A stretch of DNA of 64,000 nt. Source: an uncultured Prevotellaceae bacterium (GTDB taxonomy: Bacteria > Bacteroidota > Bacteroidia > Bacteroidales > Bacteroidaceae). The notes beneath the pieces were generated by a model. It was not told the origin of the DNA. It worked only from the letters and a program-made list of their open reading frames with translations, and ran no database searches. A program made the translations under genes and the position numbers. The stretch covers positions 1 to 64,000 of the forward strand of contig CAMVIB010000005.1 in the NCBI GenBank assembly GCA_947167455.1. Reading direction: 5' to 3'. Shown piece after piece: positions 1-64,000 of this stretch. Positions within the stretch are counted from its first letter, which is position 1, and each line of letters begins with the position of its first letter.

Positions 1-67
1 TTGGGCTTCAATGAGTTGGGATAGATATAACAATGTTTAGCGGACAGTAATAATACGTAATATCCTC

Positions 68-108
68 ACAGGCAGGGGTGAAGTCCTGCTGACTTCACCC
101 CTGCCTGT
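68..108 (-). terminator. Strong hairpin 3' of the tyrosine autokinase gene, probable terminator
   Basis: Perfect 18-bp inverted repeat acaggcaggggtgaagtc / gacttcacccctgcctgt with a 5-nt loop, just downstream of the minus-strand stop at 155. No clear U tract. Confidence 0.6.
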
Positions 109-154
109 AGTCTTTCCACCCCCTGCGGGGTTACTCCTGAAACTTGAAATGGGT

Positions 155-2536
155 TTACTTTCCGGTCTCGGTGTTGCCGTAGCCATAACCGTAGCCGTAA
201 CCGTAGCCGTAGCCATACTTGTGACGCTCAACCTTGCTGTCGTTGAGCACGATGCACAGGTGTTTGAACTTCTCCTCCTGATAGAGGCGTTCGAGCTCTG
301 GGAGGTAGCGTCTGTCAATCTTTCCCTCGCGCATGACATAGAGTGTCACATCGGCCACGCGGTTGACGATACCTGCATCAGCCACTGCGAGTGCCGGGAC
401 GTTGTCAATCACGATGTAGTAGTAGGTCTTCTTCAGCTCCTCGATGCACTTTTCCAAGCGGTCACTCATGAGCAGTTCGGCAGGATTGGGCGGTGTTACG
501 CCGGCGGGCAGCATGTCCACGTTCGTCTCCGGGTCTTCGGTGACAATGAGGTGTTTAAGGTCGTCGGTGGCACCGCTGAGGTATGCCGTCAGTCCGTCGC
601 GTCTGATGTTTCCGGAGAGCTTCGACTGTGTGCGCTTGCGTATGTCGGTGTCTATGAGCAGCACCCGCTTGCCCGTCATGCCGAGTGTCGCGGCGAAGTT
701 GCGTGACACGAAGGTCTTGCCCTCGCCCGGCGTGGTAGAGGTGAACATGATGACGCGTGCGTCTTTGTTGACGAAGGTGAGGCTGAACCTGAGCATGCGG
801 AACGCCTCGCTGAGGGTGTCGTCCTTGTGTTCACCCACGATGATTTCGTTGTCCTTGATGCCCTCTTTGCGGTGCGGGATCTCTCCGAGCACAGGTATGT
901 TGGTGAATTGCTCGATGTCCTTACGTCCTCTGACGTTGACGTTGAGGAGGTTCTTGATGTGGAAGTATGCGAATGGCAGCACGATTCCTATTAGCAGCGC
1001 CACGAGCATGATGATCCTCTTACGTGGTGCTATGGGATGGTTGCTGCCGAATGGAGTCTCCACGACGCGTATGTTGGCCTCTGTGATGGCGAGCTGTAGT
1101 GCTGTCTCCTCGCGTTTGTTGAGCAGGTATGTATAGAGCGTCTCCTTGATGCTCTGCTGACGTGTGATGTCGAGCACCTGTTTCTCCTTCTGCGGCACGG
1201 CGCTTATGTTCGAGCTCAGCCCTGCCTCTTCCTCCTTGGCACGTTGCAGCTGCACGTTGAGTGCCGAGAGGTGTGCGCCTGTCGATGAGATGATGGTCTG
1301 TCGCATGTTGGCGAGATCTACCTCGAGCTGCTGCACCTGCTGGTTGTTCTCTCCTGCACCTTCCACGAGTCTGTTGCGGCGCAGCATGGCCTCGTTGTAG
1401 CGTTGTATCTGGCTGAGGATGCCGGCGTCGGCGATGCTCAGGGTCGGTATGAGGTTGCTCTCGTTGGCGTTGTTGCGCAGCTCGTCGAGTAGGAACTGCA
1501 CCACTGCTACCTGACTCTCGAGCTGTATGCTGCGCTGTCGGGCAGCGCTGCTCTGCTGCAGATATACTGCTGCATCCTGTTTGACATCGACGACCCGGTT
1601 CGTCTGTTTGTACTCGGCCAGCGCTCCCTCCACGGCGCTGAGCTCCTCGGTGATGAGCGATATGCGCTCGTCGATGAAGTCGGCAGTGGATTTTGCTATG
1701 CGGTTCTTGTCGTCGATGATGCTCTTGCGATATGCTTCGAGCACGGCGTTGAGGATGTCTTCGGCGCGCTTGACGTTGGTGTCGGCGTATGTTATGCTCA
1801 CGAGTGTGCTCTCCTTGTTGAGCTCGCTGGCGCTGAGGTTCGAGCCGTAGGCGTTGGCGGCGGCTTCGATGGTGGTGTGTGTGACGTTGATGGTCTCTCC
1901 CTCGAAGAGGTGGAACGTCTTCTTCTCGGGCAGTATGGTGATTTGTCCGAAGGGCAGCTTCACTGCCTTGCCTAACTCGCACAGCCTGTCATACTCGACC
2001 GGGCCTTCTGCGGTCTGTATGTTGGAGATGCGCACGTTGTTGCCTTCGATGGTGGCGTCGAAGCTCACGGGGCGTTCTGTCTCCTCGGGCTCGAAGCGCA
2101 CTGTGAAGGGCCTCTCGTCGTAGAGTGAGATGCGCTGCATGCGTTGTTTGTAGCTGTAGTTGACGTCGAGGCGCAGGTTGCGCACCACCTCCTTCATGAT
2201 GACGTGGCTCTGCAGTATATATACCTCGTTCTGCACGCTCGACCCCATCATGACGCCGTTGAGCTGCATGAGTGCGTCAGTGCCGCCTCGCGACGTGCGT
2301 CCGCCGGTGCTGCTGCTGCTCGCGTCATCTTTGACGAGCATGACGGCCGTCCTCTGATAGACATTGGGCTTGGTGGCGAGATAAAGGTATCCCAATCCCA
2401 TGCATACTATGGTGGAAACGATGAACCATTTCCAGTTGTAGATGAAGATGTCCAGAATGTCACGCAGCGAGAGCATGTCCTCGATTTCGTCTTGCGACTC
2501 AAAATCGGTAATCGTGTTTTGGTTTTTGTTAGCCAT
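155..2536 (-). CDS. Polysaccharide biosynthesis tyrosine autokinase / exopolysaccharide chain-length regulator (Wzc-like)
   Basis: N-terminal Wzz-like TM region, long coiled coil, Walker A-like TPGEGKTFVSRNFA, LLIDTDIRKR, Tyr-rich C-terminus YGYGYGYGYGYGYG. Start moved to MANKNQ because a TAACTTTG box (2558-2565) overlaps the longer ORF start. Confidence 0.93.
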   Translation of the reverse strand: MANKNQNTITDFESQDEIEDMLSLRDILDIFIYNWKWFIVSTIVCMGLGYLYLATKPNVYQRTAVMLVKDDASSSSTGGRTSRGGTDALMQLNGVMMGSSVQNEVYILQSHVIMKEVVRNLRLDVNYSYKQRMQRISLYDERPFTVRFEPEETERPVSFDATIEGNNVRISNIQTAEGPVEYDRLCELGKAVKLPFGQITILPEKKTFHLFEGETINVTHTTIEAAANAYGSNLSASELNKESTLVSITYADTNVKRAEDILNAVLEAYRKSIIDDKNRIAKSTADFIDERISLITEELSAVEGALAEYKQTNRVVDVKQDAAVYLQQSSAARQRSIQLESQVAVVQFLLDELRNNANESNLIPTLSIADAGILSQIQRYNEAMLRRNRLVEGAGENNQQVQQLEVDLANMRQTIISSTGAHLSALNVQLQRAKEEEAGLSSNISAVPQKEKQVLDITRQQSIKETLYTYLLNKREETALQLAITEANIRVVETPFGSNHPIAPRKRIIMLVALLIGIVLPFAYFHIKNLLNVNVRGRKDIEQFTNIPVLGEIPHRKEGIKDNEIIVGEHKDDTLSEAFRMLRFSLTFVNKDARVIMFTSTTPGEGKTFVSRNFAATLGMTGKRVLLIDTDIRKRTQSKLSGNIRRDGLTAYLSGATDDLKHLIVTEDPETNVDMLPAGVTPPNPAELLMSDRLEKCIEELKKTYYYIVIDNVPALAVADAGIVNRVADVTLYVMREGKIDRRYLPELERLYQEEKFKHLCIVLNDSKVERHKYGYGYGYGYGYGYGNTETGK

Positions 2537-2677
2537 GATTATCATTAAAAAAGCGCACAAAGTTAGTGAAAAAGTTTCATCCGACAGGCTAAAAGGGGCA
2601 AGTTTTTACTTTTTTTATGTAAAAAGTTGGTGGGATGGCCGAAAATGCATAACTTGCGGCCCTAAAATGGTCGTTAT

Positions 2678-3355
2678 ATGCGAAAACTGCTTTTCCTGAT
2701 ACTCGTCATCGTTGTCTTGCCATTCCTCGTCACGGCACAGAAGCAGACCATCCAACGAGGCAATGCGTCATACTATCACGATCGCTTACACGGTCGTCGT
2801 ATGGCCAATGGCGAGCGCTACAACAAGGACAGCATGACGTGCGCCCACATGCGTTATCCTCTGGGCACATTGCTTCGTGTCCGCAACCTCACGAACGGCA
2901 AGGAGGTCGTAGTGCGTGTCACCGACCGCGGCCCTTACACTCGCAAGTTCGTCATCGACCTCTCGCGTGCTGCCGCCCGTAAGCTCGACATCATCCAGTA
3001 TGGTTTCCGGCAGGTGGAGATAACGCCCTTTGTCCCTGGCAAGGTGCCTTACAAGTACGAGCCCTCGACCGAGAAGCCCGAGCTGGACCTTGGCTATACC
3101 ACCGACCTTGCTATCGGTGCTCCCTACTGGCAGGACGACAGCATCTATCTTGCCAAGCACCGCTTGTCGCGCACAGAGGTGCCTCATCTGGACCCCGATA
3201 CTCTCCAGGCCGTCGTGGAGGACGACACTACCCTTCGCCAGCGTGCCGTGGAGACTCGTCAGCAACGTGTGCCGCAGAAGGGTAGTGGCTCTGGCACGAA
3301 GCCACATCGTGGTTCATCAGACAGCGCCAACGCCAGAAGCCCGCGACCGCGATGA
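2678..3355 (+). CDS. rlpA: Septal ring lytic transglycosylase RlpA-family (double-psi beta barrel) protein
   Basis: Signal peptide, then GNASYYHDRLHGRRMANGERYNKDSMTCAHMRYPLGTLLRVRNLTNGKEVVVRVTDRGPY, the RlpA signature. Confidence 0.9.
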   Translation: MRKLLFLILVIVVLPFLVTAQKQTIQRGNASYYHDRLHGRRMANGERYNKDSMTCAHMRYPLGTLLRVRNLTNGKEVVVRVTDRGPYTRKFVIDLSRAAARKLDIIQYGFRQVEITPFVPGKVPYKYEPSTEKPELDLGYTTDLAIGAPYWQDDSIYLAKHRLSRTEVPHLDPDTLQAVVEDDTTLRQRAVETRQQRVPQKGSGSGTKPHRGSSDSANARSPRPR

Positions 3356-3887
3356 CGACGTAGAGACCGTAGAGCGATGCCTTGAAGGGTATGTCCTTCA
3401 AGAAGTAGAGCCAGCACGACACGACATCCACTGCTATCCACACCAGCCACTGTTCGAGATACTTGTGTGCCAGCGCCCATATCCCTACGAGCGACAATGC
3501 CGTGGTGAAGGCATCGGCCACTGGGACGTTGGAGTCGGTGAAGTGCGAGAGCACATACCAGATGGCCGCCCACAGCCCTGCCGCTATCGCCATCCAGAGC
3601 ATGGCGGTGCGCAGGGGTATGTGTGTTATGGCGACGTCGCCGCCGTCTGTGCCGGCAGCTTTCGTGCCGTCGGGGCTGCGATGGTTCCATCGCCACCATC
3701 CGTAGGCTGTCATGGCGAGGTAATAGAACTCCATGCCGCAGTCGGCATAGAGTCCTTTCTGAAAATAGAGCACTATGCCGAGCACCTGCATCACGGCCCC
3801 CACGGCCCACATCCAGATGCTGGCCCGGTACTCGAGCACGATGTATGCCAGCCCGAGCGCCGCTGTCGTAGCGTCAAGATAATTCAT
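3228..3887 (-). CDS. pnuT: PnuC/PnuT-family vitamin transporter, probably thiamin-specific (PnuT)
   Basis: Multi-TM protein with YRASIWMWAVGAVMQVLGIVLYFQKGLYADCGMEFYYLAMTAYGWWRW (PnuC family). Directly downstream of a TonB receptor gene with a TPP riboswitch. Confidence 0.85.
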   Translation of the reverse strand: MNYLDATTAALGLAYIVLEYRASIWMWAVGAVMQVLGIVLYFQKGLYADCGMEFYYLAMTAYGWWRWNHRSPDGTKAAGTDGGDVAITHIPLRTAMLWMAIAAGLWAAIWYVLSHFTDSNVPVADAFTTALSLVGIWALAHKYLEQWLVWIAVDVVSCWLYFLKDIPFKASLYGLYVVIAVAGFWRWRCLMNHDVASCQSHYPSAAHVADESPRHAGEG

Positions 3888-3890
3888 TGG

Positions 3891-6284
3891 TCAGAAACGT
3901 AATGCTATGCTTCCCATGGCGGTGAAGCCGGCCTGTGGTATGAAGCCTATCTGGTAGTAGCGATTGTCGTTAGTGTGTCCTGCGCTCTCGCAGATGGCGC
4001 TATATACCCACCCGCTTGCGGCATAGCGTGCGTTGAAGATGTTCGACAGGTTTGCGCCGAACACCACTTCCCGGAGCCCGAGTGTGCGCTGGCACGGCAG
4101 TGTATATTGCAGACGCAGGTTGGAAGTTGTGAATCCGGGCAGCGAGCGTTGACGGTTTGCCGTGTTGTCGAGGTACTGTCTCGAGACGTAGTTGGTGTGC
4201 CATGTGGCCTCGAATCCGCTCTTGTGTGCCCGCAGGAAGGCATTGAGTATGACGCTTGGCGAGAAAGCCAGCGTGGAGTTGTCGTAGTGTATGGTCTGTG
4301 TGCCGTTGTCCCAGTCCTCTACGACCTCGTCGAAGTCGAGGATGCGGTTCTGGCTCAGCGCGGCGTTGGCCTCCAGTGCCAGCCATGACGTGATGTCCAC
4401 GCCTGCCGTCAGCTCTGCCCCTAAGCGGTAGCTGGTAGTGATGTTCGTGGTGAGCTTCTCGCCGATGTCGCTGTAGAGTCCTGTCTGTACAAACTGGTCG
4501 GAGTAGTACATCATGTAGAAGTTGGCTCCGGCGTGGAATCGCTGTCCTGCGTAGCGGTAGCCCAGCTCGTAGTCGAAGACCCACTCGGCCTTTGGCGCAG
4601 GGTATGAGCCGTTGTCGGTGAAGTTGTTGCGCTCGGGCTCGCGGTGGCTGATGGCCTCGCTGAAGTATGCCTCGTGGCCGTTGCGATGCCAGCTCACGCC
4701 GGCCTTTGGGTTGATGAAGTGGTAGTCCTTGTCGATGTCCAGCAGCTGGTTGTCGTAGCGGCCGCCGTTATCGTAGAACTTATCGTTGATGCCGTCGGTG
4801 GTGTAGCCCACGTGCCGATACTGGAGGTCGCCGAAGACCGACCATTCGGGGTCGATGGCGTAGGCAGCCTTCACGAAGACGTTGTGGTCGCCCTTCCTGG
4901 CCTTGCTGTCATAGTATGTGTAGCGTCCTGCCCCGTCCAGCAGGCTTGCCTCCAGCTCGGGGTTGGCGGCGTAGGTGATGTAGCCAAAGTGCTTACCCCA
5001 GAACTGCTGAAGGTTGAAGCCCATGCGCACATCCCATGCTCCGTGGCTGAAGTGTGCGTTTGCCAGCAGGCCGGCTGTGTGCTGTCCGAGACCTTTCTGC
5101 CGCACGAAGTCGTCCTTCTTCAGCGTCGTGCCGTCGGAGGTGGTGAAGTCGCCGAGTCCGAACTTCTTAAGCTTGTTCTGCGACCTGAACTCCTCGTAGT
5201 AGCCGTAGCCGTAGGTGTAGCGGGCAGTGGCGCCGATGTCCCATCGGTCGTTGATGTCCCATGCCAGTGAGAGCAGGTTGTGGTCTTGGTTGAAGTTGTC
5301 GGTGGTGCGTCGCCACGGCGAGCCGTCGCGCATCATGTAGCGTTGTGTGATGTAGTTGCCGTCGGCGTCGCGTGCGAAGTTGCCCTGTTCGTCATAGACC
5401 ATTGTCTCGTAGAGCGTGTTGTACTTGCCGAGGCCGCGGTCATAGAGGTCTCTGTAGGTGCTTATGCCGGTCGCCGTGCCGTAGGTGCCGTCCATGATGC
5501 TGAGGTCGTTGTCGCCGGCTGTGACGCCGTTCCATGCCTGCCCTGTGTGCTCGTAGTTGCCGATGTTCTTGTAGCGCAGCGTGAGTCGTTCGTTGGGCAT
5601 GAATGTCAGCCCTCCGTAGAACGAGCCCGAGCGTCCGTCCGTGCCGTGGACGAATCCGTCGGTCTGTGTCTGGTGCCATGCGGCATCCACGATGAGTTTG
5701 TCCCAGAGCAGGCCCGTCGATGCCGATGCCCCGTAGTTCATGGTGTTGTATGACCCGTAGCTGAAGTTGAGTTCTCCGCGTGGCGTCGGCGACGGTGTTG
5801 CCGAGCTCAGTGATATTGCTCCCCCGAAGGCTCCGTCGCCGTTGGTTGAGGTGCCTACTCCGCGCTGCACCTCCACGGAGCCGAGCAGCGCAGCGTATGA
5901 GTTCATGTTTGCCCAGAAGACACATTGGTCCTCGGGTGAGTTCAGTGGCACGCCGTCGAGTGTGACGTTGATGCGCGAGTCTCCGGCACCGCGGACGCGC
6001 ATATATGTCGTGCCGGTGCCGAGGCCGTTCTCGCCCCATGCCATCACGCCTGGGGTCTCTGCCAGCAGCATCGGCAGCTCGCGTCCTGTGCGTGAGAGGC
6101 GTTGCAGGTCCTGGTATCTGACTTTCGTCAGGGCATAGGGCGCATGTTCCTGTGTGCGCACGCCGCTGACCACGATTTCCTGCATCTGTTCCATGCGTAT
6201 GGAGTCATTGTCGTTTGTCTGTTGAGCCGACGTCGTATGGCTCACCATGCCCGTCAGGGCAATCAGTAAAGAGGTTGTCTTCAT
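3891..6284 (-). CDS. TonB-dependent outer membrane receptor, thiamin-regulated
   Basis: Plug motifs (QEIVVSGVRTQE, VRGAGDSRINVTLDGVPLN, VEVQRGVGTSTNGDGAFGGAISL), C-terminal aromatic residue, TPP riboswitch in the leader. Confidence 0.9.
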   Translation of the reverse strand: MKTTSLLIALTGMVSHTTSAQQTNDNDSIRMEQMQEIVVSGVRTQEHAPYALTKVRYQDLQRLSRTGRELPMLLAETPGVMAWGENGLGTGTTYMRVRGAGDSRINVTLDGVPLNSPEDQCVFWANMNSYAALLGSVEVQRGVGTSTNGDGAFGGAISLSSATPSPTPRGELNFSYGSYNTMNYGASASTGLLWDKLIVDAAWHQTQTDGFVHGTDGRSGSFYGGLTFMPNERLTLRYKNIGNYEHTGQAWNGVTAGDNDLSIMDGTYGTATGISTYRDLYDRGLGKYNTLYETMVYDEQGNFARDADGNYITQRYMMRDGSPWRRTTDNFNQDHNLLSLAWDINDRWDIGATARYTYGYGYYEEFRSQNKLKKFGLGDFTTSDGTTLKKDDFVRQKGLGQHTAGLLANAHFSHGAWDVRMGFNLQQFWGKHFGYITYAANPELEASLLDGAGRYTYYDSKARKGDHNVFVKAAYAIDPEWSVFGDLQYRHVGYTTDGINDKFYDNGGRYDNQLLDIDKDYHFINPKAGVSWHRNGHEAYFSEAISHREPERNNFTDNGSYPAPKAEWVFDYELGYRYAGQRFHAGANFYMMYYSDQFVQTGLYSDIGEKLTTNITTSYRLGAELTAGVDITSWLALEANAALSQNRILDFDEVVEDWDNGTQTIHYDNSTLAFSPSVILNAFLRAHKSGFEATWHTNYVSRQYLDNTANRQRSLPGFTTSNLRLQYTLPCQRTLGLREVVFGANLSNIFNARYAASGWVYSAICESAGHTNDNRYYQIGFIPQAGFTAMGSIALRF

Positions 6285-6305
6285 AAATATATAAAGGTGT
6301 ATTGG

Positions 6306-6386
6306 TCGTTATCATCCCTACGCCGGTATTACCCGAATCAGGTTTACAGGGTTTGTTCTCAGCCCGCCGAGATGGCGGACACCCCT
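6306..6386 (-). promoter_or_regulatory. TPP (thi-box) riboswitch
   Basis: Reverse complement reads GGGGTGTCCGCCATCTCGGCGGGCTGAGAACAAACCCTGTAAACCTGATTCGGGTAATACCGGCGTAGGGATGA, containing the conserved GGGGTG, CTGAGA, ACCTGAT and GTAATACCGGCGTAGGGA blocks. Confidence 0.95.
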
Positions 6387-6400
6387 TGATAAGTCGGCGG

Positions 6401-6408
6401 CAAAGGTA
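6401..6408 (-). promoter_or_regulatory. Bacteroidetes -7 promoter box (TACCTTTG) for the TPP riboswitch transcript
   Basis: caaaggta on + strand (TACCTTTG on -), about 15 nt upstream of the riboswitch P1 stem. Confidence 0.6.
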
Positions 6409-6480
6409 CGCATTTTGTCCGAATGCGCCGCACGTTTTGCCGAAAAAATGCGTTGTCAGTCCCCAAAAAAAGAATAAATG

Positions 6481-7938
6481 TCACACAGGTCTGAGTCCGA
6501 GACGTTCTGCCTGCTCTATGACGAAAGCCTTGGCGGCATCGTGTTCGTTGGGTATTACGCCGTCGAGGATGGCGTCCTTGACGGCCGTCTTGAGGATGCC
6601 GACGTTGCGGCACGGCGTGAGTCCGAAAAGCGTCATTATCTCATCGCCGGTGACGGGTGGCTGGAAGTTGCGTATGCGGTCGCGCTCCTCGAGGTCAACA
6701 AGTTTCTTGCGTACGAGCTTGAAGTTGTCGAGGAAGCGCTGCTTGCGCTGCTCGTTGCGGCTCGTGATGTCGGCCTCGCAGAGCAGCATGAGGTCGTCGA
6801 TGTCGTCGCCGGCCTCGAAGAGCAGGCGTCTCACGGCGGAGTCTGTCACCTCGTCGTCGGCGATGGCTATCGGCCTCATGTGCAGCGCCACGAGTTTCTG
6901 GACGTAGCGCATGCGGTCGTCGAGAGGCAGCTTCAGGCGTTTGAAGATCTGTGGCACCATGCGTTCGCCCACGGTGTTGTGGTTGTGGAACGTCCAACCG
7001 AGGGCAGTGTCGAAGCGTTTCGTGCGTGGCTTGCCGATGTCGTGGAGCAGCGCTGCCCACCTCAGCCACACGTTAGCGTCGTGGCCGTCGCCTGTCTCGC
7101 TTTGTGCGCGCACGACATTTGTCAGCACCTCCAGCGTGTGCCAGAAGTTGTCCTTGTGCGAGCGTCCCGCCACTGTCTCCACGCCCTGAAGGGCAGCGAG
7201 CTCGGGCATGATAATCTCGAGCAGCCCGCACTGTAAGAGCAGCTCGAAGCCGTAGGACGGCGAGGGCGATGCCATTATCTTCTGCAACTCGTCGGCGATG
7301 CGTTCCTTGGAGATAATGGCGATGCGTTCGCGCATGGTGTGCAGGGCGTCGAAGGTCTCGGGCTCGATGGTGAATCCGAGCTGTGTGGCGAAGCGCACAC
7401 ACCGCATCATGCGCAGCGGGTCGTCGCTGAATGTCTGTTCGGGTTCGAGCGGTGTGGCTATTATGCGGTCCTGCATGTCCCAGATGCCGTCAAAGGGGTC
7501 CACGAGTTCGCCGAAGCGCGTGGCATTGAGGCAGATGGCGAGGGCGTTGATGGTGAAGTCGCGTCGCTGCTGGTCATCTTCGAGCGTGCCGTCCTCGACG
7601 ACAGGCTTTCTGGAGTCGTGGCTGTAGCTCTCCCGCCGTGCCCCTACGAATTCCACTTCCTGTCCGTGGCAGTGCACCTGCGCCGTGCCGAAGTTGCGGA
7701 ACACGCTCACGCGTGCGTGATGTCCCATGCGTTGCGCCACAGCCTGTGCCAGCATGATGCCGCTTCCGACGACGACGACGTCGATGTCCTTCGACGGTCG
7801 CTCAAGGAAGATGTCGCGCACGAATCCCCCCACGACGTAGCACTCGAGGCTGAGCTCGTCGGCAGCCGTGCCAATGGTTCGGAAAACGGGGTTCTTGTCG
7901 AGCAATGCTGCGAGCTGTTGCTGTGTGTAAAGTTGCAT
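6481..7938 (-). CDS. cca: CCA tRNA nucleotidyltransferase / poly(A) polymerase family protein with HD domain
   Basis: GGFVRDIFLERPSKDIDVVVVGSG, RRDFTINALAI, LLHDIGKPRTKRF (HD). Confidence 0.93.
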   Translation of the reverse strand: MQLYTQQQLAALLDKNPVFRTIGTAADELSLECYVVGGFVRDIFLERPSKDIDVVVVGSGIMLAQAVAQRMGHHARVSVFRNFGTAQVHCHGQEVEFVGARRESYSHDSRKPVVEDGTLEDDQQRRDFTINALAICLNATRFGELVDPFDGIWDMQDRIIATPLEPEQTFSDDPLRMMRCVRFATQLGFTIEPETFDALHTMRERIAIISKERIADELQKIMASPSPSYGFELLLQCGLLEIIMPELAALQGVETVAGRSHKDNFWHTLEVLTNVVRAQSETGDGHDANVWLRWAALLHDIGKPRTKRFDTALGWTFHNHNTVGERMVPQIFKRLKLPLDDRMRYVQKLVALHMRPIAIADDEVTDSAVRRLLFEAGDDIDDLMLLCEADITSRNEQRKQRFLDNFKLVRKKLVDLEERDRIRNFQPPVTGDEIMTLFGLTPCRNVGILKTAVKDAILDGVIPNEHDAAKAFVIEQAERLGLRPV

Positions 7939-8112
7939 AGGGAGAAGAGAAGAGAGTTGACAGTTGTTAAAAAACGGTGCAAAAGTAATAAGAAAAATAA
8001 AAAACAGGAAATAAAAGTGCAGAAAATGCTTGCAGAATCGCAGAAAGCCTTACTTTTGCACACGTTAATCTAAGCCCTTGCGGCGTTAATCAGTATATTC
8101 ATTTACCGCATC

Positions 8113-8592
8113 ATGCACATATCACTATCCCGCGCCTGCGCTCTCGCCGCCACCATGAGTATGGCTGTCGTGGCGTGTAAGCCAGCCGGTGAGAATCCCG
8201 AAGATGTAGCGACACCCATGTTAGGCGAGGCTCGTGCGCTATTGGCCGATGGCCGTTATGGCGCAGCCCGCGACACCATCATGTCTATGCGTCGGCGGCA
8301 TCCTCTGGCTTTGGAGGCTCGCCGTCAGGCCATCCTGACTCTCGACAGCGTGGAGCTGCTGGAGACCCGCGACAGCATGATGCGCTACGAGGCGGAGTTG
8401 GAGGCGGCTCGTGCCGCCTTCGGACGGATGTTGCCGAGGGTTGGCGGCCGCACCAATGAGGATTATTATGCCCAGCAGCGTCTGGTGCACGACATGGAGT
8501 TCCATTTTGAAGAACTCTGTGCCAAGGCCAAGTTCTTTGAGCGCAAGATCGACATCGACTCGCGGGGTGGCAGCAATGTTACTCGGCCATGA
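8113..8592 (+). CDS. Small hypothetical lipoprotein, helical
   Basis: Signal peptide ending AVVACKP (lipobox-like), charged helical remainder; TACTTTTG box at 8051-8058 upstream. Confidence 0.7.
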   Translation: MHISLSRACALAATMSMAVVACKPAGENPEDVATPMLGEARALLADGRYGAARDTIMSMRRRHPLALEARRQAILTLDSVELLETRDSMMRYEAELEAARAAFGRMLPRVGGRTNEDYYAQQRLVHDMEFHFEELCAKAKFFERKIDIDSRGGSNVTRP

Positions 8593-9889
8593 GGTCGGCC
8601 ATGACACCGTCTGATGTCATGAGTGCCGAAGGCGTAAGGCGCAGCCGGCCATCGTCGAGGCGCAGACGTCCTGCCGCGAGGTGTGGCTCTGCCATGCGCA
8701 TCATGTAGCTGAGTCTCTGGGTGCCGAAGCGCCGTTCTGTCGCTTCCAGGCTGATGCCCTCTGATGTCCGCAGACCGCACATCACGGCCTCATCGTAGAG
8801 GGCTGTTGTGTCGAGGTCCTCGATGTCGAAGGGTTTGTCCAGACATGTCGATGCGCGGCGCGTCGGCCTCGCGTCGGTGTGTGCGTCGCCCTTGCCCGTG
8901 GGCATGGTAGCTGCTGCGGCGTAGTAATCGAGATAGCGATGTAGGTCGGGCAGGTTGGCGCGCCGGGTGAAACGTCCGTCATAGCTGTGTGCGCCGGGGC
9001 CGAAGCCCATGTATGGATGCCCCGTCCAGTATGAGCTGTTGTGGCGCGAGCGGTAGCCGGGTAGTGCGAAGTTGGAAATCTCGTAGTGGCAAAAACCTTC
9101 GGCCTCGGCTCTCCGGCAGAGGCTTTCGTACATTGCCACGGAGAGCTCGTCGTCGGCCTCGCGGATGAGTCCGGCGTCGCGCTGACGTGTGAGCGGTGTG
9201 CCGGGTTCGTAGCTCAGGGCGTAGGCCGAGATGTGCTGTATGCCGAGCGAGAATGCCATGTCGAGGTCGTGCGCCCACACCTCCATCGTCTGTCCCGGCA
9301 GGCCGTAGATGAGGTCGATGCTTATGTTCTCGATGCCCGCTTCGTGCAGAATCCTGACGGCCTCTGCTGCGGTGGCGGCATCGTGCCTGCGATGCAGTTG
9401 TCGCAGGATTTTGTCGTTGAAGGTCTGCACGCCGAGGCTCACGCGGTTGACATTCTCCTTGAACCATTGTGTAAGCGGTGACATCGCGGTGTTGCCGTGG
9501 CCTGCCGCCGCCGTGTGTAGCATGTCGGCTGGTGTCGGCAGGGTGGGGCGGGCTATGTCGTCGGGGTTCATCTCGATGGTGATCTCGGCATCAGGCCTTA
9601 CCATGTAGTGTGTGCGCAGGGTGCCTATGACGGCTTCGAGTTGTTCGGGTGTGAGCCTCGACGGCGTGCCTCCGCCGAGGTATATGCTCTCAGCAGGCAG
9701 GAGGCGTGCCATGCTGCCTGTTGCTCCACGATGGTGTCGTTGGTAAATCATCTCGCCGCTTCGCCATTCTATCTCGCGGCAGAGGGCACCGACGTAGGCG
9801 GGCAGAGCATCCCCTTCTGTGGTCGAGAAGAAGTCGCAATATGTGCATCTCGACTTGCAGAAGGGGATATGTACGTACAGGTGGTTCAA
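8579..9889 (-). CDS. hemW: Radical SAM family heme chaperone HemW
   Basis: YVHIPFCKSRCTYCDFFS (CxxxCxxC), YLGGGTPSRL, GVQTFNDKILRQLHRRHD, SIDLIYGLPGQT. Confidence 0.95.
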   Translation of the reverse strand: MNHLYVHIPFCKSRCTYCDFFSTTEGDALPAYVGALCREIEWRSGEMIYQRHHRGATGSMARLLPAESIYLGGGTPSRLTPEQLEAVIGTLRTHYMVRPDAEITIEMNPDDIARPTLPTPADMLHTAAAGHGNTAMSPLTQWFKENVNRVSLGVQTFNDKILRQLHRRHDAATAAEAVRILHEAGIENISIDLIYGLPGQTMEVWAHDLDMAFSLGIQHISAYALSYEPGTPLTRQRDAGLIREADDELSVAMYESLCRRAEAEGFCHYEISNFALPGYRSRHNSSYWTGHPYMGFGPGAHSYDGRFTRRANLPDLHRYLDYYAAAATMPTGKGDAHTDARPTRRASTCLDKPFDIEDLDTTALYDEAVMCGLRTSEGISLEATERRFGTQRLSYMMRMAEPHLAAGRLRLDDGRLRLTPSALMTSDGVMADLMAE

Positions 9890-9911
9890 GATGTCGTGGG
9901 GCTTGTCGGCG

Positions 9912-11360
9912 TCAGAACACGAACTTCACGATGTCGTTGAAGATGGCCAGTGCCATGAGTGCCAGGATTATTGCCATGCCGACATACTGCGCGCGCTCCA
10001 TGAACTTCTCGGATGGCGGACGCCGTGTCACGGCCTCCACGAGCAGGAAGAAGATGTGCCCACCGTCGAGTCCCGGTATGGGGAGTATGTTCATGAAAGC
10101 GAGCATGAGGCTTATGAATGCCGTGATCTGCCAGAAGCTCTGCCAGTCCCACACGGCGGGGAAGAGGTTGCCTATAGTGCCGAAGGAGCCCACGCTCTGT
10201 GCCCCTTTCTTCGAGAAGACATATTGCAGGTCGCTGACGTAGCCTTTCAGCGTCTCCCATCCGTAGGTGATGCCGGCGGGAATGCTCTCCCAGAAGCCGT
10301 AGTCGCGGTGCTCGAGGGTGTAGTAGGTGAGATAGTGTGCCTTCATGATGCCGAGGTGGTAGTCGGCATCGAGTGTGATGGTGATGTCCTTGCCGTTTGC
10401 TCCAGTCCTGACGGAGTCTGTGCTGGCCGGCATCAACATGGTGTCGTTGCCGGCGTGTGCCACTGTCAGCGTGAGCTGTCGCAGACGGACGCTGTCGGCA
10501 TGCGAACAGCCGGCAGCGAGGATGTCGGACTTGCGACCCATTATGTCGTCGAAGTCGCTCCACCATGCTATGGCCTGTCCCTCTACGGATGTGATGCGGT
10601 CGCCCTTGCGTATGCCGGCGAGGTATGCCGGCGAGCCCGGCAGCACACTGTCGATGACGGCCGGCACGTTGACACTAAGGAAGCGTGGCTCCTGCTCGAG
10701 CATCTCGAGGAGGTTGATGCCCTCGTCGGGCATGGTGAGCAGCAGCTCGGCACCGCCGCGTCGCACTGTCACCGTGTGTGCCTGCGAGATGGTGCGGAAC
10801 ACAGTGCCGTTCCACACGTCGATGGGCTCGTTGTCGGCACGGAGTGGCACGTCGCCGTCGCGGAAGCCGATGCCCTCGGCCATGGCGTTGTAGCTGAAGC
10901 CATATTTGATGTTGCGGATGGGCAGCGTGTCCTCGCCCCAGGCGAAGAGTATCATGGCATAGATGAAGAGCGCAAGGAGGAAGTTGACGAGGACGCCTCC
11001 CACCATGACGAGAAACCTCTGCCACACGGGCTTGGCGCGGAACTCCCACTTCTCAACGGGCTGCTTCATCTGTTCGAGGTCGAGGCTCTCGTCGATCATG
11101 CCGGAAATCTTGACGTAGCCGCCAAGGGGTATCCACCCTATGCCGTACTCTGTCTCGTTCTTGGCGATGCGCGGGAAGAGGCGTGCAAACCATTTGTCGC
11201 GTGTGGAGAAGAGGTGGAACTTGTAGTCGAAGAACATGAAGAACTTCTCCACGCGTATGCCGAAGAGCTTGGAGAAGAAGAAATGTCCGCCCTCGTGCAG
11301 GATGATGAGTAGGGCGAAGCAAAGGAGAAGTTGTAGGGTCTTAATCCAGAATACAGACAT
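9912..11360 (-). CDS. rseP: RIP metalloprotease RseP (site-2 protease)
   Basis: LIILHEGGHFFF (HExxH), PDZ-like region, NILPIPGLDGGHIFF. Confidence 0.95.
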   Translation of the reverse strand: MSVFWIKTLQLLLCFALLIILHEGGHFFFSKLFGIRVEKFFMFFDYKFHLFSTRDKWFARLFPRIAKNETEYGIGWIPLGGYVKISGMIDESLDLEQMKQPVEKWEFRAKPVWQRFLVMVGGVLVNFLLALFIYAMILFAWGEDTLPIRNIKYGFSYNAMAEGIGFRDGDVPLRADNEPIDVWNGTVFRTISQAHTVTVRRGGAELLLTMPDEGINLLEMLEQEPRFLSVNVPAVIDSVLPGSPAYLAGIRKGDRITSVEGQAIAWWSDFDDIMGRKSDILAAGCSHADSVRLRQLTLTVAHAGNDTMLMPASTDSVRTGANGKDITITLDADYHLGIMKAHYLTYYTLEHRDYGFWESIPAGITYGWETLKGYVSDLQYVFSKKGAQSVGSFGTIGNLFPAVWDWQSFWQITAFISLMLAFMNILPIPGLDGGHIFFLLVEAVTRRPPSEKFMERAQYVGMAIILALMALAIFNDIVKFVF

Positions 11361-11436
11361 GATGGAAGTTTATTTTTGGGGGAGGAGGGGAAGAGTAGGG
11401 GAGTTGCCGTGGTACGGCAACGTACTCAACGGGTTA

Positions 11437-11530
11437 TGGGGGGGTAGGTTGGGAGGTCTTGGAGTTATGAGGTTTGGAGGTTATGAGGTTTTGGAGTTAT
11501 GAGGTTTGGAGGTTATGAGGCTTTTGGGGC
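11437..11530. repeat. Degenerate tandem repeat (gagttatgaggtttggaggttatgaggtttt units)
   Basis: Repeated ggagttatgaggtttggaggttatgaggttt motifs spanning the 3' end of dxr and the dxr-rseP gap. Confidence 0.8.
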
Positions 11531-12702
11531 TTTGAGGGGGTGATGGCTTTGAGGGCTTCGGCTGCAAGGCGTCGTGCCTCGGCATCGGTGGCGATGTAGT
11601 CGTCGAGCGTGGGTTGCGCCACGAAGGGCGTGGCGTCGAGCGTGCGCCCTATGATGTCGGCCATCTGCATGAAGGAGCACTGCTCCTGGCGGAAGGCGAG
11701 GTTCACGACCTCGTTGGCGGCATTGACAATGCACGGAGCGTTGCCTCCGCGGCGCAGCGCTTCATAAGCGAGAGCGAGACATGGGAAGCGCTCCGTGTCT
11801 GGCCGCTCGAAGGTGAGGCTGTGCATGGCTGTGAAGTCGAGGCGCTGGAACGAGCTCGCCAGTCGCTCGGGGAAGCTGAAGGCTAGCTGTATGGGCACGC
11901 GCATGTCGGGTACTCCGAGCTGTGCCTTCACGGCACCGTCGGCAAACTGCACCGCCGAGTGAACCACGCTCTGCGGATGCACCACGACCTCTATACGCTC
12001 GGGTTCGACGCTGAAGAGCCACTTCGCCTCGATGACTTCGAAGCCTTTGTTCATCATCGTGGCAGAGTCGATGGTAATCTTGGCGCCCATGTCCCAGTTG
12101 GGGTGGCGCAGCGCCTGTGCCGGTGTCACCTCTGCCAGCTGTGCCGTCGTGAAGGTGCGGAAGGGTCCTCCCGATGCCGTGAGTATGATTTTCTCTATCG
12201 GCGACACCTCGCCCATGATGCTTTGGAAAATGGCCGAGTGCTCGCTGTCAACGGGCAGTATCGGCGCGTTGTAGCGCTGGCAGAGGCTGTTGATGAGCTC
12301 TCCGGCCACTACCATCGTCTCCTTGTTGGCCAATGCTATCTGCCTTCCGGCGCGTATGGCGGCGATGGTGGGCGGCAGTCCGGCAAAGCCTACCATTGCC
12401 GTCAGCACGATGTCTATCTCCTTGTTCTCCACAACCTGACATAGTGCGTCGGCGCCTGCATAGACGGCTATGGGCAGGTCGGACAGCGCGTCGCGCAGGT
12501 CGGCATAGTGTGCATCGTTGGCGATGACCACGGCGGCCGGCATGAACTGACGCGCTTGCTTGGCAAGCAGCTGCCACTGGTTGTTGGCCGTGAGGACACG
12601 GGCGGCGAAACGGTCGTTATGCTCGGCGATGACCTGCAGGGCTTGTGTGCCTATGCTGCCTGTAGAGCCGAGGATGGCTATTTGTTTCTGGGTGGTGTTC
12701 AT
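11497..12702 (-). CDS. dxr: 1-deoxy-D-xylulose-5-phosphate reductoisomerase
   Basis: KQIAILGSTGSIGTQALQVI, ALANKETMVVAGEL, PVDSEHSAIFQ, LTASGGPFR, NWDMGAKITIDSATMMNKGFEVIEA. Confidence 0.97.
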   Translation of the reverse strand: MNTTQKQIAILGSTGSIGTQALQVIAEHNDRFAARVLTANNQWQLLAKQARQFMPAAVVIANDAHYADLRDALSDLPIAVYAGADALCQVVENKEIDIVLTAMVGFAGLPPTIAAIRAGRQIALANKETMVVAGELINSLCQRYNAPILPVDSEHSAIFQSIMGEVSPIEKIILTASGGPFRTFTTAQLAEVTPAQALRHPNWDMGAKITIDSATMMNKGFEVIEAKWLFSVEPERIEVVVHPQSVVHSAVQFADGAVKAQLGVPDMRVPIQLAFSFPERLASSFQRLDFTAMHSLTFERPDTERFPCLALAYEALRRGGNAPCIVNAANEVVNLAFRQEQCSFMQMADIIGRTLDATPFVAQPTLDDYIATDAEARRLAAEALKAITPSKPQKPHNLQTS

Positions 12703-13232
12703 TACGATTTATTGAGATTCAACAGGTCGGTGGGAATGTCTGCCGTGAGGCGTCGCTGGCGATGGTCGGCTCCGACGATGAAGTCCTCGTGGGCAGGTAT
12801 CAGTATGCTGCTGCCGTCGGGAGCCTCCACGTCGAGGAGCACGTTGGCTGTCTGGTCGAGCACGTCACGTACCGTGCCTATGCACTCGTCGTGCTGCCAC
12901 ACCTCGAAGCCCGTGAAGTGGCGCCATGTCAGCTCGTCGGCATCGATGTCGGTGGGCGTCAGCTCCTTGGGGAAGCATACGTCGGCGCCTACCAGTCGCT
13001 CTGCGGTATGTATGTCGTCAACGTCCTCGAACTTCACCAAGGCCACCGTGTCGGAACGGAAACGCCATTCCTCGAAGAAGAAGGGCACGGGCAGGCCGTC
13101 GAGTATGATGAAGACATAGTCGGCCTCTGTGCGGTCCCACACATCGTCGGTGAAGTGGAATGCCAGCTCTCCGCGCACGCCATGCGTGCGCGTGAGCGTA
13201 CCTATTTTATATATATCGTCGGCATTGATCAT
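12702..13232 (-). CDS. rimM: Ribosome maturation factor RimM
   Basis: YKIGTLTRTHGVRGELAFHF; start chosen at MINADDIYKIG. Confidence 0.92.
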   Translation of the reverse strand: MINADDIYKIGTLTRTHGVRGELAFHFTDDVWDRTEADYVFIILDGLPVPFFFEEWRFRSDTVALVKFEDVDDIHTAERLVGADVCFPKELTPTDIDADELTWRHFTGFEVWQHDECIGTVRDVLDQTANVLLDVEAPDGSSILIPAHEDFIVGADHRQRRLTADIPTDLLNLNKS

Positions 13233-13275
13233 TCTTGGAGGGCTGTGATGCTGAAGATTAGGTTGTGGGCGCGTG

Positions 13276-14583
13276 TCATGCCTTGCGTGTGATGCGTGCG
13301 CCGAGGGCATTGAGGCGTGCCTCGATGTCCTCGTAGCCGCGGTCTATCTGCTCGATGGCGCTGATGGTGCTCGTGCCCTCGGCCGAGAGAGCTGCTATGA
13401 GCAGTGCTATGCCGGCACGTATGTCGGGCGAGGTGAGCCGTCCGGCGCGCAGCCTCTGCTGACCGCCGTTGCCCACGACGACAGCGCGGTGCGGGTCGCA
13501 GAGTATGATCTGTGCGCCCATGTCGATGAGCTTATCTACGAAGAACAGCCGGCTCTCGAACATCTTCTGGTGTATGAGCACCGAGCCTGTGGCCTTCGTG
13601 CTCACCACGAGCAGGACACTCAGCAGGTCGGGCGTCAGCCCGGGCCATGGCGCATCGGCGATGGTCATCACCGAGCCGTCGATGAATGGTTTTATGGCGT
13701 AGGTGTCGTGGTGCGGCACGAAGATGTCATCGCCATGTCGCTCGATGGTGATGCCCATGCGTTCGAAGGTATGCGGTATGATGCCCAGCTGGTCGTAGGC
13801 CGTGGAGCGTATGGTGACGCCGTCGCCCACCATGGCTGCCATGCCGATGAACGACCCCACCTCTATCATATCGGGCAGGATGGTGTGCGTGGTGCCGTGC
13901 AGCATGCTCACGCCGTTGATGGTGAGCAGGTTGGAACCCACACCGCTGATGTCGGCACCCATGCTGTTGAGCATCCGGCACAGCTGCTGAATATACGGCT
14001 CGCAGGCGGCATTGTAGATGGTGGTGGTGCCTTCGGCCTTCACGGCGGCCAGGATGATGTTGGCCGTGCCCGTTATCGAAGCCTCGTCGAGCAGCATGTA
14101 CGTGCCGTGCAGTCGCTCGGCCGTGGCGACATATACGCCGCGTGCTGCCTCGTAGGCGAAGGTGGTGCCGAGGCGTGTGAGTCCCAGCACGTGCGTGTCA
14201 ACGCGGCGGCGACCTATCTTGTCGCCACCGGGCTTGGCAAGCACGGCGCGCCCGAAGCGTGCCAGCAACGGCCCCACGAGCATGATGCTGCCGCGCAGGG
14301 CTGCCGTACACCTCACGAACTCGTCGGTCTCGAGGTATTCGGGATTTATGTTGTCGGCACGGAAGGTGAAGTCGCCAGGGGCATTCTCCGTAACGCTGAC
14401 GCCAATCTGCCGCAGCAGCTGTATCTGGTTGTTGACATCGGCTATGGCGGGGATGTTGGTGATGCGCACGGGCTCTGTGGTGAGCAGCACGGCACACAGC
14501 ACCTGCAGCGCCTCGTTCTTGGCTCCCTGCGGGCGTATCTCGCCTCTGAGGCGATGACCTCCCTCAATGACGAACGAGCTCAT
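13276..14583 (-). CDS. murA: UDP-N-acetylglucosamine 1-carboxyvinyltransferase MurA
   Basis: EPT/enolpyruvyl transferase fold sequence: IEGGHRLRGEIRPQGAKNEALQVLCAVLLT, GGDKIGRRRVDTH. Confidence 0.95.
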   Translation of the reverse strand: MSSFVIEGGHRLRGEIRPQGAKNEALQVLCAVLLTTEPVRITNIPAIADVNNQIQLLRQIGVSVTENAPGDFTFRADNINPEYLETDEFVRCTAALRGSIMLVGPLLARFGRAVLAKPGGDKIGRRRVDTHVLGLTRLGTTFAYEAARGVYVATAERLHGTYMLLDEASITGTANIILAAVKAEGTTTIYNAACEPYIQQLCRMLNSMGADISGVGSNLLTINGVSMLHGTTHTILPDMIEVGSFIGMAAMVGDGVTIRSTAYDQLGIIPHTFERMGITIERHGDDIFVPHHDTYAIKPFIDGSVMTIADAPWPGLTPDLLSVLLVVSTKATGSVLIHQKMFESRLFFVDKLIDMGAQIILCDPHRAVVVGNGGQQRLRAGRLTSPDIRAGIALLIAALSAEGTSTISAIEQIDRGYEDIEARLNALGARITRKA

Positions 14584-15164
14584 TTGCGTTTCTTCTTACG
14601 AGATTTCTCCTGCACGCGCCCGGCGGTGACCTGTGCGAAGCGGAAGTTGTCGGACAGCTGCACGGTGCCGTCGGTATATGCCATGATGTCGGCACGGATC
14701 TTGCCCTCGTCGAGGGCTCCGCGGTTGAAGTCGTAGAGATCCTGCTTCATGGCGTCGGCCAGCTGGCCGGCCAGAGCCTGGCGCTGAGCCTCGTCGGGGA
14801 GCTGCTGCAGCTTGCGCATGAAGGCCTCGAGCAGGTGGCCGTAGTGGCGGTAGCGTATGCGCTGCATGGGGTATTTCAGAGGTGCGGGATGTGCGTCGGC
14901 CTCGTCCCGGCGCGTGATGTCGTATGGATAGTCGATGTCGAGCTTGTAGCCGGACATGAGGGCGAGCTGATCCCACAGTTTGCGCTGATAGTCGGGCTGG
15001 TGACGCAGCTGGGGGTTCATGGATGCCATGGCGCCCACGATGGCCTCGGCACACTGCTGGCGGCGCTCGCGCTCGGTGATGGTCAGACAGTAGCTCACCA
15101 TGTCCTGGATGGTGCGGCCATACTCGCGCAGCACGAGTTTCTCGCGTTGTGAGTTATATTGCAT
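14580..15164 (-). CDS. DUF4290 domain-containing protein
   Basis: MQYNSQREKLVLREYGRTIQDMVSYCLTI, characteristic of the Bacteroidetes family next to murA. Confidence 0.8.
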   Translation of the reverse strand: MQYNSQREKLVLREYGRTIQDMVSYCLTITERERRQQCAEAIVGAMASMNPQLRHQPDYQRKLWDQLALMSGYKLDIDYPYDITRRDEADAHPAPLKYPMQRIRYRHYGHLLEAFMRKLQQLPDEAQRQALAGQLADAMKQDLYDFNRGALDEGKIRADIMAYTDGTVQLSDNFRFAQVTAGRVQEKSRKKKRK

Positions 15165-15166
15165 GT

Positions 15167-15907
15167 TCAGTGGTTTTGCTGTTTGTGTTCAGATTGAAAA
15201 TGATGGTCGGCCGTATGCAACAGGTCCTTGGGCTTCGTGGCAACGAAGTCCTTGAGATAGAAGGGTTCTGAGTAAGCCACATCGGCCACCTCGCCGCGCA
15301 TCAGCGCCCTCTCTGCCAGCGGCGGCATGTGCTTGGCCAGCGGCAGTATGCCGTCCACGAAGATGGCGTGGGGATGAGTGATGACGGCACGGCACTTCGC
15401 CGCCCCGTCGCCGAAGAAACACACGGGGCCGTGATTGAGCCATGGCTCGTAGGTCTGCTCATTGACGATGTCGGCTGCCGCCGGGCGCAGCTCATGGAGG
15501 GCGCGGTCGAAGACGGCGGCATACACCTCCATGCGTCGTGCATCGATCATCGGCACGAAGAGTGCCTCCTCCGGCAGGTCCTCGCGGTAGAGCAGCAGCG
15601 GCACGCACATCAGCTCGAGCGTGGGGACGGTGAGCAACGGCACGCCGCGACCATAGGCGACGCCCTTGGCCATGGAGAGACCGATGCGCAAGCCCGTGTA
15701 GCTGCCCGGACCGTGGCTTACCGCCACGGCATCGAGCGGGATGGCATGGCTCTCGGCGAAGCTCAGCGCTTCATCCACGAAGGGGCCGCAGACGGTGGCA
15801 TGGTTGGGGCCGTCAAGGTCTTCCTTGTGAAATATCACGGCACCGTCCTGACTGACGGCCACGGAGCATGAGCGCGCACTGGTTTCTATGTTAAGTATGC
15901 AAGACAC
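15167..15907 (-). CDS. tsaB: tRNA threonylcarbamoyladenosine biosynthesis protein TsaB
   Basis: ILNIETSARSCSVAVSQDG, VSHGPGSYTGLRIGLSMAKGVAYG. Confidence 0.95.
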   Translation of the reverse strand: MSCILNIETSARSCSVAVSQDGAVIFHKEDLDGPNHATVCGPFVDEALSFAESHAIPLDAVAVSHGPGSYTGLRIGLSMAKGVAYGRGVPLLTVPTLELMCVPLLLYREDLPEEALFVPMIDARRMEVYAAVFDRALHELRPAAADIVNEQTYEPWLNHGPVCFFGDGAAKCRAVITHPHAIFVDGILPLAKHMPPLAERALMRGEVADVAYSEPFYLKDFVATKPKDLLHTADHHFQSEHKQQNH

Positions 15908-15940
15908 GTGAGTTGTAAAATGTGAAATGTTTAATCGTAA

Positions 15941-16053
15941 AAATCGTAAACGGCTACATTGTAAATGTAAGCTGTAAATCGTAAATTGTGAAATCGTAAA
16001 CGGCTACATTGTAAATTGTAAGCTGTAAATCGTAAATTGTGAAATCGTAAATC
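15941..16053. repeat. Tandem repeat, two copies of 50/51 bp plus a partial third
   Basis: aaatcgtaaacggctacattgtaaat(t)gtaagctgtaaatcgtaaattgtg at 15941-15990 and 15991-16041, then aaatcgtaaatc. Confidence 0.95.
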
Positions 16054-16079
16054 TATTACGTGTTGTCGCAAATTCGGCG

Positions 16080-16087
16080 CAAAGGTA
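16080..16087 (-). promoter_or_regulatory. Bacteroidetes -7 promoter box (TACCTTTG), likely for tsaB
   Basis: caaaggta on + strand; about 170 bp upstream of the tsaB start, which would place the tandem repeat in the 5' UTR. Confidence 0.5.
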
Positions 16088-16252
16088 GTGAAAAGTTTAC
16101 ACATTCTTGTTGAAACATCAAAGTTTTTGCCCTTTTTAGCTTTTTTTGTGGCTTGCCGGGCAAAAACATCATGCTTTCGGGTGCTGACAATGTTTTTTTT
16201 ACTATCTTTGCCCCTTGAAAAGCAAACCCAAACCGTAACATCCCCACAGCAG

Positions 16253-17131
16253 ATGATACTTTCCATGACAGGCTACGGCAAGGCATCGGCCGACTTCCGC
16301 AGCAAGAGAATAACGGCCGAGATAAAGTCGCTCAACAGCAAAGCCCTCGACCTTCAGACACGTACGTCGCCCATCTACCGCGAGAAGGAGATGGAGTTGC
16401 GCGCCCTCATAAGCCAATATCTGGAGCGTGGCAAGGTGGAGTTCAGCCTCTACGTGGAGCGTGACGATGCCTGCGCCGTGGCGCCCATCAACCGTAGTGT
16501 CGTGGCGGCCTACGTCGGACAGATGAAGAGTATCGCCGAGGAGATGGGCATCGACACCCCCGGCCAGCAGTGGTTTCCCACGTTGCTGCGCCTGCCCGAT
16601 GTGCTCTCACGCAGCGAGGTCGATGAGCTCACCGACGACGAGTGGGCCGTGGCCTATGATGTCAGCCTGCAGGCCGTGCAGCAGCTGATGGCGTTCCGAC
16701 GTCAGGAGGGCGATGCCCTGCAGGCGAAGTTCGGTGAGAAGATTGCCAACATCAGCACCCTGCTCGACGAGGTGGAACCCTACGAGCAGGCACGTGTAGA
16801 GAAGATACGCAGCCGCATCATCGACGGGCTGCAGAGCATACCCGAGGTGCAGGTGGACCGCAACCGTCTGGAGCAGGAGATGATCTACTACATCGAGAAA
16901 CTCGATGTCAGTGAGGAGAAACAACGCCTGCGCAACCACCTCGACTACTTCCTCAACACAATGTCCGACGGCCATGGCCAGGGCAAGAAGCTTGGCTTCA
17001 TAGCCCAGGAGATGGGTCGTGAGATAAACACCCTGGGCAGCAAGTCCAACATTGCCGAGATGCAAAACATCGTGGTGCGCATGAAGGATGAGCTCGAGCA
17101 GATTAAGGAACAAGTGTTAAATGTTATGTGA
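16253..17131 (+). CDS. yicC: YicC family endoribonuclease-like protein
   Basis: MILSMTGYGKASADFRSKRITAEIKSLNSKALDL at the N-terminus; IGFIAQEMGREINTLGSKSN-like C-terminus. TATCTTTG box at 16203-16210. Confidence 0.93.
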   Translation: MILSMTGYGKASADFRSKRITAEIKSLNSKALDLQTRTSPIYREKEMELRALISQYLERGKVEFSLYVERDDACAVAPINRSVVAAYVGQMKSIAEEMGIDTPGQQWFPTLLRLPDVLSRSEVDELTDDEWAVAYDVSLQAVQQLMAFRRQEGDALQAKFGEKIANISTLLDEVEPYEQARVEKIRSRIIDGLQSIPEVQVDRNRLEQEMIYYIEKLDVSEEKQRLRNHLDYFLNTMSDGHGQGKKLGFIAQEMGREINTLGSKSNIAEMQNIVVRMKDELEQIKEQVLNVM

Positions 17132-17135
17132 CACC

Positions 17136-17711
17136 ATGAGCAAAGTCATCATCTTCTGTGCCCCCTCCGGCAGCGGCAAGAGCACCATCATCGGCAGCCT
17201 CATGCACCGCAGCGAACTCAGCTTGGCATTCTCTGTGTCGGCAACGACACGACCGCCGCGCGGCACCGAGCGCGATGGCGTGGAGTATCTCTTCCTCACC
17301 CCGGAGCAGTTCCGCTGCCACATCGATGCCGACGATTTCATAGAGTACGAAGAGGTCTATACCGACCGCTTCTACGGCACGCTGAAGACACAGGTGGAGC
17401 GGCAGCTCGCCGCAGGGCAGAACGTCGTTTTCGATGTCGATGTGCATGGCGGCATGCGCCTCAAGAAGTTCTTTGCTGAGCGCGCTCTGAGCATATTCAT
17501 ACAGCCGCCGAGCCTCGATGCCCTCAGACAGCGTCTCACAGGGCGAGCCACAGACAGCCCCGAGGTCATCGAGCAGCGTCTCGCTCGTGCAGGCTATGAG
17601 CTGACTTTCGCCCCGCGCTTCGACCGTGTCGTGGTCAACGACGACCTTGACACTGCCATCGCAGAGACCTACGGCATCGTCAGCGACTTCATCAACCGGG
17701 GCTCCGTCTGA
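17136..17711 (+). CDS. gmk: Guanylate kinase
   Basis: IIFCAPSGSGKSTIIGSLM, SVSATTRPPRGTERDGVEYLFLT. Confidence 0.95.
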   Translation: MSKVIIFCAPSGSGKSTIIGSLMHRSELSLAFSVSATTRPPRGTERDGVEYLFLTPEQFRCHIDADDFIEYEEVYTDRFYGTLKTQVERQLAAGQNVVFDVDVHGGMRLKKFFAERALSIFIQPPSLDALRQRLTGRATDSPEVIEQRLARAGYELTFAPRFDRVVVNDDLDTAIAETYGIVSDFINRGSV

Positions 17712-17737
17712 CGGCCAGCCCTGAAAGTGATACACAC

Positions 17738-18313
17738 ATGCTCACTGGCATCTACGGCGGCAGCTTCAACCCCATCCACACCGGCCACACGCGGCTGGCA
17801 CAATGGTTGGTGGATGAGGGAGTCGTAGGCGAGATGTGGCTGCTGGTGACGCCACAGAACCCCCTCAAGGCCACTGAGGGTCTCATGCCCGATGACCTGC
17901 GCCTGCGGCTGGCGCGCATTGCTGTGCAGCCGTTGCGCCACGTGTGTGCCTCCGACTTCGAGTTCCGCCTGCCGCGGCCCTCATATATGGTGCACACCCT
18001 GGCAGCACTCAGGGCGGCATACCCCGAGCGGAATTTTGCTCTCGTCATAGGTGCTGACAACTGGCAGCGGTTCCCGCAGTGGTACCGCGCCGACGAGATT
18101 CTCGCGCACCACCCCGTCATCATTTACCCGCGTCCGCGATGCCATATTGACGCAGCGGCACTGCCCTCAGGGGTGACGCTGACGCAGGCCCCTCTCTTTG
18201 ACATCTCATCGACCGAGATCCGTGAGGCCATGACTCGCGACCCCTCCTACGACGGTCAGGGACTGGATCCCGCAGTGTGGCATGTCCTCAAAGCCATGAC
18301 CCGCGACCTATGA
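17738..18313 (+). CDS. nadD: Nicotinate-nucleotide adenylyltransferase
   Basis: GIYGGSFNPIHTGHTRLAQWLV, ISSTEIREAM. Confidence 0.95.
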   Translation: MLTGIYGGSFNPIHTGHTRLAQWLVDEGVVGEMWLLVTPQNPLKATEGLMPDDLRLRLARIAVQPLRHVCASDFEFRLPRPSYMVHTLAALRAAYPERNFALVIGADNWQRFPQWYRADEILAHHPVIIYPRPRCHIDAAALPSGVTLTQAPLFDISSTEIREAMTRDPSYDGQGLDPAVWHVLKAMTRDL

Positions 18314-18348
18314 CGGCCGGGGGATACGATTGTCGTGGTGATCAAGAA

Positions 18349-18388
18349 GGGGTGGCTCATTCACTTTACAAATGTGGTGAGCCACCCC
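18349..18388 (+). terminator. Hairpin 3' of nadD, probable terminator
   Basis: Perfect 11-bp stem ggggtggctca / tgagccacccc; no long T tract. Confidence 0.55.
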
Positions 18389-18418
18389 TTCGGGTTTACT
18401 GATGCCTCTGTAAAGGTG

Positions 18419-18528
18419 GGTTCTGTAAATTAGCTTTTGATTGCTCTCAGGCTTTTTTCAAGCATATTTTGTTTCAAGGCCACTGGGACGTAGCGGGCTA
18501 CGTTCCAATGACTTGAAGCAAAATATGC
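18419..18528 (+). repeat. Dispersed palindromic element, copy 1
   Basis: 76-nt core (18419-18494) matches the reverse complement of 38293-38368 at 66/76 by eye. Contains hairpin gcatattttgtttcaag...cttgaagcaaaatatgc (18462-18528). Confidence 0.85.
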
Positions 18529-18700
18529 CGGAAAGAGGCAAGGACAGACAAAGATAATTCACAGAGAATTGATTAATAAATAGAACACGCCTTAATACAT
18601 GAGTTGGTGTTAAGCCCCCATGGGCTTTGCTTATCTTTTCTGAATATATCAGGGGGTGCGCTGTCGCCCTGGGGCTTGGCTTCCCGAGGTAGTGGCGGTT

Positions 18701-21700
18701 TTATTTCACAGAGAGCTTGACGCCTCCGGCGATGTATATGCCTGTCGGCAGGCCTTGGAGTGCGCTGCCGAAGGGCACTGCCGTGCGCACCTTGACGCCG
18801 CCTACGGTATATACATCTACGAGCGTGGCGGGTCCGGGCATGGCTTGCAGGCCATTGGTGGCCTTGGCGACGCGCAGCTTGCCATCGTCGTGAAGCGTCG
18901 AGCTGTTGAACTCATAGGTGCTGCCGTCGGCGGCTTCGCATTTCACTACGAAGGAGCCTGTGGCCGAGGTGAAGCCTGTTGCGAACACGGTGATCTCGTC
19001 GCCGACGTTGAGCGTGCGTCCCTCGGGTATGCTGACGAGGATGGTGTCGCCGGCATGACGTATGGTGCCCTTGGCGGCGATGGTGGTGTTGCCGGCGTTG
19101 GCGCCGAGGCGCACCTTCACTGTCGAGCCCGCCTGGAGGTTGAGGGAGCCGCCGATTCGGAGCGCGCCTGATGTGGCGGCGTGGAGGCCTCCGCTGATGG
19201 TGCCTCCCTTTTGGACTGTGACGTCGTCGGCCATGGCGTTGCCGAGCAGCGTGCCTTGGTTCTGCACGGTGATGGCGGCAGAGGTGATGGGTGTTGCCGA
19301 CGTGTTCTGCAGCTCCAGTGTTCCTGCAGCGACGTAGATGGGGGCTGTGTGTCCGGCGGTCTTGAGTGTCAGCCTGCCGGTGCCCACCTTGTTGACGCGG
19401 CGGGCCTTGAGGAGTCCTCCGAAGGTGGTGTCGTCGTTGAGGTGTCCTACCGACCATGTGCTCTGTGAGCCGCCCAGCGTGGCATCTGTGGCTGTGGCGC
19501 TGAGCGAGCCTATCTTTGTGGTGGCAGCTGTCTCGGAGCTACCTCCTGCGGCGTAGTGTGCGACGTAGGTTCCGGCATCGATGACGAGGCGTGTGCGCGA
19601 CATGTCGGTGACGCCGGCCATCAGCCGGAAGTTGCCACCCTCGCCCTTGGCCGTCAGGTGGCCCTCAAACTTCGAGAAGTCGGCTCCGACGTCGCAGCGC
19701 ACGTACTTCGTGCGGATGGTGAGGCTGCCGCTGCCCAGGAATGAGCCGTTGATCTTGCCTCGCGAGGTGCCGACGATGGTGTTCGTTGTGCCGTCGCTGA
19801 CGGTGACGACGTGGTTGAGGGTTGGCATGGTGGCGCTGCTGTTGACGTCGAGCAGGCGTACCTCGCCGCCCTCGAGTAGCATGGGAGAGCCCGTGCGCCC
19901 GAAGGTGGCGTTCCATGCCCCTTGTGCCACTATGCCCTGCCTGACGATGATGCCGGCGAAGTTGTTGGTGCCGCCGTATGTGAAGTTGAGCTGTCCGGGT
20001 CCGTCCTTCACGAGGTAGCCGGAGCCTTTGACCTGTCCCTTCAATGAGAGGGCGCTGTTCTGCTTGCTGATGTCGATGGTGGCGGTGTCGGTGATGGTGA
20101 TGATGCGGTCGGTGCCCATGTTGTCCTGGCTGAGCACGAGCGTGCCACCGTTGAGCTGTAGGTTGCCCTCGTTGGGCGTTGCGGCTCCGAGGGCGCTCTT
20201 CTGACCGCCGTCGTAGAAGTTGGGCACTGTCAGACGGCCGCCGTTGACGATGGTCTTACCCGTGTAGTCGCTGTACTTCATGGCGAGGGTGACGTCGGCA
20301 TGTTCCTCTACAACGACGTTGCCGTTGCCGCTGATGCCACCTTCACCCTTGAGGGTGTATTTGCCGCTGCGGAAGGTGACGCCGGCGGTGGGCAGCAGTT
20401 CGTTGAGGGTTATCGTCTTCTGGCGGCCCTCGTCGGTGAAGAGCACGGCATCGCCGGGTACGAAAGCCGTGGCGGCATCTGTGGTGAAGTTGCGAGCCTT
20501 GTAATCCCAGACGGCGCTCTCGGCACCCGTCCACAGCACGTCGGTGGTTGCGGCGCGCGTGGCATTGACTACGAGGATGAGTCTGTTGCCATTGACGGTG
20601 AGGTCGTAGTTGATGCCTTCGAGGCCGCGTGTCTTGAGCTTGGCGGGGTCGCAGGTGAGTGTGCCTGTGCACTGTGCGATGACATACTGTGCGGCATCGT
20701 GCGAGAGGAGGTTGACGCTGATGAAGTTGGTGCCGCGGAAGGTGAGGTCGCCCTCGACGTAGAGACTGCCGCAGACAGCCTCGGACGGACAGTCGGCGCA
20801 GCTGGGCTCGACGATGTCGGCCGTGAGTTCCAGATAGACGTCTCCCGGCACGACCATGCTCTTTCTCGACTTAATGCCGGGGGTGGTGTTCTCGTTGCTG
20901 AAGCCATTGCCAAGAGCCAAGCGGCACCCTTCATAGTTGAGGGCACCCTCGAAAGTGATGGTGTCAAGCAGCATGACATTTCCTCCCAGAGTACCTTTGG
21001 CGCGCAGCTCCACGGGTCCGGCAATGGTGCCGTTGACGTCGAGGGTGCCTTCGCTGATGATGGTCTTGCCGGTGTGGCCGAGGTTGCAGTCGAAGGTGGC
21101 TGTGCCCTGCATGGACTTTACGAGCTGTCCCGTGCCTGTGGTGCCCTGACCGCTGAAGGTGTAGTCATGGCCTCGCGGATTCATCATATAAAGTGCCGAC
21201 GGGGCTATGGGAGTTGTGAATGCTACGGGCTGCTTGTTGTCGCCTGCGATGTCGAACATCAGGCTCTTACCGTCGGCGTAGGTGGCGGCGGCGGTCATGT
21301 CGTAGGTTGTCCACTGTCCGCCGCCCTGCCAGCGCAGGTCGGTGACGAAGATGGGGGGCAGCGGCGGCAGCGGCATGCCTCCTCCGAGGTAGAAGCCCGT
21401 GTTGGGGTGCTGGTAGTAGCCTCGCGTGGTGCAGTCGAGGCGGTAGTGCGGGTCTTGCTGCAGGCAGTAGATGCTGTAGTTGGTGGGCATGGCGGTTGTG
21501 TAGCCTACGAGGCCCGTGCACTGGTCGGCATTCTGCTTGGCGAGGATAATCTCCTCGCGCCAGTCGCCTATGATGTCGCCCATGAAGGCGGGGCGTGTCC
21601 CTGTTCCGCCCTCGGCCTGCCAGTTGCTCTCCTGCGAGAACTCCACGAGGCGGTCGCCCAGCACCTTGGTGATCATGAGGTTGGTGCCCCAGCCGGAGCC

Positions 21701-23353
21701 TCCGGGCGAGTTGAGCCACTCGCGCTGCAGGGTGCCGTCCCACCATACGCCCTCGAACATAGAGCCGGAGCGCGTCTGCCCCGTCTTCTCGCCCTTGCAG
21801 TCATAGACGAACTCGTCGGCGTAGCTCAGTATCTCGTAGCCCTTGCGCGAGGCGTCGAAGTCGAGGCATGCGCCTCGACCCACGTCATAGAGTGACGGCA
21901 GATACCACTCCTTGATGCGTTCGGCGGTGCGTGCGTCGTAGAGACACTGCCCGAGGAGCGACGACTGCTGAATGGCGAAGCCCTCGAGTCCTGGACGGTC
22001 GGGGTCGATGTCGCTGATGATGAAGCGGTCGCCGTGCTCCAGTCCGGTGGATGTGAAGCGGTTCTGCGCGGGGTTCACGCCGTAGCCGCCGGCCCACATC
22101 TCGTCGCAGCCGTCGCCGTCGCTGTCGAGGATGCGTATCTGGTGGAACTCGGCGCACCACGGGCGCTTGGGGTTGCGCACCCACGTGTGGCTATGGTGCC
22201 AGTTGGAAGCCTTGCCGCCCTGCCAGTCGAAGTCCCAGGCGAGGACGTAGCCGTGGTGTGCGCCGCCGGTGTCGCGGTCCTCACATTCCATGACGAGCGA
22301 GGGGTGCAGGCCGTCGAGGTAGGCTATGCCGTAGTGGCCCTCCATGGCTCCGTAGCCGAAACTTCTGTAGCTGGAGCGGTTATCGCGGCTGTAGCTGTCG
22401 CCGCCGTTGCCCTCCGAGAGTTCGGAGTATTTCAACTCGTTCCATGCTATCTCGGCTCCCGTCTCGCCGTCGATGACAGAGATGTAGAACGGCGGATTGC
22501 GGCGGCTCTGTGTGCGGTAGTCGGTGATGCCGTCGCCATCGGTGTCGGCCGTGGCCTTGCCTCCTACGTATGTGCCCCAGGTGTTGCCGGCCTTGTTCCA
22601 GAAGCGTGTGCCGTCGCTCGAACGTATGATGACCTCGCAGCGTCCGTCGCAATTGATGTCGTAGGCCAGCACCATGTCGTTCTGTCCGGCGCAGATATTC
22701 ACGTTGGGACCCATGTCAACGGTCCAGAGCAGCTCGCCTGTGAGGCGGTAGGCTTGTATCTTGTGGGTGGTGGTGGCGGTGTTGTCGCCCTGATCCTCGG
22801 CATCGTCGCCGCCGGTGGCTCCGGCAAACAGACGGTCGCACACCACGGCATCGACCTCGCCGTCGCCGTCGAGATCCATGGGCCAGACGTACTTCGTGCG
22901 GTAGTCGTTGCGGCGTATCACGTTGTCGTCGAAGTTGAAGTTAAACCACACGTTGGGCCAGGGCTGCGACTTGTAGAGGAAGGGTGCCGAGGCGGGGCCT
23001 TCGATGCCGTCAGGGGTGATGGCGGTGACGGCATACTCTGTGTTTGCGGCGAGCGAGGCAGGCGAGTAGTTGGTCTTGGTGAGGGGCGTGGCGTTCATCT
23101 TAGTGAAGCTCGTGCTGCCCGCCGTGCGGCGATAGACGTTGTATGTGGTGCCCTCGGGGTCCTCGGCCAGCTTGCGCCACGAGATGAGGCTGCCCTGTCC
23201 GCCGGATGCTGTCACGGAGCGCCCGCCGTTGCGGGTCACTGCCACTACGCCGCGGCCCGTGGGCTGCTGCAGACGTTGTGCCATGGATGCCATCGGCACT
23301 GCCAGGAGCAGGGCCAGTGTGGCGGCGTTTCTTAAGAAAGATGTCGTTGTCAT
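18701..23353 (-). CDS. PL11-family rhamnogalacturonan lyase with long C-terminal autotransporter-associated beta-strand repeats and T9SS-like tail
   Basis: PL11-like N-terminus (RGVVAV, ISWRKLAEDPEGTTYNVYR, YVWPMDLDGDGEVDAVV, FMGDIIGDWREEIILA). Beta-repeat region (LWTGAESAVWDYKARNF, GTGRLTLKTAGHTAPIYVAAGTLEL). C-terminal VDVYTVGGVKVRT...LPTGIYIAGGVKLSVK. Start chosen at MTTTSF; CAAAGTTA box at 23415-23422. Confidence 0.9.
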   Translation of the reverse strand: MTTTSFLRNAATLALLLAVPMASMAQRLQQPTGRGVVAVTRNGGRSVTASGGQGSLISWRKLAEDPEGTTYNVYRRTAGSTSFTKMNATPLTKTNYSPASLAANTEYAVTAITPDGIEGPASAPFLYKSQPWPNVWFNFNFDDNVIRRNDYRTKYVWPMDLDGDGEVDAVVCDRLFAGATGGDDAEDQGDNTATTTHKIQAYRLTGELLWTVDMGPNVNICAGQNDMVLAYDINCDGRCEVIIRSSDGTRFWNKAGNTWGTYVGGKATADTDGDGITDYRTQSRRNPPFYISVIDGETGAEIAWNELKYSELSEGNGGDSYSRDNRSSYRSFGYGAMEGHYGIAYLDGLHPSLVMECEDRDTGGAHHGYVLAWDFDWQGGKASNWHHSHTWVRNPKRPWCAEFHQIRILDSDGDGCDEMWAGGYGVNPAQNRFTSTGLEHGDRFIISDIDPDRPGLEGFAIQQSSLLGQCLYDARTAERIKEWYLPSLYDVGRGACLDFDASRKGYEILSYADEFVYDCKGEKTGQTRSGSMFEGVWWDGTLQREWLNSPGGSGWGTNLMITKVLGDRLVEFSQESNWQAEGGTGTRPAFMGDIIGDWREEIILAKQNADQCTGLVGYTTAMPTNYSIYCLQQDPHYRLDCTTRGYYQHPNTGFYLGGGMPLPPLPPIFVTDLRWQGGGQWTTYDMTAAATYADGKSLMFDIAGDNKQPVAFTTPIAPSALYMMNPRGHDYTFSGQGTTGTGQLVKSMQGTATFDCNLGHTGKTIISEGTLDVNGTIAGPVELRAKGTLGGNVMLLDTITFEGALNYEGCRLALGNGFSNENTTPGIKSRKSMVVPGDVYLELTADIVEPSCADCPSEAVCGSLYVEGDLTFRGTNFISVNLLSHDAAQYVIAQCTGTLTCDPAKLKTRGLEGINYDLTVNGNRLILVVNATRAATTDVLWTGAESAVWDYKARNFTTDAATAFVPGDAVLFTDEGRQKTITLNELLPTAGVTFRSGKYTLKGEGGISGNGNVVVEEHADVTLAMKYSDYTGKTIVNGGRLTVPNFYDGGQKSALGAATPNEGNLQLNGGTLVLSQDNMGTDRIITITDTATIDISKQNSALSLKGQVKGSGYLVKDGPGQLNFTYGGTNNFAGIIVRQGIVAQGAWNATFGRTGSPMLLEGGEVRLLDVNSSATMPTLNHVVTVSDGTTNTIVGTSRGKINGSFLGSGSLTIRTKYVRCDVGADFSKFEGHLTAKGEGGNFRLMAGVTDMSRTRLVIDAGTYVAHYAAGGSSETAATTKIGSLSATATDATLGGSQSTWSVGHLNDDTTFGGLLKARRVNKVGTGRLTLKTAGHTAPIYVAAGTLELQNTSATPITSAAITVQNQGTLLGNAMADDVTVQKGGTISGGLHAATSGALRIGGSLNLQAGSTVKVRLGANAGNTTIAAKGTIRHAGDTILVSIPEGRTLNVGDEITVFATGFTSATGSFVVKCEAADGSTYEFNSSTLHDDGKLRVAKATNGLQAMPGPATLVDVYTVGGVKVRTAVPFGSALQGLPTGIYIAGGVKLSVK

Positions 23354-23600
23354 TGTTGGTTTGGGTGTATGATTTTGTGTGTGATGATGTTTGAGCAAAA
23401 CGTTAAAGCCGCTGCAAAGTTACTCAAATCTGACGAACACGCAAAAAATGTTGACGATAAAATTGCGAGGTTTTGAGATTATGAGGTTTTTAAGGTTTTG
23501 CGAACATTTATGCGCCTTTTGCTTGCAAAATAGGGATTCTTGTGATAACTTTGCAGCCGCAAAGGCGATGCGCTTCGCGTAAAGCTACTGCAAGATGACG

Positions 23601-23700
23601 ATCATAGGTAAGTATGAGAGCGCCCCGCAGGGACAGCAAGCACATAGCCCAGGGCGCTGTCCTGGGCTGATGTCCCGCTGCCCTTTCTTGAAGTGTCAAG
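23601..23700. repeat. GC-rich palindromic repeat block
   Basis: gcccagggcgctgtcctgggc hairpin (23647-23667) flanked by gcgccccgcagggacagc and cttgaagtgtcaag. The last 14-mer also occurs at 38258-38271. Confidence 0.7.
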
Positions 23701-23757
23701 CGTCTCTTCGCCACCTTAAAAGAGCATATAATTCGTCACTCACTAAATAATTATCTT

Positions 23758-24729
23758 ATGAAAAAGAACCTGTTTCTTGCAGCTTGTCTCTGCTGTGCAG
23801 GCCTAAGCGCCCAGCAGAAAGTCAGTTTCCAGACAGCTTGCCACCCGGAGGATGTCAAGCACTACGACACAAAGACGCTTCGTGAGCGCTTTGTGATGGA
23901 GAAGGTGATGTCGCCCGATGAAATCAACCTCACCTACTCGCACTATGACCGTTTCGTCTTCGGCGGTGCCATGCCTGTCACGAAGACCCTGAAACTCGAA
24001 GAATTCCTCGAGCTCGGCCTTGACGTCGATCCTACCATCAAGGAGAAGTATTTCCTTTACAACCGTGAGCTCGGCGTCGTGAATTGCGGCGAGGGCAGCG
24101 GCGTTGTCATTGTTGATGGCAGGGAATATGCTTTAGCGCCGAAGGAGGCTCTCTACATCGGTCGCGGCCATATCGGCAAGGACAAAGATGTGAACAAGGA
24201 GGTGCTGTTCCGCAGCAACGACCCCCAGAAGCCTGCCAAGTTCTACCTCAACAGTGCCACTGCCCATCAGCACTACAAGACGCAGTGGATTACCCTCGAC
24301 GGCCGCAAGGGCTCGCTGAAGGCCGCCGTGTGGGGTCCCGTAGGCTCGACGGAGGAGTGCAACAACCGCACGGTTTATAAGCTCATCGTCAACGACGTGC
24401 TGGAGGAAGGCCCCTGCCAGCTGCAGCTTGGGCTGACACAGCTCAACCCCGGTGCGGCCTGGAACACTATGCCTCCACACACCCACGGCCGCCGCATAGA
24501 GGCTTACTACTACTTCAACCTGCCTGCCGACCAGACCATTGCCCATATCATGGGTGAGCCGCAGGAGAGCCGCGTGGTGTGGCTGCACAACGAGCAGGCC
24601 ATCATGTCACCCGAATGGAGCATCCATGCTGCCGCCGGAACCTACTACTACACCTTCATCTGGGGTATGGCAGGTGAGAACCTCTACTACAACGACAAGG
24701 ACAACATCCCCGTCGTCAACCTGCAATAG
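23758..24729 (+). CDS. kduI: 5-dehydro-4-deoxy-D-glucuronate isomerase (KduI-like) with N-terminal signal peptide
   Basis: [42 protein letters not shown] and [31 protein letters not shown] (KduI motifs), preceded by [20 protein letters not shown]. Confidence 0.9.
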
Positions 24730-26350
24730 CGGCGGCGAGGGCCTCGGCACAGCGCTCGCCGTCGATGGCGGCGCTGACGATGCCCCCGGCATAGCCCGCT
24801 CCTTCGCCGCAAGGATAGAGACCCTTCAGCACGATGTGCTGGAGGGTTTCTGCGTCACGGAGTATGCGGCATGGTGCCGACGTGCGCGTCTCCACGCCAA
24901 TGACCGTGGCCTCGTTGGTGAGGAAGCCATGGCTCTTGCGCCCGAAGACCTTGAAGCCTTCCTGCAGGCGTGTGGCGATGGGTCGTGGCATCCAGAAGTG
25001 TAGGGGCGATGCTATCAGCCCCGGTGTATAGCTGCTCTGTGGCAGGGCGGCAGACAGACGTCCGTTTACGAAGTCGGCCATGCGCTGTGCCGGTGCCGTC
25101 TGCCGGCGGCCGCCCTGCTGCCATGCCATGTGCTCCAGCTGTTCCTGGAAGGCCATCATCGTGAGCGACGCAAATTCGGCGTCGTCAGAGAGGACTTCGC
25201 TGTCGCCGACATGCCATTCGAGGTCCTGCAAGTCCTCGGGCCGCACCTCAACCACCATGCCCGAGTTGCTCCATCGCCCGTTGCGGCTGCTGGGGCTCAT
25301 GCCGTTTACCACCACCTGCCCGGGGCCGCTTGCCGCAGGCACCACCGTGCCGCCGGGGCACATGCAGAAGGAATAGACACCCCTGTCGCACACCTGTTGC
25401 ACAAAGGCATATTCGGCAGCCGGCAGCCACTGGCCGCGTCCTTGGCGAGAGTGGTATTGTATCTGGTCGATGAGCTGTGAGGGATGCTCCAGGCGCACCC
25501 CCACGGCTATGCCCTTGGCCTCGATGGCGAAGTGCCGTCGCGCAAACATCTTATAGACGTCGCGCGCCGAATGGCCCGTGGCAAGGATTACCGGCCCGTG
25601 CAGCTCTGTCTCGACAGGTGTTGCCTCGCCCTCAGGAGTGAGGACGGTCTGTAGGCATCGGCAGCCCACGACTTCTCCGTCGCTCACCAGCAACTCCGTC
25701 ATGCGTGTCTGGAAATGCACCTCGCCCCCGCAGTTGATGATGGTGTGGCGCATGTTCTCGATGACGCGCGGCAGACGGTCGGTGCCGATGTGCGGATGTG
25801 CATCTACGAGAATGTCGGTCTGTGCGCCGTGCTGGCAGAAGACGCGCAGCACCTTATCGACCGAGCCGCGCTTCTTGGAGCGTGTGTAGAGCTTGCCGTC
25901 GGAGAACGCCCCTGCGCCGCCCTCGCCGAAGCTGAAGTTGCTCTCCGGGTCAACGACATGCTCGCGCGAGATGCGGGCGATGTCTCGCTTGCGGGCGTGC
26001 ACGTCCTTGCCGCGTTCTATCACGACAGGCCGCACGCCAAGCTCTATGAGACGCAAGGCGGCGAAGAGCCCGCCGGGGCCTGCTCCCACCACGATGGCCG
26101 TAGGGCCTGCTTCGACGTTAGGGTATTCTACGGGTTCGTATATGGCCTCGGTCATTGGCTCGCCAATCCAGAGACGAAGGGTGAGGTTCACCATCACCTG
26201 ACGCTGACGGGCGTCGATGCTGCGTCGGGTGATGCGCAGACCCCTGATGGCTCTGGCATCGCTGCCGCTCTCGCCGGCGGCTATGGCGCGCAGTGTGTGC
26301 TCGTCGGCTGCCTGCTGAGGCAACACGCGGAGTTGTATGTCCTTAATCAC
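24716..26350 (-). CDS. NAD(P)/FAD-dependent oxidoreductase (FAD-dependent dehydrogenase family)
   Basis: [32 protein letters not shown]-terminal [27 protein letters not shown]. Confidence 0.88.
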
Positions 26351-26393
26351 GATGTGTGTGGGTGTTAGGTTAAAAAACGTGGTGTAACGGCGG

Positions 26394-26472
26394 CAAAGAT
26401 ACCCTTTTCTTCTGAAAAAACGTTATTTCACGTTCCACAATTTATGTTTTACACGCAAAATGCCTATCTTTG
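26394..26472. promoter_or_regulatory. Divergent promoter region with two -7 boxes
   Basis: caaagata (TATCTTTG on -) at 26394-26401 for the oxidoreductase and tatctttg (+) at 26465-26472 for the tamB-like gene. Confidence 0.6.
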
Positions 26473-26500
26473 CCGCTGATTTCATGCCTAAGACAAGCCG

Positions 26501-29500
26501 ATGAGACGCATTCTGAAATGGACTGGAATAGTGTTGGCGGTGCCGATACTGCTCTTCCTGACCCTCTCTTTCTTGCTATACCTTCCGCCGGTGCAGGACT
26601 TTGCCGTGCGGAAGGTTGCCGCATACGTCTCGGAGGCCATGGGCCTTGACGTCAGCGTGGGAAGGTTGCGTCTGCGCTTCCCGCTCGACATAGACCTTCA
26701 GGATTTCGCGGCTCGCGACTCGCTCGGCGACACCATCGCCATGGCCCGCAGCCTCGTCGTAGATCTCGACCTCACACATGCTCTGCACGGACGTGTCGGT
26801 GTCGAGGGCATCGGCCTCACCGACGTGCAGGCCGACACCAAGGATCTCATAGCTACGGTGCGTGTGTCGGGGCGCTTCGGCAAGCTCTCCCTCCGCGACG
26901 ACGTGGATCTGCCGACATGCCGTGTCGCCATCGACGAGGTGGTGCTGAGCCGTGCCGATGTCGCCATCGTGCTGCGCGACACCGTCACCGCAAAGGACAC
27001 CACCTCGACCGTCATCCCATGGACTATCGACGTGGGGCGTGCCGAGATTGATGCCAGCCGTCTGCGCCTATGCCTGGAAGCCACCTCACTCGACATCTCG
27101 GCGGCATTGCAGCACCTCGAGGCCGGGGATGCCCACATCGACCTCGGGCGGCAGCGCTATGCCGTCGGCACCTTCGAAGGCCGTCTGGCAGACATGGCCA
27201 TCGGCGGCAAGACTGATATCCGACTCCCCGACGCGACCCTCGCCACAGACAGTATCGCCTTCGACGCCGAGGCCATGCACCTCGATATCGCCGCCCTGCG
27301 CCTGCGCTCGGCATCTTCGCGCATCGACGGCGCCGTAGCCATGGACATAAAAGCCTTCACACCCTCGGCAGTAGGACGCCTGACGGCCTCCGTCGATGCC
27401 CGCGTGGGTCGTGAGGACATGGCATGGGCTCTGCTGATGGCTGACAGCACGGCGTTGGCACCCTTTGCACGCGAATGGCCGTTGGCGGCCTTGCACCTTA
27501 CCCTAAGTGCCGACGGCAATGTTGACAGCCTCCACCTGACGCGTCTCGACGCCACCCTTCCCGGGACTCTCGACCTCCAAGCCCGTGGCGCGGCATTCAG
27601 CATCCTTGATGCCGCAGGTCGCGGCGCGGATGTCAGCCTCAATGCCCACAGCGGCGACATGTCATGGCTGCTGCGAGCCGTCGGTGCCGACACCCGCACG
27701 CTACGCCTGCCGTCGGCCGAGCTGGTGGCGGAGGGGCATATCCGCGGCACGGACATGAACGTGAAAGCCCGACTCGACGAGGGTGACGGCAGCGTGCTGC
27801 TTCAGGCACAAGCCTCGATGCCAGGCTGGCGCACCTCGGCCATGACCTATGACGCCGCTGTCGGGGTGCGACAGGTCGATGTGCGGCATTTCCTGCCCAC
27901 CGACAGCATAGGCCATGTCTCTGCCACCGTGGCGCTCAGCGGCAGTGGCACGGACATCTATGCCGCCACCACCACGCTCGATGCCGACGTGCAGGTGTCA
28001 CAGCTCGTCTATGGCCGGCGCTTCGACCTCAGCGGCATAGGCCTGCTCGCCAGCGTAAGCAACGGCCAGGGGCGTGCCACACTGACCTCCGACAACAGCC
28101 TCATGCGCTGCAGGGCAGAGGTGGCCGCCATGCTGGAACGCCGGCTGAGCGGACTCACCTTCGGCCTCGACCTCACCTCGGCCGACTTTTACGCCCTGGG
28201 CATCACCGACCATCCGCTCAGCGTCGGCGCCTGCTTCCACATCGACGGGACGACGAATCTCAGCGACCACCACGCCATCGATGGCTCCATCAACGACATA
28301 ACACTCACTACGGCCGACACACTCTTCCGTCCCGAGGACATCACTCTGAGGGCACTGCTGCGGCCCGACACCCTTCATGCTTACGTGGCCAGCGGCGACC
28401 TCTACGTCACCGTAGATACCGACAAGGGCTACGAGCGCCTGCTGCAACAGTCATCGCGTTTCACAGCCGAGCTCCAGCGGCAATGGGCCGCCAGGCGTTT
28501 CAGCCTCGACGCCCTGCGCCGCGAGCTGCCCAAGGCCGATGTGCACGCTTCCGTGGGAACGGCAAATCCAGCCTTCGGCATGTTGAAGGCCAATGGCATA
28601 GCCTTCGATATGGCCAACGTGGACTTCACCCTCAGCCCCGAAGAGGGCATGAACTGCGGAGGGCAGGTCTATGGGCTGAAGACCGAAGGCGTGCAGTTGG
28701 ACACGGTGGCCTTCTTCGCTTTCCAGGACACCACCGGCCTTTCCGTGGAAGCCCGTGTGCGCAACGGGCGTCGCAACCCGCAGTTCAGGTTTGACACACG
28801 CCTCAGTGCCGTGCTCACCGACACGGGGTCTGTGGCAAGGCTGAGATATATCGACGAGCGTGGCCGCACAGGCATAGACATCGGGCTGCGTGCCAGCATC
28901 GCCGACGAGAGCCTCCAGCTCAGCATTGCCCCTCGCGACCCCATATTGGCCTACCGCACGTTCCACGCCAATGCTGACAACTACCTGCGCCTGCTGCGCC
29001 GCAACCGCATCGAGACCGACATCAAGCTCGTCAGCGACGACGGCACGGGGCTGAATCTTTATTCTACACCCAATGCCGATGCCCTCCAGGACCTCACGCT
29101 CGGGCTGCAGCACATCAACATCGGGCGCCTGATAAGCGTCGTACCCTATGCGCCAAAGCTCACGGGAATGCTCGACGGCGACGTGCACCTTCAGCAGCAT
29201 GACAAGAGCATCACCCTCTCGGCCGACGTCACCGCCAATGCCCTCACCTACGAGACGGCAGCGCTGGGGCAAGTGGGGCTTCAGGCCGTCTATCTGCCTA
29301 ACGCCGACGGCAGCCACTACATCGACGGTTCGCTGACGCATGACGGCATGCCCGTCGCCACCATCGGCGGCACCCTCGGCAAGAGCTCCGGCTCAGCAGC
29401 CACGCCGCTCGACATAAATCTCGGCCTCGAACGCTTCCCCATCAAGCTCGCCAATGGCTTTATACCCACCGGCGATGCCGCGGCAAAGACACCTGTGGCT

Positions 29501-30997
29501 GTCCTCTCGGGCTTCCTCATGGGCGATGTCCACCTCGGCGGCACGACAGCGCGCCCGGACGTAGATGGCGTGGTGCATACCAGTGACGTGCGCATACGTT
29601 CCGACCTCTACAGCATAGGCCTGCGTCTCGACGACAGCGACATACGTCTCGACGACAGCCGACTCACCCTCGACAGCCTGCGCTTCTACGCCTCCGGCAA
29701 ACAGCCGCTCGTCATGGCAGGCACGGCCGACTTCGCACGACTCGACCGTATAGCCCTCGACATGAATGTCACGGCGCGCAACTACGAGCTGATTAATGCC
29801 CGCAAGACTGCCGGTGCGCTGGCCTATGGACGTGTCTATGTGGATTGTAATGCCATGGTGAGAGGCACACTCAACGACCTGCGCATCATGGGAAGTCTGA
29901 AAGTGCTGCCGGAGACCGATGCCACCTATGTCCTCACCGACTCGCCGCTCTCTACCGACGACCAGCTGGCGGGACTCGTGGATTTCGTGGATTTCTCGGA
30001 CACCATACGTGTCGGGCAAAAGCCCGAGACGGTGCGGCCGAAGCATATCAACCTCATCATGAGCATTGACATCGCCGATGCCGCACAGCTGCATTGCATG
30101 CTAAGCTCCGACGGCAACAACTATGTCAACATCGAGGGCGGCGGCACTCTCACCATGACATATTCGCCAGAGCGCAACCTTCAGCTTAACGGACGCTACA
30201 CGGTGAACAGCGGCAAACTCAAATACACTATGATGGTGATACCGCTCGTGGAGTTCGCCATCAAGAATGGCAGCTATGTCGAGTTCCGTGGACCAATCGC
30301 CAACCCGCACCTCAACCTCAGTGCCACCGAGCGCCTGCGCACCACTCTCACCGAAAACGGGCAGCCGCGCAGCGTGGCATTCGACGTCGGCCTGGCTCTC
30401 ACACAGACACTCGACAATATGGGTCTGGAATTCACCATCGAGGCGCCGGAGGACATGATGGTGCAGAACGAACTGGCATCTATGTCGGCAGAGCAGCGCG
30501 GACGCGTCGCCGTGACGATGCTCGCCACCGGGATGTACATCACCGAGAGCACATCGAGCACCGACGGTGGCTTCAGCGGGCAGAACGCCCTGAATGCCTT
30601 CCTGCAGAGCCAGATCTCAAACATAGCGGGCAAGGCTCTCAAGAGCGTCGATCTCTCTCTGGGCATGGAGCAGGGCACCACCGCCACCGGAGCCATGACC
30701 ACTGACTACAGCTTCCGCTTCGCAAAACGGTTCTGGGGAAACCGCATCAGCGTCATCGTCGGCGGGCGTGTCAGCACAGGACAGGATGCCGTCAACGACG
30801 AAAAGACCATCATCGACAATCTCACAATAGAATATCGCCTTGACAAGAGCGCCACGCGCTACGTCAACGTGTTCTACAAGAAGAACACGCAGTCGCTCCT
30901 CGACGGCGAGGTCTTGGAGATGGGTGCAGGACTCGTCCTTCGCCGCAAGACCAACCGACTCGGCGAGCTCTTCCTTTTCCGCAACAAGTCAGAATGA
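26501..30997 (+). CDS. tamB: Translocation/assembly module TamB (DUF490-family, AsmA-like)
   Basis: ~1500 aa, N-terminal TM anchor, beta-rich repeats, C-terminal NLSATERLRTTLTENGQPRSVAFDVGLALTQTLDNMGLEFTIEAPED...AVTMLATGMY...FAKRFWGNRISVIVGGRVSTGQ. Confidence 0.92.
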   Translation: MRRILKWTGIVLAVPILLFLTLSFLLYLPPVQDFAVRKVAAYVSEAMGLDVSVGRLRLRFPLDIDLQDFAARDSLGDTIAMARSLVVDLDLTHALHGRVGVEGIGLTDVQADTKDLIATVRVSGRFGKLSLRDDVDLPTCRVAIDEVVLSRADVAIVLRDTVTAKDTTSTVIPWTIDVGRAEIDASRLRLCLEATSLDISAALQHLEAGDAHIDLGRQRYAVGTFEGRLADMAIGGKTDIRLPDATLATDSIAFDAEAMHLDIAALRLRSASSRIDGAVAMDIKAFTPSAVGRLTASVDARVGREDMAWALLMADSTALAPFAREWPLAALHLTLSADGNVDSLHLTRLDATLPGTLDLQARGAAFSILDAAGRGADVSLNAHSGDMSWLLRAVGADTRTLRLPSAELVAEGHIRGTDMNVKARLDEGDGSVLLQAQASMPGWRTSAMTYDAAVGVRQVDVRHFLPTDSIGHVSATVALSGSGTDIYAATTTLDADVQVSQLVYGRRFDLSGIGLLASVSNGQGRATLTSDNSLMRCRAEVAAMLERRLSGLTFGLDLTSADFYALGITDHPLSVGACFHIDGTTNLSDHHAIDGSINDITLTTADTLFRPEDITLRALLRPDTLHAYVASGDLYVTVDTDKGYERLLQQSSRFTAELQRQWAARRFSLDALRRELPKADVHASVGTANPAFGMLKANGIAFDMANVDFTLSPEEGMNCGGQVYGLKTEGVQLDTVAFFAFQDTTGLSVEARVRNGRRNPQFRFDTRLSAVLTDTGSVARLRYIDERGRTGIDIGLRASIADESLQLSIAPRDPILAYRTFHANADNYLRLLRRNRIETDIKLVSDDGTGLNLYSTPNADALQDLTLGLQHINIGRLISVVPYAPKLTGMLDGDVHLQQHDKSITLSADVTANALTYETAALGQVGLQAVYLPNADGSHYIDGSLTHDGMPVATIGGTLGKSSGSAATPLDINLGLERFPIKLANGFIPTGDAAAKTPVAVLSGFLMGDVHLGGTTARPDVDGVVHTSDVRIRSDLYSIGLRLDDSDIRLDDSRLTLDSLRFYASGKQPLVMAGTADFARLDRIALDMNVTARNYELINARKTAGALAYGRVYVDCNAMVRGTLNDLRIMGSLKVLPETDATYVLTDSPLSTDDQLAGLVDFVDFSDTIRVGQKPETVRPKHINLIMSIDIADAAQLHCMLSSDGNNYVNIEGGGTLTMTYSPERNLQLNGRYTVNSGKLKYTMMVIPLVEFAIKNGSYVEFRGPIANPHLNLSATERLRTTLTENGQPRSVAFDVGLALTQTLDNMGLEFTIEAPEDMMVQNELASMSAEQRGRVAVTMLATGMYITESTSSTDGGFSGQNALNAFLQSQISNIAGKALKSVDLSLGMEQGTTATGAMTTDYSFRFAKRFWGNRISVIVGGRVSTGQDAVNDEKTIIDNLTIEYRLDKSATRYVNVFYKKNTQSLLDGEVLEMGAGLVLRRKTNRLGELFLFRNKSE

Positions 30998-33534
30998 CAG
31001 CACAACGCAACATATCATCTGCACACAGCCGCCACCGAGTGAGAGCACTACAGCTCCCACACACCTCGTGGCGACGCATCGTAATGTTGGCTGCCGCATG
31101 CGTGTGCCTGGCCCTCTCTTCATGCTACACCACGAAGAACCTCCCCGAGGGCGAAGTGCTCTACACGGGGCTCAAGGGCATCGACTATGTGTGGCCTGCC
31201 GACAGCACCGAGGCTGCCGACATCCCCGACATCCCCGACAGCGTGCGCAGCAGCCTTCAGGAGGATGTCAGCGCCGCGCTGAGCCGCTCGCCCAACAATG
31301 CTTTCTTCGGCAGCAGCAGTCTGCGCTGGCCGCTGCCGCTGGGACTGTGGATCTATAACGCCAGCGTCGGCTCCAAGTCGCGATTCGGACGCTGGGTGTT
31401 CGACACCTTTGCCGCCACGCCTGTCACCATCGCCACCGTCAACCCCGCCATGCGCACACAGGTGGCACGGCAGACGATGCGTGCCAACGGCTTCTTCCGA
31501 GGTACCGCCACGAGCACCGTGATAGCCAACCCACGAAACGAGCGTAAGGCACGCGTGGCATACAGCGTCACGCCGGGGCCGCTGTTCCGCATAGACACCA
31601 TCGTGCGTCAGAGATTCGACGGAAGCCTTGTCGCCGACAGCATCATCAATGCCTCCATGCCGGCAACGCTCATACATGCCGGAGACCCCTTCAGCGCCGC
31701 ACAACTCGATGCCGAGCGCAAACGCATTGCCAAGGTGCTGCAGTCGAGAGGGTTCTACTACTTCCGACCGGAGCATATCGTCTTTCAGGCCGACACCATA
31801 CAGAAGCCCGGACACGTGCAGCTGCGTATGACTACCTCGCCTACCATGCCTGTGCGGGCCCGGAACCAATACCGCATGGGGCGCACCACAATCACCATTT
31901 TCCCGCACAATGACTTTCACGTCACCGACAGCACCAGCAACCCCGAGGCCAAGGCTCCGCCACGCAGACGCATACTCTCTGCCGAAGACAGCGTGCGCCT
32001 CAGCCGTATGCGCGACCAGTTCGTGATGCGATGGGCGGGAGGCTCCAAGTCGCCGCTGCGCATGGGAGCCATAAGGCAGTATCTCATCTACCAGCCCGGG
32101 CAGCTCTACCATCAGCGCGTTCACGAGATAACGCAAACCTTCCTCTCTGGCATGGGAGTCTTCTCTAACGTGCAGCTCAACTACGTGCCTCGCGACACGA
32201 CAGACACCTGTTCCGTACTCGATGTTAACATCTATGGCATCCTCGACAAGCCTTACGAGAGCGAGTTCCAGGCCAAGGTCACCAACAAGAGCAACGGACT
32301 CATCGGCCCGGGACTGGCGTGGGGGATGACCAAGCACAATGCCTTCCGCGGTGCCGAGGACCTCAGCTTCAAGATCTATGGCACCTACGAGTGGCAGACG
32401 GGCGTGAAGTCGGGCACCGGCGACAGTAAGCTCCTCAACAGTTTCGAACTCGGGGCATCGCTGTCGCTCACCTATCCGAGGCTCATGCCGAGGTTTCTCG
32501 GACGATGGGCCATTCGCGCTCAGCGCAACCGTATGCAGCGCACAGGAGCCTTCAACTTCCGCAGCTTCGCCACTACCACCTTCCGCGTCGATGCCGACTG
32601 GATGAATCGTGCCTCCTATTTCCAGATGATACGCTTCGGCGGAAGCATAGTATATAAATATAGGAGGAAACCATGGATACAGCATGAGATCACGCCCTTG
32701 CGCCTCGAATACAACATGCTCGCCCGACGCTCGGAGCGCTTCGACAGCATCGTGACACGCAACCAGGCACTATACATCTCCATGCGCGACCAGCTCGTGC
32801 CGTCGATGGCATACACCATGACCTACTCGCCGCGGACGCGCGAAGGACATACGCGGTCGCTGATAGTGTCATTCAAGGAGGCCGGCCACATCACCAATGC
32901 CATCTACGCCGTTGCCGGACAGGGGCGTAAGGAGCGCGACAAAAAGCTCCTCGGCGTGCCTTTCGCACAATTCCTGAAGCTCACTGCCGAATGGCGCGAG
33001 GCATGGCCTGTCACGCCGCGCTCTACGCTCGCCGCACGCGCCATGGTAGGTGCCGTGTGGAGCTACGGCAATTCCACCATGGCACCCTATGCCGAACTCT
33101 TCAGCGTCGGCGGTGCCAACAGCATCCGTGCTTTCGGTGTCCGGACACTGGGCCCTGGCAGCTACCATCCGGCGGCATCGCAGTGGAGCTATGTTGACCA
33201 AGTGGGCAACCTTAAGTTCGAGGCCAACCTGGAGTGGCGTTTCCCCATCATCGGCAAGCTGATGGGAGCCGTCTTCCTCGATGCCGGCAACGTGTGGCTC
33301 ATGGTGCCCGACGACCAGAGGCCGGGGGGCGTGATAAGTGCCGACAGCTTCTTGCGTGAGATAGCTCTCGGCACGGGAGCCGGCTTGCGCTATGACCTGA
33401 GCTTCCTCGTGCTGCGATTTGATGTCGGTGTAGGCTTGCATGCGCCCTTCGACACGGGGCACAGCGGCTACTATAACATGCCACGCTTCAAGGACTCCCT
33501 CGGATTCCACCTCGCAGTGGGCTACCCCTTCTGA
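30994..33534 (+). CDS. tamL: BamA/TamA (Omp85) family outer membrane lipoprotein, TamL-like
   Basis: Lipobox-like ALSSC; NLPEGEVLYTGLKGI; C-terminal GGANSIRAFGVRTLGPGSY and DAGNVW (Omp85 barrel). ATGA overlap with tamB. Confidence 0.9.
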   Translation: MTAQRNISSAHSRHRVRALQLPHTSWRRIVMLAAACVCLALSSCYTTKNLPEGEVLYTGLKGIDYVWPADSTEAADIPDIPDSVRSSLQEDVSAALSRSPNNAFFGSSSLRWPLPLGLWIYNASVGSKSRFGRWVFDTFAATPVTIATVNPAMRTQVARQTMRANGFFRGTATSTVIANPRNERKARVAYSVTPGPLFRIDTIVRQRFDGSLVADSIINASMPATLIHAGDPFSAAQLDAERKRIAKVLQSRGFYYFRPEHIVFQADTIQKPGHVQLRMTTSPTMPVRARNQYRMGRTTITIFPHNDFHVTDSTSNPEAKAPPRRRILSAEDSVRLSRMRDQFVMRWAGGSKSPLRMGAIRQYLIYQPGQLYHQRVHEITQTFLSGMGVFSNVQLNYVPRDTTDTCSVLDVNIYGILDKPYESEFQAKVTNKSNGLIGPGLAWGMTKHNAFRGAEDLSFKIYGTYEWQTGVKSGTGDSKLLNSFELGASLSLTYPRLMPRFLGRWAIRAQRNRMQRTGAFNFRSFATTTFRVDADWMNRASYFQMIRFGGSIVYKYRRKPWIQHEITPLRLEYNMLARRSERFDSIVTRNQALYISMRDQLVPSMAYTMTYSPRTREGHTRSLIVSFKEAGHITNAIYAVAGQGRKERDKKLLGVPFAQFLKLTAEWREAWPVTPRSTLAARAMVGAVWSYGNSTMAPYAELFSVGGANSIRAFGVRTLGPGSYHPAASQWSYVDQVGNLKFEANLEWRFPIIGKLMGAVFLDAGNVWLMVPDDQRPGGVISADSFLREIALGTGAGLRYDLSFLVLRFDVGVGLHAPFDTGHSGYYNMPRFKDSLGFHLAVGYPF

Positions 33535-33566
33535 CGTTTCCTATCCCCTTCTGATGAACGACTGCC

Positions 33567-34178
33567 TCATTCCCCATTCCCCATTTCGCATCTCCTCAGC
33601 ATCTGCTGCGGGAGCGACAGCCGGGGGTCGTCGCTGTGGGCATCAATTGCCGAGAGGAAATGAGGCATCTCGCGGGCATACACACTGCGCATGTGGATGT
33701 TGGAGGCATCGTTGTGGGAAGCGGAGTAGGTGAAGTTGGCAATGCGGTCGGCCAGCTTGACAAAGGGGGCGTATGGCGTCGTCCTTATGCCGGCGTAGTA
33801 ACGCTCGCCGGCACGTTCGCTGCGTGTGCGACCCTTGTCGTTGGTAAGGGCATAGACGATCTCGGCCGCCACGAGGGCCTGACCTTGGCCCATCCACCGT
33901 CGTGCAAGCTTCATGACATCGTTATAGGTAAGACGCGCATCCTCGATGCTGTCGTGGTAGTATGCCCCGAAAAACAGCGGCAGCAGGTCGCATGCCTCGG
34001 GGCATACCTCGTAGCCATAGTCATATACCGACTGCGCCACCATGTCGAGGTGCACGCCGTATGGCTGATTGTCATAATGTTGGTTTACGCTGGCGTGTAG
34101 CTCGTGTGCCGACAGCCGAATCTCTTCGAGTGTCTCCGCGTTAGCTCTTTTCCAGTCCTCGAAAACGTCTTTATTCAT
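33567..34178 (-). CDS. HD-domain phosphohydrolase-like protein
   Basis: HLDMVAQSVYDYGYEV...YYHDSIEDARLTYNDVMKL...VKLADRIANFTYS, a SpoT/HD-like arrangement. Confidence 0.75.
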   Translation of the reverse strand: MNKDVFEDWKRANAETLEEIRLSAHELHASVNQHYDNQPYGVHLDMVAQSVYDYGYEVCPEACDLLPLFFGAYYHDSIEDARLTYNDVMKLARRWMGQGQALVAAEIVYALTNDKGRTRSERAGERYYAGIRTTPYAPFVKLADRIANFTYSASHNDASNIHMRSVYAREMPHFLSAIDAHSDDPRLSLPQQMLRRCEMGNGE

Positions 34179-34191
34179 CACTCAGAACTTT

Positions 34192-34402
34192 CAACTTGTC
34201 AACTTTCAACTTGTCAACTCGTCAACTCATCAACTCATCAACTCGTCAACTCATCAACTCGTCAACTTGTCAACTTGTCAACTCGTCAACTCATCAACTT
34301 GTCAACTCGTCAACTCATCAACTCGTCAACTCGTCAACTCATCAACTTGTCAACTCGTCAACTTGTCAACTTGTCAACTCGTTAACTTGTCAATTCTTCA
34401 AC
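34192..34402. repeat. Octamer VNTR (caactcgt/caactcat/caacttgt)
   Basis: 34207-34390 is exactly 23 x 8 bp of (c/t)aact(c/t)(g/a)t units, with degenerate units on both flanks. Confidence 0.97.
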
Positions 34403-35766
34403 TCATCTGCAATGATGCGTTTTCTGTTGACGAACATCATCACGATAGTGAAGCCGGAGAGCAGGCCCATGCCGATGTAGTCGAGACTCTTGCAGGCTCG
34501 GAAGATCACCCATCCTATGAGCGACGAGCAGAAGTCCAGGGCACCTGCGCCGAAGCCTGCCGGCACCTTGGCGGCAGCATCCTGCGTGGCGGCATAGACG
34601 GAGTTGGCGGCGGCGGTGAAGTCGGCGCTCATGTCGGTTACGAAGTAGAGGCCGAAGATCAGTGCCACGAGGCCTATGATGAATGTCTTGACGACATTGT
34701 TGCGTGTGATGGGCAGCACCATGGGGAAGAGGTAGAACATGCCTGCCAGCGATGCCAGCGGCAGGAACTGGTTGCCCGGCAGCACCACGGCCAGGAACAG
34801 CACGGTGGGTATGAGCAGCAGCGAGACGACGAGCGTCGTGGGGTGGCCGATGACGAGGGCCGGCGACATGCCGATGTGCACCTTCTTGCCGTTGAACTTC
34901 TTCTCCACCACCTCCTTCGTCTTCTGGCTGATGGGCATGAGGCCGTCTATGAAGAGCTTGGTGATGCGCGGGATGAGCTCCATGACGGCACCCATGATGA
35001 CACCCAGCGAGAGGATGGTCTTGGCGGCGTCGCCGTCCCACTCCTTAACGCTCAGTGCGCCGATGAGTGCTCCCACGATGACGCCGAGGATGAGGGGCTC
35101 GCCCAGCACGCCGAACTTCTTCTTCAGACCCTCGGCGTCGATGTCGAGCTTCGAGAATCCCGGGATGCGGTCGAGCAGCCAGTTGACGGCGATGGCGAAG
35201 GGCACGAAGCTCTGGCAGAAAGGCTGTGGGATGCTGATGCCTTCGAGGGTGTAGTGTTTCTGGAAACTCTCGGCGGTGAGGTCGGCCATGACGAGCGTGA
35301 ACATGTAGCATACGATGGCGGCAAAGTAGCCCCATGCCAGACTCTGGCCCTGCACGAAATAGACCACGGCGCCTATGAAAGCGAAGTGCCAATAGTTCCA
35401 CAGGTCGATGTTGACGGTGCGCGTGGTCTTGGTGAGCACCATCAGGGCGTTCACTCCCAGGCAGATGGGTATGATGAGTGCGCCCACGGCGGTGTTGTAG
35501 GCCACGGCGGCAGCGGCGGGCCAGCCCATGTCGAAGATGTTGAGCTGTAGGTGGTAGATGTCCGAGATGTTGGTCAGCGGAGTGTTGAAGTTTGTGGTGA
35601 GCAGCGCTGTGACGATGCCCAGACCCACGAAGCCGACGCCCACGAAGAGGCCGCTCTGTAGCGCCTTGCCGAACTTCAGGCCTATGCACAGGCCGATGAT
35701 GGTGAACAGGATGGGCATCATGACCGATGCCCCCAGCGAAATGATGTAGGAGAAAACTGCTTCCAT
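34390..35766 (-). CDS. PTS galactitol-type transporter subunit IIC
   Basis: Polytopic; GLCIGLKFGKALQSGLFVGVGFVGLGIV, NIFDMGWPAAAAVAYNT, MSPALVIGHPTTLVVSLLLIPTVLFLAVVLPGNQFLPLASLAG (EIIC-GAT family). Confidence 0.88.
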   Translation of the reverse strand: MEAVFSYIISLGASVMMPILFTIIGLCIGLKFGKALQSGLFVGVGFVGLGIVTALLTTNFNTPLTNISDIYHLQLNIFDMGWPAAAAVAYNTAVGALIIPICLGVNALMVLTKTTRTVNIDLWNYWHFAFIGAVVYFVQGQSLAWGYFAAIVCYMFTLVMADLTAESFQKHYTLEGISIPQPFCQSFVPFAIAVNWLLDRIPGFSKLDIDAEGLKKKFGVLGEPLILGVIVGALIGALSVKEWDGDAAKTILSLGVIMGAVMELIPRITKLFIDGLMPISQKTKEVVEKKFNGKKVHIGMSPALVIGHPTTLVVSLLLIPTVLFLAVVLPGNQFLPLASLAGMFYLFPMVLPITRNNVVKTFIIGLVALIFGLYFVTDMSADFTAAANSVYAATQDAAAKVPAGFGAGALDFCSSLIGWVIFRACKSLDYIGMGLLSGFTIVMMFVNRKRIIADELKN

Positions 35767-35905
35767 AAGCTACAGACCCTCTCTGCACGTCACCCTCATG
35801 ACATCGGCGTCGGAGACGTCAGCGTCGGGGCGTCAGAGGCTTCAGGGTCATTCTTTAGGTTGGTGAGTGATAGGGTTAATTCGTGACTGGGGGAGGGCGG
35901 TGGCG

Positions 35906-36784
35906 TTATTTCTCGAACGCCACGGACCCGTTGCCGATGTTGTTGCCGTCGGCAAAGAGGGCTATGCGGTACTGTCCGGCCGTGAGCATCTCATTGACAT
36001 CCCAGTAGATGGTGACGGGAGTCTCCTCGCCGGTATATTCTACGTCGCGACGGGCAGTATATTCCAGCTGGGCATTCTGATAGGCAAAGGTGCCGCTGGC
36101 TCCGGCCACCTCGTTCGTGGGCTTGAGGATGCGCAGGTAGATGGTGCGCACGCCGGCGGCTGCCGTGACATTGCGGGCGATGTTGAAGGACACCTGAAAC
36201 TGCCTGACGTCGGCAACCTTCTTGGCTGCCTTGCCCTTCTTGTTCTTGGCAAGGACGGAGAGCCCTGTGGCGTCGAGCACGCTGGCGATGGCAACCTTGT
36301 CGGACAGGGTGGCCTTCTCGGTGCTCAGCTCGCTGATCTGCTGCTGCTGCACCTGCTGCTGCTGGCGCAGGTTCTCGTTCTCGGCATTGAGCTGCGTGTT
36401 GAGGCGGTTCAGAGAGTCTATCTCCGCCACGAAGCTTTTCAGCACGGCACGCATCGTGGCCAGCTCCTTCTTCAGACGCGCTATCTCGGCGGCATCGTTG
36501 CTCTTGGTGCGTCGCAGCTCTTCGAGCAGCTCCTGGGTGCGCTGCTGCTCCTGTTCGAGCTGAGCCATGAGCGAGTCGTTGTTGATCTGAGTCTTCATCT
36601 CGTTGTACTGACGGGCGAAGTTCTCGTACTCGTTTTCCATCTCGCGCTTGTCCATCTCGGCAAGCTCCAGCATCTGGCGGTTCTCCTCGTTGCTCTTGGC
36701 GAGCGAATAGATGAGGTAGCCCATGCCGGCCAGCAGGGCCGTCACCACGACAGCTGCAATGATAATAATTGACTTCTTGTTCAT
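35906..36784 (-). CDS. Membrane-anchored coiled-coil hypothetical protein with C-terminal beta domain
   Basis: N-terminal TM, long heptad-rich region, Gln stretch LRQQQQVQQQQ, C-terminal VSFNIARNVTAAAGVRTIYLRILKP. TATTTTTG box (caaaaata on +) at 36807-36814. Confidence 0.75.
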   Translation of the reverse strand: MNKKSIIIIAAVVVTALLAGMGYLIYSLAKSNEENRQMLELAEMDKREMENEYENFARQYNEMKTQINNDSLMAQLEQEQQRTQELLEELRRTKSNDAAEIARLKKELATMRAVLKSFVAEIDSLNRLNTQLNAENENLRQQQQVQQQQISELSTEKATLSDKVAIASVLDATGLSVLAKNKKGKAAKKVADVRQFQVSFNIARNVTAAAGVRTIYLRILKPTNEVAGASGTFAYQNAQLEYTARRDVEYTGEETPVTIYWDVNEMLTAGQYRIALFADGNNIGNGSVAFEK

Positions 36785-37254
36785 TGTCCTTTGCGAAAAA
36801 TCGGTGCAAAAATAATAAAAGTTTTTCGCTTGCCGTTCAAAATCCGGACTTTTTTCATGCTCTCACCTGCAAAAACGCTGAAAATGCCGCTGCTGACATG
36901 CCTCGCGCCGCTCGTCATCTCATCATCTTGCGCTTGCGGGAGATATATACTCCCTTGGGTGGTGAGGCTGCCGACGTGGCGGACAGACGGCGTCCGCTCC
37001 TCGACTCCCCAGAGGTCGGAGAGCCATCTGTTTCTTGTCGGTCTGGCTGTCGGGCCTCGTGCGCTGCGCCAGCGGGCAGTCTTATAGGGGTAATGCGCTA
37101 AAATGAATATGATTTCTCGTTAAACTCTACCATTCTTTTCGTTAATTGGAGAAAACAGTGTACTTTTGCCGCGCAATAGCTGTCCATTGTGTCACATTCC
37201 GCCTGGCAGGTAATAAACAAAAGCAACCACCCACATTAATAATATCAATATCTC

Positions 37255-37713
37255 ATGAACCGCGAACAAGACAAACTGCAACAGCTCGGCAAGCAGACCG
37301 ACTACACATTCGACTACGCGCCTCAGGTCCTGGAGACCTTCGAGAACCGTCACCCCGACAACGACTACTGGGTGCGCTTCAACTGTCCCGAATTCACCAG
37401 CCTGTGTCCCATTACAGGTCAGCCCGACTTTGCCGAGATACGCATCAACTACATCCCTGGCCAGCGTATGGTGGAGAGTAAGAGCTTGAAGCTCTACCTC
37501 TTCAGCTTCCGTAACCACGGTGATTTCCACGAGGACTGCGTCAACACCATCATGAAGGATCTTGTCAAGCTGATGGACCCCAAGTACATTGAGGTAACAG
37601 GACTGTTTACGCCCCGCGGCGGCATCAGCATCTATCCTTATGCCAACTATGGCCGTCCAGGCACCAAGTACGAGCAGATGGCTGACTACCGTATGCTCCA
37701 CCATGACCTGTAG
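37255..37713 (+). CDS. queF: NADPH-dependent 7-cyano-7-deazaguanine reductase
   Basis: [64 protein letters not shown] box at 37161-37168. Confidence 0.97.
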
Positions 37714-37774
37714 CCATTGCCCTGACAGAACACCCAGCTATCGGCAGGCCCTGCTGACACGGCGACTATTGAAA

Positions 37775-38271
37775 GATGACGCTTCCGGCGTCATTGCCAC
37801 AGACATATTATAAAAATGATTATCCGCAATCGTACCACCAAGACGCTGGAAGCGTCTCCTCTCAATAACCGGGGGTGCGCAGTACCCCCGGATAGGGACA
37901 AAAAGGGGAACATCGACCCTGAAGGGGTCGCCCATTACGCTGTTCGGGCACTCTTTCAGAGTGCTTGCCTCTATAGAGCTTGTTATCCGGGGGTGCTCGC
38001 TACGCTCGTACCCTCGGTTATTGAGCGAAGACCGCGTTGCGGTCTCTTTGGTAAGAGGGTACGAGCGTAGCGTGTACCCACGGTTGACAGACAATCGTGG
38101 AACATGCACTTAGGAAGAGTGCCACATCATTCCGAGAGGGCGACCCCTTCAGGGTCGAAGCCGATACTGGCTGACATCCGGGGGTGCTGCGCGCACCCCG
38201 GTTACCAGAGCGATGACGTTTTTCTTTGATGTGTCGAAGCGACCAGAGGTCGAGCGCTTGAAGTGTCAAGC
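37775..38271. repeat. Palindrome mosaic: at least ten short inverted repeats
   Basis: Examples: 37775-37794, 37841-37857, 37869-37891, 37914-37930, 37948-37964, 37987-38017, 38029-38045, 38141-38157, 38178-38201, 38240-38252, 38258-38271. Confidence 0.85.
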
Positions 38272-38292
38272 ATCGCAAGCTCCGGGCGCCCT

Positions 38293-38368
38293 GCTATGCC
38301 CCAGCGGCCTTGACACAAAATCTGCTCGAAAACAGCCTGAGAGCAATCCAAAGCTAATTTATAGAATC
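38293..38368 (-). repeat. Dispersed palindromic element, copy 2 (inverted relative to copy 1)
   Basis: Reverse complement gattctataaattagctttggattgctctcaggctgttttcgagcagattttgtgtcaaggccgctggggcatagc aligns with 18419-18494 (66/76). Confidence 0.85.
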
Positions 38369-38385
38369 ACCTTATATATGGAAAA

Positions 38386-38416
38386 GGGGATGTGCCTTCG
38401 TGGAAGGCACATCCCC
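38386..38416 (-). terminator. Rho-independent terminator
   Basis: Perfect 14-bp stem ggggatgtgccttc / gaaggcacatcccc, 3-nt loop, followed on the - strand by TTTTC. Confidence 0.85.
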
Positions 38417-38447
38417 TTGTTTTCGGTGTTACGCTGATGGCGTAGTG

Positions 38448-40703
38448 TTACTTCACGTTGAACTTCTCGGTGGAGAAAGACACATTCTTGTTGCCCTTGT
38501 CAGCCTTTTTGCCGGCGGCGGGCTTGGCGAGCTTCTTCATGTTCCAGAGCTTGTTGATGCCGGTCTTGACATTCAGCGGAGTAGCCTTGGTGTTGATGAA
38601 ACGTGAGGCTATGTGCTTGACGGCAGCACCATCGTCTGTGAGCTGGAAGATTTCCTCTGTCTGTCCGAAGGCGCCAGCCTCTACGTAGAACACAGGGAAG
38701 AAGTGGAAGGTCTTCGTCTCAGGATCGAAGTAAGACGTTGCCTCGCCATATTTCTCAGCGTTGTAGATCTTGCCCTCAACGAGATAGACGGCACCGTATG
38801 TCGAGTGAGCATAGTTGGCATCCTGGTCAGCGACAGAGCAGGCGTTTGTGGCCTGATCCCATTTGAAGAGGAAGTCGCTGCCTCTGCCCCATTCAGCAAT
38901 CTTGAAGGTGTTGTCGAGGTCGTCGCGCTTGAGAAGGGTATATGGTTCTGTGTCGGTGAATGGTGAGCCATCCTCATTTGGCGAGAAGAAGCTGTAAGTG
39001 CACAGACCGGTAGCGTATTCCGACCAAGTGATGTTGGCCAGGACTTCATCGTTGGTGTCGAGAGTGATATACTCTGTCTGCGTGCGGCCGTTGGCATCAC
39101 GATACTTGCGTTCAGCCTGGAAGGTCATGTTGAGCTTCACGACATTTTCGGAGAAAGAAGATGACGAGCCGTTGATGGAAGCGTAGATAGGCATGCCTGC
39201 AGCCTCGATGCCGAGAGGCTGGAGTCCGAGTTCTTCGTCATAGTCCTTAGGCATCTGTATGCGTCCGTCCTTGACGAAGAAATAGACATCGTAGTCCTCA
39301 GCGTAGGGAGCCTCGAGGACGTAGGGTACACCATAGTTTGCTGTGAACGTCTTGTCGGCATCGTCCTGTGTAGCCACGCACTTGCCTCTGTAGAGTGTGA
39401 CAGGCTGTGTCGTGCCGATTTGTCCTGAAGTGAACTCACCGGTGTAAACCTCTTCCCACTCGAAGTCCTCGTCGTTGAAGAGGTTGGCCTCATACTTGAG
39501 CTTGAAACCGTCGAAGATAATTCTTATGCCAGGATCCTCGGTAGTAGCATTCCAGCCGCCCACACCGCTCATATAGAAGTAAGGAGCAAGGTTGATAGCT
39601 CCGGGAATGGTGTATTCCTTGCCTTCGATGGTCTTTTTCTGATAGCCCATGACGTAGCTGCTGAGGAACTGGCTCTCTGCGGGATTCGCATAGAGGTCAG
39701 CGGGATGCCATGCTACGATCTCAACACCATAGCTTGAGTGGACATATCCAGTGTGAATCCCGGTGAAATAGACGAGGTCGGGTTCTGTAATCTTCACGCC
39801 AGCGAATGTCTGACCGACTTTGAGCAGTGTGAGCTCGGTGTATTCAGACGGCTGTGCCGACTGCGCTCCTTTGAGCATCTTATCGTAGGGGTGCATGATG
39901 CGGAATTTGGTGTTGTCGCCATCCTTCATATAGACTTCGACCTCATTGTTTTTCTCAAAATAGTACCAGTCATGGAAGTCTGCCTTACCCACAGGAACCC
40001 ATTTGACGCGTGTCACAGAGAACGTTGCGGTGGCGGCATCGCTGTATGCTGATGTGAAGCGTGGGTCTTTGACAGCATACTGCACCTCGTAGGTCGTTCC
40101 AATCTCAGCCTTGGGGAACGAGATGGTGTATTCGGCATCCCATGCGCCCTGCTTGAACTTTGCCGACGAGATGGTGAAGATGTCTTCTGTACCGTTTGTG
40201 ATGGTGATGGGCACCTCGATAGGCTGTAGGTATATGCTGCACTGTACGGAGTCGAACTCATTGTACTGTCCCTCCAGGATGTCAATCTGTTCCTGGTGCT
40301 CTTTCTTGACAGCCTCGACGGTCTTTTTGTACTCGGCAAGTATCTCGGCCTTCTCTGCGTCTGTCAGACCTTCGGCAGCGAGAGCTTCGTTCTTTATTGC
40401 CTCTGCGGCATCGAGCTCATCTTCCATTTCGTCTTCCTCGTCCTGGATGAGCTGTGCGATTCTCTGTTCTTCAGCCCCCAGCATGTTGCTCAGTTCGGGG
40501 TTGCGACGCGTCATGTGGAGTGTGTAGATGGTCTCCTCGGCGGGGTCGAGCTCCACGGACCGCGTGATCTCCTTGAATGACACCACGGCGTAGTCGGCGC
40601 TGGAGTCCCACTTACCGACCTCCACGTTGTCGTCATCCTTACATCCTGCCAAAGCAAGTGTGGCGAGTGCCATCGGCAGTGCATATCTTAAATACTTGTT
40701 CAT
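38448..40703 (-). CDS. SusD-cotranscribed surface lipoprotein (SusE/F-like position) with charged coiled-coil insertion
   Basis: Lipoprotein signal ALAGCKDDD. Third gene after susC-susD. Insert AEEQRIAQLIQDEEDEMEDELDAAEAIKNEALAAEGLTDAEKAEILAEYKKTVEAVKKEHQEQIDILEG. Confidence 0.75.
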   Translation of the reverse strand: MNKYLRYALPMALATLALAGCKDDDNVEVGKWDSSADYAVVSFKEITRSVELDPAEETIYTLHMTRRNPELSNMLGAEEQRIAQLIQDEEDEMEDELDAAEAIKNEALAAEGLTDAEKAEILAEYKKTVEAVKKEHQEQIDILEGQYNEFDSVQCSIYLQPIEVPITITNGTEDIFTISSAKFKQGAWDAEYTISFPKAEIGTTYEVQYAVKDPRFTSAYSDAATATFSVTRVKWVPVGKADFHDWYYFEKNNEVEVYMKDGDNTKFRIMHPYDKMLKGAQSAQPSEYTELTLLKVGQTFAGVKITEPDLVYFTGIHTGYVHSSYGVEIVAWHPADLYANPAESQFLSSYVMGYQKKTIEGKEYTIPGAINLAPYFYMSGVGGWNATTEDPGIRIIFDGFKLKYEANLFNDEDFEWEEVYTGEFTSGQIGTTQPVTLYRGKCVATQDDADKTFTANYGVPYVLEAPYAEDYDVYFFVKDGRIQMPKDYDEELGLQPLGIEAAGMPIYASINGSSSSFSENVVKLNMTFQAERKYRDANGRTQTEYITLDTNDEVLANITWSEYATGLCTYSFFSPNEDGSPFTDTEPYTLLKRDDLDNTFKIAEWGRGSDFLFKWDQATNACSVADQDANYAHSTYGAVYLVEGKIYNAEKYGEATSYFDPETKTFHFFPVFYVEAGAFGQTEEIFQLTDDGAAVKHIASRFINTKATPLNVKTGINKLWNMKKLAKPAAGKKADKGNKNVSFSTEKFNVK

Positions 40704-40742
40704 ATACTATATTGAATTATGAGTTATGAATTGTTGATGTAC

Positions 40743-42461
40743 TCAGTCTGTTACGCCGTCGCGCAGTCCGGGGTTCTGACCGCTCTTAGGCTGTGTGCCT
40801 CCCTCGTTGTCGATGATGCCGTGGTTGGCATTGACCTCGGTGTCGGGGAAGCGCATGTTGAGCCATGGGTCGTCGGCAGCGATGTTGAACTTGAAACTCT
40901 CGGGCACGTTGCTCTCGCGGTTGGGTATGAAGCGTACGATAGGCTTGTTGAGTCGGCGTGCATCGGAGACGTCGAAGCCTTCGAGCCAGAGCTCTACGCG
41001 GCGCTGGTACCAGATCTCGTCGGCCAGTGTGCGTCCTCCTGCTGTGCTGCTGTAGGCGGGGTCGCGGTAGTTCTTTACGAAATTCTCGAGAACGGTGCGT
41101 CCTTCAGCCTCCTTGCCACCCTTTGCAAGACCCTCGGCCTTGATGAGTATCATCTCCTCGGCGCGCATGAGTGGCCAGTCGTTGTCGTTCTTTGTCGATG
41201 AGGCACCGCTCTTCATGCCGAACTTCACGTTGGTGTAGGGCAGGAGCTCGTCCTTGTCGCCACCCTGATCTTTGAAGGCAGCGATGTCATCGCCCTTGGC
41301 CGTGGCACCGTTGGTGGGGTCTGTCCACACCTGGTTGGCCCAGTTGTCGGAGTGGCGTGTGGCGTCGAGCCACCATCCCTTACGTACGTCGGTGTCGGGA
41401 ATCTTGTCGTAGAGGAGTTTGTTGATGCACGGTGTGTTGACGGTGGCAGGTCCATATCCGCTTCCGCAGAGCGCACTTGTCCATGCGGCGGCACAGCGGT
41501 TGCCATATTCGCTGGCCTCGGCCTCTGTGAGTAGGATACCCCACAGCCAGTTGCGTTCCTGAATGTTGCAGAAGGCAGGTTCGCTGACATCCTGCATGCT
41601 TGCGGGCTGATAGCCTACGAGTGCGCTGTCGGCATCGGCGGCAGCCTGCAGCCAGTTCTCCATGGCGAGGTTGGCACGTGCGCGCAGGCCGAATGCCACG
41701 TTGCGGTCGATGTATATCTTCTGGCTTGCGCTCTCCTTGTAGGCCGTTGTGCTGGTGTAATCTACGCCGCGGTCGTAGCCTTTGAGGTATTCGAGTGCGG
41801 TGTCGAGGTCGCTGATGATCTGAGCATATACCTGCTTGACGGTGGCGCGTGGGTTGTTGGTGTAGTCGAAGTCAGCGTCAGTGCCGAGTAGCGGGATACA
41901 TGGGTCATCGCCATGGCTTGCATAGTTGCCAGCATAGTAAGGTGCGAGTGCCATGTAGTCGAAGGCACGCATAGCGTATGCCTGACCCAGCTTGTTGCGC
42001 GTCAGTGTGTCCGTGGGTTCTGCCTCAAGGAGGGTGGAGAGGCTTGTGATGAGCCCGTTGGCAACACCTATGCTACGATATGGCGTTGTGTAGCGGATGT
42101 AGGGGTTGGCATAGTTGGGGTCGCGGTCAGAGTATTCGCTTGCTGTCGAGAACCAGTTGTAGCCGTTGTCGGAGCCGAAAGCGTCGGCACCTTCGAGTGA
42201 GAGCGAAATCATGCTCATCACGAAGGCGAAGTCATCGGCGCGGTTTGAGCCAGTGAACACACGTCCGCTGCCTCCGTCGGCCATCATCTTAAACATACCT
42301 ACGAAGGAGGCATCGACGCGCGACGGCACAGTTCTGTTGGTCTCTGCCAACTGCTCTGGCGTGATGGAGCCACCTTCTGGAATCTGCTCGTCCATATCCT
42401 TGCATCCCGTTGTGAGAAGGGCTGCTCCCATGGCGAGAAGTGAAATCTTATATAGTTTCAT
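40743..42461 (-). CDS. susD: SusD/RagB family nutrient-binding outer membrane lipoprotein
   Basis: Lipobox LLTTGCKD; RAFDYMALAPYYAGNYAS; C-terminal region W(Y)QRRVELWLEGFDVSDARRLNKP. Confidence 0.93.
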   Translation of the reverse strand: MKLYKISLLAMGAALLTTGCKDMDEQIPEGGSITPEQLAETNRTVPSRVDASFVGMFKMMADGGSGRVFTGSNRADDFAFVMSMISLSLEGADAFGSDNGYNWFSTASEYSDRDPNYANPYIRYTTPYRSIGVANGLITSLSTLLEAEPTDTLTRNKLGQAYAMRAFDYMALAPYYAGNYASHGDDPCIPLLGTDADFDYTNNPRATVKQVYAQIISDLDTALEYLKGYDRGVDYTSTTAYKESASQKIYIDRNVAFGLRARANLAMENWLQAAADADSALVGYQPASMQDVSEPAFCNIQERNWLWGILLTEAEASEYGNRCAAAWTSALCGSGYGPATVNTPCINKLLYDKIPDTDVRKGWWLDATRHSDNWANQVWTDPTNGATAKGDDIAAFKDQGGDKDELLPYTNVKFGMKSGASSTKNDNDWPLMRAEEMILIKAEGLAKGGKEAEGRTVLENFVKNYRDPAYSSTAGGRTLADEIWYQRRVELWLEGFDVSDARRLNKPIVRFIPNRESNVPESFKFNIAADDPWLNMRFPDTEVNANHGIIDNEGGTQPKSGQNPGLRDGVTD

Positions 42462-42529
42462 AAACAATTATGAATTATGAATTAAGAATTATGAATTACT
42501 GTAGTGTAAAGAACTCTGGTTTGACGTGG

Positions 42530-45500
42530 TTAGAACTTCACTGTCAGACCTGCTGTTACGCTGCGCATGGAGGCGTATGAGCCAGTTGCCATACCGGCAC
42601 CTGTCGTGAAGCTGCCGACGCCAACTGTGTAGCGTGGGTCGAGACCCTTGCGTGCAGTGAGCAGGAAGAGGTTCTCTCCTGCGAAATACACGCGCAGGCT
42701 GCGTATGTGGAGCTTGTTCATCCACTTCTTGGGGAAGGTGTAGCCCACTGTGAGGTTGTTCAGCGAGAGATAGTTGCTCTTGGTGAGCCAACGGTCTGCT
42801 GCTGTCTGTGAGCTGGCATCGGTGTCGCCATAGACGAGACGAGGAATGTCAGAGCCGGTGTTCTCTGTGCTCCATGCATCGAGGAGGTCCTTGTGCATAG
42901 CCTGTCCGTTGCTGCGTCCGTTGACCATGAGCTGCTGGTAAGCACCATCCACGGTCTTGCCTCCGAGCTGATAGCTGAACTGTGCGCTGACGTCAACGCC
43001 GTAAGCCTCGAATGTCGTGCCGAAGCCACCGATGACCTTAGCCTGAACGCTTCCGAGGTCGTACTTGTCGGCCTGGTCGATGCTGTTGACTACGATGTCA
43101 CGTCCGGTGTACTGCGGTGTCGTGCCGTCGGCCTCGTAGAGAGTGTTTCCCTCAGCGTCCTTGACGGTCTCCTTGGCATACCACAGGGCCTGGCCTGGCT
43201 CGAACTTGTTGTTGGCAGGCACCTCGCCGGTGTAGCTGCCCTGGTATGTGCCGGCGTACTTCAGCATGTAAGCCTGGTGGAGAGAGCCTCCGACGCGTAT
43301 GATGCTGTTGCTGTACTTGATGCCGCCCACGGCCTCGTCAGCGGGGTCGAGGTGCAGGAACTCGTTGTGGTTGTGTGCCAGTGTGGCGTTGATGTTCCAC
43401 TTGATGTTCTTTGTGCGGATGACGTCACCGTCGAGTGAGATTTCTATACCGCGGTTGAGGAGCTCGCCGACGTTAGTGGGGTATGTGTTAGCGCTGATAC
43501 CGCTGGACAGTGGCAGGTCTTTGGTGTAGAGGAGGTCCTTTGTGACACCGTTGTAGAACTCGATGGTACCGTTGAGGCGATACTTGAAGAACGAGAAGTC
43601 AACACCGATGTTCCACATCTGCTTCTTCTCCCATGTGAGGTTCTCGTTGCCCTTTGTGGTCTGCGAGATGGAGTACTGTCCTGTCTCGTCGTTGTAGGAT
43701 GTGGTGTAGAAGTCGCTGTAAGCGTGGTAGCCCATGCCGCCGTCGTTACCGTTGGCACCGAAGCTTGCCTTGAGCTTGAGGAGGTCAACCCACTCGGCGT
43801 TCTTCATGAAGTTCTCCTTGTTGATCTGCCAGCCTACGCCGACACCTCCGAATGTACCCCAACGGTGTCCGGGAGCGAAGATGGAGCTGCCGTCGCGACG
43901 TATGCTTGCATCCACGAAGTAGCGTTCGTCGTAGTCGTAGGCCACCTTACCGAGGATACCCTGACGGAAGATCTGGTCGCTGTTGGAGTAAACGTGCTCG
44001 TTGGTGTGAGAGAGGGCGTTGTTGAGCTCGCCGACGTTGGGGTTGAAGAGGTGGTCCTTGTCGCCGTTGATGTTCTGCTCAGTCTGACGGTTGTTCTCGT
44101 AACCGACAAGCACGTTGAGGTTGTGCAGTCCGAAAGCCCTCTGGTAGCTGGCCATATACTGCTGGTTGATGTTGAATGTGCGGTCTTGGTTGGTGTAGCC
44201 GATACCGTCCACGCTGGAACCACTGCCGAAACGGCTGTAGAGGTAGTTGGTGCGGCTGTTGATGGCCTGTGCAGCGAGCTGCGCCCAGATGTTGAGGCCT
44301 TCTATGGGTGTCACTGTAGCCTGCCACTGACCTGTGAAGATGTCGCCCGTGCCCTTGCGGCGGTCGTACATATTGTCGCGCACGGCGTTACCTACGATAG
44401 AGGGTCGTGTCTGGTTGGTCTGGTTGGAGTCGTAGATAGTGATGCCGTTGTCAACCTTGATCGTCCCGTCGGCGTTGCGTACGTAGAGCGGGTAGATGGG
44501 ACCCATGATGTTTGTGATGTAGAAGAGGTTGCCGCTGCTGCCCCATGTCGTTCCGTAGGTGGGGTTTTGGCTGTCGCGGTGTGTGAAGCCCATGTTCGTG
44601 GTGAGCTTGAGCCAGCTCTTGGCCTGATACTCGACGTTGGTACGTGCTGTGTAGCGCTTGTAGTTGGAGTTCTCCACGGTACCTCCATCCTGCAGGAATC
44701 CTACGCCGGCATAGTAGTTGAGGCGGTCTGTGCCACCGCTGACGCTGACGTTGTACTCCTGACGGAAGCTGTTGTGGTAGGTCTCGTTGTACCAGTCGTC
44801 GGGGGTATAGTAGTACTCTCCGTCGCTGTAGCCGAGCTTGGCGTGCGGGTTGAGCTTACCGTTCGTGCCGATGAGGTTCTCGCCCTGCGGCAGCGTATAA
44901 ACCTGATAGCCGAGGCCGCCGTTGTTGCCGTTGTAGATGTTGGCACTTGCCCAGCGGTATGCGTCCTGGTCGGAGGCGCCGAGGGTCTTGCGCCAGTTGT
45001 AGAGGGATGCGAACTGTGTCTCGTAGTACTGTCCCGGGTCAGAGATGACATCGTAGTTTGGCACGAGGCGGCTGTTGCTACCCCACTTGGCGTCGAAGGT
45101 CACTTCAGCGTCCTGCTTGCCGCGAGCCTTCTTGGTGGTTATGATGATGGCACCGTTTGCGGCGCGTGCGCCGTAGAGTGCTGTTGCGCTGGCGTCCTTC
45201 AGCACGGACATCGACTCGATGTCGTTGGGGTTGACAGTGACGACGCCGGCAGCCATAGGCACACCGTCGATGATGTAGAGAGGAGTTGTGCTGGCCTCCA
45301 TGGAGCCGAAGCCACGGATGCGGATTGTGGGCGACGAGCCAGGTCCTGCGCTGACGCCAGTTGCCTGCACGCCTGCCACCTTACCGATGAGTGCGTTGGT
45401 GGCTGTCGAGCTGACGTGGTTTGTAATGTCCTCGCTCTTCACCTCCACGGCCGAGCCTGTGAATGTGGAGCGCTTTGTCGTACCATAGGCGACGACCATG

Positions 45501-45808
45501 ACTTCGTCGAGGAGACGGTTGTCGGTGTCGAGTGCGATCTGCATGCCGTTGCGTGCCTTGATGACGCGTGGCAGCATGCCGATGTGTGTGAACTCCAGGC
45601 GTGAGTTGGCGTCTGGCACCTGGATGGTGAAGTTACCGTTCATGTCGGTGGTCGTGCCTGTCTTCTGGCCAAGCACCTTCACTGCGGCACCGGGCAGGGG
45701 TTCGCCATCGTCAGCAGAGATGACCGTACCCTTGACCGTAATCTGAGCCATCGCCATTCCTACGCAGAGAAAGAGCGCGCTCATGAGCATTGTTAGTCTT
45801 TTTTCCAT
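42530..45808 (-). CDS. susC: SusC/RagA family TonB-linked outer membrane protein
   Basis: Carboxypeptidase-like N-domain (VKGTVISADDGEPLPGAAVKVLG), TonB plug (MVVAYGTTKRSTFTGSAVEV, IRGFGSMEASTTPLYIIDGVP, SVLKDASATALYGARAANGAIIITTKK). Confidence 0.97.
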   Translation of the reverse strand: MEKRLTMLMSALFLCVGMAMAQITVKGTVISADDGEPLPGAAVKVLGQKTGTTTDMNGNFTIQVPDANSRLEFTHIGMLPRVIKARNGMQIALDTDNRLLDEVMVVAYGTTKRSTFTGSAVEVKSEDITNHVSSTATNALIGKVAGVQATGVSAGPGSSPTIRIRGFGSMEASTTPLYIIDGVPMAAGVVTVNPNDIESMSVLKDASATALYGARAANGAIIITTKKARGKQDAEVTFDAKWGSNSRLVPNYDVISDPGQYYETQFASLYNWRKTLGASDQDAYRWASANIYNGNNGGLGYQVYTLPQGENLIGTNGKLNPHAKLGYSDGEYYYTPDDWYNETYHNSFRQEYNVSVSGGTDRLNYYAGVGFLQDGGTVENSNYKRYTARTNVEYQAKSWLKLTTNMGFTHRDSQNPTYGTTWGSSGNLFYITNIMGPIYPLYVRNADGTIKVDNGITIYDSNQTNQTRPSIVGNAVRDNMYDRRKGTGDIFTGQWQATVTPIEGLNIWAQLAAQAINSRTNYLYSRFGSGSSVDGIGYTNQDRTFNINQQYMASYQRAFGLHNLNVLVGYENNRQTEQNINGDKDHLFNPNVGELNNALSHTNEHVYSNSDQIFRQGILGKVAYDYDERYFVDASIRRDGSSIFAPGHRWGTFGGVGVGWQINKENFMKNAEWVDLLKLKASFGANGNDGGMGYHAYSDFYTTSYNDETGQYSISQTTKGNENLTWEKKQMWNIGVDFSFFKYRLNGTIEFYNGVTKDLLYTKDLPLSSGISANTYPTNVGELLNRGIEISLDGDVIRTKNIKWNINATLAHNHNEFLHLDPADEAVGGIKYSNSIIRVGGSLHQAYMLKYAGTYQGSYTGEVPANNKFEPGQALWYAKETVKDAEGNTLYEADGTTPQYTGRDIVVNSIDQADKYDLGSVQAKVIGGFGTTFEAYGVDVSAQFSYQLGGKTVDGAYQQLMVNGRSNGQAMHKDLLDAWSTENTGSDIPRLVYGDTDASSQTAADRWLTKSNYLSLNNLTVGYTFPKKWMNKLHIRSLRVYFAGENLFLLTARKGLDPRYTVGVGSFTTGAGMATGSYASMRSVTAGLTVKF

Positions 45809-46315
45809 AAATACTCTCATTAATTAAACATATTACTGTTAATAAAATTTGCTTTTTATGGTTGGGAAAGTGTGTGTGTGTTGTCTTTTTGGTGGTTGTC
45901 GTATGTGTGTCGGCGTTGCCATGGTTTATACTACGCCTATTTTTGGGCGCAAAATTAGTATAAATTTATCTAATAACAATGAAAAATGCAAAAAAATGTT
46001 GCATTGCTATGCTTTTTTAGGCGTTTCTCATGTGTGATGCGTCAAAAAGTCATAATTTTTGCCGCTTTTGCGACTTTTTGGTAAAAGTGCGTCTGGGCGC
46101 CCGGGGGTGCTGGGTGAGGGTCAGAGGGGTTTGGGAGGGAGCCTCGGCAGGAAAACCGCCGGGCGCAAACGGCGTATGGCGGTGGATTGGGGCGGTAGCC
46201 TCGCGCGCGATATATAAATAAGGTGTAGGGGAGTAAATGGTAAATGTTAAATGTAAAATGGCAAAGGAGTGGGGGGCTAAAGTGTTGTGGAGTAGGGGTT
46301 GGCTGGCCTGCTGCG

Positions 46316-46675
46316 TTATTTGTGGAGGCTGAAATGTATGCCAGCCCCTGCGCAGTCGGCTCCCATGGGTGGGTTTTGCTTCATGATGTCAATGCTGACG
46401 GCTTCGACAAGTGGGAAGCCGTCGAGCACGGCATTTGCCGTGCGCCATGCTACGTGTTCTAGCAGTGCCGCAGGAATTGCCATTTCGCGCTTTACGACAT
46501 CGAGCAGGTCGGCGTAGGAGACGGTCGCCCGGATGTCGTCGGTGCGCATGGCCTCGCTGACGTCGGCCTCTATGCTCATGTTGATTATGAAAAACGCCCC
46601 CACGGTGCGCTCTTGTGGGAGCACGCCGTGGTGGGCGAAGATGCGTAGGTCACGTATGTAGATGGTCGTGTTCAT
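46316..46675 (-). CDS. folB: Dihydroneopterin aldolase
   Basis: IYIRDLRIFAHHGVLPQERTVGAFFIINMSIEADVSEAMRTDDIRATVSYADLLDVV. Confidence 0.92.
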   Translation of the reverse strand: MNTTIYIRDLRIFAHHGVLPQERTVGAFFIINMSIEADVSEAMRTDDIRATVSYADLLDVVKREMAIPAALLEHVAWRTANAVLDGFPLVEAVSIDIMKQNPPMGADCAGAGIHFSLHK

Positions 46676-46749
46676 GCCAGTGGTGCGTCGGCAGCGAGGT
46701 GTCGGCTATTGTTGTGCTGCTGTGTGCCGGGTTTGGTCGCATCGTGTCG

Positions 46750-49347
46750 TCAGCCGCAGCGGCTGGCACCGCAGTTTGTGCAGATGAGGCATCCTTCCTG
46801 ATAGACGAGGGTCTCCTGTCCGCAGTTGGGGCATTTCTGTCCGTGGGCCGCAGTGCCGTCGGAGATGTACTTCTTGAGCGCGCGTTCCACTCCGGCCTTC
46901 CAGGTGTTGATGGTCTCGCTCTGGAACGACAGCTGTCCCACGAGGCGAATGACGTGGTCGAGGGGCATGCGGTAGCGCAGCACTCCCGAGAGCAGCTTGG
47001 CGTAGTTCCAGTACTCGGGGTTGAATTTCTCCGAGAGTCCCTCTACGGTGGTCTTGTAGCCTCGCTTGTTCTCGAACTGGAAGTCGTAGCGTTTCGTGCC
47101 GTCGGCGTTGATCTGCTTGATGATGCGTCCCTTGGTGACGCTCTTGGGCAGCATGATGCCCTCCTCGTCGTCTTGCAGACCTGTGAAGATCTCGTATGGC
47201 CGTCCGTCGAGCAGTCCCACGAAAGCCACCCATTTCTCCTTGTTGTTCTGGAAGCGCACGACATCGCACTCCAGCACGTCGGGTCGTTTCTCCACCACCT
47301 CCGGCGGTCGGCATTCGGGCACCATCTTGGGTTCTGCGGTGTGGAGCTCCGGTGTGTCGTTCTGCTCTGCTGTATCGTTGTCCTTTTTCTCCTTTTTCTT
47401 GCTGATGCTGACGAGGACTCCGCTTCTGGAGCCGTCGCGGTAGATGGTGCATCCCTTGCATCCGCTTCGCCAGGCCTCCATATACAGGTCTCCTACGAGC
47501 TGCTCGTCAACGTTGTTGGGCAGGTTCACGGTGACGCTGATGCTGTGGTCCACCCATTTCTGTATGGCTCCCTGCATGCGTACCTTCATCAGCCAATCCA
47601 CGTCGTTGGCGGTGGCTTTGTAGTAGGGCGACTGCTCAATGAGCTCGTCGATTTCCTCCTGTGTGTAGCGCCGTTCGGTGTCGAGTCCGCAGACCTTCAT
47701 CCACGTGAGGAAGTGATGGTGATATACGATGTACTCCTCGAAAGCGTCGCCTACGTCGTCTGTGAAGTCGATGTGCACCTCCGGGTCGTTGGGGTTCACC
47801 TTGCGCCGACGCTTATATACGGGCATGAACACGGGTTCGATGCCGCTTGTTGTCTGCGTCATGAGCGATGTCGTTCCTGTCGGGGCTATAGTGAGGCATG
47901 CAATGTTGCGTCGTCCGTACTTGGTCATCTCCTCGTAGAGCTCCGGGTCAGCCTCTCGGATGCGTGCTATCATGGGGTTGTCCTGCTCGCGTTTGGAGTC
48001 GTAGATCTCGAATGCTCCTCGCTCGCGTGCCATCTCCACGCTGCTTCTGTAGGCTGTGAGGCACAGCGTCTTCTGCACTTCCACGGCGAAGTCGGTCGCC
48101 TCCTGTGTGCCGTAGCGCAGGCCGAGAGCCGCCAGCATGTCGCCTTCGGCGGTGATGCCCACGCCCGTGCGTCGTCCCATGCTGCTCTTGCGCAGTATCT
48201 TCTCCCATAGGTGTCGCTCGCTCTGCTTCACCTCCTCGCTCTGCGGGTCGGCGTTGATTTTCTCGAGTATGAGGTGTATCTTCTCCAGTTCGAGGTCTAT
48301 GATGTCGTCCATGATTCGCTGTGCGCATCTGACGTGTTTGCGGAAGAGGTCGAAGTCGAAGCGTGCGTTGCGTGTGAAGGGTTCCTGAACGTAGCTGTAG
48401 AGGTTGATAGCCAGCAGCCGGCATGAGTCGTAGGGGCACAGAGGTATCTCTCCGCAAGGGTTTGTGCTCACGGTGCGGAATCCGAGGTCAGCGTAGCAGT
48501 CGGGAATGCTCTCGCGCAGTATGGTGTCCCAGAACAGTACTCCCGGCTCGGCACTCTGCCATGCGTTGTGTACTATCTTGTGCCACAGTGCCTGAGCGTC
48601 AATCTCCTTGCTTACCATCGGCTTGTCGCTGTCGATGGGGAACTTCTGAGTATATGGCTGTGCCGATGCTGCGGCCTGCATGAAGGCATCGTCGATCTTC
48701 ACGCTGACGTTGGCACCTGTGACCTTTCCCTCCGTCATCTTGGCATCGATGAAAGCCTCGGCATCGGGGTGCTTGATAGACACAGAGAGCATTAGTGCTC
48801 CGCGTCGTCCGTCCTGTGCCACCTCTCGTGTGCTGTTGCTGTATCTCTCCATGAATGGCACGAGTCCTGTCGATGTCAGTGCCGAGTTCTTCACCGGCGA
48901 GCCTGCCGGTCTGAGGTGCGAGAGGTCGTGTCCCACGCCTCCGCGCCGCTTCATGAGCTGCACCTGTTCCTCGTCGATGCGTATGATGGCTCCGTAGGAG
49001 TCGGCATCACCGTCGAGTCCCACCACGAAGCAGTTTGAGAGCGACGCCACTTGGTAGTGGTTGCCGATGCCTGTCATGGGTGAGCCGGCAGGCACGATGT
49101 ACCTGAAATGGTCGAGCAGCTCAAAGACCTCCTGTGCCGACATGGGATTCTTGTACTTCCGCTCTATGCGTGCTATCTCCATGGCTATGCGCCAGTGCAT
49201 GTCTGCCGGGCTCTGCTCGTAGATGTTGCCTTGAGAGTCCTTCATGGCGTATTTGTTGACCCACACGCGTGCTGCCAGCTCGTCGCCATCGAAGTATTTC
49301 AGTGAGGCCTCAAAGGCTTTGTCGTAGGAATAAGTTTTGTTTTCCAC
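46750..49347 (-). CDS. nrdJ: Adenosylcobalamin-dependent (class II) ribonucleoside-diphosphate reductase
   Basis: NPCGEIPLCPYDSCRL, TIAPTGTTSLMTQTTSGIEPVFMPVYKRRRKV, C-terminal zinc-like CPNCGQETLVYQEGCLICTNCGASRCG. Probable GTG start at VENKTYSYDKAF; the ATG ORF extends to 49401. Confidence 0.93.
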   Translation of the reverse strand: MENKTYSYDKAFEASLKYFDGDELAARVWVNKYAMKDSQGNIYEQSPADMHWRIAMEIARIERKYKNPMSAQEVFELLDHFRYIVPAGSPMTGIGNHYQVASLSNCFVVGLDGDADSYGAIIRIDEEQVQLMKRRGGVGHDLSHLRPAGSPVKNSALTSTGLVPFMERYSNSTREVAQDGRRGALMLSVSIKHPDAEAFIDAKMTEGKVTGANVSVKIDDAFMQAAASAQPYTQKFPIDSDKPMVSKEIDAQALWHKIVHNAWQSAEPGVLFWDTILRESIPDCYADLGFRTVSTNPCGEIPLCPYDSCRLLAINLYSYVQEPFTRNARFDFDLFRKHVRCAQRIMDDIIDLELEKIHLILEKINADPQSEEVKQSERHLWEKILRKSSMGRRTGVGITAEGDMLAALGLRYGTQEATDFAVEVQKTLCLTAYRSSVEMARERGAFEIYDSKREQDNPMIARIREADPELYEEMTKYGRRNIACLTIAPTGTTSLMTQTTSGIEPVFMPVYKRRRKVNPNDPEVHIDFTDDVGDAFEEYIVYHHHFLTWMKVCGLDTERRYTQEEIDELIEQSPYYKATANDVDWLMKVRMQGAIQKWVDHSISVTVNLPNNVDEQLVGDLYMEAWRSGCKGCTIYRDGSRSGVLVSISKKKEKKDNDTAEQNDTPELHTAEPKMVPECRPPEVVEKRPDVLECDVVRFQNNKEKWVAFVGLLDGRPYEIFTGLQDDEEGIMLPKSVTKGRIIKQINADGTKRYDFQFENKRGYKTTVEGLSEKFNPEYWNYAKLLSGVLRYRMPLDHVIRLVGQLSFQSETINTWKAGVERALKKYISDGTAAHGQKCPNCGQETLVYQEGCLICTNCGASRCG

Positions 49348-49379
49348 TGTAGATATATGTGAGTTTTGTTTTGTCGTGA

Positions 49380-51506
49380 TTACTGCTTGACTTCCTGCCA
49401 CCTGAGTACGGCACCGTTCTTGCGTGCGGGGTCTGCCCCGGTGAAATCTGCGGAGTACGGGCTTCCTGTCGTGGGGCTCTTGCCGATGTATCGGTGGTTG
49501 CGCAGTGACATCAGCATGAACTCGTTGTCGAGATAGTCCTGGAAGAGGAACACCTCAGCTTTGGCCTCGTCGGTGGTGAGTCTGAGGTCGCCCGGCAGTC
49601 CGAGTCCTGCCGTCCACACGTATCTTCCGTCCTCGCACTTCAGCACTACGCGCCCGTTGCCACGGTCGAGCATCGTGAAGTGTGTGTTGGGCCTGTTGTC
49701 GCTCGCGTTGGTGTCGTGTACGAGTCCGTGTGGCAGAGCGCACATGGGTTGTCCCGTAGCGATGTTAATTATGCGTATCTTCTTGCCTAAGGGGATGTTG
49801 CCGCTGCGGTCAGCCCGAGGCTCCTCGACGGTGAAGTTGTCGAACTCGGCGTAGCCCCCCTGCCGTCCTGTGGTGTTGAAGGCGAATAGTGCGTGTCGCG
49901 AGCCTTGGAATGTGATGAGCTGGTATGTGAGCACCATCTCCCGTCCTGCTGGAAGGAATGCCTTGCCGTCGGTGCTGTAGAAGTACTGTGCGCGGTCGCG
50001 GTCGTACTCGCCGCACATACGGAGCCAGATTCGTCCGTCCTTCAGCGTCACGTGGGTGTCAACGGTGTCGTTGGTGGCCTGCTCGAACCAGCGCAGGGTG
50101 TATGTGTCCTTGTCCTTGGCATCGGTCCTACCGTCCTTGCTCTTCACGATGCCGAGCCATGAGCAAGGCACGTTGATGTTGCCGAGTCCGGCCACATCGC
50201 CGTCCTTCATGCCTTTGACGTTGAGCTCCACGGTGGCCTCAGAGATAGGTCCTATGACGCGCTGTGTTAGCGAGTTGCGTGCCCACATGAGTTGCTCTGC
50301 CGGCAGTGCCGTCAGGCGCAGACGTCCCTTGCGCAGGCTCCATTTTGTGTCGTCGGGGTTGTGGTTCCACTGCCAGATGCGTTGCAGCTGCTTGCCGTCG
50401 AAGTTGTCGCTGCGCTGGTAAGGTGCTGTCATGGGCGTGGGCTCTGTGCTGCCCGTGTTGGGCTTGAACCATGTGCGCGGTGCTCGTCCGAGGTTCCCCG
50501 GCAGTCCGAGCATAGGCCATCCCTCGACCCATGTGATTGGTGCGAGCGTCGTCGTGCGTCCTATGCTGTGGAAGTCCTGCATGAGCAGTGCCCACCACTG
50601 TCCGCTCTGGTCTTGGACGATGCCGCCCTGGTGAATGTTGCTGCAAGCCGTGGCGTTGACGTCAGGTTCGGGCAGTCCGAACTTCGTGCCGTCGTGTCCT
50701 ATGCGATACTGCTCTCCTCGTGGCACCTGCGTGAGTCCTGCTGCGTGGTAGCCGTAGTTCTCGTCGGCTGTGATGACACGTGTCTCGTAGGGACCCCAGA
50801 TGTTGTCGGCAATGGAGCAGAGCGTGCGTCCGTTGGGCATGTAGTCTGTCGAGATGAGCACGTATTTGCCGTCAATCTTATACATGTGGTGTCCTTCGCC
50901 AACGGCCGAACCGTTGGGTATGATGATTCGGTCTGTGCCCTCTATGGGTCCGCTCATGTCGGGTTGCAGCTCAGTGCAGTGCACCTCGCCGTAGCCATGT
51001 ATAGCATATATCTTGCCGTCGTCGTCGAAGAGCACGCTGAGGTCGTAGATGCGTCCCTTCATGTTGTGGTGCTGCCAAGGTCCGCGTATGTCTTTGGCGG
51101 TGTAGCACTGCAGCCCCTTGCCGTTGATGTTCGAGAAGATGTAGAACTGTCCGTTGGCGTAGCGTATGCATGGTGCCCAGATGCCTTGCCCGTAGATCTC
51201 CTTGTGGTTGCGCAGCGAGAAGGCGTCGTCGTCGAAGTCGAAGCGGTCGAAGCAGTAGCTGATGTTCTCCCAGTTGACGAGGTCGCGTGAGTGCAACACC
51301 ACGAGTCCCGGCACGCTGTGCATCGTAGTCCCAGCCAGATAGTAGTCATCGCCTACGCGCAGTATGTCAGGGTCTGAGAACTCGTCGTAGAAGAGAGGGT
51401 TTGTGTAGGTGCCGTTGCCATTGTCGGCTGTCCATGATGTCGGTGCCTGTGCGTTGACAATGAGTGCCGTTGCACAACAGCAGATGGCGGAAATGAAGCG
51501 TTTCAT
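49380..51506 (-). CDS. Glycoside hydrolase family 43 protein with C-terminal accessory domains
   Basis: NPLFYDEFSDPDILRVGDDYYLAGTTMHSVPGLVVLHSRDLVNWE (GH43), concanavalin-like region, C-terminal beta-trefoil-like segment. Start chosen at MKRFISAICCC; CAAAGGTA box at 51533-51540. Confidence 0.92.
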   Translation of the reverse strand: MKRFISAICCCATALIVNAQAPTSWTADNGNGTYTNPLFYDEFSDPDILRVGDDYYLAGTTMHSVPGLVVLHSRDLVNWENISYCFDRFDFDDDAFSLRNHKEIYGQGIWAPCIRYANGQFYIFSNINGKGLQCYTAKDIRGPWQHHNMKGRIYDLSVLFDDDGKIYAIHGYGEVHCTELQPDMSGPIEGTDRIIIPNGSAVGEGHHMYKIDGKYVLISTDYMPNGRTLCSIADNIWGPYETRVITADENYGYHAAGLTQVPRGEQYRIGHDGTKFGLPEPDVNATACSNIHQGGIVQDQSGQWWALLMQDFHSIGRTTTLAPITWVEGWPMLGLPGNLGRAPRTWFKPNTGSTEPTPMTAPYQRSDNFDGKQLQRIWQWNHNPDDTKWSLRKGRLRLTALPAEQLMWARNSLTQRVIGPISEATVELNVKGMKDGDVAGLGNINVPCSWLGIVKSKDGRTDAKDKDTYTLRWFEQATNDTVDTHVTLKDGRIWLRMCGEYDRDRAQYFYSTDGKAFLPAGREMVLTYQLITFQGSRHALFAFNTTGRQGGYAEFDNFTVEEPRADRSGNIPLGKKIRIINIATGQPMCALPHGLVHDTNASDNRPNTHFTMLDRGNGRVVLKCEDGRYVWTAGLGLPGDLRLTTDEAKAEVFLFQDYLDNEFMLMSLRNHRYIGKSPTTGSPYSADFTGADPARKNGAVLRWQEVKQ

Positions 51507-51532
51507 CGTGTTGCGGATTGATTTATGCGGCG

Positions 51533-51567
51533 CAAAGGTAGTGAAAAGAAAACAAATACTTGCAAAA
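51533..51567 (-). promoter_or_regulatory. Promoter for the GH43 gene (TTTGC...TACCTTTG)
   Basis: - strand reads TTTTGCaagtatttgttttcttttcacTACCTTTG, with about 21 nt between boxes. Confidence 0.6.
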
Positions 51568-51662
51568 TACTTAAAAAATCTTCGGTAAGATGACAATTCT
51601 TCTTGCCGTTGAGCCTATTGCGTCAAGAGGCATCTGTGAGTGCCATTAGTTGACGGGAAATA

Positions 51663-51776
51663 AGCCCCTAGGGGAGTTATGATACTCGCCTAGGCGAGTT
51701 ATGTAACTTCCCTAGGCGAGTTATGTAACTCCCCTAGGGGCTGTTGCCGTGTTTCCTGGGGGAGTTGTGCTTATGT
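51663..51776. repeat. Five tandem 22-bp units with CCTAGG palindromes; the block is also a large inverted repeat
   Basis: CCTAGG at 51667, 51689, 51711 and 51733 plus CCTGGG at 51755, all spaced exactly 22 bp. Ends agcccctaggggagtta / taactcccctaggggct. Confidence 0.95.
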
Positions 51777-51804
51777 TCTTTGTTTTAAGGTAATGTTCTC
51801 TGCG

Positions 51805-53904
51805 TCAGAATTTTACCCTTGCTCCGGCGAGCGCCACTATGCCCGGCTGCGGGATGTTGCCGAGGTCGTAGTATGTGTGGTTGGTGATGTTGGTGCCTTC
51901 CACCCACAGCTCGTAGTGTGGCCTTGTCCAGCGTATCTTGAGGTCGAGCGTAGCGTAAGGGCTGTAGCCCACGAGCTCGCCTGTCGATGTGGCATCTTCG
52001 TACTTGATGTACGCTCCCATGCGGTCCTGCCATCGCAGTGTCCATGTCGCGGTGAGTGTGTCCCAGATGCGGTGGTCGAGTGATGCCACGAACTTATGGC
52101 GCAGGTATTCCATGCTATAGTTTGACTTCCAGACGGCAACGTCGTCGCGTCGCTGCTGGTGTATGTAGGTGTATGATGCCTCCAGGCGCCTCACCCAGGC
52201 CCTTTCGCCGTTGAAGCGCAGTGCTGCCGTGGCCTGTGCTCCCATGTTGTCGAGGTCGAAGTTGGCACTGTGGAAGACATCGTCGGCCGTGTACATCACC
52301 CAGTCGATCATCTGTGTGCCGCGATGGTAGAAAGCCCGCACCTTGGCATCGAAGGCCAGTGCGTCTGTGCGCAGGGCATAGGTGACTCCGACCTGCATGC
52401 TGTGGCTCTCTTCGGCCTTGAGGCCGCTGTTGCCCTCGTGGGTCGGTGCCTTGTAGTAGAGGTCGGTGAATGTGGGCATCCGGAAGCCTTTGTTGTACGA
52501 TGCAAACAACTTCCATCCCTCTGCCGGCCTGTAGGCGATGTCCGCGCCGGGATAGAAGCGCAGTGCCGAGCTGGCGCCGTCGATAGACGCCTGCTGGTAG
52601 ATGGTGGAGTTGGCGAGCAGTCCTACTGACGCTGTGAAGCGTGGCAGCACGATGCTGTGTTCGACGTTGAACGAGAGGTTGGTGCGGTCGCAGCGCCGGC
52701 TGTAGCGCAGGTCTGTGCCGTGAATGTGTGGCTGTGAGCTCACGTTTGGAATGGGGTGTCCGAGGTTTGTGCTCACGATACCCTCCGTGCGTATCTCTCC
52801 GCCTATGGCGGTGCGTCCGGCTATCCAGTTGACGTCGAGGGTGATATGGCTTCCGGCGACATCGGTGCGGTGGAAGTTCTCGCCCTTCGCCGTGCCGCGT
52901 ATGAGTTGGAAGTTGTCGGTAGAGCGGTTCCAGTAGATTTCCGGCCGCAGTCGCACGCGTCCGTGTGTCGTGGCTCCTATGCTCACGAGATAGCGTCCGT
53001 TGCTCTCGAACTGGTCGGGGTAGGCTGCCGAGTAGAAGGTGTTGGCACCATAGTCCTTAGTGTTCCATCCCGCCTGCATGTCGAAGGTCACGGCTTCGGC
53101 CGGTGTCCATTCTCCGCGCATGAACATGTTGCCACGCTTGAAGTCGCTGTTGGCCGTAGCGCCGTCCGACCGCTGGTAGGCGCCTGAGAGCGAGAGCATC
53201 CCTTTGCCGTCCTTGGCGAAGGCCACGCGTGCATCGCCGCCGAAGGTGGCGTAGCTGCCGCCGTGTGCTCCTGCCTCCACGGCCCATGCCTTTTGGGTGT
53301 CGGGTTTCGTCTTCGTGACGATGTTGATAGCGCCGCCGAAAGCCGATGCGCCATATACGCGTGATGCAGCTCCCTCGAGCACCTCTATGCGTTCTATGTC
53401 GCTTAGGGCCACGGGGAAGTCGGCTGCCAGATGTCCTGTGTGGGGGGTGCTGATGTTGGTTCCGTTCAGCAGAAGTGTGATTTGGTCGAACGTGCCTCCA
53501 TCGATGCTGATGTCCGTCTGAATACCAAAGCCTCCGCGCTGACGGACATCCACGCCCGAGGCTAATTTCAGCAAGTCGTTGACGGTGTGCACCGCCGCCG
53601 CTTCAATCTGTTGTCTGGTGATGACGCCTACGATGCGTGCCGACTGCAACAGGGTCAGCGGCGCCATGCTTCCCGCCACGGTGACTTCGGCCATCTCTGT
53701 CTCGTCGGTCTTGGCATCGTCCTCGGGTTCGGCAATCTGTCTGGCCTCAACCTTTTCGATGCACACGCTGCCGAGCATCGACACGGCGAGCACGCCGATG
53801 CGCACGGGGCGCTTCAGGCTCGCGAAGATGCTCCAGCCGCCGCGCGAGAAATGTGTGAATGTCACGGTCTCGGGAGCTGTCCTTAATGTTTTCTTGTTGT
53901 ACAT
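51805..53904 (-). CDS. TonB-dependent receptor (BtuB/FepA-like) with extended N-terminus
   Basis: VTVAGSMAPLTLLQSARIVGVITRQQIEAAAVHTVNDLLKLASGVDVRQRGGFGIQTDISIDGGTFDQITLLLNGTNIS, SRVYGASAFGGAINIVTK. Start chosen at MYNKKTL because the longer ORF overlaps a terminator. Confidence 0.9.
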   Translation of the reverse strand: MYNKKTLRTAPETVTFTHFSRGGWSIFASLKRPVRIGVLAVSMLGSVCIEKVEARQIAEPEDDAKTDETEMAEVTVAGSMAPLTLLQSARIVGVITRQQIEAAAVHTVNDLLKLASGVDVRQRGGFGIQTDISIDGGTFDQITLLLNGTNISTPHTGHLAADFPVALSDIERIEVLEGAASRVYGASAFGGAINIVTKTKPDTQKAWAVEAGAHGGSYATFGGDARVAFAKDGKGMLSLSGAYQRSDGATANSDFKRGNMFMRGEWTPAEAVTFDMQAGWNTKDYGANTFYSAAYPDQFESNGRYLVSIGATTHGRVRLRPEIYWNRSTDNFQLIRGTAKGENFHRTDVAGSHITLDVNWIAGRTAIGGEIRTEGIVSTNLGHPIPNVSSQPHIHGTDLRYSRRCDRTNLSFNVEHSIVLPRFTASVGLLANSTIYQQASIDGASSALRFYPGADIAYRPAEGWKLFASYNKGFRMPTFTDLYYKAPTHEGNSGLKAEESHSMQVGVTYALRTDALAFDAKVRAFYHRGTQMIDWVMYTADDVFHSANFDLDNMGAQATAALRFNGERAWVRRLEASYTYIHQQRRDDVAVWKSNYSMEYLRHKFVASLDHRIWDTLTATWTLRWQDRMGAYIKYEDATSTGELVGYSPYATLDLKIRWTRPHYELWVEGTNITNHTYYDLGNIPQPGIVALAGARVKF

Positions 53905-53955
53905 AGATAAACTGTTAGTGAAGTTGATAAAAAAAGGGTTATTGCTGGGCGCACG

Positions 53956-53984
53956 CATGGGCGGGAGAGGCTCTCCCGCCCATG
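53956..53984 (-). terminator. Terminator 3' of GH97
   Basis: Stem catgggcgggagag / ctctcccgcccatg; CCCTTTTTTTATC follows further downstream on the - strand. Confidence 0.7.
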
Positions 53985-54004
53985 TGCACCGTTGCTTCGT
54001 GGTG

Positions 54005-56164
54005 TCAGAATATCACTGCTGCACACTGTGGCTGTATTGTCAGTGTGACGCGTCCGCGCTTGTCGGTCTTTAGTGCTGACTGCTGCGGCGTCTTGCCGTC
54101 CTTGCCGTCGTGGAGCAGGGTTGCCGTCTCGGCTTTGAAGCCGGCGAGCGATGAGAGGTCGATGTTCAGCGTCTTGGCCGTTGCCTCGGCATTCATTGCT
54201 GCGACATACCACTTCTGTCCGTGGCGTCGTGCCATGACGATGTACTTGCCCGGATAGCCGTCGATGAATCGCGTCTCGTCCCATGTCGTGGGCACCTGGC
54301 GCATGAAGTTGATTTCGAACTTAGGCTGCTCGGTGAGGTCGCGTGGTGTCAGTGCGAAGTTCTGTCCGCTGCTCTGGAAGGCAATAGCCGTTGCGAGCTC
54401 GAAGATGTCGGAGGTGCGTCGCGTGCTGCCTCCGTCGGCGTTGCGGTTGAGGCGTTTCTGAAGCACCGTGCCGCCATATTCCATCGATGCCACGGTGTTG
54501 CGCACGAAGGGGTGCAGGCAGGCATGTCGCGCCTCCATGTCGCAGAATCCCTGGCTGAAGACGAGGTTCTCTGATGCGAGCACGGCCTCTGAGCTGCAGT
54601 AGTTGGGGTACATGCGCTCCCATCCTCGTGGCAGCGTGCATCCGTGGAAGATGACTTGGATGCCGTAGTCGTTGGCATCGGAGAGGATGGCCTCGTAGAG
54701 GCGCATGGTCTCCTGCTTGTCGCCGGCGAAGAAATCCACCTTGATGCCTGCCACGCCGTGGTCGCGGAGCCAGCGCATCTCCTGTTTGCGAACGATGGGA
54801 TTGTGCATGCACTGGCGGGCGCACTGGGGTGCGTCGTTCCATCCGCCGTTGCTGTTGTACCACACCCAGGGGCGTACGCCCTTCTGCTTGCAGTAGGCGA
54901 AGAGTTTCTCCATGCCCTCGCGGCCAATGTTCTTATACCACCCTCCGTCGATGAGGCATCCCTCCCATCCGAGTTCTGCTGCGAGGTTGATGAATGCCAC
55001 CTGGTCGTCGTAGTTGATGCTGGCATCCTGCCAGATGATCCACGACCATGTGTTGCGCGAGCCCTGGTAGTCGGTGGATGGCTCGTAGAGTGGTTCTACT
55101 ACGTCCCAGGGGATGGTGGTCTCGACGATGGGTTTGAGCGAAGGTCCGAAGGTGAGGGTGCGCCAGGGGGTGAAGCCTGCAAAGTCGTCGTGGCCATTGG
55201 TTTTGCAGTTGCCCAGCCCGAGCTGTGCGCCAGTGCTGCCGAAGCCGTTGTTCTCACCCTCCATGGGGAAGGCTATGGTCATGAGGCCGTCGGGGGTGGC
55301 GTCGCTGAGGTGGCTGGCACAGTAGGCGGAGCTGACGCCGGTCTCGCTAATTAAAAGCCAGGAGGCCCCTCTCCCCGCTCCCCCCGTGGGGGGGAGGGCC
55401 GCCAAGCTGATGTCATCTTTTACACTAGAGGACAGGGAGTTCTCCCCCCCACGGGGGGAGCTAGAGAGGGGCTTTATCTTGAAGAGGCACGGGAATGTCC
55501 AGCCGTGGCCGTACTGCGAGCGAGTGGTGGCGGGCTGGTCCCAGATGTAGTTTTCTTCGTAGCTGGGCTTGGTGCGCTTCCAGCCTATCATGGGGTCGCT
55601 CTGCGGGCAGATGAAGGCTGTGGTGCCGTCGGGGAGGTCGAAACCGGAGGCTTCGCCCGTGACGACGATGGAACCGGTTTCGCCACTCTGCAAGAAGCGG
55701 TAGCGGTAGGCGACGTTGTTGTTGAAGACGCTGAACTGGACGGTCATCATCACTCCACTTTTTTGGGCTTGAGGCGTGGTGAGGACGAGGGCGAAGCTGT
55801 TCTCTTCGCTGTTAATCTGGCTCTGTTTGCCCTGGCGGAGGTGGTAGCTGTGGCGGATGGTGCCTTCATGACGGATTGCTTCTACGAGGGTGAGGTTGCG
55901 CGAGAAGTCGGCGACGTCGGTGTATACTCCGAGGGGCGAGGGGTCGATGACGGGCACGTCGAGGGTGTCGGCCGCCGCGCCGCGCTTTTTGGGCTTGACG
56001 AGCTGGCGGTAGCCGGCGGTGTAGGTGAGGCGTCCGTCGGCGAGGCACACGTTGAGGTAGGTCATGCCGTCGGGCGAGAGCACGCGATAGTCGGTCTGTG
56101 CTGACGCCGACGCTGCCGCTATGGCGGCGATGATGGTCAGTGATAGCTTTCTGATTGCTTGCAT
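54005..56164 (-). CDS. Glycoside hydrolase family 97 protein
   Basis: SPDGMTYLNVCLADGRLTYTAGYRQ, WSWIIWQDASINYDDQVAFINLAAELGWEGCLIDGGWY, GIKVDFFAGDKQETMRLYEAILSDANDYGIQVIFHGCTLPRGWERMYPN. Confidence 0.95.
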   Translation of the reverse strand: MQAIRKLSLTIIAAIAAASASAQTDYRVLSPDGMTYLNVCLADGRLTYTAGYRQLVKPKKRGAAADTLDVPVIDPSPLGVYTDVADFSRNLTLVEAIRHEGTIRHSYHLRQGKQSQINSEENSFALVLTTPQAQKSGVMMTVQFSVFNNNVAYRYRFLQSGETGSIVVTGEASGFDLPDGTTAFICPQSDPMIGWKRTKPSYEENYIWDQPATTRSQYGHGWTFPCLFKIKPLSSSPRGGENSLSSSVKDDISLAALPPTGGAGRGASWLLISETGVSSAYCASHLSDATPDGLMTIAFPMEGENNGFGSTGAQLGLGNCKTNGHDDFAGFTPWRTLTFGPSLKPIVETTIPWDVVEPLYEPSTDYQGSRNTWSWIIWQDASINYDDQVAFINLAAELGWEGCLIDGGWYKNIGREGMEKLFAYCKQKGVRPWVWYNSNGGWNDAPQCARQCMHNPIVRKQEMRWLRDHGVAGIKVDFFAGDKQETMRLYEAILSDANDYGIQVIFHGCTLPRGWERMYPNYCSSEAVLASENLVFSQGFCDMEARHACLHPFVRNTVASMEYGGTVLQKRLNRNADGGSTRRTSDIFELATAIAFQSSGQNFALTPRDLTEQPKFEINFMRQVPTTWDETRFIDGYPGKYIVMARRHGQKWYVAAMNAEATAKTLNIDLSSLAGFKAETATLLHDGKDGKTPQQSALKTDKRGRVTLTIQPQCAAVIF
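55366..55473. repeat. Palindromic GC-rich element inserted in frame in the GH97 gene
   Basis: Arms gcccctctccccgctccccccgtgggggggag (55366-55397) and ctcccccccacggggggagctagagaggggc (55443-55473) are near-perfect inverted repeats. 108 bp (36 codons), no stop in the GH97 frame. Confidence 0.93.
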
Positions 56165-56171
56165 AGTAGTG

Positions 56172-57050
56172 TTACAGATTGGTTGGTTCGTGGTGTCTGT
56201 GCTCATAGCGCCTTATGGCGCTGAGCATCAGCTTGTAGCCCCGCTCGGCTATCGTCGCGCAGCGGTCGTAGTTGAAGTTGTAGCTGTCCATGGGTAGCTC
56301 CATGAGCATGTCGGGCGGCGTGATGCGCAGTTGCAGGCTTATGTTCTTCTGTATGAGTATGTGCAGTGAGTCTGAGACGAGCGACACGACGTTGACTTCG
56401 CCGAAGTCTTGGGGTATGAGGCGCTCAATGATGAAGTTGCGCCGTGGCGCCGGCGGCGTCTGTCGTCGCATGGGACGTATCGGTGCCGTGACGTTGGATG
56501 CCACGAGCAGGTCGCCCTCTGTGCGTACGACGTGTTCCAGCGGCATGCCGTTGCTGATGGCTCCGTCTATGAGATACATGTCTCCCCGTTCCACGGGGCG
56601 GAACAGTGTGGGCATGGAGATTGATGCCCTTATTGCCTCGAAGAGGCTTCCGCTGCGGAACACCACCTCCGAGTCGGTGCGTGTGTCCGTCGCAACGGCA
56701 CAGAAGGGTATGTTCATGTCCTCGATGAGCACGTCGGGCACAATCTCCTTGATGCGGTTTATCACGCGTTCGCCTTTCACCAAGTGGTTTATCCCCAGTG
56801 AGAAGTCTAAGAGCGCGATGACATCGCGGCGGGTGAGGGTGCAGAACCACTGCTTAACCTCTGGCAGGCGTCCGGCAGCATAGATCCCCCCTATGAGTGC
56901 GCCCATGGAGCTGCCTGCTATGGAGCTTATCTCATAGCCGCTGTCCACCAGTGCCTCGATGGCACCGATGTGTGCGTAGCCCCGGCAGCCTCCTGAGGAG
57001 AGCACGAGGGCTACTTTGCGCTTGTGGGGGATGGGGGATGGGGTGTTCAT
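56172..57050 (-). CDS. Patatin-like phospholipase family protein
   Basis: VALVLSSGGCRGYAHIGAIEAL, ISSIAGSSMGALIGGIYA (GxSxG), YLIDGAISNGMP (DGA/G). Confidence 0.95.
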   Translation of the reverse strand: MNTPSPIPHKRKVALVLSSGGCRGYAHIGAIEALVDSGYEISSIAGSSMGALIGGIYAAGRLPEVKQWFCTLTRRDVIALLDFSLGINHLVKGERVINRIKEIVPDVLIEDMNIPFCAVATDTRTDSEVVFRSGSLFEAIRASISMPTLFRPVERGDMYLIDGAISNGMPLEHVVRTEGDLLVASNVTAPIRPMRRQTPPAPRRNFIIERLIPQDFGEVNVVSLVSDSLHILIQKNISLQLRITPPDMLMELPMDSYNFNYDRCATIAERGYKLMLSAIRRYEHRHHEPTNL

Positions 57051-57057
57051 TGTGAAG

Positions 57058-57191
57058 GGGCATCGCTATGAAAAAGCGATGCGCTGTCGTTCGGGGTGTG
57101 GCATTTAGGGTGTGGCATTTAGGGTGTGGCTTTGGGTGTGGCTTTGGGTTGGGCATCGCTATGAAAAAGCGATGCGCTGTCGTTCGGGGTG
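57058..57191. repeat. Two 41-bp direct repeats, each with a hairpin, flanking a short-period minisatellite
   Basis: gggcatcgctatgaaaaagcgatgcgctgtcgttcggggtg at 57058-57098 and 57151-57191; between them repeats of tggcatttagggtg / tggctttgggtg. Confidence 0.95.
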
Positions 57192-57215
57192 GTGTCCGGG
57201 GGCGTGTTTTGCCGT

Positions 57216-59231
57216 TCAGAACTGCCAGCCACGGAAGAGCCTGCCGCTGCCTTCGAGCTCGGCACCGAAGTAGAAGCCAACGTTGGTGGGCTGGTTGTAG
57301 CCCACGTTCTGCATCGTCACGGAATGCCGATAGACGGGGTCGGTGAGGAATGTGTGGAAACGGTAGCGTGTGGGGAGGGGCGACACGTAGAGGCGCAGAT
57401 GGCGACTGTCGGGTGTGCGTGCCAGCACTTCCTCGCGCCAGTCGCCGATGACGTCGGCGCAGAGGCATGGGTTGGACTTCGTGCCGTTGTTGAAAGCCGT
57501 GCCTTCGAGGCGCATGATGGGTGTGCAGGACGTGGAGCCGCTGAAGTCGTAGTGGGCCTTGCCGGGGTCGCCCTCCTCGGTGTCAACATCTTGTTCGGTT
57601 TCGCCATGCTGTTGCGTCTTGTGGTCGGGGCGGTATTTGCTGATGGCCTCGTGGTCGAGCATCTCGCGCAGCAAGTCTCCGTCCCACCAGATGCCGAAGT
57701 TTATGGGAATCCGTGCCGAGCTGTCTGTCACCTCGCCGCGCACGTTGCAGATGCCGCCGGATGCCGACGACCACATCTCCAGGCCCGGGTTCGTGGGGTC
57801 GATGTCGGCAGCCATGCAGCGCCCGACATCTTTCGATGACAGGATCTGGAATATCACTTGTCCTGTTGCGGCATCGCGGAAGTCGCTGCCGTCGCGGCGG
57901 TTCTCGTGGCAGTCCCATACCTGTAGGGACTCGTCGGAGGGCATGAATGCCGTGAGGTGCATGGCATCGCCGTGGCCGAAGCCCGTGTTGTAGAGGCCTG
58001 TGCCGTCGTGATCTACGGCCATGGAGCCGTAGGTGATCTCGTCGAAGCCGTCGCCATCGACATCGCCGACGCGCAGGTTGTGGTTGCCTTGTCCGGCATA
58101 GTCGCGCCATTCCGTGGTGTTGGTGTCGAACACCCAGCGTGTCGAGAGCTTAGTGCCGTCGAAGTCGTAGGCCGCTATGCCGGTTCGTGTGTAGTAGCCT
58201 CGGCAGAAGATGGCACTGAGATGCTTGCCGTCGAGGTAGCCGCAGGCAGCCAGGAAGCGGTCGCTGCGGTTGGCATAGTTGTCGCCCCATGCACGCAGCT
58301 CGCCGCGTTCAGGGATATATGGTGCGGAATCTATGGCACGGCCTGTGCGTCCGTCGAACACCGTCACCCACTCCGGCCCGCGGTCTATGAATCCTCCGCG
58401 GCGACGCTTGGCATCGGGGCCACGAAACTCCTCGCGCGGGAAGTGGTTGGCGCCATAATGTGTCTCGGCGTTGGGCATCACGCGATGGTCGGCCTCGGCG
58501 TCACCGAGGATGGCGCCCGTGCCGTCGATGGTGCCGTCGCTGGTGCGTACCACCAGCTCTGCCGTGCCGTTGCCGTCGAGGTCGGCCACGATGAACGGCG
58601 TGTAGTGTGCTCCCGAACGTATGTTTCGCCCCAGGTTGACGCGCCACAAGGAGTGGCCATCGAGTGTCAGCGCCTCGAAAATGGTGGGCGATGTGAGGCC
58701 GCTCTGGCTGTTGTCGCGGCTATTGGCGGGGTCCCATTTCAACACTATCTCCATCCTGCCGTCTCCGTCGAGGTCGGCCATGGCGGCATCGTTGGCAATG
58801 TAGCCTGTGCGGCGCCCTTGGTCGTCGGTGAGAGAGTCGGGTGGTGTGATGGGGATGTCGATATAGCCAATGGGAGCGTTGGCAGGCAGCGTCCATCTGC
58901 CTGTGGCGGTGAGCTTGTCCTTGAGTCCCACGGCACGTACGCTGTAGCGCACGGCCTTCGTGGCGGCGTAGCAGTCTGTGAACATCGTGGGCTCACCTCG
59001 TCCCATGCGTGCCACGACCTTGCTGCCCCGCAGCACCTCGAAGACGATGTCATGGGGGTCGGTGGGCAGGTATCGCCATGACACGAGGACGCTGTCGGGG
59101 GCTGTGCGCATGGCGACGACGCCCCTGTCGAGGCGTTCGCTGCACAGGTTACTGTAGTCATAGCGCGTCTGTGCGCTGATGTCGTGAGCCGACAATAGTG
59201 TGCTGACAATGAGTAGTGAGAGGCGCTTCAT
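57216..59231 (-). CDS. PL11-family rhamnogalacturonan lyase
   Basis: DRGVVAMRTAPDSVLVSWRYLPTDPHDIVFEVLRG, AAMADLDGDGRMEIVLKWDPANSRDNSQSG, ADVIGDWREEVLARTPDSRHLRLY. Start chosen at MKRLSLLIVS; CAAAGATA box at 59258-59265. Confidence 0.93.
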   Translation of the reverse strand: MKRLSLLIVSTLLSAHDISAQTRYDYSNLCSERLDRGVVAMRTAPDSVLVSWRYLPTDPHDIVFEVLRGSKVVARMGRGEPTMFTDCYAATKAVRYSVRAVGLKDKLTATGRWTLPANAPIGYIDIPITPPDSLTDDQGRRTGYIANDAAMADLDGDGRMEIVLKWDPANSRDNSQSGLTSPTIFEALTLDGHSLWRVNLGRNIRSGAHYTPFIVADLDGNGTAELVVRTSDGTIDGTGAILGDAEADHRVMPNAETHYGANHFPREEFRGPDAKRRRGGFIDRGPEWVTVFDGRTGRAIDSAPYIPERGELRAWGDNYANRSDRFLAACGYLDGKHLSAIFCRGYYTRTGIAAYDFDGTKLSTRWVFDTNTTEWRDYAGQGNHNLRVGDVDGDGFDEITYGSMAVDHDGTGLYNTGFGHGDAMHLTAFMPSDESLQVWDCHENRRDGSDFRDAATGQVIFQILSSKDVGRCMAADIDPTNPGLEMWSSASGGICNVRGEVTDSSARIPINFGIWWDGDLLREMLDHEAISKYRPDHKTQQHGETEQDVDTEEGDPGKAHYDFSGSTSCTPIMRLEGTAFNNGTKSNPCLCADVIGDWREEVLARTPDSRHLRLYVSPLPTRYRFHTFLTDPVYRHSVTMQNVGYNQPTNVGFYFGAELEGSGRLFRGWQF

Positions 59232-59556
59232 GATGTTCGTGTGTCGGATTTGCGCTACAAAGATAGGCAAAAGTTCAGAGTCTGCCACCACAAAGGCTTA
59301 AATATTTCACGCAGACATGCAAAAAAAGCCCCATCGTGACACCACGCCGTCGTCGTGCCTTGCCGCAGCGGCCGTGGTGTCTTGCCTTTAGTCATCAAAA
59401 GGAAGCAGTTTAAGCTTTTTCGCGGGTAAAAGTTGTCAATGTCGCTTAAAGTCCGTATCTTTGTGCCGCGAACGTCGTGCCGCCGTGTCACTGCGGTGAG
59501 GGGCTGTGCCATGACTCCGTGTCTCGTGGGTCCGGCGTGTCGCGAACATATCAGAC

Positions 59557-61338
59557 ATGAATATTCACTGGGACAACATCATTATATGGCGCAAGCGTCA
59601 TGTCAGGGACAAACAGTTTATGCTGTTGATGGCTCTGGTGATAGGCGTGCTCACGGCTCTGGCGGGGCTGCTGCTGAAGTGGCTCATACATCAGATAGCG
59701 TATCTGCTCACGCACCAGTTCAGCATCACGGGTGCCAACTGGCTCTATCTGCTGTACCCCGTGGTGGGTATTCTCATAACGGGGCTGTTCGTACGCTACG
59801 TCGTTCGCGACGACATCGGTCATGGCATCACCAAGATTTTATATGCAATAGCCCGCAAGCAGAGCTGTATCAAGGCCCACAACACATGGACGAGTATCGT
59901 GGCTTCGGGCATCACCATCGGTTTCGGTGGCTCGGTGGGTGCTGAGGCACCTATCGTGCTGACGGGTTCGGCCATAGGCAGCAACCTCGGCCGCCTGTTC
60001 CGTCTGGACTCCAAGCAACTGATGCTCCTCGTGGGCTGTGGCGCCGCCGGTGCCGTGTCGGGAATCTTCAAGGCCCCCATCGCCGGGCTGGTGTTCACAC
60101 TCGAGGTGCTGATGATAGACTTCACTCTGGGCAGCCTGTTGCCCCTGCTGGTGTCGTGTGTCACGGCGGCGGCGGTCACCTTTGCCCTCTCGGGCTCTGG
60201 CAACCTCTTCGAGTTCCGGCTCACCGACGGCTTTGTCGTCGCACGCGTGCCCGCGTATATATTATTAGGTGTGTTCTGCGGATTCGTGTCGCTCTATTTC
60301 ACGCGCACGATGAACTGGCTTGAGGATCAGTTCCACCGTCTGGGGTCGCCATGGCGCCGTCTGTTGGTGGCAGGGCCCATACTGAGTGTGCTGATATTCC
60401 TCTTTCCCTCGCTATATGGCGAAGGCTACGACATGATACGCTTGTTGCTCAACGGACAGCGTGGTGCCGAGTGGAGTCAAGTGCTGGAGGGGTCGCTCTT
60501 CTATGGCATGCCCCACCTGCTGCTGCTCTACCTGGCCGGTATCATCGTCTTCAAGGTCTTTGCCACCACGGCTACAAACAGTGGCGGCGGCTGTGGCGGA
60601 ACATTCGCCCCGAGTCTCTTCGTGGGTTGTGTGGCAGGGTTCCTCTTTGCCTCGCTGTGGAACAAGATTCCCGGTGTCGTCGTGGAGGTGCCAGAGAACA
60701 GCTTCTCGCTCCTGGGCATGGCAGGCCTGATGAGCGGCGTGATGCATGCCCCGCTGACGGGCATCTTCCTCATTGCTGAGCTGACGAGCGGCTACGCGCT
60801 GTTCCTGCCGCTGATGATAGTGGCAGTGGCGTCGTACCTCACCATCATCATCTTCGAACCTCACAGCATCTACACCATGCGTCTGGCCCGCAAGGGCGAG
60901 CTCGTGACGCACAACAAGGATCAGGCCATTCTCACCCTGATGTCCATGGACAGTGTCATTGAGCGTTATGAGGAGTTCCTGCATCCCACCGACGACCTCG
61001 GCGAGATAGTACGTCAGATAGCATCGTCGTCGCGCGATGTCTTTCCCGTCGTCGATAAGGGCGGCAAGCTGCTTGCGGTGCTGGTGCTCGACCGTGTGCG
61101 ACACGTGATGTTCCGCACGGAACTCTACCATCGCCTGCATGTGTCAGACCTCATGTCGCCGTGTGCCGCACGCCTCACCCACCACGACACGATGGACGTG
61201 GTGATGGCGGCCTTCGAGCGCACCAAAGCCTGGACGCTGCCGGTGGTAGATGACAGCGGTGTCTTCGTGGGCTTCATTCGTCGCAGTCATGTCTTTGCAC
61301 TCTACCGCACCATGCTTCACGACCTCTCGGAGGAGTAG
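59557..61338 (+). CDS. ClC-family chloride channel/antiporter with CBS domains
   Basis: GITIGFGGSVGAEAPIVLTGSAIGSN, GCGAAGAVSGIFKAPIAGLVFTLEV, GGGCGGTFAPSLFVG; C-terminal tandem CBS. TATCTTTG box at 59456-59463. Confidence 0.95.
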   Translation: MNIHWDNIIIWRKRHVRDKQFMLLMALVIGVLTALAGLLLKWLIHQIAYLLTHQFSITGANWLYLLYPVVGILITGLFVRYVVRDDIGHGITKILYAIARKQSCIKAHNTWTSIVASGITIGFGGSVGAEAPIVLTGSAIGSNLGRLFRLDSKQLMLLVGCGAAGAVSGIFKAPIAGLVFTLEVLMIDFTLGSLLPLLVSCVTAAAVTFALSGSGNLFEFRLTDGFVVARVPAYILLGVFCGFVSLYFTRTMNWLEDQFHRLGSPWRRLLVAGPILSVLIFLFPSLYGEGYDMIRLLLNGQRGAEWSQVLEGSLFYGMPHLLLLYLAGIIVFKVFATTATNSGGGCGGTFAPSLFVGCVAGFLFASLWNKIPGVVVEVPENSFSLLGMAGLMSGVMHAPLTGIFLIAELTSGYALFLPLMIVAVASYLTIIIFEPHSIYTMRLARKGELVTHNKDQAILTLMSMDSVIERYEEFLHPTDDLGEIVRQIASSSRDVFPVVDKGGKLLAVLVLDRVRHVMFRTELYHRLHVSDLMSPCAARLTHHDTMDVVMAAFERTKAWTLPVVDDSGVFVGFIRRSHVFALYRTMLHDLSEE

Positions 61339-61382
61339 CCTGTCGTCATCCTGAAAATGCTATCCTTACCCTGTCAATCAAT

Positions 61383-62414
61383 ATGGAAAATAACAACTCT
61401 GACTCTCTCACCGACATGCGCATAGTGTTCATGGGAACGCCCGACTTCGCCGTGGAGTCTTTGCGGCGCCTCGTGGAGGCTGGATGCAATGTCGTGGGCG
61501 TGGTGACGATGCCCGACAAGGCCATAGGACGCCACCATGATACTCTGCAGCCTTCGCCTGTGAAGCAGTATGCCGTGGCCAACGGAATACCGGTGCTGCA
61601 GCCCGAGCGTCTGCGCGACGAGACCTTCCTCGCCCAGCTGCGTGACCTCCGTGCCGACCTCCAGGTGGTGGTGGCCTTCAGGATGCTGCCTGAGGTGGTG
61701 TGGGCCATGCCCCCGCTCGGCACGTTCAACCTGCATGCCGCCCTACTGCCGCAGTACCGCGGCGCAGCGCCCATCAACTGGGCTGTCATAAATGGCGACT
61801 CGCAGACGGGCGTGACGACATTCTTCCTCGACCACGACATCGACACGGGACGCATCATACACCGTGTGCCGGTGGAGATAGGCCTGCGCGACACCGCCGG
61901 CGACATCCACGACCGCCTCATGGACATCGGCGCAGACCTCGTGGTGAAGACTGTGCGCGACATCGCCGCAGGCAGCATCGCCACCATGGCACAGGACGAG
62001 CTGACAGACGCCGATGGCTGCGGCCCGCTGCGTCCCGCCCCCAAGCTCTTCCGCGAGAACACCGAGCTGATGTGGAGCCGCCACACCGCCATGTCGGCAT
62101 ATAACTTCGTACGCGGACTCTCGCCATATCCTGCGGCATGGACCACACTGCGCAGTGCCGACGGTCGCCAGACACAGCTTAAGATATTCTTTGCCGAGGT
62201 GGCAGATACTAACACCGATGGCACACGCCACACCGATGGCGCCGTGCCGTGCGATGTGCCTTTGCGCATCGACGGCGGACGGTTGCTCGTGGATATGGCG
62301 GGCGGCACATTGAGCCTTACCGACATACAGCTCGCTGGCAAACGACGTATGAAGGCCGCAGAGTTCCTGCGGGGCGCACATCTCGACGGAGCGGTATTCA
62401 CCGAGACACACTGA
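61383..62414 (+). CDS. fmt: Methionyl-tRNA formyltransferase
   Basis: RIVFMGTPDFAVESLRRLVEAGCNVVGVVTMPDK, NLHAALLPQYRGAAPINWAVINGDSQTGVTTFFLDHDIDTG. Confidence 0.97.
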   Translation: MENNNSDSLTDMRIVFMGTPDFAVESLRRLVEAGCNVVGVVTMPDKAIGRHHDTLQPSPVKQYAVANGIPVLQPERLRDETFLAQLRDLRADLQVVVAFRMLPEVVWAMPPLGTFNLHAALLPQYRGAAPINWAVINGDSQTGVTTFFLDHDIDTGRIIHRVPVEIGLRDTAGDIHDRLMDIGADLVVKTVRDIAAGSIATMAQDELTDADGCGPLRPAPKLFRENTELMWSRHTAMSAYNFVRGLSPYPAAWTTLRSADGRQTQLKIFFAEVADTNTDGTRHTDGAVPCDVPLRIDGGRLLVDMAGGTLSLTDIQLAGKRRMKAAEFLRGAHLDGAVFTETH

Positions 62415-62417
62415 CCG

Positions 62418-64000
62418 ATGCCTACTACGGAGAGCCCTATCACCATACTCACACGGCAGCGCGCACTGCTGCAGACGGAGTATGCCTACGAGAAGGAGGA
62501 GTTCCAGCGCCTGACGGAGGCCACGGGCATAGAACGCAAGGTGGCGCGCGGCATGGCATGGTATCCGCTACAGCTTGGGCGTGCCTATCACAACTCGCTC
62601 GACCAATTCGTAGTGGAGATGACACGCACGGAGAACACCGACACCGACCACCAGTTTGAACCCGGAAAACCTGTCTGCTTCTTCTCGCAAGACGCTTCCG
62701 GCGACCGCTACGGCACGGGCGGGATGCTCCATTACTTCAAGTTCGTGGCGCAGGTGACGTATGTCGAGGACGACAGGATGGTGGTGGCACTGGCAAACCC
62801 CGCCGACCTCGAACTCCTGCGCGATGCCTACCGTCTCGGCGTGCAGCTCTATCTCGACGAACAGACCTACCGGCTGATGTTCGAGGCGCTGGATGCCGTG
62901 ATTGCCGCCAAGGGAGGACGTCTGGCCGAGCTGCGCGACATGTTCCATTCTACTGTGCCGATAGGCAAGTTTACCTTCGCACCTGTGCGGTTCCCGTGGC
63001 TCAACACCAGCCAGCAGGCTGCCGTCAACGAGGTGCTGTGGGCAAAGGATGTGGCCGTGGTGCACGGGCCTCCCGGCACGGGCAAGACCACGACCCTCGT
63101 CGAGGCTATCTATGAGACACTGCGGCGCGAGACGCAGGTGTTGGTGTGTGCACAGTCGAACATGGCTGTCGATTGGATAGCCGAGAAGCTTGTCGATCGC
63201 GGCGTGAGCGTAATGCGCATAGGCAACCCCACCCGCGTCACCGACCGTATGCTGGCACACACCTACGAGCGGCGCTTCGAGAGCCATCCCCTGTACCAGG
63301 ACCTCTGGGCGGCACGCCGTGCCATACGCGACCTTTACGCCAGCCGCAGCGGCAACACCGAGTCGCGCCACCAGAAAATAGCCCGCCTGCGCGACCGCGT
63401 GTCTGAGATGGAATATGCCATCAATGAGGCACTCTTCGCCGATGCACGCGTCATAGCCTGCACCCTGGCCGGCAGCGCCAACCATGTGCTCGACGGTAAG
63501 CGCTTCGGCACACTGTTCATCGACGAGGCGGCGCAGGCCTTGGAGGCAGCGTGCTGGATTGCCATACGCAAGGCGCATCGTGTGATACTGGCCGGCGACC
63601 ATCGTCAGCTGCCGCCGACCATCAAAAGCCCGGAGGCAGCGCGGGGCGGGCTCGACCACACGCTGATGCAATATATCGTGGAGCAGAAACCCAGGGCCGT
63701 GTCACTGCTGAGGCTTCAGTACCGCATGTGCGACACTATAATGCAATTCCCTAACCGTGAGTTCTACGACGGCCTCCTGGAGAGCGCGCCTGAAGTGAAG
63801 TATCGCGGCATACTCGACTGGGACACTGCCGTGGAGTGGATAGAGGTGGCACCTCAGCCCGACGATACCTCAGCCGAGGAGCGCGGAGGCGAGCTCGCAT
63901 CGGGGCTGTCGAGGGTGAACCCCGCCGAGGCCGAGCTCACGCTGCAGACGCTGCGGCGCTATTTCGAGAAGATCGGCCGCGACCGTATCTTGGAGGAGAA
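62418..64000 (+). CDS. SF1 superfamily DNA/RNA helicase (UPF1/IGHMBP2-like), truncated by the window end
   Basis: Open frame from ATG 62418 (MPTTESPITILTRQRALLQTEYAYEKEEFQRL) to the window end; VVHGPPGTGKTTTLVEAI (Walker A), LFIDEAAQALE (Walker B), LAGDHRQLPPTI, LRLQYRMCDTI. Absent from the ORF track because it has no stop in the window. Confidence 0.92.
   Translation, partial: MPTTESPITILTRQRALLQTEYAYEKEEFQRLTEATGIERKVARGMAWYPLQLGRAYHNSLDQFVVEMTRTENTDTDHQFEPGKPVCFFSQDASGDRYGTGGMLHYFKFVAQVTYVEDDRMVVALANPADLELLRDAYRLGVQLYLDEQTYRLMFEALDAVIAAKGGRLAELRDMFHSTVPIGKFTFAPVRFPWLNTSQQAAVNEVLWAKDVAVVHGPPGTGKTTTLVEAIYETLRRETQVLVCAQSNMAVDWIAEKLVDRGVSVMRIGNPTRVTDRMLAHTYERRFESHPLYQDLWAARRAIRDLYASRSGNTESRHQKIARLRDRVSEMEYAINEALFADARVIACTLAGSANHVLDGKRFGTLFIDEAAQALEAACWIAIRKAHRVILAGDHRQLPPTIKSPEAARGGLDHTLMQYIVEQKPRAVSLLRLQYRMCDTIMQFPNREFYDGLLESAPEVKYRGILDWDTAVEWIEVAPQPDDTSAEERGGELASGLSRVNPAEAELTLQTLRRYFEKIGRDRILEE

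Follow-up and report, generated by a model that had tools for sequence, protein, structure and literature searches.

A dispersed palindromic element carried in frame within protein-coding genes of one genus of ruminant-gut Bacteroidaceae

Why should a long, near-perfect palindrome lie inside the intact reading frame of an enzyme? The question is raised by a GH97 glycoside hydrolase gene in the window, the 64,000-nucleotide stretch of DNA from an uncultured Prevotellaceae bacterium analysed here, where the frame runs across a 108-bp palindrome without meeting a stop (Table 1). Two 20-nt segments of the palindrome are 100% complementary and, with the outer segment, its arms reach 31–32 nt each (GCCCCTCTCTAGCTCCCCCCGTGGGGGGGAG versus GCCCCTCTCCCCGCTCCCCCCGTGGGGGGGAG), with a hairpin of its own in each arm. 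Folded as RNA it reaches -81.1 kcal/mol (z -7.74) and as DNA -40.8 (z -7.5), values equalled by 0 of 200 shuffles in both cases. The preliminary description had recognised the 108-bp element and its hairpin-bearing arms of about 31 bp, but its start and end (55366–55473) were each off by one base. The host ORF is GH97 over its full length (Pfam GH97_N 1.3e-37, Glyco_hydro_97 3e-57, GH97_C 4e-20), and translation may in fact begin at the following Met, codon 15, ahead of a signal-peptide-like stretch. The palindrome is very probably one copy of a dispersed, non-autonomous repeat confined to one genus and tolerated in frame as an extra protein loop.

Table 1. Coordinates of the palindromic element, its parts and its host gene in the window.
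Feature	Position	Strand	Basis
Family A palindromic element, 108 bp, GCCCC to GGGGC, coding ...PLSSSPRGGENSLSSSVKDDISLAALPPTGGAGRGA...	55365..55472	-	Sequence, folding, covariance model
5' arm (gene sense), GCCCCTCTCTAG + hairpin CTCCCCCCGTGGGGGGGAG	55442..55472	-	Sequence
Inter-arm spacer; varies among loci, mostly by 3-nt length steps	55397..55441	-	Alignment of 34 copies and second alignment
3' arm (gene sense), hairpin CTCCCCCCCACGGGGGGAG + CGGGGAGAGGGGC	55365..55396	-	Sequence
GH97 glycoside hydrolase gene with element, stop codon included, 733 aa	54005..56206	-	ORF, Pfam

Orthologues of the GH97 protein within the genus align through GWTFPCLF and resume at WLLISETGV. Insert-free relatives read GWTFPCLF-HEGDKG-WLLISETGV, with about 6 residues between the fixed blocks compared with 40 in the window protein, and a loop of 5–6 residues, mostly HEGDKG-like, is found in seven of them (L068, L069, L071, L072, L073, L078, L079). 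In the closest solved structure, 5xfm, 3 residues stand in place of the 37 in the window protein. Given these short loops, the insert is specific to the lineage and amounts to a net gain of 34 residues. The expectation that the flanking GH97 segments are nearly adjacent elsewhere was therefore sound, and no conserved peptide takes the place of the insert in insert-free relatives; the 36 codons said to have been added hold for the length of the element, which is in frame and free of stops, but not for the net gain. The four closest relatives (71–82% identity) carry 18–23 residues of unrelated sequence at the loop, and in one of them (L065, ASPPTPLPRERGVAALSGAAS) the insert is visibly half of a different palindrome.

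The window copy scores 108.6 bits (E 8e-24) against a covariance model, and with the same model related palindromes were detected in 93 of the 121 genus genomes, so the element is not absent from related genomes; its absence there would have spoken against the preliminary description. Copy counts per genome from the model are lower bounds, and family A proper, taken as scores above about 75 bits, is found in a subset of the genus. Lower-scoring matches represent sister families with recognisable peptides of their own (SPLPAPPLGEC...ALPQRGSGEGA; PSPKERGVYT...SPLLGRGA; APSRPPRGGA...). Elsewhere in the order matches occur in 13 of 246 genomes, all of them weak (51 bits or less), and a DNA search found matches in 16 of 61 genomes, every one of the same genus. 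When GTDB genomes were scanned for an exact 19-mer, most of those matched were rumen MAGs of Bacteroidaceae/Prevotellaceae; unrelated organisms had no more than the short GC-rich hairpin in common with the element. Searches with the element gave only sub-threshold hairpin look-alikes in Rfam and zero matches in plasmid and phage collections. The family seems to spread within a single ruminant-gut genus of the Bacteroidaceae. Aligned, 34 copies give the consensus GCCCCTCTCTAACTCCCCCCGTGGGGGGGAGGACTCC..TCCTC-(spacer)-GCTCTCCCCCCCACGGGGGGAGCGGGGAGAGGGGC, with copy lengths in family A of 102–114 nt, stepping by 3 nt, and spacers of 33–84 nt. The window's own genome (77% complete) holds one full family A copy and about six sister-family copies, the latter in genes that include FtsX/MacB permeases, an S41 peptidase and a U32 peptidase. 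One region of it (L418, C9:3300–8300) contains three sister-family palindromes, one nested in another, all inside a stretch of about 1.8 kb in tandem MacB/FtsX permease genes.

Most copies of the element respect the reading frame of their hosts. In the covariance-model set, for which score and not context was the basis of choice, coding sequence flanks 58 copies on one strand; of these, 53 are in frame with no stop and 5 show a differing frame (binomial p 3e-20 against a chance expectation of at most one third), while a further 33 have at least one flank that is not clearly coding. To call the coding frame in 240 bp per side, a codon model was trained on sequence of the window; it assigned 126 of 145 test segments correctly. 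Some counted copies represent the same site in sister species and the effective n is accordingly smaller, but the bias remains too large to be explained in this way. An earlier, overlapping set gave 35 copies in frame, 3 with a differing frame and 4 with a stop. The proposal that insertions keep the reading frame thus holds for about 90% of testable copies. The usual peptide of the family is K/R-PLSNSPRGGEDSLSS...AALPPTGGAGRGA, read in frame f1, which is used in 18 of 25 family A copies and is open in 30 of 34, extragenic ones included. That f1 stays open even outside genes suggests an origin of new copies from ones resident in genes. The insert is presumably translated. A -81 kcal/mol hairpin in the mRNA could conceivably stall the ribosome or be bypassed, and hairpin copies do lie inside essential genes, so that the insert might never reach the protein, being cut from the RNA or skipped in the manner of byp elements. 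Removal or bypass would work without a length in multiples of three and without an open frame, yet 53 of 58 copies have both, and decayed copies are still in frame after loss of the hairpin; we consider this explanation most unlikely.

Host genes are varied by Pfam, conserved and in many cases essential. Housekeeping genes among them are those for asparagine synthetase (AsnB), dihydrolipoamide dehydrogenase (Lpd, in three loops), a ClpC-type ATPase, ValRS, MnmA, UvrB and FeoB; other hosts are pyruvate formate-lyase (PFL), CTP synthase, carbamoyl-phosphate synthase, aspartate/ornithine carbamoyltransferase, CbiD/CbiJ, OMP decarboxylase, GH36, a TonB receptor and others. Filled and empty sites at GH97, ClpC, Lpd and AsnB reveal loops that hold different palindromes across species and in several stages of decay. 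In ClpC an ancestral segment of 33–36 residues compares with 55–81 in relatives of G014, and the loop contains a fresh family A copy (L242), part-decayed copies (L243, L252), a member of another family (L245) or unrecognisable sequence (L251). The empty loop of AsnB is KMCPGSTIEKK; it is occupied by family A in G014 and G015, by a half palindrome (TPSPSPKGEG) in G028, by another palindrome in G035 and by short derived loops in others. At least three loops of Lpd hold different palindromes in different species, and a single Lpd, that of L150, has a different palindrome in each of three loops, with its redox CxxxxC and HxxHPT motifs kept. An AlphaFold2 model of this three-insert Lpd, built from a 3-sequence alignment, was rejected (mean pLDDT 37.5), and the placement of the insertion sites in probable surface loops accordingly derives from alignments. 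Because long palindromes assemble with difficulty and the genomes analysed are nearly all MAGs, an assembly artefact or chimeric join might be suspected. Independent assemblies from different samples nevertheless carry the same insertion between diverged flanks, as for MnmA in RUG14659 and UBA4301, copies lie deep within contigs, and artefacts would not preserve frame, which makes an artefactual origin scarcely credible.

The ends of the element and its nested copies provide a view of how it inserts. Seven copies are nested in older copies with a constant junction, AG|GCCCC...GGGGC|TT. In a flank logo of 37 copies the two bases before the element are A in 31 and then a purine in all 37, and the two after it are a pyrimidine in 35 and then T in 27. 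The element ends, ARGCCCC...GGGGCYT, form inverted repeats. A clean target-site duplication was not found at the copies. A MITE, by comparison, would have terminal inverted repeats shared with an autonomous IS and a target-site duplication. At nested sites the older copy is missing part of its middle, to a variable extent, and insertion therefore seems to replace target sequence. The preferred reading, of a dispersed repeat tolerated in frame, would then run as follows. An element of REPIN-like layout, with two inverted hairpin-bearing arms and a short spacer, would insert at many places, often replacing a few target bases. Genic copies would persist only if the frame were left intact by the net change, no stop were introduced and the loop tolerated 30–40 extra, mostly polar residues, and the host protein would then be made with an extra loop (PLSNSPRGGED...AALPPTGGAGRGA), probably neutral or of mild cost to the host. 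Later copies would enter older ones, and old copies would decay into ordinary-looking loops. As a description, the suggested family of mobile palindromes tolerated by proteins of this lineage has good support, with dispersal, nesting and filled and empty sites pointing to mobility and probably to active transposition. In ValRS of three species (L159, L341, L394) complementary arms surround 28 native ValRS codons in place of the usual spacer, and the arms may therefore also act singly.

Some sites are common to diverged species. AsnB of G014 matches that of its close relative G028 at about 92% along the gene. Compared with the diverged G015, the G014 element sits at the same nucleotide and is alike at 112 of 114 positions, with flanks at about 65–85%, and the spacer is found in these two genomes at this site only, among 139 genus genomes searched. 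Third codon positions are alike at 38 of 38 in the AsnB element versus 52–58% in its flanks, and at 45 of 46 versus 68–72% for MnmA, in a comparison restricted to pairs of equal element length because unequal pairs are misaligned on one side. The simplest reading of the AsnB alignment is lateral, site-specific transfer. A bolder reading, which we hold to be rather doubtful, is that the palindromes behave as homing elements, a copy crossing from one species to another and entering a given gene at an identical nucleotide. The site-specific passage would be like that of inteins and introns, with the difference that the product here is a retained extra peptide, and new protein loops would then be supplied by a steady stream of these elements. 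Recombination of short tracts, with no homing function involved, may also have produced the sharing in AsnB. Same-site elements that are 96–100% identical between flanks of mostly 75–90% were also noted for L174/L186 (MnmA), L344/L400/L029 (TldD) and L330/L366.

That the AsnB and MnmA elements are more conserved between species than their flanks, third codon positions included, might also be expected if the element were kept as useful, whether as a regulatory DNA or RNA structure or as an advantageous peptide. Against this, presence is patchy among close relatives, the hosts are functionally unrelated and other common sites behave differently: at the Lpd site the spacers are unrelated (55%), and at the PFL site (L398/L406) the element evolves like its flanks, as under vertical descent. 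Retention for a benefit is thus improbable.

In its behaviour family A recalls the Rickettsia palindromic elements (RPEs) and similar Wolbachia elements, which are about 100–150 bp, lie in frame in unrelated genes and encode a recurrent peptide (PMC10969869, PMC3733652). The likeness, already drawn in the preliminary description, extends to the 108-bp palindrome (z -7.7) and to in-frame copies in unrelated genes (53/58), and it stands as an analogy of behaviour, drawn with RPEs as they have been described. Family A differs in belonging to another phylum, in gut rather than intracellular bacteria, in the GC-rich hairpin in each arm and in loci at which different species hold the same element copy. 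Some RPEs are reported to bear a CGTC tag at their ends (PMC3733652), which family A lacks. Intragenic GTAG/CGTC REP dimers are also described within ORFs of Opitutus terrae and R. conorii, among them the repair genes uvrA/uvrB, where they encode 20–30 aa (PMC3733652); those REPs are mostly intergenic, whereas more than half of the classified copies here are genic and the tag is absent. Long inverted repeats inside working protein-coding genes are further known from Nematomorpha mitochondria (PMC6649704), but their arms are native conserved protein sequence rather than an inserted, dispersed element.

In its build family A is closer to a REPIN. A REPIN is laid out as two inverted arms, and family A likewise has a pair of hairpin units, inverted relative to each other, around a variable spacer, measures about 100 nt, and is dispersed and non-autonomous. 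The term REPIN is also used in PMC6006769. REPINs are mostly extragenic, whereas here 53 of 91 classified copies are in frame inside genes, and neither a GTAG nor a CGTC tag stands beside the hairpin in the family A consensus GCCCCTCTCTAACTCCCCCCGTGGGGGGGAG. This layout, together with a CT step beside the outer stem in the ends GGGGC-YT, raises the possibility that the element is a REPIN moved by a REP-associated tyrosine transposase (RAYT) of the genus and that its in-frame location is merely what selection leaves, a reasonable contender although probably not the correct account. RAYT-like HUH/Tyr proteins occur in 37 of 61 genomes (NCBIfam NF047646, with E as low as 4e-13, yet short of the model's cut-off; PF01797 alone gives a poor picture of the transposases), with the HUH motif MPDHxH and the tyrosine in YVxDNPxR. 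They are commoner in element-bearing genomes (13/16 versus 8/21, Fisher p 0.018), a weak association. Some RAYT-rich genomes are without the element, and in some genomes that carry it no RAYT is seen. None of 30 RAYT-like loci is flanked by the family A hairpin, and the hairpins within and adjoining the RAYT genes differ from it (TGTTGCGACTGAGTCGCAACA, GCCGCTGTATCACAGCGGC). One family A hairpin lies about 1 kb from a RAYT-like locus (L307), and a mobilising transposase linked to family A was not found among the genus loci examined. RAYT-like ORFs in L284, L286, L288, L298–L301, L306 and L309 hold hairpins of their own (TGTTGCGACTGAGTCGCAACA, GCCGCTGTATCACAGCGGC, TGCCCGCAAAAATGCGGGCA), apparently where a low-complexity linker joins the HUH motif to the tyrosine motif. 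By the tests made, family A appears to be neither RPE nor REPIN, with an RPE-like action and a REPIN-like build.

In-frame coding palindromes had previously counted mainly as an oddity of Rickettsia and its relatives. The open-access literature searched holds no earlier report of them in Bacteroidota, although papers elsewhere are possible. The elements described here form a large and diverse family of gut Bacteroidota with numerous species at graded divergence, filled and empty sites, nesting and a decay series in core enzymes, which makes the role of selfish DNA as a supplier of protein segments directly testable. As many rumen proteins carry repeat-derived inserts, annotation and alignment may be disturbed. 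The window itself contains further inverted repeats. A 39-nt near-perfect inverted repeat (AGCCCCTAGGGGAGTTA...) lies at 51663–51742 in the gap preceding a TonB-type receptor gene, and its ends begin AGCCCCT, as those of family A do. Several others (CCGGGGGTGC..., GGGTACGAGCGTAGCG..., GGGGTCGCCC) cluster in intergenic sequence at 37767–38200 as a separate REP-like array.
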